IMG/VR virus record: IMGVR_UViG_3300030329_004407
Coordinates: 1 to 28,492 of that record
Source: a virus
Direction: 5' to 3' (one strand)
Length of the DNA stretch: 28,492 nucleotides
In this document: in pieces, positions 1 through 28,492 of the stretch
Numbering within the stretch: the stretch's first letter is position 1
How the letters are laid out: each line of letters begins with the position of its first letter
Translations under genes and position numbers: made by a program
The notes under the pieces: generated by a model
Seen by the model: the letters and a program-made list of their open reading frames with translations, nothing else
The model's database searches: none
Told to the model about the DNA's origin: nothing

Positions 1-69
1 TCTATCCGTGAAGGGGGCCCAAAAAGGACCCGCGGCCGCCACTGAAAAAAACGCGTGTTGGTTTTTCAT
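1..69 (-). CDS. Partial hypothetical ORF running off the left edge
   Basis: An ATG at 67-69 opens a frame that stays open to the edge of the window (23 codons, beginning MKNQHAFFSVAAAG). It follows the preceding minus-strand gene by 25 bases, and a GAAGG stretch lies about 13 bases upstream as a possible ribosome binding site. It would be the next gene of the leftward virion block. Too little is visible to name it. An imperfect hairpin (GGGTCC, five T, GGGCCC on the minus strand, 15-31) lies inside it, so the stretch could instead be an untranslated 3' region. Confidence 0.35.
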   Translation of the reverse strand, partial: MKNQHAFFSVAAAGPFWAPFTDR

Positions 70-94
70 TTTCGCGCCAACCTTCGGAAAACTT

Positions 95-478
95 TTAGGC
101 CGCAACCACCGACAACCGGCCATCCCCTTCGGCCGTCGAACCGTCCGAATAAACCACGCGGCAACGTATACCAATAGGTGACGTCGTCGCCGTGGCCCCG
201 GTGATTTCCACCTTCACCAAATGCCGGTCGATTCCTTGCGCGTCCGCGTCGAATGTAACTTGTGTGGTTCCCCCTTCAACGGCCACCGAACTAATCGAAC
301 TAACCACCGAACCGCCGACCGTGTCGTGTGAGAAATCAAACGCGAACAAAAGCGTTTCGCTAGTTTGTAAACTTTTGGCGGGGCCGGTTGCGACCAACCC
401 TTTGTCGGCGGTGCGCTCCAACCGCCACACGCGCGAATCGGGGACGGGGGTTTGGTTGCTTTGGGTTTGAATACTCAT
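95..478 (-). CDS. Virion-associated Ig-like/beta-sandwich domain protein (duplicate of neighbour's C-terminal domain)
   Basis: This 127-residue protein aligns by eye with the last ~115 residues of the upstream gene product (475-1545). Both share an R/ER start, GL-A-x-GPA, the block QTSETL followed by an aromatic-rich stretch and DF, then AISSVA or SISSVA, and a VTF/LTF strand. It is therefore a stand-alone copy of a beta-rich domain. Its start codon overlaps the upstream stop codon (ATGA), which suggests coupled translation. The repeated domain and position downstream of a putative fibre gene suggest a decoration or tail-fibre accessory role. The fold name is an inference from strand pattern and size; no catalytic motif is visible. 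Confidence 0.7.
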   Translation of the reverse strand: MSIQTQSNQTPVPDSRVWRLERTADKGLVATGPAKSLQTSETLLFAFDFSHDTVGGSVVSSISSVAVEGGTTQVTFDADAQGIDRHLVKVEITGATATTSPIGIRCRVVYSDGSTAEGDGRLSVVAA

Positions 479-1545
479 TGCGATATCACCTTTAATTTAA
501 CGTCACCTTCCAACGTGTCGCCGTTGGCCGTGGTGACTTTTACTCGTACCGTGTACGGCGTCGCCGATGCGGTAACGGCCGTGGTGGAAAACTTCGCTTG
601 TGATAGGTTCACGCCTTGATCGGCCGCGGTAAACGTTAGGCCGCCGGCCGTTCCGCTTTGAATCGCTACGGATGAAATCGCGTTGATATAATCCCCCGCG
701 CCCAATTCTCGCCCGAAGTCCGCGGCCCACATTAGGGTTTCGGATGTTTGAATCCCGCGGGCCGGGCCACTGGCCGCTAGTCCGCCGGTCGCGTCCCGTT
801 CCATAACAAACGTTCTCGATGGTGGGATAGGGATTTGTGACACCACCGGCGACGCGTGCGAATTCGAAAGCGCCGACGTGGTGAACTGCCACGCGGAACC
901 GGAAAACTCCACCGTCCCGTCCAGTTTGTCGGTAACGGTTTTGATGTCGGAAATTTCGGTGTTTGTGTCCGTATAAATCGCATCAACCACGCCGCGCATT
1001 CCCACAATAGAAACCGGAATATCCGTTCCCGTGTCGGTAATAATGTCGTCTAATTTGCCGTCCAGTGTGGTTGACGTATCCACCAAAACCGCATCGACCA
1101 CGCCACGAACGCCGGCGATATCTGTAGTAATTGAAGACAAACCGGAACCGTTCGAACCAATACGCGCGAAAGAATCACCAGTTTGCGCGGTGTGACCATC
1201 CAGGGAATTGACTTTGGTAAGGTCGCCGTCCGCCTCGATGCTAAGCGCCGAAAAGTTCGCCGGGCGTGTGTAAATAACAACCGGCCACGCAATCACGTTA
1301 ACGTTAGCGGTGGAAGATTCGGCGAACAATTCCAACTTATCGCCGTTGGTTTCCGCTTGTGATAAATCGAAACGATAAAAACCATCTTCCACTTCGTCCG
1401 GGTTGGTGTCGGCTACCGCCGCCGGCGTACCGTTATCAATCGAAACCTTGGCGGTTATTTGTGCGGCGTCCCCTGTTTTGTGTTCGCCGGTCGTTCGGTT
1501 GAATGCTAGAACGGTCCATTTTTGGCCGGTTTGGTTTTTAAACAT
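475..1545 (-). CDS. Putative tail fibre/baseplate structural protein
   Basis: The 356-residue protein is read from the ATG at 1545, because GGGGGC precedes it and the stop of the small upstream gene overlaps it (ATGTTTAA). A start further upstream would run over that small gene. The N-terminal ~100 residues are beta-rich. The middle has the phrases LDGHTAQTGDSFARIG and two copies of G-(V/M)-RGVVDA followed by DT, typical of the elongated, repetitive part of phage tail proteins. The last ~115 residues are the domain duplicated in the next gene (95-478). No enzyme motif is visible. The location among virion genes and the repetitive structure make a fibre or baseplate component most likely; exact position in the particle is unknown. 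Confidence 0.7.
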   Translation of the reverse strand: MFKNQTGQKWTVLAFNRTTGEHKTGDAAQITAKVSIDNGTPAAVADTNPDEVEDGFYRFDLSQAETNGDKLELFAESSTANVNVIAWPVVIYTRPANFSALSIEADGDLTKVNSLDGHTAQTGDSFARIGSNGSGLSSITTDIAGVRGVVDAVLVDTSTTLDGKLDDIITDTGTDIPVSIVGMRGVVDAIYTDTNTEISDIKTVTDKLDGTVEFSGSAWQFTTSALSNSHASPVVSQIPIPPSRTFVMERDATGGLAASGPARGIQTSETLMWAADFGRELGAGDYINAISSVAIQSGTAGGLTFTAADQGVNLSQAKFSTTAVTASATPYTVRVKVTTANGDTLEGDVKLKVISQ

Positions 1546-1717
1546 CGGCGCCCCCTTGGCTGGCTGATTGGTACAACACCGCCGGAAATCGTCCGGCCTG
1601 GTTGTCTTCGGTAAATGTTGCGAAGCGCAAAACACCCACGGAACTAGCCACATGGGTTTCTTCCGTTCCGCTTTCGCGAATCGTCGCGCCGGAAATGTGA
1701 AGGTCTTTATCTGCCAT
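1538..1717 (-). CDS. Small hypothetical protein between two virion genes
   Basis: A 59-residue frame (begins MADKDLHISGATIRESG, ends SASQGGADV) fills the gap between the flanking genes exactly. Its ATG shares one base with the upstream stop (TAATG, 1715-1719), and its TAA overlaps the start of the next gene (ATGTTTAA, 1538-1545). This double coupling is the main reason to call it. It has no signal peptide, cysteine or recognisable motif. Small beta-type accessory proteins between fibre genes are common in siphoviruses, but no function can be given. Confidence 0.65.
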   Translation of the reverse strand: MADKDLHISGATIRESGTEETHVASSVGVLRFATFTEDNQAGRFPAVLYQSASQGGADV

Positions 1718-3027
1718 TATTCAACGGTCAGCTTTGGGCACACGTAACAAGTGGCGGCCGTCGCTAGTACTGGAATCACATGGACTAAGCCCCGGTGGGC
1801 GGGCGTGAATGTGTATTGAATCTTATACTTCGTTCCGACATCCGCCCCGGTCCAGTCCGCGGAATCGGCGGTCAATTCCACTTGTGCGGCCGTGGGGTTT
1901 GCCTTGCGCGACGTGTAGAAATTTTGCTTCGGGCTAGTCGTCGTTGAAGGCGTGAAAAAATCGGCATAGAGGGTGTCGTTGTAAAACGTCGAACCGCCGG
2001 CGATGTGTAGCGTTACGGTCACCGAAGAACCGCCTTCAACGCGTGCCACCAGTTCGCACGAATTGTGGCCCTCTGCTAACGAACCATGCCGCGCGGTTAG
2101 TGCGTGGGAATAGTTGTCCTCGCTCAAGGAATCCACCGCGCCGGCGTCGCGATAGCGCGACGAATCAAATGTGGTCTGACCGTAATAATCAACAGACCCG
2201 GTGAACCCGGGGACCGCGCCGGACGCGGCCACGGTCCCCGTTCCGCAATAGTCAGCCTGTACAAAATTAGATGGCTTGCTGGTGTATGCGGTGTCCGCTG
2301 GCTTGAAGGACGCGCCAACGTCACACCCGGCGAACCTCGCGGCAATCGTGCCGTTTGATCCCGACGTGTTCGTGGCGCCGAAAGAATATTCGTTTAAATC
2401 GCACGCGCGGAAAAACGCGCCGCCGCCATATTCAAGTCGAATCGCGTAGTCTCGCGGCGACGATGGGCCGTCTAGTGTGCCGTCTCGAAGGTCGACAAAA
2501 CTACGCGCGCCAGACTGGTAAAGTTCCCGCATGCCCGACGCCGTCGTTACGGTAATGTCATAATTACATGACGTGTGCTTTGCATAAGCGTCCGTACTAC
2601 TCGCAAGATACAATCTATCACGCGCCTCAAAATCGCAGTCGATGTAGTATGTCGCGGTGTCGTTGCCGTAACCCAGTTTTAGGTCGTCACCAGAACTCGT
2701 ATCAGCCGAAATTTTAAGCCCCCATACAACAAGCCAGTCATTCGTACCGGCTTTTAGTTCAAGCGAGCTTGTGCCTCGCACCGTTGCGCCCTTGGTATAC
2801 GTCACCGGGTCGGAATCCGCTGTCGCAGAGATCAGCCAGACCGGGCTAGACGCGGTGCCAGCGTCGAACGTAATATCACCAGTTAGCGTCTGATCGTACG
2901 TATGGGCAATGTACACGATATCGCCCGCCGAAGTAGGCGATACAGATGCCAATGACGTGTACGCATCACTCCACGATGTGCCATCGTTTGCGCCTGTCGC
3001 GCCGTCATCTACATACTTAATTGCCAT
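1717..3027 (-). CDS. Putative right-handed beta-helix virion protein (tail fibre/spike-like)
   Basis: The 436-residue product opens MAIKYVDDGATGANDGTSW, the typical start of a pectate-lyase-like beta-helix, in which a YVD phrase is followed by a G-T/D-G-x-S-W. Residues ~20-270 are rich in T, S, G and alternating hydrophobics with short repeated strands, as in parallel beta-helices. The last ~130 residues look like a separate beta-sandwich (TVTLHIAGGSTF, KYKIQYTFTPA). No pectate-lyase or depolymerase active site can be assigned by eye. It lies four bases downstream of the 3032-3313 gene and overlaps the next start by one base. Tail-fibre or surface-polysaccharide binding is an inference from fold and position. 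Confidence 0.7.
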   Translation of the reverse strand: MAIKYVDDGATGANDGTSWSDAYTSLASVSPTSAGDIVYIAHTYDQTLTGDITFDAGTASSPVWLISATADSDPVTYTKGATVRGTSSLELKAGTNDWLVVWGLKISADTSSGDDLKLGYGNDTATYYIDCDFEARDRLYLASSTDAYAKHTSCNYDITVTTASGMRELYQSGARSFVDLRDGTLDGPSSPRDYAIRLEYGGGAFFRACDLNEYSFGATNTSGSNGTIAARFAGCDVGASFKPADTAYTSKPSNFVQADYCGTGTVAASGAVPGFTGSVDYYGQTTFDSSRYRDAGAVDSLSEDNYSHALTARHGSLAEGHNSCELVARVEGGSSVTVTLHIAGGSTFYNDTLYADFFTPSTTTSPKQNFYTSRKANPTAAQVELTADSADWTGADVGTKYKIQYTFTPAHRGLVHVIPVLATAATCYVCPKLTVE

Positions 3028-3031
3028 TGCC

Positions 3032-3313
3032 CTAGCCTAGTCTCTCTTGAATAAACGGGACGGTCGACGGTCGACGGTCGCGTGTTTCTACGGCAGCTGC
3101 ACCAGTCAGGAATTTACCGAAATCGGAAATGGTTTCCACTGCCGCGCGCAGTTCATCGGCACTCACGTCGCCAACGTCCACAAACTCCGGCGACGTTCCA
3201 GCGGCAGCTTGGCTGGCCCAAATTTCTTCCAAGGCCACTTGGTCGATTTGCATTTGGCGTGCTGCCCGTTGCCAGTTGGCGACGCGGTCGACAAATTTTA
3301 GATGGTTGTACAT
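3032..3313 (-). CDS. Hypothetical phage protein, 93 aa
   Basis: The start is set at 3313 because a strong GGAGG sits 11 bases upstream of that ATG; the longer frame would cover the stop of the upstream gene. The protein is largely helical (VANWQRAARQMQIDQVALEE, SADELRAAVETISDFGKF) and ends in a basic, proline-containing tail partly encoded by a 7-bp tandem repeat. It has no signal peptide or membrane segment. It sits between the secreted peptide/peptidase block and the fibre genes. I do not recognise a family. Confidence 0.7.
   Translation of the reverse strand: MYNHLKFVDRVANWQRAARQMQIDQVALEEIWASQAAAGTSPEFVDVGDVSADELRAAVETISDFGKFLTGAAAVETRDRRPSTVPFIQERLG
3061..3080. repeat. 7-bp tandem repeat inside coding sequence
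   Basis: The unit CGGTCGA occurs twice and is followed by CGGTCG, giving almost three head-to-tail copies. It encodes part of the C-terminal tail of the 3032-3313 product. Because the unit is not a multiple of three, loss or gain of one copy would change the reading frame of the C-terminus. Confidence 0.7.
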
Positions 3314-3330
3314 TTTCAAAACCTCCAGGG

Positions 3331-3606
3331 TTAATGGCAACGGCGGAACAAACGGAAACGGGGCCGGCGTTTTAAAATCGACCGCAACCGGCCGGCGGCG
3401 TGTTTGGTGCCGTGGTGAACGGCCGACGGTTTGCGGCATTGACCACCGGCACACGTTGCCGATGGTTCGGCCGAAATTTCCGCGGCTAGCGTTGTGGCCG
3501 TTTCATCGGCGACCGCCGCGGCAACCGCTACGGTGGGGAAAAAGTCCACTTTGGGGGCAACCGATAAACCGGCGACAATTAAACAGACGCAAATAGCTTC
3601 ACGCAT
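3331..3606 (-). CDS. Small secreted, cationic, cysteine-containing peptide
   Basis: The 91-residue product starts at 3606 with GGAG upstream. Residues 1-~20 (MREAICVCLIVAGLS) form a basic-hydrophobic signal-peptide-like N-terminus. The later part holds a CAGGQC motif and ends in an arginine-rich stretch (SILKRRPRFRLFRRCH). Short secreted proteins with C-x-GG-x-C and an Arg-rich end are familiar in planctomycete genomes; this is a recollection, not a search result. It lies directly downstream of the papain-like peptidase, within four bases, so they are probably co-translated. It could be exported with the peptidase, or be a peptide that acts on the envelope; no function is demonstrated. Confidence 0.6.
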   Translation of the reverse strand: MREAICVCLIVAGLSVAPKVDFFPTVAVAAAVADETATTLAAEISAEPSATCAGGQCRKPSAVHHGTKHAAGRLRSILKRRPRFRLFRRCH

Positions 3607-3610
3607 TTTT

Positions 3611-4678
3611 TCAACTCCAGTTAGGGGATAAATCGGGGAGGCCGTCGGCGATGTAACCGCGACCGCCTGAAAAACTAACGGCCCGGCGGTTTTTTAAATC
3701 TTTTACCTTCGCCCAAAACGAACCGTGTGGGATTTCCACCGGTTTTTCGGTCACTGGGTGCCGGAAATCTCGAACCGTGCGGCCGCCTTTTATCCAACTT
3801 CTACCCCACGAATTCACCACCAGAATAAGACCGCCCGAATCGGGGTATTTTCTTTTAGTGGATTCGCGAAGGTCGGCCGCGGCGACAAACATGGAATGAG
3901 CCCACCCGCCGCTAGAACGTTCGGACACGCCGTCGGCGTTGCGTGTTCGCTGCCACGCTTCGCCGCCGTCGGTTCCGACACCATAGCCCATTTTTAAGTG
4001 GTCGGCCCATTGTTCCGGCGAAGTCAAAACACTGGCGGTGGTGAAATTGTGTTGGCTGGTCATTTTTCGGACCGGTTCGGGTGGTGGCGTGGCGCCCCAC
4101 CGGCCGGCGGTCGTGCCGCTATAACGCGTCAAATCCAACCCAAGTTCCCGGTAGTTTTGGCGAACCACTAAACCCGCTTTATCGGGCGCGGTCAACGCGG
4201 CCGCGGCGCCCGTTATTCGCCAACCGTCGGACCGTTTCCCCCGCCAGTGGTAGATAATTTCTGAACTATAAACCCCGTCCAATTCAGATTCGGCCGAACA
4301 CGTTGGCGGGACCTCGATTTGGCCGGTGATTTCGTCGCGTCCCTTGGTCGTCTCGCATAGGGCCGAAAAAGATGCCGCCCCACATGCCGAATGGCTGACG
4401 CAATCGCCGCGAGTTTGTGCCGGCCCCGGGTAAATCTCCGGGAAGATATCTTGTACCAACAACAAACCACTAATTACCAATTCGCCGTCGGCCTTGCCGG
4501 CGAAACCTAAATCATAGGCCACCTTTTCACCGTCGGACGTGCCGCCGAACCGGTCGATTTGGTCGGCGAACTGTTCGTCCAGTTCGGGCCGGTCTTCGTC
4601 GACACCACCAAACCCGCGCGCATACATGGCCGGAATTTCTGTTTGCGGTGTCTCGATGTCGGGCCAATCGCGCGCCAT
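3611..4678 (-). CDS. Papain-like (C1 family) cysteine peptidase
   Basis: The 355-residue protein has the complete signature of the papain fold in order: Q88 (oxyanion hole) in QTRGDCVSHSACG, nucleophile C93, H261 in GGWAHSMF, and N289 followed by SWG in LVVNSWGRSWIKGG. A ~85-residue N-terminal region before Q88 could be a propeptide or targeting segment; no signal peptide is visible. It is the only recognisable hydrolase with possible lytic use in the block of small membrane proteins at 3.0-6.2 kb, and no standard endolysin (lysozyme, amidase, CHAP) is seen. It might therefore cleave envelope peptides at lysis or during entry, or process virion proteins. Family assignment is strong; the role is inference. 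Confidence 0.85.
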   Translation of the reverse strand: MARDWPDIETPQTEIPAMYARGFGGVDEDRPELDEQFADQIDRFGGTSDGEKVAYDLGFAGKADGELVISGLLLVQDIFPEIYPGPAQTRGDCVSHSACGAASFSALCETTKGRDEITGQIEVPPTCSAESELDGVYSSEIIYHWRGKRSDGWRITGAAAALTAPDKAGLVVRQNYRELGLDLTRYSGTTAGRWGATPPPEPVRKMTSQHNFTTASVLTSPEQWADHLKMGYGVGTDGGEAWQRTRNADGVSERSSGGWAHSMFVAAADLRESTKRKYPDSGGLILVVNSWGRSWIKGGRTVRDFRHPVTEKPVEIPHGSFWAKVKDLKNRRAVSFSGGRGYIADGLPDLSPNWS

Positions 4679-4680
4679 AT

Positions 4681-5094
4681 TTAAAATTTCCCCGCGATGT
4701 TGGAAAGCGCGCGGGATAAGTCCCGCCGCATTTCGGCCGTTAGGGGGACGTTAGGAACTTTGCCGTCCACACCGACCGCGTCGATTAGAATTTTGTTTAT
4801 AGGTTGGTTGATTCGGTGGGCGGTTCCGATCTTGCCGGCCGTTTGGCAAAACTTAGCCGCGGCAATTTGTGCGCGGCGAAATTCCCCCGTAGTGTCAATC
4901 ATTCCCTGGATGGTTACCGCTGCGGATAAGTCCCGATAAAGTTGGGCTAGTTTTGGGCGGTCCGACGCGGCCACAAGTTTCCCAAGTGGGCCCGCCTGGT
5001 TAACGAATGGAATCGGTGGAAGGTCCACGCCGCCGCGCATCGCCAACCCCAAGAGTAAAACCCCCGCGCTAATCCACGGCGCCGCGTTTTTCAT
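4681..5094 (-). CDS. Hypothetical protein with N-terminal membrane segment
   Basis: The product is 137 residues. Residues ~5-20 (APWISAGVLLLGLAM) are a single hydrophobic stretch after a short basic N-terminus, fitting a signal anchor. The rest is soluble and helical, including DRPKLAQLYRDLSAAV and AEMRRDLSRALSNIAGKF. Its ATG overlaps the stop of the preceding gene (ATGA, 5091-5094), and the peptidase gene begins two bases after its stop. It is part of a run of four or five short genes upstream of the peptidase. A spanin-like or holin-accessory role is possible from size and topology, but there is no sequence proof. Confidence 0.6.
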   Translation of the reverse strand: MKNAAPWISAGVLLLGLAMRGGVDLPPIPFVNQAGPLGKLVAASDRPKLAQLYRDLSAAVTIQGMIDTTGEFRRAQIAAAKFCQTAGKIGTAHRINQPINKILIDAVGVDGKVPNVPLTAEMRRDLSRALSNIAGKF

Positions 5095-5339
5095 TTTGCC
5101 ACCGTCTTGATTGCCTCGGGGAAAATCTCCGTTCGGAGTTGGTCGGCGCGTGCCGGCGCGTTTACTTCAATTAACCTTTGATGGATGATTTGATACGCGC
5201 GGACCACGTCGACCACGTCGGCCGGTTTCGGTTTACGGGTGGCGATACGTGGCAAACTTGCCGCCACACTAGGCCAACAACGAACCGCCAAACTAACCAC
5301 CAGCCCGGCCGCACCCGCTATAATGAAAAGGTTATTCAT
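5091..5339 (-). CDS. Small membrane protein (possible lysis accessory)
   Basis: The 82-residue product has a hydrophobic segment at residues 3-19 (NLFIIAGAAGLVVSLAV) followed by a basic, proline-containing linker and a helical C-terminus (ADVVDVVRAYQIIHQRLIEV). It starts with an ATGA overlap on the upstream stop and ends with an ATGA overlap on the next gene, so three genes in a row are coupled. One N-terminal membrane helix with a soluble tail is compatible with a pinholin/holin partner or a spanin, but this is inference. Confidence 0.6.
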   Translation of the reverse strand: MNNLFIIAGAAGLVVSLAVRCWPSVAASLPRIATRKPKPADVVDVVRAYQIIHQRLIEVNAPARADQLRTEIFPEAIKTVAK

Positions 5340-5554
5340 TGCAACGTTTTAACCCAATTTCTAATTATCTGACCAACCGCGTGTTTAACGTTTTGCCGGC
5401 CGAAATTCGCAACCGCCCAAAACAATACGCCATCGTCGGCCACATCGTCTAGCGTTTTGTCAATTTCCTGGTTTGCGTGTTTGATTAAAAATCCTTGGAA
5501 CTTGGGCCAATCAATCCCCATTTCTTCGGCCAGTTCGGCCGTGTCAATTTTCAT
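5336..5554 (-). CDS. Small hypothetical protein, 72 aa
   Basis: The ATG at 5554 is preferred over a TTG one codon earlier. The start lies inside the 3' end of the upstream gene (stop at 5544) and the stop overlaps the next start (ATGA). The protein is soluble and helical with no membrane segment (KIDTAELAEEMGIDWPKF). It belongs to the coupled run leading to the peptidase. No family is recognised. Confidence 0.6.
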   Translation of the reverse strand: MKIDTAELAEEMGIDWPKFQGFLIKHANQEIDKTLDDVADDGVLFWAVANFGRQNVKHAVGQIIRNWVKTLQ

Positions 5555-5891
5555 CAATGGCGCCCAAATAACGGTCCAGCACGGCCACCAAAGATGTTCT
5601 CAAAATTGCTTCCAAGGTAAGTTCGGCAACGTCCGGCAAAACGGGCACGTCCCACCCGTCGGCGAGATCGTCAAACACCTTTAGGATTGCCGCCCGAATC
5701 GCTTGCTTGTCTTCGTTGTCTTTTATCGCCGATTTTAAAACAAACTCCGCGGCGAGAATAACCAACGACCACGGGAACGGAAACGCGGCCATCGCCAGCC
5801 CGTCGGTGTCTCCGTTTTGGTCGCCGTATTCGGTCCGCCGCGATATGTCCACCATCGCCTGAAATTCGGTCAATCGTTTGCTTGGGTCCAT
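5544..5891 (-). CDS. Hypothetical protein with central hydrophobic segment
   Basis: The 115-residue product has one hydrophobic stretch around residues 35-52 (AAFPFPWSLVILAAEFVL) flanked by charged helices. The ATG at 5891 sits one base after the upstream stop. A single central membrane-associating helix in a phage block that also encodes a coiled-coil membrane protein and a peptidase fits a membrane-acting protein, but nothing specific can be claimed. Confidence 0.6.
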   Translation of the reverse strand: MDPSKRLTEFQAMVDISRRTEYGDQNGDTDGLAMAAFPFPWSLVILAAEFVLKSAIKDNEDKQAIRAAILKVFDDLADGWDVPVLPDVAELTLEAILRTSLVAVLDRYLGAIDEN

Positions 5892-5892
5892 G

Positions 5893-6213
5893 TTAGATTT
5901 TCCCCTGTAGGGCGTGGAGAATTTGCGTCAACGAGTTTTCAAACGCGGCCCGCGTGTCACGGTTTTCTTGCACCACGGCGTCCACTAGTTGGGATTGTCG
6001 GCGGGTGAATTCGTTCACGGTTTCAATGGTGTTTATTGTGCGTTCGCGTTCGGTTTGGATTTCCGAGTGGAACCGTTCGCGTTCGGTTTTGGAGGTTCTA
6101 AGAATGTGATACATCAGCGCACAGAGGGCCAGCGACACCAAAACCAACACGGCGCCTAATTGTCCGCCGGTTTGTATTATTTGGTCCGCCGCCTTTGTCG
6201 CCGTGTCGTTCAT
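5893..6213 (-). CDS. Single-span membrane protein with coiled coil (holin-like candidate)
   Basis: The 106-residue product has a membrane helix at residues ~18-38 (QLGAVLVLVSLALCALMYHI), then a long charged coiled coil (TSKTERERFHSEIQTERERT and on to the C-terminus). This layout resembles small phage holin-like or superinfection-membrane proteins. It is the first gene after an intergenic gap with a terminator and a GC-rich hairpin, and has no clear Shine-Dalgarno sequence before its ATG. It therefore probably begins the envelope/lysis transcription unit. Holin function is inference from topology, size and position. Confidence 0.6.
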   Translation of the reverse strand: MNDTATKAADQIIQTGGQLGAVLVLVSLALCALMYHILRTSKTERERFHSEIQTERERTINTIETVNEFTRRQSQLVDAVVQENRDTRAAFENSLTQILHALQGKI

Positions 6214-6223
6214 GGTTTAAAAT

Positions 6224-6280
6224 ACGCCGCCGCGCTAACGCGGGGAGGATTACGCGTGTTGATTGTTTGCGCGGCGGCGT
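6224..6280. repeat. 12-bp GC-rich inverted repeat (hairpin) in 5' leader
   Basis: ACGCCGCCGCGC (6224-6235) and GCGCGGCGGCGT (6269-6280) are perfect inverted repeats separated by 33 bases. On the minus strand the hairpin would lie between the terminator at 6291-6329 and the start of the membrane protein gene at 6213. It could be an RNA processing site, an attenuator or an operator. It has no T-run and so is not itself a standard terminator. Confidence 0.6.
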
Positions 6281-6290
6281 GTGTCATCAC

Positions 6291-6329
6291 AAAAAAAACC
6301 CCGCCCGCGACTTGGGGCCGCGGTGGGGT
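6291..6329 (-). terminator. Rho-independent terminator closing the replication block
   Basis: On the minus strand an ACCCC-A-CCGCG arm and a CGCGG-G-CGGGGT arm form a GC-rich stem with a small loop, followed by eight T (plus-strand 6291-6298). It lies about 30 bases after the stop of the 6362-6550 gene and before the next gene on that strand. It separates the recombination/replication operon from the membrane/peptidase operon. Confidence 0.8.
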
Positions 6330-6361
6330 CGGTAACTTTTACCCGGTTGAATTGTTGCGGT

Positions 6362-6550
6362 CTATTTTACGCCGTCGGGGTTGGCGTGTCTAAGGGTGTT
6401 AGATTCGGCCAACGCTTCGGCGTGGTCTTTAATGTCTTGGGACGAATCCCATATTTCGGTGGCTAGCACCAACACGGCCGCGCCTTCGTCGGTGTAGGCT
6501 AGGGTGACCGGTGGCGACGTTCGCAAAACTTCGCCCCGGTATAGTTTCAT
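6362..6550 (-). CDS. Small hypothetical protein, 62 aa
   Basis: The ATG at 6550 forms an ATGA overlap with the stop at 6547 of the out-of-frame tail of the methyltransferase gene. An in-frame ATG at 6559 is an alternative. The product (MKLYRGEVLRTSPPVTLAY...) is short and acidic, without membrane segment. It is the last gene before the terminator. The start/stop coupling to 6547 suggests that the methyltransferase gene originally ended there. No family is recognised. Confidence 0.6.
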   Translation of the reverse strand: MKLYRGEVLRTSPPVTLAYTDEGAAVLVLATEIWDSSQDIKDHAEALAESNTLRHANPDGVK

Positions 6551-6643
6551 AGTTTGCATTGCGTTAAGTCCTCCAGGATTTCCGTGGCTATTTGTTCGGT
6601 AATTTGCGGGACAACCGCGTTTCCTAGTGCGCGCAGTCGGTCC
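6547..6643 (-). pseudogene. Detached C-terminal motif of C5 methyltransferase in the -1 frame
   Basis: In the -1 frame relative to the methyltransferase, the bases before 6547 encode DRLRALGNAVVPQI followed by a helical tail (TEQIATEILEDL). LGNAVVPQ is conserved motif X of C5 cytosine methyltransferases, which packs against motif I and the cofactor. It stands exactly where the in-frame protein stops (TAG at 6624-6626, after GFPDGWTD). Either a 1-nt (or 4-nt) deletion has broken the gene or a -1 frameshift is used. Confidence 0.75.
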
Positions 6644-7364
6644 ACCCGTCCGGGAATCCCATGAGCCATTCGACCCACTGCGGGTTCAGCGGCCCACCAA
6701 CCGCGTCGGGGAGTTGTTCGCCTTTTTTCCACCGCCCCGTTTTTGATATGTTTTTTTGTTTGGGTGCCGGTAATCCCTGGCCGCGGGTGTCGGCCACCGC
6801 TTCGTCCACGTCACCAACCCGTCGCCCGCTTTTTTCGATATGCCCTTGTGGTTGCCGTGAACCGTCGGGGGCGGACACTGCCACGATAAAGATTCGTTCC
6901 CGAATGTGGGGGGCGCCGAAGTCCGCCGCGCGTACGCTTTCCCGTTGGACACGATACCCGAGCGCGGCCAGTTCGGCGGCGACTCGATCCAGCCCCCGAA
7001 AACGGAGCGCTGGGACGTTTTCCAAGACGACAACCCGGGGCCGCAATTCTCCAACCACCCGAACGACTTCGAAAAATAGTCCAGACCGGGCGCCGGCAAG
7101 TCCGCCACCGGAACCAGCGGTGGAAATATCCTGACAGGGCCAACCGGCGGTAATACAATCGACGCGGAACGCTTCGCGGTTTTCGGCTGGTGGGAAGTCT
7201 TGGACATCAGCGTACCTTGCCACGTCGGGCCAATGCCGGGCCAACACACCCCGGCAAAACTTGTCTATTTCCACCTGCCACGCAACACGCCACCCGGCGC
7301 GTTCGAAACCCAACGAAAACCCACCGATCCCGGCGAATAAATCCCCGACGGTGTACGGTGTCAT
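6624..7364 (-). CDS. DNA (cytosine-5)-methyltransferase, frame broken before motif X
   Basis: The 246-residue frame has motif I at residues 8-20 (DLFAGIGGFSLGF), motif IV with the catalytic cysteine C77 (GWPCQDIS), motif VI (ENVPA, 115-119) and a motif VIII-like block (QRESVRAADFGAP HIRER, 140-156). The target-recognition part is short and the frame stops after PQWVEWLMGFPDGWTD. The missing motif X continues in the -1 frame to 6547. Modification of phage DNA against host restriction is the usual role of orphan phage enzymes. If the break is real and not bypassed, the enzyme lacks its C-terminal motif and may be inactive. It starts with an ATGA overlap on the upstream stop. Confidence 0.85.
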   Translation of the reverse strand: MTPYTVGDLFAGIGGFSLGFERAGWRVAWQVEIDKFCRGVLARHWPDVARYADVQDFPPAENREAFRVDCITAGWPCQDISTAGSGGGLAGARSGLFFEVVRVVGELRPRVVVLENVPALRFRGLDRVAAELAALGYRVQRESVRAADFGAPHIRERIFIVAVSAPDGSRQPQGHIEKSGRRVGDVDEAVADTRGQGLPAPKQKNISKTGRWKKGEQLPDAVGGPLNPQWVEWLMGFPDGWTDCAH

Positions 7365-7639
7365 TTTTTGTCCTTCCCCCGTTGGGTGAACCGGTAACCG
7401 GCGACCACTTGCGGTTTATCGTCTAGGCGGATGATTGTTTTTTGTGTCACCGCGATAAGGCCGTTCGCTTTACATTTTGCCAACAGTTCGCGCGCGGCGT
7501 CCGGTTTCATATTCCAAATTTTCCCCCACTCTTTGGCCGTGCGGGCGTTGGTGTCGTCGGCCGCCGCAACCGGGACGCCGATTTTTTCCAGTTCGGCTAA
7601 CACTTCTTCCTGTGTCAAATATTTGGGCGCGGTCGCCAT
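7361..7639 (-). CDS. Hypothetical winged-helix-like protein
   Basis: The 92-residue product has helices EEVLAELEKIGV and KPDAARELLAKCKANGLIAV followed by basic beta-type stretches (QKTIIRL, AGYRF), a pattern seen in small winged-helix DNA-binding proteins. The C-terminus is very basic (QRGKDKK). It lies between the metallophosphoesterase and the methyltransferase, with an ATGA overlap on the latter. A DNA-binding role in replication or regulation is inference. Confidence 0.6.
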   Translation of the reverse strand: MATAPKYLTQEEVLAELEKIGVPVAAADDTNARTAKEWGKIWNMKPDAARELLAKCKANGLIAVTQKTIIRLDDKPQVVAGYRFTQRGKDKK

Positions 7640-7642
7640 GTT

Positions 7643-8497
7643 TTAATTCACTTCAATGGGGGGGAGTGTAAATACCTTGGGAATAACCAACACGCCCCGC
7701 GCCTTTTCGTATCGGATAACCACGCCGCCGAATTGGGGCGACGAATCGCGGGCGATGCGGTGGACATACGGGGTGGCCGCTTGCCATGCGGGAGTGGTTA
7801 AGCTATGCCCGGTTGTCGTTTGGTGGGGTTGCTGTCCCTCCATTCGAACCGGGATTTGGACGTGGCAAAACCGGTGGCGGTGGCTACGAATAACCGCCAC
7901 GGGCGTTTCTTTTTTCCATTGGGCAGATTCTATAAACGTGTTCGTCAGTTCTCGGTTGACCGCGCCACTTTCGGACGCGGGCGACGTGGTCCCTGAAATA
8001 TGGTGGGCAAAATGAACCACGCGGCCGGTTCCCGGGCCGATGGTTTTTCTCAGTTCGAACCGCGAAAACAAACCGGAAGCGTCACGAACAGCGCCGACCT
8101 GGTGGCCCAAAATTTCTTCAAGCTCCGCCGCGGCGCCTACGTGTGTCTCAGTTCCGCGGATTAAAAAAAGAGCGCTGGCCGCTTCGGTGACTGGTTGCAA
8201 ACATGCCGCGGCGATTTTGATTTGGTCGGCTATGTTTGGACTAATTAAAAATTTCCCGCCATGGTGGACACCGTCGACCGCGTCGCCATTGACGACCGCC
8301 ACGAACGGTTCGCCACCGGTCGCCGCCGGCACAAAATCCCTCCAAAACGTTTTCCAGTAGGCCCACATTTTTTTTTGTACCGCGGACGCTTTATAGAGTC
8401 CGGCGGAATCTAACGACACACGCGGCGGGCAAAGCCCAACGCGGCATCCGCAGTGCAGATCCGACACCACAACCAAGTTGTTAGTCTTATAATTCAT
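7643..8497 (-). CDS. Calcineurin-like metallophosphoesterase
   Basis: The 284-residue protein carries the metal ligands of this superfamily in order: D13 and H15 (VSDLHCG), D72 (VNGDAVDG), an atypical third motif RGTETHVG where GN-H-(D/E) is usual (H119), H162/H165 in VHFAHH, and H206 with H208 (RSHRHRF). The ATG at 8497 is chosen because it overlaps the upstream stop (ATGA); a TTG three codons earlier is possible. Members include SbcD/Mre11-type nucleases and other phosphoesterases. Here it stands among recombination genes but has no SbcC-like partner. Substrate is unknown. The replacement of Asn in the GNH motif is worth noting. Confidence 0.8.
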   Translation of the reverse strand: MNYKTNNLVVVSDLHCGCRVGLCPPRVSLDSAGLYKASAVQKKMWAYWKTFWRDFVPAATGGEPFVAVVNGDAVDGVHHGGKFLISPNIADQIKIAAACLQPVTEAASALFLIRGTETHVGAAAELEEILGHQVGAVRDASGLFSRFELRKTIGPGTGRVVHFAHHISGTTSPASESGAVNRELTNTFIESAQWKKETPVAVIRSHRHRFCHVQIPVRMEGQQPHQTTTGHSLTTPAWQAATPYVHRIARDSSPQFGGVVIRYEKARGVLVIPKVFTLPPIEVN

Positions 8498-8787
8498 GAT
8501 TGCCAACGTTTTTTAATGTCCTCCCTAAACAGAAACGCGGCCGCGCTTTTCGAAAAGGCGTCCACTTCCTCTTCTCCGGTCCACCAGTTCGAAGCGTGCC
8601 GAAATTCGTGCAATATCACTTCGACCGCTTCTTGGCCGGTCAAATCATCAGCAATTAAAATGGTGGGGTTTTTTTCGTGCGGGTTGGTGCAATAGCCGAA
8701 TTCCCCATCGGGCAGGGCGCCGGTAAATTTCACCCGGTACGTTTTGCCGTTAATGTCGTGGGCAAATGTTTTTTTTCTAGCGGGCAT
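8494..8787 (-). CDS. Small zinc metalloprotein with HExxH motif
   Basis: The 97-residue product has a beta-rich N-terminal half (NGKTYRVKFTG, GEFGYCTNP, PTILIADD) and the helix VEVILHEFRHASNWW, in which H60, E61 and H64 form an HExxH zinc site. Glutamates at 72-74 in the following helix could be the third ligand. Such short HExxH proteins in phages resemble the catalytic part of SprT/ImmA-like metallopeptidases. There is no DNA-binding domain attached. It overlaps the RuvC-like gene upstream and the phosphoesterase downstream. Peptidase activity is plausible; its target is unknown. Confidence 0.75.
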   Translation of the reverse strand: MPARKKTFAHDINGKTYRVKFTGALPDGEFGYCTNPHEKNPTILIADDLTGQEAVEVILHEFRHASNWWTGEEEVDAFSKSAAAFLFREDIKKRWQS

Positions 8788-9214
8788 TGTTTGCCCCCGA
8801 CGTTTGGCGGCAATATTCCGCCAACAACAGCGCGTCGGAAATTGCGTGTGTACACTTAATCGTGGGGAACAATTCTTGGGCGCGTTTCTTGGTTACGTTT
8901 TTATTTCCGCCCGTCAAACAGTCTAGGTGGCGCTGCCACTTCGCCGGCGTTACGTCGCTATAGATAATCCCGGCCGCTTCCAGGGCCATAAGCAAACCGC
9001 CGAAGTGAACCCCAAACGCCCACGCCCGGCTTTTACCGTCGTTGGGCATCGAATGGACGCGTTCAATTACGGCGACCGTGTCAACGTCTTCCAGTTCGGC
9101 CAGCGTGCGGAATTGTTCCCGCCGCGTGGTGGGCATTTTCATCGCGTGGGGGCCGTGTTCGTCAATCCAACAAATGCCGCCCGTTTTGCCCGGGTCTATG
9201 CCGATAAATCGCAT
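8777..9214 (-). CDS. RuvC-like Holliday junction resolvase
   Basis: The 145-residue protein has an RNase H-fold pattern: GIDPGKTGGICWID (acid D7), VAVIERVHSMP (E51), the region RAWAFGVHFGGLLMALEA typical of RuvC helices, and the C-terminal acid in ISDALLLAEY (D127). Length fits RuvC-type resolvases. It would cleave branched DNA made during recombination or replication before packaging. It overlaps the replication gene upstream by 19 bases and the HExxH gene downstream by 11, so the three are likely one transcript. Confidence 0.85.
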   Translation of the reverse strand: MRFIGIDPGKTGGICWIDEHGPHAMKMPTTRREQFRTLAELEDVDTVAVIERVHSMPNDGKSRAWAFGVHFGGLLMALEAAGIIYSDVTPAKWQRHLDCLTGGNKNVTKKRAQELFPTIKCTHAISDALLLAEYCRQTSGANNAR

Positions 9215-10071
9215 TTTTCGCCATCCATGACGGTTATAGATTCCATTTCGTCGTAAATGTCACACCCCATTTTTTCAAGTTTCGCCGCGAAGACGCGCCG
9301 GAAGTATGCAAACGGGTTTCGTGGGTGGTGTTCCCTTACTGCGCGGGTTATGTCTTTTAACATTTCGGGACTTTCAAAACGGTAATTTGCCAAAAGGACC
9401 GCGCCTTTTATCAACTGGTTGTCCCGGTCGGAAAGTTTGCGGGCCGGGTTATCGGATAGGGCGGATTTTAGGGTTTCCATTTGTGGGCGGACACGCTGGA
9501 ATTCGTCTTGGGTAATTTCTATTTTATCAACTTTCGGTCGGTCCATCGTTCGAACGTTGTTTGGTTGCGTTGGGTTACGTTCCGTTACGTTACGTTTGGT
9601 TACGTTAGGTGGTTGGTTTTTTGTGGGGGGGTGTTCGCTACTAGGTTCGCTACTAGGTGGGCTACTAGGTTCGCTACTAGGTTCGCTACTAGGTTCGCTA
9701 CTAGGTTCGCTACTAGGTTCGCTACTAGGTTCGCTACTAAGTTGGGCCGCTTTTCGCTGCCTTGCTATCACGCCTTTCGCGAAGTTGGGCGCGTGTTCCT
9801 CCCAATCGTGAATCACTAGCCGCCCCCGTGTTGGCCGGTCCAATATTCGCCGTTCTATTAGTATTTCGATAACGCTGGCGATTTTTCCGCGGTCGTATTC
9901 CATCCACACCGCGATTTCGTCCCAACTATACCGCGACAAATCCCCGTCGATGGCGTGTTTAAGCGCGAAGTGGTAAAGCGTCTCGCACAATCCAACCAAC
10001 TCCCACTTGGAAAAACCCAAGTCCGATTTGGCCAACAAAAATTTGATATGGTCCGGGAATGTGTGAATCAT
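9196..10071 (-). CDS. Putative phage replication initiator with winged helix and SSEP repeat linker
   Basis: The 291-residue protein has a helical/winged-helix N-terminal domain (residues ~10-105, ending VIHDWEEHAPNF), a linker of nine SSEP-type tetrapeptides at 112-147, a short N/T/P-rich stretch with NVTKRNVTERN, and a helical C-terminal domain (~185-290: DRDNQLIKGAVLLANYRF, HPRNPFAYFRRVFAAKL). This two-domain layout with a variable linker matches replication initiators of temperate phages. The linker DNA is highly repetitive, as in lambdoid O genes that hold the origin. It lies in the recombination/replication block. I infer initiator function; a transcription-factor role cannot be excluded. 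Confidence 0.65.
   Translation of the reverse strand: MIHTFPDHIKFLLAKSDLGFSKWELVGLCETLYHFALKHAIDGDLSRYSWDEIAVWMEYDRGKIASVIEILIERRILDRPTRGRLVIHDWEEHAPNFAKGVIARQRKAAQLSSEPSSEPSSEPSSEPSSEPSSEPSSPPSSEPSSEHPPTKNQPPNVTKRNVTERNPTQPNNVRTMDRPKVDKIEITQDEFQRVRPQMETLKSALSDNPARKLSDRDNQLIKGAVLLANYRFESPEMLKDITRAVREHHPRNPFAYFRRVFAAKLEKMGCDIYDEMESITVMDGEKCDLSA
9574..9606. repeat. Four GTTACGTT boxes inside the replication gene
   Basis: GTTACGTT occurs at 9574, 9584, 9589 (overlapping the previous copy) and 9599, that is four copies in 33 bases. They encode the NVTKRNVTERN stretch. Together with the adjacent 12-bp repeats they make a compact origin-like repeat cluster. Confidence 0.7.
9631..9744. repeat. Nine tandem 12-bp repeats (candidate origin iterons)
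   Basis: The plus-strand unit GCTACTAGGTTC starts every 12 bases at 9637, 9649, 9661, 9673, 9685, 9697, 9709, 9721 and 9733. The second copy ends in a variant (GGTGG) and the last reads CTAAGT; the others are identical at DNA level, including third codon positions. They encode (SSEP)n on the minus strand. Near-perfect DNA identity points to recent expansion, selection on the DNA sequence itself, or both. Confidence 0.9.
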
Positions 10072-10445
10072 CCTTGCCCTAGCTCCAATTTAAACTGGGT
10101 TGGTTCCATTGCTTGGGTGCCGGCGTGGTCCGCCATGGCGTCCCGCACGGCCGCGGCGATTCGTTTGTCTAGGTCGGCCGGTTCGGCCACAGGGTACGTT
10201 GTCGCCGCTTTAGCGGGCGCCTTGGCTGGCGCTTGTGTAATCCCATAGAATTTGCAACACACCTCTGCGGCTAGTGGCGAAAAATTCGAAAGCGCGGGGT
10301 GGTGTTTAAATTCTTTACGGACCGCGTCGACAATGTCTTTTGTCCATCGGTAGTTTTGGAAGGTGTCCCGCTTGCCGGCAATCCACGCCGCCGCGGTCAA
10401 AATATCCATATAAGACAGCTTTGACACTTTTTGTTTATCTTCCAT
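10068..10445 (-). CDS. Hypothetical protein of the recombination block, 125 aa
   Basis: The ATG at 10445 has GGAGG about 12 bases upstream. The N-terminal ~75 residues are helical (SYMDILTAAAWIAG, DIVDAVRKEFKHHPALS) with a CCKFYG phrase, followed by an alanine/proline linker (QAPAKAPAKAATTYP) and a helical C-terminus. It overlaps the start of the replication gene by four bases. It lies where a recombinase partner or replication mediator could be encoded, but no RecT, Erf or Red-beta signature is visible. Confidence 0.6.
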   Translation of the reverse strand: MEDKQKVSKLSYMDILTAAAWIAGKRDTFQNYRWTKDIVDAVRKEFKHHPALSNFSPLAAEVCCKFYGITQAPAKAPAKAATTYPVAEPADLDKRIAAAVRDAMADHAGTQAMEPTQFKLELGQG

Positions 10446-10469
10446 GGTTTGTTTCCTCCAGGGGTCTGG

Positions 10470-10799
10470 TTAGTTTCTGCGAATCCGCAAGCATGGCACG
10501 TCATGACGGCCGCCGATGCTTGTCGTCGTCGGGTAAATGGTGACTTTCTTCCCCTTCCAGTCGACCACCTTTTGGCCGTACATTCCGGCGATAGTCACAC
10601 GGTTCGTGGTGTTCAGTACCAAACCGCGTTCCAGTTCTTCGAAATACAAAACGTGTTTAAAATCGGCATCCTCACCGCTTCCCACCTTTACGGCGTTTGA
10701 TACAAATTTCATGGTCAGCGCCATTTCACCATCGAAGTCCGCCGCGCTTAAATGCGGCGTCGGCGAAATCTCGCTGGCCCGCCCGGTGTATTCCTCCAT
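10470..10799 (-). CDS. Conserved-type phage protein beside RecE-like nuclease
   Basis: The 109-residue product carries the pattern KHVLYFEELERGLVLNTTN followed by AGMYGQKVVDWKGKKVTIYP and a final CLRIRR. I recall similar small beta-rich proteins (YFE-x-K-x-KGLVLNKTN ... W-x-GK-x-ITLYP) in many siphovirus recombination cassettes, usually annotated as hypothetical. That recollection has not been checked. It starts three bases after the exonuclease gene. An OB-like nucleic-acid-binding role is possible but unproven. Confidence 0.7.
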   Translation of the reverse strand: MEEYTGRASEISPTPHLSAADFDGEMALTMKFVSNAVKVGSGEDADFKHVLYFEELERGLVLNTTNRVTIAGMYGQKVVDWKGKKVTIYPTTTSIGGRHDVPCLRIRRN

Positions 10800-10802
10800 T
10801 TT

Positions 10803-11756
10803 TCAAACCTCCAAATCGGCGCCGGTGAAATCCAATTCCGCCGGCTGGTCTTCGGTTAATGCCCACTCCGGCACCCGCCACACGGGCGGCATTGCCGGCC
10901 CCGGCCACACGCCGGTTTTTTGGCACGTCTTAACAGTCGCTAACAATTGATCCCGCAACGCGTACCCGGCGGCCAGTGTGTCCGCGTCAATTTCGGCCGT
11001 GTGGCTACAGTACGGCGCCGCGTTTTCGACGGCGATAATTGCGGCCCGGTAATGTTTTCCCGTGAGGGTGCGCAGCCCGTCTAGATAGTGCGATAATTGC
11101 AAGTGATACAAACGCCGCGCCAAATCGTTTGGAAAATCTAACAAGTTGCGGCACGTTTTCACGTCAATCAACCACTCACCGGCGACGCGGTCCGGGCGGC
11201 CTTTACATTCCAAACCGGTCCGCTTGTCTTTCCAGTAAATCGACAGTTCGGAAATCCCGTCCCGGGTCAAAAGGTCGCGGCCGAACGTGTCGCGCCTAAG
11301 TGAACCGATTACGCTTTGTAGTGTGTCCCGTTCGGCGTGCGAAATCACCGTTTTGTCGGCGTGTCGCTTGCGGAACGCTTCGGCGCTTTGGCGAACATAG
11401 GCCGTGTTTTTGCTGGTGGTGGGGGTTCCGTTTTTGGTTTTGTTTTCCGGCTCCCGGTGGAAGTCCGGCGCGACAATGTAGCGGGTGGCAAGTTCGCCCG
11501 CTTCCAGGGCCGCACAGTGGACCAACGAACCCACCCGCATTGCGGCCGACTCCGTAGCGACCGAATCGGCCGGCCGCGCGTAGTGTTGCGGGCTAAGGCG
11601 GGCCAGCTTTAGCCGACTAGCGGCGATGCCGGGCCAGCTACGGTAGTCGTCGAAATCCACATTTTTAAAAACGCCCGGCCGTGGTGGCGCGGGTGGGTCG
11701 GATTCGGGCGCGTTAAAATCGCCGTTCAACATTTCGGCGTGTGTTTTTGCTTCCAT
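10803..11756 (-). CDS. RecE-like PD-(D/E)xK exonuclease
   Basis: The 317-residue protein matches the RecE/exonuclease VIII type nuclease core: MRVGSLVH (H80), SELSIYWKD (E170), GLECKGRPDRV (D189), LIDVKTCR (D198, K200) and LQLSHYLDG (Q220, Y224). These form the PD-(D/E)xK active site with the QxxxY motif. It would resect double-stranded phage DNA ends to create 3' tails for annealing. The N-terminal ~30 residues are proline-rich. A single-strand annealing partner is expected nearby but not recognised; the two small downstream genes are candidates. Confidence 0.85.
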   Translation of the reverse strand: MEAKTHAEMLNGDFNAPESDPPAPPRPGVFKNVDFDDYRSWPGIAASRLKLARLSPQHYARPADSVATESAAMRVGSLVHCAALEAGELATRYIVAPDFHREPENKTKNGTPTTSKNTAYVRQSAEAFRKRHADKTVISHAERDTLQSVIGSLRRDTFGRDLLTRDGISELSIYWKDKRTGLECKGRPDRVAGEWLIDVKTCRNLLDFPNDLARRLYHLQLSHYLDGLRTLTGKHYRAAIIAVENAAPYCSHTAEIDADTLAAGYALRDQLLATVKTCQKTGVWPGPAMPPVWRVPEWALTEDQPAELDFTGADLEV

Positions 11757-11759
11757 GAC

Positions 11760-12143
11760 CTATTCGGCCTCCGTGGGTATAGTTCCGGGAAATTCAACCG
11801 GGAGTGATTTGGTAACCGTCCGCCTTTCGCGCTCCCAGGCACACCACGAAGTTTGATATTCGCGACACTCCCGCGCGATTTCGTCCGGCGATGGCACCCA
11901 AACCGCGAATATGGCCGGCGCGCTCTCAATAGTTCCTTGTTCGGTGACAAAGGTTACATTTTCGGGGGTGACCGCTTGTAAAATTCCCAGCTTCGCCTCT
12001 TCGGAGTCGTGGTGGGGAATCTGAATTTCCACCCAACACCCGGGGCGCAATTTGTCCCAATTCTGGTTCCGATCCCGCGTTAGTAGTGCCGCGGCGTGGC
12101 TTTGTTTGGCCGTCCGCTTCTTTTTTCGCTTGGGTTTTGGCAT
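11760..12143 (-). CDS. Hypothetical protein, 127 aa, basic N-terminus
   Basis: The protein starts with a very basic stretch (MPKPKRKKKRTAKQ), then a compact soluble part (WDKLRPGCWVEIQIP, ENVTFVTEQGTI) ending before the exonuclease gene. The start lies inside the longer frame of the upstream zinc-ribbon gene, in the +1 frame relative to it, with a six-A run at the crossing. It may be an independent gene or the C-terminal part of a frameshifted two-part protein. No family is recognised. Confidence 0.6.
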   Translation of the reverse strand: MPKPKRKKKRTAKQSHAAALLTRDRNQNWDKLRPGCWVEIQIPHHDSEEAKLGILQAVTPENVTFVTEQGTIESAPAIFAVWVPSPDEIARECREYQTSWCAWERERRTVTKSLPVEFPGTIPTEAE

Positions 12144-12333
12144 AAAGTAGATTTTCCCGGACGGTCAAAAGTTGTTCGTCTTTAGCGTCGGCGGCGGTGC
12201 AAGCGATACAATGCGGCGCGCCTCCGACGGTGGCGCCAATTTGTTTGCATCGCGGGCAATATTGCGGGCGGTTTATGCGTGGTTTGTTTTTGGGTTGGTA
12301 GCGTTTTTTTTGTCGTTTACGTGGTGTTGCCAT
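11926..12333 (-). CDS. Zinc-ribbon protein, C-terminal half overlapping the next gene
   Basis: The first ~60 residues look real: a basic start (MATPRKRQKKRYQPK), then CPRCKQIG ... HCIAC, a four-cysteine zinc ribbon. AAGGCG precedes the ATG at 12333. After about residue 65 the frame runs through the next gene (11760-12143) in another frame, and its sequence there looks like shadow coding. Either the two genes overlap by ~218 bases, or the ribbon is joined to the downstream frame by a +1 shift near the six-A run at about 12121-12126. Confidence 0.5.
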   Translation of the reverse strand: MATPRKRQKKRYQPKNKPRINRPQYCPRCKQIGATVGGAPHCIACTAADAKDEQLLTVRENLLYAKTQAKKEADGQTKPRRGTTNAGSEPELGQIAPRVLGGNSDSPPRLRRGEAGNFTSGHPRKCNLCHRTRNY

Positions 12334-12351
12334 GGTTTCGCCTTATGGGAA

Positions 12352-12401
12352 ACCGCGCCCCCTATTGAAACGCGCCTTGCGCATCGCGCGGGGGGCGCGG
12401 T
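12352..12401. repeat. 11-bp GC-rich inverted repeat (hairpin) in 5' leader
   Basis: ACCGCGCCCCC (12352-12362) and GGGGGCGCGGT (12391-12401) pair perfectly. A second 5-bp stem (CGCGC/GCGCG) lies inside. It fills the gap between the 12411-12671 gene and the start at 12333. No T-run follows on the minus strand. Confidence 0.65.
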
Positions 12402-12410
12402 GGTGGGTTG

Positions 12411-12671
12411 CTACAAAATCGGCGGGTCTAGTCGGATGTCGATTCCTTCGACTTTTGACGTTTCATAAATGTCTAAAACGCGTTGGCGAGATTTAATCGC
12501 GTGCGCGTCGCCTTTTCGGCTTAGGTATTCCGCTAACCCTTGGAGCGACTCCCGCCAGATGTCGATTTTCTGACACGCGCGGGCCGCGTCTTCGGTTGAC
12601 CTGGTTGCTCGATGTACGTTTTCCAGGGCTACATTCAACTGGTCTAAACGCATGGTAAACACATCTGTCAT
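12411..12671 (-). CDS. Small helical hypothetical protein, 86 aa
   Basis: The ATG at 12671 is chosen because GGAGA lies ten bases upstream; a longer frame adds a proline-rich stretch with no support. The product is almost entirely helical (LDQLNVALENVHRATRS, DIWRESLQGLAEYLSRKG) with a short C-terminal strand region. It is the first gene of the leftward recombination block. No family is recognised. Confidence 0.65.
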   Translation of the reverse strand: MTDVFTMRLDQLNVALENVHRATRSTEDAARACQKIDIWRESLQGLAEYLSRKGDAHAIKSRQRVLDIYETSKVEGIDIRLDPPIL

Positions 12672-13035
12672 GGTTTTCGGTCTCCGTTGGTTAAATGTAA
12701 AAGCGGCGGCGGGCGGTGGGGGAGAGAACAAACACCACCGCCCGTTCCCCGGGTGGCTTATGTCCCGGTTGCCGCGGGGGGAGTTATAACGCCGATTTAT
12801 TGAGACGACCGGCCGGCGGAAAAGTTTTTAAAAAAACACCCTTTGGCGATTCGTGGCGGTGTTCAGCGGGCGAAAAAAACCGGTTTGGTTTTGTAGATTG
12901 GCGTTGACGCCTTTTTAGAATTTGCCCGCCGTGCGATTGCTGGCGGTCGTTAAACCCCGCGTGGAATAGTGTTTGGCGCGGTTTGGGATTTTTCCGCGTC
13001 GAATCTCAATAAGGCGGCGCGCTTCGGTTTGCGCT
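12672..13035. other. 364-base gene-free stretch between integrase and recombination block
   Basis: This stretch holds the hairpin at 12710-12744, an AT-type hairpin with a T-run on the minus strand around 12876-12895 (AAAACC/GGTTTT; weak terminator candidate for the integrase), a small GGCG/CGCC stem followed by five T on the plus strand (12900-12916), and a GTTTTTAAAAAAAC tract near 12827-12840. It must also contain the leader of the leftward recombination operon. I see no promoter good enough to name and no convincing gene. It is one side of the attP region, so integrase arm sites could lie here. Confidence 0.4.
12710..12744. repeat. 10-bp GC-rich inverted repeat (hairpin) in 5' leader
   Basis: CGGGCGGTGG (12710-12719) and CCACCGCCCG (12735-12744) are perfect inverted repeats with a 15-base loop. 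On the minus strand the loop is pyrimidine-rich and the hairpin ends 38 bases before the start at 12671. Confidence 0.6.
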
Positions 13036-14361
13036 TCACCTTTTCGGGCCGCGTCCGCGTTTCCCTTTGTTTGTAGGGTTTTTCCCGGAGGGTTCAAGTC
13101 CTTCAGGGAGCATTGCCGCGGGCGTCAGCGGGTCCCAGCGGGTCAGAACCGGCGTATTTTCCCCGTTTTGGTGGCGGTCCGAATCGCTACGGGCCTCTAC
13201 GGCGCTTCGCTTGGCGCTTCGCTCCGCCGTGAAGGTCGGCCAGTGAAGCGCGCGGGGCGCTTCACGCCGAAATTGCCGGTAACGGCTATAGAATTTCAAC
13301 ATTGTAGCCGGCGAATGGTTTAAGACGGCGGCCGCTTCGTCGACGCTCACCGTTTGCAGTAAATCGCGCGAACATGACGCCCGGACATTCGGCCACAATT
13401 TCGCCGGTAATGGCCGGCCAATTCGACGATATAAAACCTCTACGCGGTTTCGAATCGCCGTCCCGGTTATCCCTTGCAAGCTGGGAAAACAAAACACCCC
13501 CCCAACCCGGGCGGCGTCCCACGCGGCGGCGACGTAATCCCACACCCCATCGAAAATAGGGATTTCGTGTTGCGGCGATTCGGGCGTTTTGGGGTGGTCG
13601 ATGCGGACTAAACCAAGGTCCCACAAGAAAGCGTCCCACCGCAACCCGACCAATTCCGACGGCACCCGGACGCCCAACCCGCGGGCCATCGCAAGAAACA
13701 TTTTCATTTCGGCCGTGGGGGCCGCGTCGATAATCTCCAACCATTCGTCCCCGGAAATGTACACGTCCCGGGTGGCGTCCCGATAGCTTCGGTTTTTGAC
13801 GTGGGCGGCCGGGTTGGTCTTTATCCAACCAAACACGACCGCCGTTTGGAAAAACTCTTTGGTCCGGCGAATCCGCAGCGCGACGGTGGAACGGCTACAC
13901 ACGCCGCCGCCTTGGCGGGGCCGCGTGGCTAGGTGTCGGTGGAACGCGTCGATTTGTTCGGCCGTGACGGAATCCACGCGGCAACCATCGCCGAAGAAAT
14001 CCAAGACGATACGCCCCACCACACACAAATGGTCGACCGTGGACCGCGCGCCGCCCCGCTGGCGAACGCCGGCAATGTGGGTTTCTATTAAGTCGCCGAC
14101 GTTGTAGGACATACGCGGCAACACTAGACCGGCCCGCGATAATGTGGCGTGGTGCGCGTCGGATAGCCCGCCGACCCACCGCAACAAATCGGCGTCAAGT
14201 TCGACCGCCGCGGCGGCCGTGTCGATTAGACGTTGCAATCGGTCTTGGATTTGTAGCCGCTTGGCCGTCGAAATCTTGCCGAATCGCAACGTGTGACGCT
14301 TGCCGCCAGCGCGAAAAAACACCCACTGCGCGCCGTCTGGCCGTGTGGTCCCGCTTGCCAT
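13036..14361 (-). CDS. int: Tyrosine recombinase, phage integrase
   Basis: The 441-residue protein has an arm/core-binding N-terminal half (SAM-like domain ~85-185, including RSTVDHLCVVGRIVLDFFG) and a catalytic domain with R232 (GVRVPSELVGLRW), K258 (HPKT), R327 (NVRASCSRDLL), H349 (VLNHS) and nucleophile Y358 (KFYSRY). The usual H-x-x-R box reads N-V-R-A-S, a form I associate with planctomycete integrases. After the catalytic domain an ~80-residue tail is present. Its last part (MLPEGLEPSG) is encoded by the tRNA-derived attP core, a well-known arrangement in which integration occurs in a tRNA 3' end. The helix-turn-helix gene upstream (14408-14701) probably acts as excisionase. Confidence 0.9.
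   Translation of the reverse strand: MASGTTRPDGAQWVFFRAGGKRHTLRFGKISTAKRLQIQDRLQRLIDTAAAAVELDADLLRWVGGLSDAHHATLSRAGLVLPRMSYNVGDLIETHIAGVRQRGGARSTVDHLCVVGRIVLDFFGDGCRVDSVTAEQIDAFHRHLATRPRQGGGVCSRSTVALRIRRTKEFFQTAVVFGWIKTNPAAHVKNRSYRDATRDVYISGDEWLEIIDAAPTAEMKMFLAMARGLGVRVPSELVGLRWDAFLWDLGLVRIDHPKTPESPQHEIPIFDGVWDYVAAAWDAARVGGVFCFPSLQGITGTAIRNRVEVLYRRIGRPLPAKLWPNVRASCSRDLLQTVSVDEAAAVLNHSPATMLKFYSRYRQFRREAPRALHWPTFTAERSAKRSAVEARSDSDRHQNGENTPVLTRWDPLTPAAMLPEGLEPSGKNPTNKGKRGRGPKR
13088..13112 (+). other. attP: attP core: 3' part of a tRNA gene (T-arm and acceptor)
   Basis: On the plus strand GAGGG, TTCAAGT, CCTTC form a complete T-arm (5-bp stem, 7-base loop, one G-U pair). It is followed by the 7-base acceptor strand AGGGAGC and discriminator A. 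There is no D-arm, anticodon arm or matching 5' acceptor (GCTCCCT) upstream, so this is a tRNA fragment and not a tRNA gene. It lies in the 3' end of the integrase gene and encodes LPEGLEPS on the other strand. A GGG-TTTTT-CCC stem just upstream (about 13077-13086) could be a long variable arm, hinting at a Leu- or Ser-type tRNA, with low certainty. Confidence 0.8.
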
Positions 14362-14365
14362 GGAA

Positions 14366-14402
14366 TCGCCCCCGAAACAAAAGAAAAGTCCGCCGGGGGC
14401 GA
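14366..14402. repeat. 9-bp GC-rich hairpin covering the integrase ribosome-binding region
   Basis: TCGCCCCCG (14366-14374) and CGGGGGCGA (14394-14402) pair perfectly with a 19-base loop. On the minus strand the second arm (CGGGGGCGA) ends four bases before the integrase ATG and contains the only purine-rich stretch that could serve as a ribosome binding site. A folded leader would therefore hide it. Confidence 0.65.
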
Positions 14403-14407
14403 GTTTA

Positions 14408-14701
14408 TCACGCTTTTTTCTGGCGGGCTAGCCACTTGGACAAGTCTTTTTTGTACCATGTGGGTTTCCGGCCGCCGTGTGAAATTGGGTGTGGAAAATC
14501 GTGTGTTTTCCGTAAATCCGAAAATTTGGTTTTACGAACCTTCAGAAACTCACACGCGCCGGAAATGTCCAAAACGTCGTCCGTTGTGCCGGTTTCCATC
14601 ACATGGTTGTAAACCACTTGGAAACGTTCCAGAAATTCGGCATCTAGTTTGACTAAAACCTCTAGCCCTTCGAACCCTTTAAAATCCTTTAAATCTGGCA
14701 T
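14408..14701 (-). CDS. Helix-turn-helix protein, probable excisionase/AlpA type
   Basis: The 97-residue product has GGAGG nine bases before its ATG. Residues ~44-93 (LDISGACEFLKVRKTKF, then DFPHPISHGGRKPTWY and KKDLSKWL) match the winged helix-turn-helix of AlpA/excisionase proteins, in which GRK-x-x-W/Y contacts DNA. The N-terminal ~40 residues are helical. Its place directly upstream of the integrase on the same strand fits a recombination directionality factor. The 23-bp operator-like repeat lies ~60 bases upstream of the start. A repressor role is an alternative. Confidence 0.75.
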   Translation of the reverse strand: MPDLKDFKGFEGLEVLVKLDAEFLERFQVVYNHVMETGTTDDVLDISGACEFLKVRKTKFSDLRKTHDFPHPISHGGRKPTWYKKDLSKWLARQKKA

Positions 14702-14758
14702 CGGCGCGTACCTCCATCGGCGAAAGTATGCGATTTTCCCGGCGGAATGCCCTTGTGG

Positions 14759-14781
14759 ATGTTTACCAGGATGGTAAACAT
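14759..14781. promoter_or_regulatory. 23-bp operator-like inverted repeat upstream of xis/int
   Basis: ATGTTTACCA (14759-14768) and TGGTAAACAT (14772-14781) are perfect 10-bp arms around a 3-base GGA spacer. The size and symmetry fit a dimeric repressor site. It lies 58 bases upstream of the start of the excisionase-like gene, in a 220-base gap with no other convincing content except the hairpin at 14824-14858. Confidence 0.7.
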
Positions 14782-14823
14782 AACACCGGCAAACATTTGA
14801 CGCGGTTTAATCGCGTTGATTGG

Positions 14824-14858
14824 GGGCGTCGCGACTTGTTCACGCTAGCGCGGCGCCC
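14824..14858. repeat. GC-rich hairpin between the two HTH genes
   Basis: GGGCGTCGCG (14824-14833) and CGCGGCGCCC (14849-14858) pair over ten bases (one G-U pair if transcribed rightward) with a 15-base loop. No T-run follows in either direction. It lies downstream of the 14922-15131 gene and might end or process that transcript. Confidence 0.45.
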
Positions 14859-14921
14859 TGCCACTCTTTGCGGCCATCCGGCTTGGACACCTTCAAAGGT
14901 ATGCGGCAACCCGCGTAAAAG

Positions 14922-15131
14922 TCAACCCCGCCCGTCCGATTTTCTGCCCGGGCGCCTAACTTCTTTTCGCCAACGGGTTAGGGACTTTTTTTCGTAGAGA
15001 ATCAGCCCACACGATAGCGCCACGGTGCGGATTTCCCCGCGTGCGGCCGCGTATCTAATCGTCTGTTTTGGGGTATCGATCAAATCCGACGCCCCGGCAA
15101 GGGAAATTAAACGGGTGTGGTCCATTCCCAC
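14922..15131 (-). CDS. Small helix-turn-helix DNA-binding protein (candidate repressor)
   Basis: The product is 69 residues from a GTG at 15131, or 67 from the ATG at 15125. ISLAGASDLIDTPKQTIRYA followed by ARGEI, a hydrophobic stretch (CGLILYEKKSL) and TRWRKEVRRPGRK is the pattern of a small MerR/AlpA-type winged helix-turn-helix. It is transcribed divergently from the plus-strand operon, with operator-like repeats between the two promoters, so it is the best repressor candidate in the window. The -10 box is so close that the ATG form would be leaderless. No ligand- or oligomerisation-domain is visible. Confidence 0.7.
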   Translation of the reverse strand: MGMDHTRLISLAGASDLIDTPKQTIRYAAARGEIRTVALSCGLILYEKKSLTRWRKEVRRPGRKSDGRG

Positions 15132-15132
15132 G

Positions 15133-15160
15133 ATTGTCGGCGACCTGGTGGCCGCGTCAA
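15133..15160 (-). promoter_or_regulatory. Leftward promoter of the HTH gene
   Basis: On the minus strand TTGACG (15155-15160) and GACAAT (15133-15138) are spaced by 16 bases. The expected start of transcription is at about 15126, at the ATG of the downstream gene, which would give a leaderless mRNA. Confidence 0.45.
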
Positions 15161-15177
15161 GTCAAAAAAAGCGCATG

Positions 15178-15224
15178 GTGTGCGATATTAGGGTGGACAC
15201 TATGCCGCACAGTGTGCGATAATA
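15178..15224. promoter_or_regulatory. Paired direct repeats and palindrome (operator candidates)
   Basis: GTGTGCGATATTA (15178-15190) and GTGTGCGATAATA (15212-15224) are direct repeats whose starts are 34 bases apart, about three helical turns. The second copy covers the -10 box of the rightward promoter. A perfect 11-base palindrome GCACAGTGTGC (15207-15217) overlaps it. The arrangement suggests binding of a regulator to both copies. Confidence 0.6.
15194..15223 (+). promoter_or_regulatory. Rightward promoter of the plus-strand operon
   Basis: TGGACA (15194-15199) and GATAAT (15218-15223) are spaced by 18 bases. The leader of about 55 bases ends at a strong GGAGG before the ATG at 15285. 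The promoter lies within the repeated operator-like boxes. Confidence 0.6.
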
Positions 15225-15284
15225 AACACTGGCGGGCGGCGGTGGGGCGCCCGGGTTTGTTTGTTTCTTTTGGAGGGTTTGAAA

Positions 15285-15617
15285 ATGTCTAGGGATACAA
15301 CCTTTTGGGATTTTGAGCGGTTTATAAAATCGGCCACCACGAAAATAAACCGCGCGTGGGTCGAATGGGACGACACCGCGGACGCCTATTTTTTTGGCGT
15401 CGATTGCGATGGCCACGAAGATTTCCGCGAAGACTACGAAGGCTACGGGCCAGCGATAAAAAACGACACCGCCGACGAAATGGCGGACGCGGTGGTGGCG
15501 ATTGCGTGGCACCTTGGCCACAACATTGATTCGGCCGATGTGTCCGTGTACACGGACGGGGATTTTTACTCCGAGTGGATTCCACCAGAAGGGCAGCGCG
15601 TACAATGCCCGAAATAG
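15285..15617 (+). CDS. Acidic hypothetical protein, 110 aa, first gene of plus-strand operon
   Basis: The ATG at 15285 is preferred because TTTGGAGGGTTTG precedes it. The protein is strongly acidic: by my count 24 Asp/Glu against 9 Lys/Arg. The acids are clustered in WVEWDDTADAYFFGVDCDGH and EDFREDYEGYG. It has several aromatic residues and no membrane segment. Such surfaces occur in DNA-mimic anti-restriction and anti-defence proteins, but this is only a compositional hint; I do not recognise a family. It is the leading gene of a unit that ends in a Prim-Pol domain, and its 3' end overlaps the next start. Confidence 0.7.
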   Translation: MSRDTTFWDFERFIKSATTKINRAWVEWDDTADAYFFGVDCDGHEDFREDYEGYGPAIKNDTADEMADAVVAIAWHLGHNIDSADVSVYTDGDFYSEWIPPEGQRVQCPK

Positions 15618-15697
15618 TCCGCGACATCGTCGACACGTTTACCCCGGCCGCGGTGGTCGTGGCGGGTTTGTTTTGGTTTCTGTTTGGAGGGTTTTAA
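15605..15697 (+). CDS. 30-residue single-span membrane micropeptide
   Basis: The ATG at 15605 lies inside the 3' end of the preceding gene. The 30 codons read MPEIVRDIVDTFTPAAVVVA and continue into a hydrophobic, aromatic stretch (GLFWFLFGGF), which would form one membrane helix. The stop at 15695-15697 falls one base before the next start. The strong GGAGG of the next gene lies inside its last codons. The exact fit between its neighbours and the amphipathic-then-hydrophobic layout support translation; toxin, holin-like or sensor roles are all possible. Confidence 0.5.
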   Translation: MPEIVRDIVDTFTPAAVVVAGLFWFLFGGF

Positions 15698-15698
15698 T

Positions 15699-15941
15699 AT
15701 GACAAGGCTATATAAAGTAACTGGCAACATTCGCGGCGAATGTGGACACAACCACCGGTCGGTCCGACGCGCTGCCATTTGCCGGAACCGGGATTTTGTG
15801 GGGTGTGCGCGACAGGGGGGGTATTCGGATCGTTCAAAATTAGAAGTGTCCGAGGGCGGCGTAATCGTCGAGCCCACCGCCGCGGAATTGGAGCAATTTG
15901 AACAAGTTTTGTATTCTCTCACGTACGGGGGTGCCCGATGA
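15699..15941 (+). CDS. Small Cys/His-containing hypothetical protein, 80 aa
   Basis: The start at 15699 has GGAGG ten bases upstream, with the same leader style (TTTGGAGGGTTT) as the first gene of the operon. Residues 15-42 hold CGHNHRSVRRAAIC and a third cysteine in FVGCARQGG, a possible metal-binding or nucleic-acid-binding stretch with several arginines. The C-terminal part is acidic (PTAAELEQFEQVLYSL). The family is not recognised. Confidence 0.7.
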   Translation: MTRLYKVTGNIRGECGHNHRSVRRAAICRNRDFVGCARQGGYSDRSKLEVSEGGVIVEPTAAELEQFEQVLYSLTYGGAR

Positions 15942-15942
15942 A

Positions 15943-16020
15943 ATGGCAAACAATGCCGGCCGTTTCCTAGATAACCACCACCAAATAGGTAAAGCAGTAC
16001 TGCTTGACCTGGACAAATGA
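15943..16020 (+). CDS. 25-residue micro-ORF coupled to the Prim-Pol gene
   Basis: The ATG at 15943 lies one base after the upstream stop, and the TGA at 16018-16020 overlaps the Prim-Pol ATG (ATGA). The frame thus fills the gap exactly. The peptide (begins MANNAGRFLDNHHQIGK) ends in VLLDLDK. It may be a true peptide or a leader that couples translation. The 14-bp palindrome is inside it. Evidence is positional only. Confidence 0.4.
   Translation: MANNAGRFLDNHHQIGKAVLLDLDK
15992..16005. promoter_or_regulatory. 14-bp perfect palindrome upstream of Prim-Pol
   Basis: AAGCAGTACTGCTT is its own reverse complement and ends 11 bases before the Prim-Pol start. It could be a protein-binding site or a small RNA hairpin affecting translation of the downstream gene. 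Confidence 0.5.
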
Positions 16021-16622
16021 CACCAAACACGCTACGCGAAAAATGCCGCCAGATTTGCCCCACCGATTACGGGGTAAACATTGCCGCGCCGACCGTACGC
16101 CCCACACCGTGGCAATTGGTGCCCCTGTGGGGCGTAATCGGCGACGGGTGCGAATGTGGCCGCGTCGGCTGTAAGTCCGCCGGAAAGCATCCACGCCGGA
16201 ACGCGTGGCAACACCACACCGTTGACAACCGCGCCGCTTTCGATGCGTTCCGACGCCGGCACCCCGCCGCGAATTGGGGCGTGTTGCTATCGCCGTCTGG
16301 AATCGTGGACGTGGAATTTGACGCGGCCGAAGGGGCGGACACCGCGCGGGAATTGCTGGCGGGCATTGTAACGCCCAGCTACGAATCGGCGCGAAGCGTC
16401 CACCGCTTATTCCGCGCGCCGGACGGTTGGTCGCCGTCGGTGGCGGTCACCAATTGGCGCGGCCTCGAAATCCGCACCGGCACGGCCACACGGGCCGCCC
16501 AAAGCGTTATCCCGCCTTCGGTCCATCATTCGGGGCGCCGCTACCGGTATTTGTCGGGCCTTGGGCCGCGGGTTCCACTGGCCGTTCTACCCGCGGCGAT
16601 TCTTGCCGCCACCAATCGCTAA
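16017..16622 (+). CDS. Stand-alone primase-polymerase (Prim-Pol/AEP) domain protein
   Basis: The 201-residue protein matches the N-terminal bifunctional primase-polymerase domain. It has the cysteine cluster CECGRVGC followed by GKHPR (45-60), ANWGVLLSPSGIVDVEFD with acids D98/E100/D102 (metal-binding motif I), SVH at 127-129 (motif II-like), and GLEIRTGTATRAAQSVIPPS followed by H-x-SGRRYRYL (149-180, motif III and nucleotide-binding region). It ends where the domain usually ends, so there is no helicase or primase C-terminal part. The acid motif DVEFD differs from the common D-x-D spacing (D-V-E-F-D). It is the last gene of the plus-strand operon and converges on the leftward virion genes. 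A priming or DNA-repair role in phage replication is likely. Confidence 0.8.
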   Translation: MTPNTLREKCRQICPTDYGVNIAAPTVRPTPWQLVPLWGVIGDGCECGRVGCKSAGKHPRRNAWQHHTVDNRAAFDAFRRRHPAANWGVLLSPSGIVDVEFDAAEGADTARELLAGIVTPSYESARSVHRLFRAPDGWSPSVAVTNWRGLEIRTGTATRAAQSVIPPSVHHSGRRYRYLSGLGPRVPLAVLPAAILAATNR

Positions 16623-16852
16623 CGGCGTTTAACCACTTTTTTCGGGCCGCACATCGACACCCCGGCGGCAGCCCCACGGCCTGTTTCGCGGATTCCCACC
16701 GGTCGGGGGTGATCCCGACGGACGACAACAATTGTTCGACAGCGTCACCCGCGCGTTTTTTTGTTGGTGCGGGCTTAACCGAACACTCAATCGCCGCCTA
16801 GTGTGCGCCGGCCGCAATGCGTACACCGTCCGTTTATAAGGTTGCATCTCAT
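16507..16852 (-). CDS. Small cysteine-rich protein interrupted by a +1 frameshift
   Basis: The ATG at 16852 overlaps the stop of the large tail gene (ATGA). The first 21 codons read MRCNLINGRCTHCGRRTLGG plus D and end at TGA (16787-16789). Skipping one base (GAT-T-GAG) opens the +1 frame, which reads ECSVKPAPTKKRAGDAVEQL and then SSVGITPDRWESAKQAVG, LPPGCRCAARKKWLN and a proline-rich tail to a stop at 16507. The cysteine pattern (C3, C10, C13, then ECS, then GCRC) spans the junction, so both frames look like one ~114-residue protein. The 3' end overlaps the Prim-Pol gene convergently by 116 bases. It is either a programmed shift at a stop codon, as in the release factor 2 gene, or a one-base indel. 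Confidence 0.6.
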
Positions 16853-19284
16853 GTCTGGCCCGCCCGCCGCCGGCCGTGGTCTCGCGCAGGCGGTATTAGT
16901 GGCACTTCGTTTTCACCACGCGAACGACACAACGCATCGGCCGCCCAACTATTTCCGGTTCCATTGAACGGGAAGTGTGATTTGCTTGGCCTGTTTGATT
17001 CGTCGCGGCACCCCGACGGTATCCATATATTCCCATCATCCGACACCATCCATTGAAGCCACACCCACCCCGTTGAATCTTCCTGGTCCCATTCCGACGC
17101 GTCGAATGCGCCCGCAGGCGCGCCTGTGTCGTCGACTTTACATGTGTATTCCGCGCCGGTATCAGCGTCTGGATACCATACGCGGTCGCCGAAAAAATAC
17201 CGCGATTCGTCGTCGTATAACTCTTGCGTACTATGTGCTGGCCGTACCCATTCGGGTAGCGCTTCGCGCAGCAGCGATTTTGATACGCCATAGTCGATGT
17301 CGGACATAACCACGTCCGCACTCAGTTTGGACCCCAGCGACAAATCGGTCAGCGGGAAATTGTAAAGGTATATCCAGCGGTCCGACGACCCGGCGAAAAA
17401 CGGGCGCCAGTCGCCCGCTTCCCACCCCATCTTATTTATGTTGATACGGGTTTCTCCCCAAAACGACGCGCCATGTGGTTGCGGCTTGATTGCAACCCGT
17501 TCGGTTGTGGGACTATCGGCCCCCCCTGAAAGTCGCATCTTCCACCTCACGGTCTCCAATTCCAAATTGGTTGCGGCGTCCGGCTTGCTGTCGCACTTTT
17601 TCCATTGGTCCCACTCGACGGTCGCGACACCACCACCCGCGCAACAGTGTACCGCCGGGCAAAATATATCTGGGTTAATGTCCTTTTCGCCATCCTCGCA
17701 TGAAAGAAGATCAAACGGGGTGCCGCCTACGCCATCAATAAGCCCAAACCCGCCCGAAAATTTCGTTGTGTGTTCGGTCCACGTGACAGACCCAGTGTAT
17801 CGGTCGTGCAATACAGAAAATAACAATTCTTCGGATGGCGAACCGCCCGCAATAACAACGCTTACTAAATCATACTTTTCGACGAAATCGCCAGCCCCGG
17901 AGTCGTGGTCCGGATACGCCATTCCGGCAGATACTCCGACCAACGAGCCGTCGTCACACTCCATACACTCATTCACTGCCGTTGACGTGAATGGACTCCC
18001 CCAGCTTAAGTCCGATTCAATCCCTTGGTGCTTTATCGCCGTGAATGCCACACAATCGCCGGACGAATCCCCATCGTACTGATAAACGTAAATTCCGTTG
18101 CGGATGCGGATTTGATCGTATGCCCGCCCGGCAACGCTTGCTGTGTGCGACCATAGTTCTGTCGGTGCTCCGCCGCCGGAACCTGAGACATATACCAACT
18201 GGTCGTTAGATCCAGGGTATGGGTCTGATCGCAGCCCGACTTTACCACTCACTAGAGCTATCTTGTGTGAATAAGTATGATCAAGGGTTCCCTTGCCATC
18301 GCCATAATGCCAAACGCAATTTTGTGGATAGTTTATTCGATCCGTTAATGGCAAGCTCAAGTCAACGCTTATAATACCATTGTGTGTCGACTGCACACCC
18401 ACGCATCGTTCCGGGTCTCGCAACGCAACGGCAGCCGGTGGAGGGATTGAAGCGTACGTCCGAAGCCCAAACGTCACATCATCGGTACAACTGCTCCCGT
18501 CGTCAGTGTAATCATCTAGCGTAAACCGATAGGCGTACCCATTATCACCGTCAGTAATCACGGGGTCGGCATAATCTGGAAGGCTAGCGCCAAAAGACAA
18601 ATAGATATCACCGCCGGAAGGGGCTGGCGTCGCCGTATAGGTTATATCGTCCCCGCTGCGTGTCCATTTTCTAATTTCGCATCCGGGGCTTGGGGCGCCG
18701 CCAGAGGTCCAAGTTTTGTGGACTAGCTTGTACAAATAAAAGGTTGTGGAGTCCGCGCTTGCGGTGATAATCTGCGTGCCCGTGGACAAGCAACCCCACC
18801 CCAACTGATAAGTGGACCCCGCGAGCAAAGCCCCCACCGCTTGCCGCCGCCGCCGCTCTTGAACCCAACTGCCGCCCGATTCTGAGAAATGGACACCGGA
18901 ACCCGGACTAGATTCGGCGGTTAACTGTCGGTGTGCTATCACGGCCGCGCCGCCGGGTAGGCCATCCGGGAATTGTGACCAATCCGCGAATATCATCGAC
19001 GTTTCGCCGTCACTGTCTGTTGCGACGTGCCACGCATACGACGCACCCGAATCGCGCAACCCCAGCGATAGTTTTTGTGGGCTTAAAGTTGTTATACCGT
19101 CCAGTTCAACCCACTGAATATTTTCAGTCGAATCACTTATTAAATCGACCCGGCCGGTGGGGCAGTCAATCGTATATAGCGCCGGAACACGCGCTAAACG
19201 GTCCCAGTGTGTCCGCGCCACGGTTTCGTAGTAGAGAAACGGATAGTAGTTACCGCAACAACAATTTGGTGACCCGATGTCCAT
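16849..19284 (-). CDS. Large cysteine-rich tail protein with carbohydrate-binding-like module
   Basis: The 811-residue protein starts MDIGSPNCCCGNYYPF and contains many cysteines, including CMECDDG and FCPAVHCCAGG, which is unusual for a cytoplasmically assembled virion protein. It is beta-rich with many Trp, Tyr, Asp and Ser residues. Residues ~690-733 (FFGDRVWYPDADTGAEYTCK ... GAFDASEWDQ) resemble small chitin/carbohydrate-binding modules (CBM5/12 type) and match a stretch in the next upstream gene. Its place after the tape measure and two other tail proteins suggests the receptor-binding or tail-tip protein. It starts four bases after the upstream stop. Confidence 0.75.
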   Translation of the reverse strand: MDIGSPNCCCGNYYPFLYYETVARTHWDRLARVPALYTIDCPTGRVDLISDSTENIQWVELDGITTLSPQKLSLGLRDSGASYAWHVATDSDGETSMIFADWSQFPDGLPGGAAVIAHRQLTAESSPGSGVHFSESGGSWVQERRRRQAVGALLAGSTYQLGWGCLSTGTQIITASADSTTFYLYKLVHKTWTSGGAPSPGCEIRKWTRSGDDITYTATPAPSGGDIYLSFGASLPDYADPVITDGDNGYAYRFTLDDYTDDGSSCTDDVTFGLRTYASIPPPAAVALRDPERCVGVQSTHNGIISVDLSLPLTDRINYPQNCVWHYGDGKGTLDHTYSHKIALVSGKVGLRSDPYPGSNDQLVYVSGSGGGAPTELWSHTASVAGRAYDQIRIRNGIYVYQYDGDSSGDCVAFTAIKHQGIESDLSWGSPFTSTAVNECMECDDGSLVGVSAGMAYPDHDSGAGDFVEKYDLVSVVIAGGSPSEELLFSVLHDRYTGSVTWTEHTTKFSGGFGLIDGVGGTPFDLLSCEDGEKDINPDIFCPAVHCCAGGGVATVEWDQWKKCDSKPDAATNLELETVRWKMRLSGGADSPTTERVAIKPQPHGASFWGETRININKMGWEAGDWRPFFAGSSDRWIYLYNFPLTDLSLGSKLSADVVMSDIDYGVSKSLLREALPEWVRPAHSTQELYDDESRYFFGDRVWYPDADTGAEYTCKVDDTGAPAGAFDASEWDQEDSTGWVWLQWMVSDDGNIWIPSGCRDESNRPSKSHFPFNGTGNSWAADALCRSRGENEVPLIPPARDHGRRRAGQT

Positions 19285-19288
19285 TTGT

Positions 19289-20230
19289 TTATGCGTAGTT
19301 CGGCAATTCGAAACAATCGTAATACACCAACTCGCCCTTTATACCGACACAATAATGGCCTTCCTCTGGTTCTTCAGTCATTCCATGCCACCATTTTTCT
19401 GGAGTTGCCGTTTTATCAATGTATCTTCGACCTGTTTTCTCATCCCACTTACTCGCGTCAAATGTCCCGGTTGTCGTTGCGTTTGCTTCCCAAATTATTT
19501 TTTCCAAACATGTGTCCGATGTTGTCCGTAAAATTTTATCGCCAGCCACGTAGCTTGTTGATTCGTCGTAATCTTCCGGTGTTATAAGTGGCCACACATG
19601 GATACACCCATCCTTTATTGAATTTTCGGCGGACACCCACTCCGCTTTCGCGCCAGACGTGGAACTTGATATGCCCGGCGTCACCTCGCCCGACGACGTG
19701 GGGATAATAAGCGCCCACCCTTCCCCGGACGAATAGGCTTGACAATCAATTATTTGAATATTCCCGGTTGCGCTTTGGATGATATGCGCGGCGTTGCCCG
19801 TCTCGATTTTTGCGCGTGTGTAATTTGCACTCGAAAACATACACCGGGCGAACATTAGGCCGCCCGCCGCACACCAGCCAATGTCCCCCGGTTGTATTTC
19901 CTGGCGGGTGATGACAAACCGGTCTTGGTGCAAATTGTAATCCGGGGACACCCCGTTCAACTGTGGCTCCGTGCCCAACATGTGGTCCGCGTCGTCGTCG
20001 GCAGTCGTAATAACGCCCGCAATTCCCAACACGCCGCCGCGTTGAACCGCTGACCCGGTTGTGTTTTTTACCAACACCTCCGATACTTGGCGGGCCGCCG
20101 GCGTGGGGTGTGGCGCGGCTGGGTCCATGATACCGCCGCGGGCTAACACATCAACAATAGCGCCGTGGTATCGCGAATTAAAAACAAGGTCCGGCTGGTC
20201 GCCTGGTGCCGGTTTTAAAAATCCGGTCAC
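19289..20230 (-). CDS. Tail-tip protein with carbohydrate-binding-like module
   Basis: The 313-residue product begins at a GTG whose bases overlap the upstream stop (GTGA, 20227-20230). The first part holds QVSEVLVKNTTGSAVQRGGV and HQDRFVITRQEIQPGDIGW, a beta-rich head found in phage tail accessory proteins. Residues ~221-263 (YDESTSYVAGDKI ... TGTFDASKWDEK) are a second copy of the module seen near the end of the 16849-19284 product. The C-terminal 50 residues hold two cysteines (HYCVGIKG, YYDCFEL). A role in host surface binding is inferred. Confidence 0.7.
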   Translation of the reverse strand: MTGFLKPAPGDQPDLVFNSRYHGAIVDVLARGGIMDPAAPHPTPAARQVSEVLVKNTTGSAVQRGGVLGIAGVITTADDDADHMLGTEPQLNGVSPDYNLHQDRFVITRQEIQPGDIGWCAAGGLMFARCMFSSANYTRAKIETGNAAHIIQSATGNIQIIDCQAYSSGEGWALIIPTSSGEVTPGISSSTSGAKAEWVSAENSIKDGCIHVWPLITPEDYDESTSYVAGDKILRTTSDTCLEKIIWEANATTTGTFDASKWDEKTGRRYIDKTATPEKWWHGMTEEPEEGHYCVGIKGELVYYDCFELPNYA

Positions 20231-21102
20231 GCCGTTATCCCTAATTGGTTTGGGAAACTTATCGACTCATATATTTTTTCACAATATGCGGAGAACGGCT
20301 TTTTAACCACGTATTTTTTGCCGCCAATGGTCGCTTCTTCTTCTCTGTACGATACCCAAAGATGTTCCCACCCGCCCTTTTGGATTCCCGTTATTTGGCC
20401 GACAGCCAGCCCCGTTGCCGTGGGTTGACTAAGAAACTTAAACGACATTGTATAATCGTCCTCGGACCTCTTTGACCCACTGACGCCGGTAAATAACACC
20501 TCTCCGGCGGCGCGGCCACGCCAGCCCGCGTTGTTAACGTGACCGGCGGCCGACTCTAGCTTTTGGACGTACGCGTTGGTTATGGTCGCTACCGGCAAGT
20601 ATTGCGTTATTGTAAAGCTCATGGCCGGAACGATTTTATCACAACCGTCAAAACCTTTTCCGTTAAAGCCTATGCCGCCGCCATAGGGCAAGGCGTCCGC
20701 GCCGCCGATTCCATAACTGTTGACCGTGTCGAGCGATTGCGTAATTTTTGTAGTCTGCGGCGATATGTCAAAAGATATTTCCTCGGCGTTAGTCGGCGGG
20801 TCTTCCCGTTTTTTTGCTTTCCCCCATGTGGCCGTCGCCAGCCAAACGTTGTCGGTGTCATTGTGCGCGGTAATTTCCACCGTTTTAAGTACCAGTGACC
20901 CAACCAACGTTCCGCCAATTCCTGTAAATGCCGGATTGGTTCCCGTGCCATCACTAAGCGCCAATTCAACGTCGTCAATGTCCGATGCGTCCGCGGCGTG
21001 GGGATCGGTCAACGCCGGCCCGATAAGATATTCCCGCGTTTCTTGCGGGTCTTCGTTGTATTGGCGTTTTCGCCGCGCTAGCTCATGGATGCGGATCGAC
21101 AT
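20227..21102 (-). CDS. Minor tail protein, probable distal tail component
   Basis: The 291-residue product directly follows the tape measure gene, the usual place of the distal tail protein. It is beta-rich with long strands (LVGSLVLKTVEITAH, ISFDISPQTTKIT) and a central G/N/F-rich part (GGGIGFNGKGFDGCDKI). The C-terminal part includes GWEHLWVSYREEEA and KKYVVKKPFSAYCEKIY. No enzyme motif is visible. The call is from order and composition; it could equally be a baseplate hub protein. Confidence 0.65.
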   Translation of the reverse strand: MSIRIHELARRKRQYNEDPQETREYLIGPALTDPHAADASDIDDVELALSDGTGTNPAFTGIGGTLVGSLVLKTVEITAHNDTDNVWLATATWGKAKKREDPPTNAEEISFDISPQTTKITQSLDTVNSYGIGGADALPYGGGIGFNGKGFDGCDKIVPAMSFTITQYLPVATITNAYVQKLESAAGHVNNAGWRGRAAGEVLFTGVSGSKRSEDDYTMSFKFLSQPTATGLAVGQITGIQKGGWEHLWVSYREEEATIGGKKYVVKKPFSAYCEKIYESISFPNQLGITA

Positions 21103-21105
21103 TTG

Positions 21106-23106
21106 TTACCCCATCGGCCGCCCGTTGGCGGTATTTCTTGCGGTGCGCTCGCTTGCCCTCAGCATTCGTTCTTGCCACGTTACGGTCGCCCCTTGTAGTG
21201 ATTGGATAGCGCGGGCGTTGGATATTCCACGTTGCGCAATCGCCGCGGCCGCACCGCCCCCGCCGCCCGCCGCCTCTTTGGCATAATATTCTGGCGTTCC
21301 GGGTTTGGGTTTTTTGCTTTCCGCTTCGTCTACTTTGTTACGCCACGCGTCCATTTTTTCGGCGAGATTTTCGGTAGCTTCCGCCACGCGCTTGTCGCGT
21401 TTTTCGCGGCGCCGTTCACGGCGTTCCCTTTGGCGCTCCAAAAACGCTTCGTGGTTTCTATTTCTAATTTCCATGTCGCGGCGGGTTTCTCCACGGCCGC
21501 GGTTGCGGATCGCGCCCGTGTTGGCGTGGACGTTCCCACGCTTTTCGTCGCCCCACGCTTGAGTCGCGGCCCCCTGGTCGTCCCACCATTTAGCGCGGGC
21601 CTCCCGCTTGTTTTTGTTTTCAAAATAATCGGCCTGTTTTACGAACGGGTTTACGTCGTCGAACATTTGCAATGTCGAGTCGAAAGCTTTAACAATCGCG
21701 CCCACCACACCCAACACCGCGCGGGTTAACCACTCAATTATTGTTACCACGTTTTTTGCGAAAAAGTCGATATAAGCCCAGAACCCATCAAATAACGCTT
21801 GGTTTATTTTCGCCTGGAAATTTTCCCACGCCACCAGCGCGCCGCGCATCTTCGCCAATGCAAAATCGATAGTATCTAGTACCGCATTCCACGCCCCGGT
21901 CCACCCGGCGGTCAAAAGTTCTAGGGACTTGGCCCACACAACATTTAGCGCCGCCATAGCCACATCGCCGGCGGCCGCCAAATCGCCCGACAACAGGGCG
22001 TTATAAATAGCCCCTAGCGTGGTCTGGAAAAACGCGCCCATCGCTCCGAATTTTTCCATCAGTACGTCGGCGGTCGCCCGGCCAACTTCGGTAAACTTCA
22101 AAAACACAACCACACCGGCGCCGATAATCCCGACAATCCACGTTAGCGGATTAAACAACAAACCAACGGCCGCCATCAAAACGCCTAACACTTTCGCGAA
22201 TCCACCAACGGCCAAACCTAGCATATGGATCCACAGGCCGGTCGCCACCAATGCGCCACCCAAGGTGCCAACCACAATAGCCACCTTCGCAACTGTTCGC
22301 ACCAGTTCCCTATTATCTTTTATCCAATGTAATACGGCCGCCGCGGTTTCTTGCGTTAGTTTTAACAGTTTGGCGAAATCCTTAGCCACGGCCGAGCCAA
22401 TCAAAGTAACAATCATTTTTAGTTGGCGTTGCATAATGGCCCACGCGTCGGCTAACTTCGTGGCGTTCTTTATGTCTTCGGCGTCGATCATCAACCCGAG
22501 GCGTTCAAACTCGGCGGCCAATCGCTCGATCCCCGCCGCGCCGTCTCGAAATAGGTTGACAAGCCCAACCCCTTCCGTGTCGAAAATCGCCATGGCTAAA
22601 CGCACCCTATCCCCGTCGGGGAATGCCAGCATGGCATCCGCGATTCGTTTTAATTGTTCTTCCGGTGATAGTTGCGCCAATTCGTGGGCGTCCAAGCCTA
22701 ATTCCCGAAGCGCACCCGCGGCCGCACCGGAACCCGTCGCGGCGACTTCGGAAATGCGCCGGACCATCCGTTGAAGGGCGGTGTTTAAGGTTTCAATGGT
22801 GACGCCCGAAAGGCTGGCGGCAAATTGTAGTTTTTGCAGTTCGCCGGGAAGAATCCCAAGTTTTGCCGACACCTTCCCGATGGCGTCCGATAATTTCGCG
22901 AAGGATAACGCGGCCGCGGTCATAGCGCCAACAATCACCAGGGACGCCGCTTTGATTCCCGCACCGATGCGGGCAATAAGTGAGCCCACGGCCTTTAGGC
23001 GGCGGGACATTTGTTTTAGGCCCTTGCGAAGTTTCCCGTCTTTTAAGGAAAACTCGATAAAGGCGGACCCCGCTTTTATGGCGCGTTTGTTTCCGGCTTG
23101 GGCCAT
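21106..23106 (-). CDS. Tape measure protein
   Basis: The 666-residue protein has the classic layout. A basic N-terminal helix region (GLKQMSRRLKAVGSLIARIG) leads into KLSDAIGKVSAKLGILPGEL. There are several long hydrophobic helices at about 270-350 (VAIVVGTLGGALVATGLWIH, LTWIVGIIGAGVVVFLKF). A highly charged coiled-coil-like stretch follows at about 530-590 (RERRERRREKRDKR), with a glycine/alanine-rich stretch near the end. It follows the frameshifted chaperone pair, the diagnostic order for siphoviruses. Its length suggests a tail of roughly 100 nm by the usual 0.15 nm per residue relation, an estimate only. Confidence 0.9.
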   Translation of the reverse strand: MAQAGNKRAIKAGSAFIEFSLKDGKLRKGLKQMSRRLKAVGSLIARIGAGIKAASLVIVGAMTAAALSFAKLSDAIGKVSAKLGILPGELQKLQFAASLSGVTIETLNTALQRMVRRISEVAATGSGAAAGALRELGLDAHELAQLSPEEQLKRIADAMLAFPDGDRVRLAMAIFDTEGVGLVNLFRDGAAGIERLAAEFERLGLMIDAEDIKNATKLADAWAIMQRQLKMIVTLIGSAVAKDFAKLLKLTQETAAAVLHWIKDNRELVRTVAKVAIVVGTLGGALVATGLWIHMLGLAVGGFAKVLGVLMAAVGLLFNPLTWIVGIIGAGVVVFLKFTEVGRATADVLMEKFGAMGAFFQTTLGAIYNALLSGDLAAAGDVAMAALNVVWAKSLELLTAGWTGAWNAVLDTIDFALAKMRGALVAWENFQAKINQALFDGFWAYIDFFAKNVVTIIEWLTRAVLGVVGAIVKAFDSTLQMFDDVNPFVKQADYFENKNKREARAKWWDDQGAATQAWGDEKRGNVHANTGAIRNRGRGETRRDMEIRNRNHEAFLERQRERRERRREKRDKRVAEATENLAEKMDAWRNKVDEAESKKPKPGTPEYYAKEAAGGGGGAAAAIAQRGISNARAIQSLQGATVTWQERMLRASERTARNTANGRPMG

Positions 23107-23109
23107 TGG

Positions 23110-23408
23110 TCATTTGCTCCGCGCGGCGATTGTTTCCAAAACTTTGTCGCCCGCTTCGCCGGTTAAGACGCGGCCGCGGCGGGGTTGTTTTTTCCGGTAC
23201 GGGTTAAGTTTCTGCAATTCCACCGGGCGGCGGCGTTTGCTTCCCATGTTCGGTGAAGAGTTCGCGACCACCTCCCCCAAAAACAAAGTGTAATCCCATT
23301 CGAACATTCCCCGCGTTTCGGCAATGATTACCATTTCCCGAAGCGACCACCGCCACGGTTCCACGCCAGCCATTCCCGTTAGTTCGGCGACAACTTCCCA
23401 AAAGTCTT
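23110..23408 (-). CDS. Tail assembly chaperone, frameshift extension (gpGT-like)
   Basis: This frame is open upstream of its first ATG (23373) and, read from the frameshift site, gives KDFWEVVAELTGMAGVEPWR followed by WSLREMVIIAETRG and a basic C-terminus. FWE-x-x-A-E-L ... WSLRE is characteristic of the T part of G/GT chaperones. It is in the -1 frame of the 23379-23852 gene and overlaps its end, so the product is most probably the fusion of both. A stand-alone start at 23373 would lose the conserved N-terminal helix. Its stop lies three bases before the tape measure ATG. Confidence 0.75.
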
Positions 23409-23852
23409 TTGGTTTTCCAGTTGGTCGGCTATCTCCCGTTGTAGGTCGTCGCTTTGAAGGTGTGCCCGGGCCGCTTCGATTTGTGCCGCTTCCGCTTTTC
23501 GCACCGCGTCGAACACGTCGCGGATTGCGTCGCGCTGTGGGCCGCGGGTAAAATTTACGATTGCATCCTGCAAAGCCTCCACCGCGCGGTCTATCGCGTC
23601 GCCGTCCAGCGACCTGGCGAACGCGATTTCATCGACGCCCGCCCGGTCGGCTTGTGATTCGCATAAAATCCAGAGCAAACTGGCCAACTTTGATAAATCA
23701 TTGGCCACCGCAATTAAGGCGCCGCTTTGGATGTCGTTAAAATCAACGCCGATAGTGTCTTGGATTTCGCGCGCGTTGCCTAACGTAAACCGCAACATCC
23801 ACGGCCGGCCGTCGGCGTCTTTAAACGTCGGCGTCTTTTTCTTTGTCTCCAT
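23379..23852 (-). CDS. Tail assembly chaperone (gpG-like)
   Basis: The 157-residue product starts at the ATG at 23852, inside the end of the small upstream gene. It contains FKDADGRPWMLRFTLGNARE, then a helical body with SKLASLLWILCESQADRAG and a C-terminal helix ending LENQKTFGKLSPN. Position between the tail tube and tape measure genes and the -1 overlapping frame behind it identify it as the G component that binds tape measure protein before tube polymerisation. Most ribosomes should stop at 23379; a fraction shifts. Confidence 0.8.
   Translation of the reverse strand: METKKKTPTFKDADGRPWMLRFTLGNAREIQDTIGVDFNDIQSGALIAVANDLSKLASLLWILCESQADRAGVDEIAFARSLDGDAIDRAVEALQDAIVNFTRGPQRDAIRDVFDAVRKAEAAQIEAARAHLQSDDLQREIADQLENQKTFGKLSPN
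23400..23412 (-). other. -1 frameshift site of tail assembly chaperones
   Basis: In the G frame the codons are CAA AAG ACT TTT GGG. A slip of one base back on A-AAG (23409-23406) moves the ribosome into the frame reading GAC TTT TGG GAA (DFWE). It is not a perfect X-XXY-YYZ heptamer. The tetramer A-AAG, or the T-TTT that follows, are the possible slip points. Confidence 0.65.
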
Positions 23853-23994
23853 TGGGTTTAGCTTTCTTGGGTTTGGTGGTGGTGGTGGTTTCCCCGAATG
23901 CTTCCAAAACATGTTCGCGGACAAAGGTTATATATTGACTGTTGGAACTTTTCGCGCCGTCAATCAAGTATTTTTTAGCGTCGGCTTGGTTCAT
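23821..23994 (-). CDS. Small hypothetical tail-region protein, 57 aa
   Basis: The frame starts at the ATG at 23994 with AAAGGG about ten bases upstream and ends inside the chaperone gene (overlap 32 bases). The N-terminal half is helical (MNQADAKKYLIDGAKS, ITFVREHVLEAFG). A run of five threonines encoded by identical ACC codons, then a Lys/Pro tail (KPKKAKPNGDKEKD), completes it. It fills the gap between the tail tube and chaperone genes. A short unnamed gene is common at this place in siphoviruses. Confidence 0.65.
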   Translation of the reverse strand: MNQADAKKYLIDGAKSSNSQYITFVREHVLEAFGETTTTTKPKKAKPNGDKEKDADV

Positions 23995-24008
23995 GGTGTG
24001 CCCTTTAA

Positions 24009-24455
24009 TTATGAAACGGTGGCGCGTGTAAATCCGTTGTCGCTGTTGGCGTGGCGGCGGGCCTCGATGTCGTAAGACGCTACGCCGCCCTGGTCAGCGG
24101 TTACGCCGCCAAACAAAGCGCATTCCATGTGAAAATACTTCACGCCACTGGTGGCGATATCTCCACGGGATACGGCCAAGTGGACCAAGGTTGCGTCGGT
24201 GAGCGTGGCGTCAATCAACGCTTCCACGTTGGTATCGCCGGTGTCTTCCATGAGGGAAAAAGAAAAACTTGGGTCCCCTTTTCCCTGAAGGTGTCCGGTC
24301 TCAATTCCGCGTTCATTCACGGCGATATCCGTGGGCGCAAAATCCACGCTGATAGAGTCGGCCGCGGCAACGTGCGACCACGTTGGACTTGCATAGGTTC
24401 CGCTTGATCGGTAGTAAAGTTTGTAGTCGTCGCCTAGTTGGTAGGTTTTGGCCAT
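24009..24455 (-). CDS. Major tail tube protein
   Basis: The 148-residue product starts at 24455 with AAGGA upstream. It has the beta-rich pattern of tail tube proteins: DDYKLYYRSSG at the start, DSISVDFAPTDIAVNERG, SFSFSLMEDTGDTNVEALID and ISTSGVKYF-like strands, with the end VASYDIEARRHAN. It lies between the connector genes and the chaperones, the expected place. Size fits lambda-type tube proteins. Confidence 0.8.
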   Translation of the reverse strand: MAKTYQLGDDYKLYYRSSGTYASPTWSHVAAADSISVDFAPTDIAVNERGIETGHLQGKGDPSFSFSLMEDTGDTNVEALIDATLTDATLVHLAVSRGDIATSGVKYFHMECALFGGVTADQGGVASYDIEARRHANSDNGFTRATVS

Positions 24456-24470
24456 GTGTTTGGTTTCCTT

Positions 24471-24983
24471 TTATAAATCGGTTTCCGCCGTGGCGGTGTG
24501 GAAAACTTCGAGCGCCCGCGTGTAAGCGGGGGTGTCTCTAGAGGCAAACGGGCGGGGTAAATAGGTGGCCATCACTCTTTTGCCGCTTGGCAGAGTTTGG
24601 ACGCGCGTTCCGCCTTCGTTCAGTAGTTGCGGCGTGGTAACACCGGCGGCGGAAAAGGCCGTGGGGCCAATCACCACCGAATCAAACCCGGCGCCCACCC
24701 CGCCACCGGCGAATCCAAAAACGACCGTGTTGTAAATTTGCCCTTCGCGCTTTAGTGGTGGGCGTGGCGGTTTCGATGCGCCTTTTCGCTTCGTCCATTT
24801 GCGGTTTAATTCGGTCCGCATGACCGTCCGACCCATATTCCCAGTTCGGGCTAAAATGCGTTCTTTCTTTTTGTTTACCCGCCGCATAACGCCCGGCCGG
24901 TCAAAGAACATGTTAAAGTCGACGTGGAACCCGTCGCGGCGGATGTGGCCCACGTTTTTATTGATGCTTAAACTGGCGGCCAT
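24471..24983 (-). CDS. Neck/minor tail protein (HK97 gp10-like candidate)
   Basis: The 170-residue product is basic in its first half (VMRRVNKKKERILARTGNMG, then LNRKWTKRKGASKPPRPP) and then has SVVIGPTAFS and LLNEGGTRVQ, a pattern typical of gp10-like proteins between head and tail. Its ATG shares one base with the upstream stop (TAATG). Function is inferred from order and pattern. Confidence 0.6.
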   Translation of the reverse strand: MAASLSINKNVGHIRRDGFHVDFNMFFDRPGVMRRVNKKKERILARTGNMGRTVMRTELNRKWTKRKGASKPPRPPLKREGQIYNTVVFGFAGGGVGAGFDSVVIGPTAFSAAGVTTPQLLNEGGTRVQTLPSGKRVMATYLPRPFASRDTPAYTRALEVFHTATAETDL

Positions 24984-25420
24984 TACAAAACCCCCAAGTA
25001 AGTAACACCCAACACGGAAAAAAACCGGTCTTGGGTTCGCAATTTGTCGGGATCATATTTCGTAATTGTTTGTGTTTGCTGCCATGCGTAGCCCGCTTGG
25101 CTTTTAAAACGAATCGCCCCGCGTAGGTCGGCCATGAAATCGCCCATAGTTCGGCGGGTGACACCGTCCGCGGATAACCAACGCGACACAAACACATTGA
25201 CCACGGGCGAAACCTGGACGCTTCCCCGGTCAATTCTTTCTTCGGTGTCTTCAACCGGGACCACAAAAACCAATGTCCCCGGGTGGGGTTCCCCCGCGCC
25301 GTCAAAATTGATTTCCGCGGCCGGGTCGTCCGGGCTAATCGCCGAAAAACCGAACTGCAAATCTTGGGCGCTAAGGTGGTCGGCCAAAGCGTCGGCGATA
25401 GTTTGGCCAGCGTCAGCCAT
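24983..25420 (-). CDS. Tail terminator-like protein
   Basis: The 145-residue product begins with a helix (MADAGQTIADALADHLS), then acidic strands and a stretch GTLVFVVPVEDTEERIDRG. A conserved-looking helix with DFMADLRGAIRF comes next, and it ends FFSVLGVTYLGVL. This alpha-beta layout and position between the stopper-like and gp10-like genes fit tail terminators. It overlaps the gene upstream by eight bases. Confidence 0.6.
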   Translation of the reverse strand: MADAGQTIADALADHLSAQDLQFGFSAISPDDPAAEINFDGAGEPHPGTLVFVVPVEDTEERIDRGSVQVSPVVNVFVSRWLSADGVTRRTMGDFMADLRGAIRFKSQAGYAWQQTQTITKYDPDKLRTQDRFFSVLGVTYLGVL

Positions 25421-25787
25421 TGACCACCCCCCGCGACTTTGCCGAAACGCGAATCATTGAACGATAGCCGTTCGACCATTCGAACGGGTTGCCGGTAATC
25501 GCGTTGGGCAAAATTTTAAACTCGACCTGGCTGCCGGAAATAAACGCGGTCCACGTATCCTTTTCCCGGGGCGTTATTTGTTCGCCGTTTAAAAAAAGGT
25601 CTTTGGGATCAAATAACCACTCGGAATCTAAATCGATGGCCGGTAGTCCGTCCATATCGTCGCCCACATAACCAGTTCGGCCGGGAATTCCGACCGCTTC
25701 CACTTCGTCCGATCCGCGCCGGTACACACCGCGAACGCCGCGCGTCAGCTTTAGCGCCTCGATGTGTACCGTAAGCGAATCAGTCAT
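25413..25787 (-). CDS. Head-tail connector/stopper-like protein
   Basis: The product is 124 residues from the ATG at 25787; a GTG at 25793 that overlaps the capsid stop (TAGTG) is an equally possible start. It is beta-rich (SLTVHIEALKLTRGVRGVYR, PAIDLDSEWLFDPKDLFL, SQVEFKILPN) and compact. Its place directly after the capsid gene suggests a head completion or stopper role. No signature is decisive. Confidence 0.55.
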   Translation of the reverse strand: MTDSLTVHIEALKLTRGVRGVYRRGSDEVEAVGIPGRTGYVGDDMDGLPAIDLDSEWLFDPKDLFLNGEQITPREKDTWTAFISGSQVEFKILPNAITGNPFEWSNGYRSMIRVSAKSRGVVNG

Positions 25788-25792
25788 TAACA

Positions 25793-26728
25793 CTAGAGGA
25801 GCGCCTCCGTGTCAATTTGTCCGTCTGTGGTGATAATCGGAACGCCGAACGACTCTTGTGGGAACGGTGCGGGTGCGCCCGTGGTAGATGTCGCGGTTCG
25901 GCTTTGCTGCAATTGTGCAAGCGAACGCCGGGACATCACCAAATGTGTCGGGCCAGCGCCGGCGGGGAATTTGGAAATCAAATCGCTAATGTTTTGATCG
26001 TCCAATTTTGCCCCGGCGTCCGCGGTGACACTTGCGATACGGCCGACCGAACGGGCGCCGCCAATCTGAACACCCAACCACAAACAGGCCGGCGTGTAAT
26101 AGACGGGAAGGTTTTTCGACGAACCATCGACAAAATTAGTAACGATAGTTTCCCCAAGGTCCAAGCTAGGCCCGTCCCCCTTGTAAACACCCGTGACATC
26201 ATTGGCACCAAGTCGAATTCCCCACACGGAACTACCCGTGTCGGCGGTGGTGCCGCCAGCGTCCACCACCATATCGTCGGCGGCCGCATCAAGTCCGGTT
26301 GAATCGGCAAGGCCCGCAAACCCGGACGCGTCGCCGTTTACCGTGCCGCCGATAAGTTGCTTTTCATAAGAAAACAACGCGGCTTTTAAATGACGCAACC
26401 CTTCGCGGGCCACGAAGTTTTCGCGGCCTTTTCGCCAAGCGTCGGCCACGGCTTTGTCGACCTGCCAAGAGAAGTCCAAAATCTTTAGCGTCGCAGTTAC
26501 AATCGTATCGGCGGAGCTATCGAAGTCCCGGCCGGCATTTTCCGCACGCCAACCGACAACCGGGGCGCCTGTTTCTTTCGAAAATTTGTGGGTGGAACCG
26601 TTGGAACTTTCTTCCATGGGAAGGGCGGCCACCAGCGGCGCGCTATCCAAAAGGTCCGAAATTTCGGCGTCCGAAACGTCCAGCGCGTCGGCCACCATGT
26701 CTGAGATTTGCATAAAATCGTTTGCCAT
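25793..26728 (-). CDS. Major capsid protein
   Basis: The 311-residue product follows the protease/scaffold gene and has AGAAGG before its ATG. It begins MANDFMQISDMVADALDV, has a helix with APLVAALPM, then KFSKETGAPVVGWRAENAG, IVTATLKILDFSWQVDKAVA (spine-helix-like segment) and SYEKQLIGG. It ends with the P-domain-like part LVMSRRSLAQLQQ and FGVPIITTD. This is the HK97-fold order of elements, in a version I associate with planctomycete phages. Processing of the N-terminus by the upstream protease is possible. Confidence 0.8.
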   Translation of the reverse strand: MANDFMQISDMVADALDVSDAEISDLLDSAPLVAALPMEESSNGSTHKFSKETGAPVVGWRAENAGRDFDSSADTIVTATLKILDFSWQVDKAVADAWRKGRENFVAREGLRHLKAALFSYEKQLIGGTVNGDASGFAGLADSTGLDAAADDMVVDAGGTTADTGSSVWGIRLGANDVTGVYKGDGPSLDLGETIVTNFVDGSSKNLPVYYTPACLWLGVQIGGARSVGRIASVTADAGAKLDDQNISDLISKFPAGAGPTHLVMSRRSLAQLQQSRTATSTTGAPAPFPQESFGVPIITTDGQIDTEALL

Positions 26729-26765
26729 TGCTTATGTTCCTTCTGTTGGGTGTTGTGGGTGTTAA

Positions 26766-27926
26766 TTAACCAGCAATCCGAATTCGGCCCGCGAATCCGC
26801 GCCGCTTGGGTTGTTCGGCTTCGTCTGCTTCAAACTCTACGGGCGACGCTTCACCGGATGAAACCACCGCGGAGAGTTGCCGTTTCAAATTGTCGTTTTC
26901 GGTTTTTAGGTTTTTGACCTGAAGGGCCGAACATTCGTCAAACGTTTTTCCCTCCGCAAACCACACCGCGCCGTCGGTTCCGAATGCGTCAAAAAACTTT
27001 GCCGCTTCGCTTCGGTCGGATGCTGCGACCGGTTCGGGGGTTGCAGGCGTGGTATCTTCGGCCGCGTCCGCTTCGGTCGCTTCCACTTCCAATTCTCCGC
27101 CTACAACGGTCAAAACTTCGGTGTCCTTTTCGTCTTCGTCGGGGGTGGTTGTTTCATTTTCTGCCATTTCGACTAGCTCCAAATTGTTGGTTTTTAAAAA
27201 TCGGGTTACAAATCCCCGCACGCGTTCCGCATCGAGGCCCAACCGGACCACGTCGGGGCGCGTTTCCGAAAGTCCAAGGGCAAAGCGTGCCACTTGTTCC
27301 GCTTCGCTTACCAATTCGTTTTCCCGGTGGAATAGTCCGCCCGGGTTGGCCGCCGGTTCGTCGACCGCATCCACGGCCCGCAAACTTCCAAGGCGGGCAT
27401 GGGGAAGGTTTTTGGTGTTCTCCGGGTCGGGGCTAACAAACTCCCCGCCTTCGGTGTGTTCGTCTTGAAATTCGGCCGTCCGGGTGGCGTCCAAATCAAA
27501 CACAATCGAAAGCCCGAACGCGTCGGCATCTTCGGCCAATGTCATTAGATAATCGGCCAAGTCGCCGTCGGGTGTCGTGTGGCCGGCGTCCGTAAAATGT
27601 TGGTCCGCTATCACTTGGTCCCCGACCACTTCGGCATCCATAACGCGGCCCGTGAATTTCCCAAGGCCGTCGCCCGATAGGTTCGGGTGGGTAAATCGCG
27701 ATTTTATGCCACGGTTGGGGGCGTTGATTGCGTCCGCCACTTCGGACAACATTTCAGAATCCACCCACAAGTCGTGTCCTAGCGCTTCGCCGCGTGTAAT
27801 CACCGAAACGCCACGAATCACGCCAGCGCCCCGGAACCCACCGCGCCTGTCGACGCGTTCCACTGGCGCGGTTGTTTTCCCGGTTCGAAAATACCGGGGC
27901 GGTTGGTCAATCGTCGTTTGTGTCAT
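26766..27926 (-). CDS. Prohead protease fused to scaffold
   Basis: The 386-residue frame starts at the ATG at 27926, inside the end of the portal gene. The N-terminal domain holds GVIRGVSVITRGEALGHDLW, SRFTHPNLSGDGLGKFTGRV with H80, and DAFGLSIVFD with S140, the His/Ser pair expected in herpesvirus-type prohead proteases. VDAVDEPAANPGGLF follows. Residues ~240-386 are acidic, low complexity and end in a coiled coil (LQVKNLKTENDNLKRQLSAV), as in scaffold proteins. Fusion of both is usual where no separate scaffold gene exists. The catalytic assignment is by pattern only. Confidence 0.75.
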   Translation of the reverse strand: MTQTTIDQPPRYFRTGKTTAPVERVDRRGGFRGAGVIRGVSVITRGEALGHDLWVDSEMLSEVADAINAPNRGIKSRFTHPNLSGDGLGKFTGRVMDAEVVGDQVIADQHFTDAGHTTPDGDLADYLMTLAEDADAFGLSIVFDLDATRTAEFQDEHTEGGEFVSPDPENTKNLPHARLGSLRAVDAVDEPAANPGGLFHRENELVSEAEQVARFALGLSETRPDVVRLGLDAERVRGFVTRFLKTNNLELVEMAENETTTPDEDEKDTEVLTVVGGELEVEATEADAAEDTTPATPEPVAASDRSEAAKFFDAFGTDGAVWFAEGKTFDECSALQVKNLKTENDNLKRQLSAVVSSGEASPVEFEADEAEQPKRRGFAGRIRIAG

Positions 27927-28492
27927 TGGTCGAAATCTCCGGGACGAACGCGGAAGAATTGGCGAAATGTAAATCAACGCCGCGGCTTTTCGCATACTCT
28001 AGGGCCGCGGCCGTTTGGTCGATGTTGTCTTTGAATTTGGTCCCGCTTCGTTCGCACTCCAAGAACGGATTGGAAATCCCTTGGGCTATAGACATTGCCG
28101 CGCCTTGGGCCGACTGTACCGGGTTCCACCATTCCACGCCGTCGTTGACAAATTCCCATGCGATAAAATCAAAACCTTTACCGGCCGGCAAATCCAATTC
28201 GCCGTCGGCAACCGCCAACCCGAAGCGCCACCGCGCCCATTGGTTTTGTAGGTCTTGTAGGTCTTGGACTTTGCTCTTGCAACTTTTCCGGTACTGAATA
28301 AGGCCGGCCCGACTTCCAAAAAAGTTCGTGAACGATTCGTCAAAAAAGCTGTATGGGATATCAAGCGACTTTAAGGCGGCTTGAATCATCATGGTTAAAA
28401 AATTGACCGTTTCCCCGCTTGGTGTTTTGCTTTCTAGAATTTCGGCCTTTTCGCCCGGTTCTAAATCCAACGCAAACGTACCCTGGGGGAGG
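27907..28492 (-). CDS. Portal protein, C-terminal part (runs off the right edge)
   Basis: About 194 residues are visible. They include IQAALKSLDIPYSFFDESFT, SRAGLIQYRKSCKSKVQDLQ and the segment DGVEWWNPVQSAQGAAM followed by SIAQGISNPFLECERSG, which is characteristic of lambda-family portal proteins (a W-x-(D/N)-P-V/P phrase followed by the helix that lists repeated-round residues). The N-terminal part and the terminase genes would lie to the right. The 3' end overlaps the protease start by 20 bases. Confidence 0.85.
   Translation of the reverse strand, partial: LPQGTFALDLEPGEKAEILESKTPSGETVNFLTMMIQAALKSLDIPYSFFDESFTNFFGSRAGLIQYRKSCKSKVQDLQDLQNQWARWRFGLAVADGELDLPAGKGFDFIAWEFVNDGVEWWNPVQSAQGAAMSIAQGISNPFLECERSGTKFKDNIDQTAAALEYAKSRGVDLHFANSSAFVPEISTNDTNDD

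Follow-up and report, generated by a model that had tools for sequence, protein, structure and literature searches.

A 28,492-base IMG/VR virus record, analyzed here at its full length (hereafter referred to as the window) and likely a fragment of a phage genome, contains a replication initiator gene whose middle part consists of short repeats encoding an SSEP linker. The question raised by this locus is whether the repeats merely specify a flexible protein spacer, or whether the same DNA also serves as the replication origin of the phage. The original prediction, made from the sequence alone, favored the latter and pointed to nine 12-bp repeats and four GTTACGTT boxes. We show here that the gene carries two arrays that are repetitive at the DNA level, and that other initiator genes share this two-part anatomy, among them a family in which the origin is assigned to the gene itself. 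Because relatives keep such DNA repeats and the Tuc2009 family, with its origin within rep, has the same two-array anatomy, we consider it likely that the two arrays are the phage's own origin, lying inside the linker-coding part of its initiator gene; what remains inference is that the arrays are active as an origin, that the protein binds them, and that they divide the labor as proposed.

The initiator gene and its two repeat arrays

The replication initiator (or replisome-organizer) gene spans 9196..10071 on the minus strand and encodes 291 aa. Its N-terminal half matches the PHROG profiles phrog_9474 (“replication initiation protein,” E=7e-11) and phrog_13246 (“replisome organizer,” E=3e-5). 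The assignment as a replication initiator rests on the phrog_9474 match and on gene neighbors in relatives, which include a DnaB-like helicase (L176 and L194), RecT together with Gam (L171), and a DnaC-like gene; in the window itself, no helicase or loader gene was recognized adjoining the initiator. The gene is flanked by genes for a RecE-like exonuclease (10803-11756, minus strand; phrog_412, E=1e-58) and a RuvC-like resolvase (8777-9214, minus strand; phrog_1770, E=2e-23), and this neighborhood constitutes a recombination/replication module.

The conserved N-terminal domain (residues 1-108; 9748..10071, minus strand) contains an HDWxE motif and is predicted by AlphaFold2 to be helical with a wing-like beta hairpin (mean pLDDT 94.5). 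Residues G43, H88, D89, W90, and E92 are invariant in a 47-sequence alignment of this domain and are all present in the window protein. A fold search with the domain returned only weak winged-helix (MarR-like) matches, the best with E=0.026. The C-terminal part, translated from 9196..9558 (minus strand) after the arrays, had no family match; it is expected to contact the helicase or its loader, a role that is inferred.

Between these two parts lie the arrays, which are the only tandem repeats detected by TRF in the 28.5 kb. Array A (9633..9743, minus strand), the proposed initiator-binding iterons, consists of nine contiguous 12-bp direct repeats with the coding-strand unit AACCTAGTAGCG, encoding (SSEP)n. 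The units themselves occupy 9633-9740; seven are exact (GTTCGCTACTAG), one has two mismatches (9657), and one has a single mismatch (9729). TRF assigned a period of 12 and 9.2 copies, and the 12-mer has 10 matches in the window, vs. a mean of 0.92 and a maximum of four in window shuffles; the only match outside the array (10271, two mismatches) is at chance level. Every unit uses AGT-AGC and nearly all use CCT, though both AGT and CCT are uncommon elsewhere in this phage (10.8% of Ser and 5.5% of Pro codons respectively), and this codon homogeneity is real. Array A is in frame and almost perfect, and if it were taken alone, recent slippage, or partial enlargement by slippage, would remain a possible explanation.

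Array B (9559..9606, minus strand) is a ten-unit pentanucleotide array, GTTNN on the plus strand and AACNN on the coding strand, read as NVTKRNVTERNPTQPN, and is the proposed element for strand opening or single-strand capture. GTT occurs every 5 bp (9559, 9564 ... 9604), ten times in phase, whereas 100 Markov surrogates reached at most four. With a 5-bp period, successive units of the coding strand (AACNN)10 shift frame, and all three frames are read in rotation, giving NVTKR-NVTER-NPTQP. For the window gene alone, the lag-5 signal is weak against synonymous shuffles (p=0.035), and the lag-10 signal was reached by none (0/200). The GTTACGTT boxes at 9574, 9584, 9589, and 9599 all fall within this array, and a fifth, isolated one (8892-8899) lies within the RuvC-like gene and is no more than expected by chance. 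The count by itself is weak evidence, since five matches in the whole window were reached by 4/100 shuffles, and what counts is that they are clustered. The boxes simply arise from the pentamer array, which is a second element, separate from the 12-bp array. The spacer between the arrays (9607..9632, minus strand) encodes HPPTKNQPP and, by composition, is GC-neutral with a G/T-rich plus strand. Array B itself is not AT-rich (47% GC vs. 50% for the gene), and local windows near the arrays range from 42 to 60% GC.

Thus, the claim of nine 12-bp repeats in the initiator gene held by both TRF and shuffles, as did the claim that most of them are identical even at third codon positions. The four boxes held as a count, but they are part of a ten-unit pentamer array that had been overlooked. 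We rejected the idea that the GTTACGTT boxes are conserved iterons in different phages, given that the boxes dissolve into the pentamer array and that triple AACGTAAC in viral contigs mostly represents tail-fiber NVTG repeats. Such triples are very common in the (NVTG)n of large tail- or fiber-like proteins (viral-contig loci such as L002-L005 and L007-L010).

Repetitive linker DNA in related initiator genes

Whole-protein searches of phage, viral-contig, and genome-contig sets found no close relative, while a profile search with the N-domain retrieved 13 bacterial-genome loci and 72 viral contigs. The best bacterial-genome loci belong to Pirellulales, Rhodopirellula, and Planctomycetaceae assemblies, from which we infer that the host of the window phage is probably a planctomycete. 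As the search used N-domain patterns only, the linkers of these relatives were not chosen for their repeats. The window protein carries the invariant N-domain residues as well as array A followed by a short-period array in its linker, and thus meets both criteria of the HDWxE initiator family (phrog_9474-like), as defined in this analysis.

In a set of 68 non-redundant genes (the window gene included), the amount of repeated DNA exceeds that of synonymous-codon shuffles in 47 (p<=0.02), and almost all of these repeats lie in the linker. Lags that are not a multiple of three provide the clearest test, because a repeated peptide cannot produce such spacing. Non-simple out-of-frame lags total 64 over the 68 genes, vs. 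1.8 in synonymous shuffles, with peaks at 10, 11, 20, and 22-23 bp. When all lags are considered against the same shuffles, lag 5 is found in 19 genes (vs. 2.4) and lag 11 also in 19 (vs. 1.15), lag 10 is likewise strongly enriched, and lags 7, 8, 9, 13, and 14 each occur in no more than four of the 68 genes; altogether, lag-5 arrays are present in 19-25 of the 68. Neighboring ORFs have scarcely any such repeats, with lag 5 and lag 11 each found in 1/231 compared to 19/68 (p about 1e-12). Because the exact-repeat control was dominated by a single low-complexity gene, score-based controls replaced it.

In all genes that have both a longer-period array and pentamers, the longer-period array comes first (16/16). 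Some relatives have a hexamer tract, (GCCAGA)n or (CCGTCT)n, in place of the pentamers, and both types occur together in only one gene. The linker tracts (EP)n, (SP)n, and (SE)n of L178-L184, L192, and L206-L239 are likewise hexanucleotide DNA arrays at the place of the pentamer array, although, being in frame, they do not allow a DNA role to be deduced. Because relatives keep repeats at the same place while the peptide changes, and many of the repeats are out of frame, the linker in these genes is repetitive as DNA and not merely as protein, which meets the membership criterion that the array be selected as DNA.

The closest comparison comes from the window's own clade. In an N-domain tree with many weak forks, the window falls in a supported set of 10 planctomycete-type sequences, most of which have a 12-bp spacing followed by pentamers. 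The N-domain of one of these relatives, L171, is about 41% identical to that of the window, and its repeat unit (AACCTAGTAGCC) is identical to the window unit at 11/12 positions, although the encoded peptide is SSQP instead of SSEP. Simple descent does not account for this codon identity, since identical N-domain residues of the two proteins share the same codon in only 40% of cases. The 12-mer core common to the window and L171 is partly shared by L169, L173, and L176, with related cores GAGCCTCCTAAG and CAGCCTACTAAG in L173 and L176 respectively. We therefore read array A as an iteron array despite its in-frame repeats, as clade relatives keep the 12-bp spacing and related cores, and the L171 unit encodes a changed peptide with a codon identity beyond simple descent. 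L169, L170, and L171 are closely related phages with near-identical genes whose 12-bp arrays differ in repeat number and unit, and they offer a natural series for studying origin specificity.

Comparison with known origins

In the lactococcal P335 phages TP901-1 (ORF13) and Tuc2009 (Rep2009), the organizer binds regions of direct repeats within the gene that encodes it, and these regions act as ori (PMC8965321), and Tuc2009 rep is annotated as “contains origin of replication.” These proteins resemble the window protein in having an N-terminal domain, a repeat-rich linker, and a C-terminal part. The linker DNA of Tuc2009 rep has 11-bp repeats followed by a pentamer array, i.e., the same two-part order and 5-bp array as in the window, although the repeats differ (11-bp and NNAGN in the Tuc2009 family, 12-bp and AACNN in the window). 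Among 40 non-redundant Tuc2009-type Rep genes, lag 5 was found in 29 (vs. 2.2 in shuffles), lag 11 in 26 (vs. 4.1), and lag 22 in 18 (vs. 1.65), with none at lags 4, 6-9, and 12-14. The pentamer core in this family is nnAGn (A about 100%, G 99%), while that of the window family tends to nnWAR. In the same repeat analysis, the 5/11-bp signal was absent from TP901-1 itself; the two-array anatomy is common, not universal. Alignment of the two N-domains by hhalign was weak (probability 7.8%, E=0.0044), and homology between the two families is not established.

Similar arrangements were also observed outside these families. In six initiator-like proteins whose homology to the window protein is unchecked (L018, L111, L006, L036, L082, and L076), 12-bp AACGTAAC arrays immediately follow a basic stretch. 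A purine pentamer array comes next in L018 and L111, and in L111 AACGTAAC is translated as ERN, not NVT. In L136 / L127, a short ORF contains a 12-bp CAAGCGAACCTA array and, after it, a GCGAAGCTTCGC palindrome, and these repeats are possibly non-coding.

The lambda O gene (ori-lambda) is similar in that origin repeats lie in the linker-coding middle of an initiator gene, and as a positive control our repeat method recovered the annotated lambda O iterons (spacing 20, 24, and 23 bp, partly out of frame). However, lambda has four 18-bp inverted-repeat iterons and an AT-rich tract, whereas the window has nine 12-bp direct repeats and, where lambda has the AT-rich tract, the 5-bp array B, which is not AT-rich. 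Homology of the window protein to lambda O was rejected (hhalign probability 0.1%), and neither criterion of membership in the lambda O family, N-domain homology or an AT-rich tract beside the iterons, is met. In SPP1, direct repeats bound by the initiator gp38 lie inside gene 38 at oriL (PMC6316719), the difference being the AT-rich DUE of SPP1. Lastly, the DnaA-box and DnaA-trio unwinding module of oriC also combines sites bound as double-stranded DNA with an adjacent short-period repeat containing a conserved A, the DnaA-trio being 3'-GAT-5' with a conserved central A (PMC8287927). This is a resemblance only, as the pentamers have a period of 5 instead of 3, a different initiator, and an apparently opposite polarity.

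Rival readings and the proposed origin

An unlikely rival is that the repeats are an ordinary disordered linker, i.e., in-frame slippage giving a flexible Ser/Pro/Glu spacer without any DNA function. In its favor, the SSEP array is in frame with nearly identical copies, as recent expansion would give; (SSEP) and (TTEP) tracts are also found in non-replication phage proteins, and most SSEP arrays of other viral contigs belong to unrelated proteins. Further, the in-frame (EP)n or (SP)n repeats of some relatives, e.g., L180, do not exceed synonymous shuffles. However, this reading leaves unexplained the out-of-frame 10/11/22-bp repeats, the 5-bp arrays running through three frames, and the fixed array order, as well as the rare codons and near-identical 12-mer shared with L171, and it is also at odds with the near absence of such repeats from neighboring genes.

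It is likewise improbable that the 5-bp array is the sole functional DNA element and the 12-bp SSEP array only a protein linker. The pentamers are out of frame and hence clearly DNA-level, while the 12-bp array is in frame; against this, relatives have a 10-13 bp array before the pentamers at this place (with 12-bp spacing in the window's clade), and the 12-mer core recurs in L171 and partly in L169, L173, and L176. Plasmid iteron arrays can titrate initiators, and no data here separate binding from firing, but a role of the arrays in binding the initiator for autoregulation or copy-number control instead of replication start is very unlikely, as the arrays are mid-gene, no second 12-mer was found near a promoter (the match at 10271 being at chance level), and the same anatomy marks the origin in Tuc2009.

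We therefore return to the origin reading. In the mechanism we propose, the N-domain of the initiator would bind the nine 12-bp iterons and wrap or bend the DNA, the duplex would be opened or one strand captured at the adjacent 5-bp array, and the C-terminal part would then deliver the replicative helicase. The iteron-binding step is modeled on lambda O, SPP1 gp38, and Rep2009 (PMC7466680, PMC6316719, PMC8965321). Array A is most likely what the initiator binds, for which there are no binding data, and array B is probably the place of strand opening or capture, an inference without unwinding data. As the linker peptide would be important only for its length and flexibility, its sequence could vary freely, and the DNA could therefore carry repeats.

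Regarding the remaining claims of the original prediction, an origin inside the initiator gene as in lambdoid phages is supported by the relatives, although the protein has no detectable homology to lambda O. That SSEP-coding repeats double as a DNA array is also supported, the linker DNA of relatives being repetitive beyond the peptide, and the comparison of repeats among related phages that had been set as a test came out for DNA-level repeats. That the N-terminal domain binds the repeats remains an inference. The suggested GC-skew check for origin activity gave no clear switch near the arrays, which is uninformative with only a 28-kb fragment.

A 5-bp-period element beside iterons thus occurs in both initiator families studied here and in individual genes from other families. 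We found no description of it by keyword in the literature searched; the original lactococcal phage origin papers were outside that scope, so an earlier description is not excluded. A bolder reading, toward which we lean slightly less than against, is that non-homologous phage initiator families share a two-part origin in linker DNA, in which 10-12 bp initiator-binding repeats are followed by A-centered pentamers (nnWAR / nnAGn) that act on single strands as a phage counterpart of DnaA-trios. If this were true, linker peptides such as NVTxR, KPNQT, KPSQA, RPDQT, RVDKT, EERRG, and SIEEN would simply be what the origin DNA happens to encode. With the 5-bp element, it becomes testable whether phages use a code for single-strand recognition similar to that of DnaA-trios. 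The odd repetitive linker peptides of phage initiators would be explained by coding DNA with a second function as an origin, and the replication origins of uncultivated phages may become predictable from one gene.
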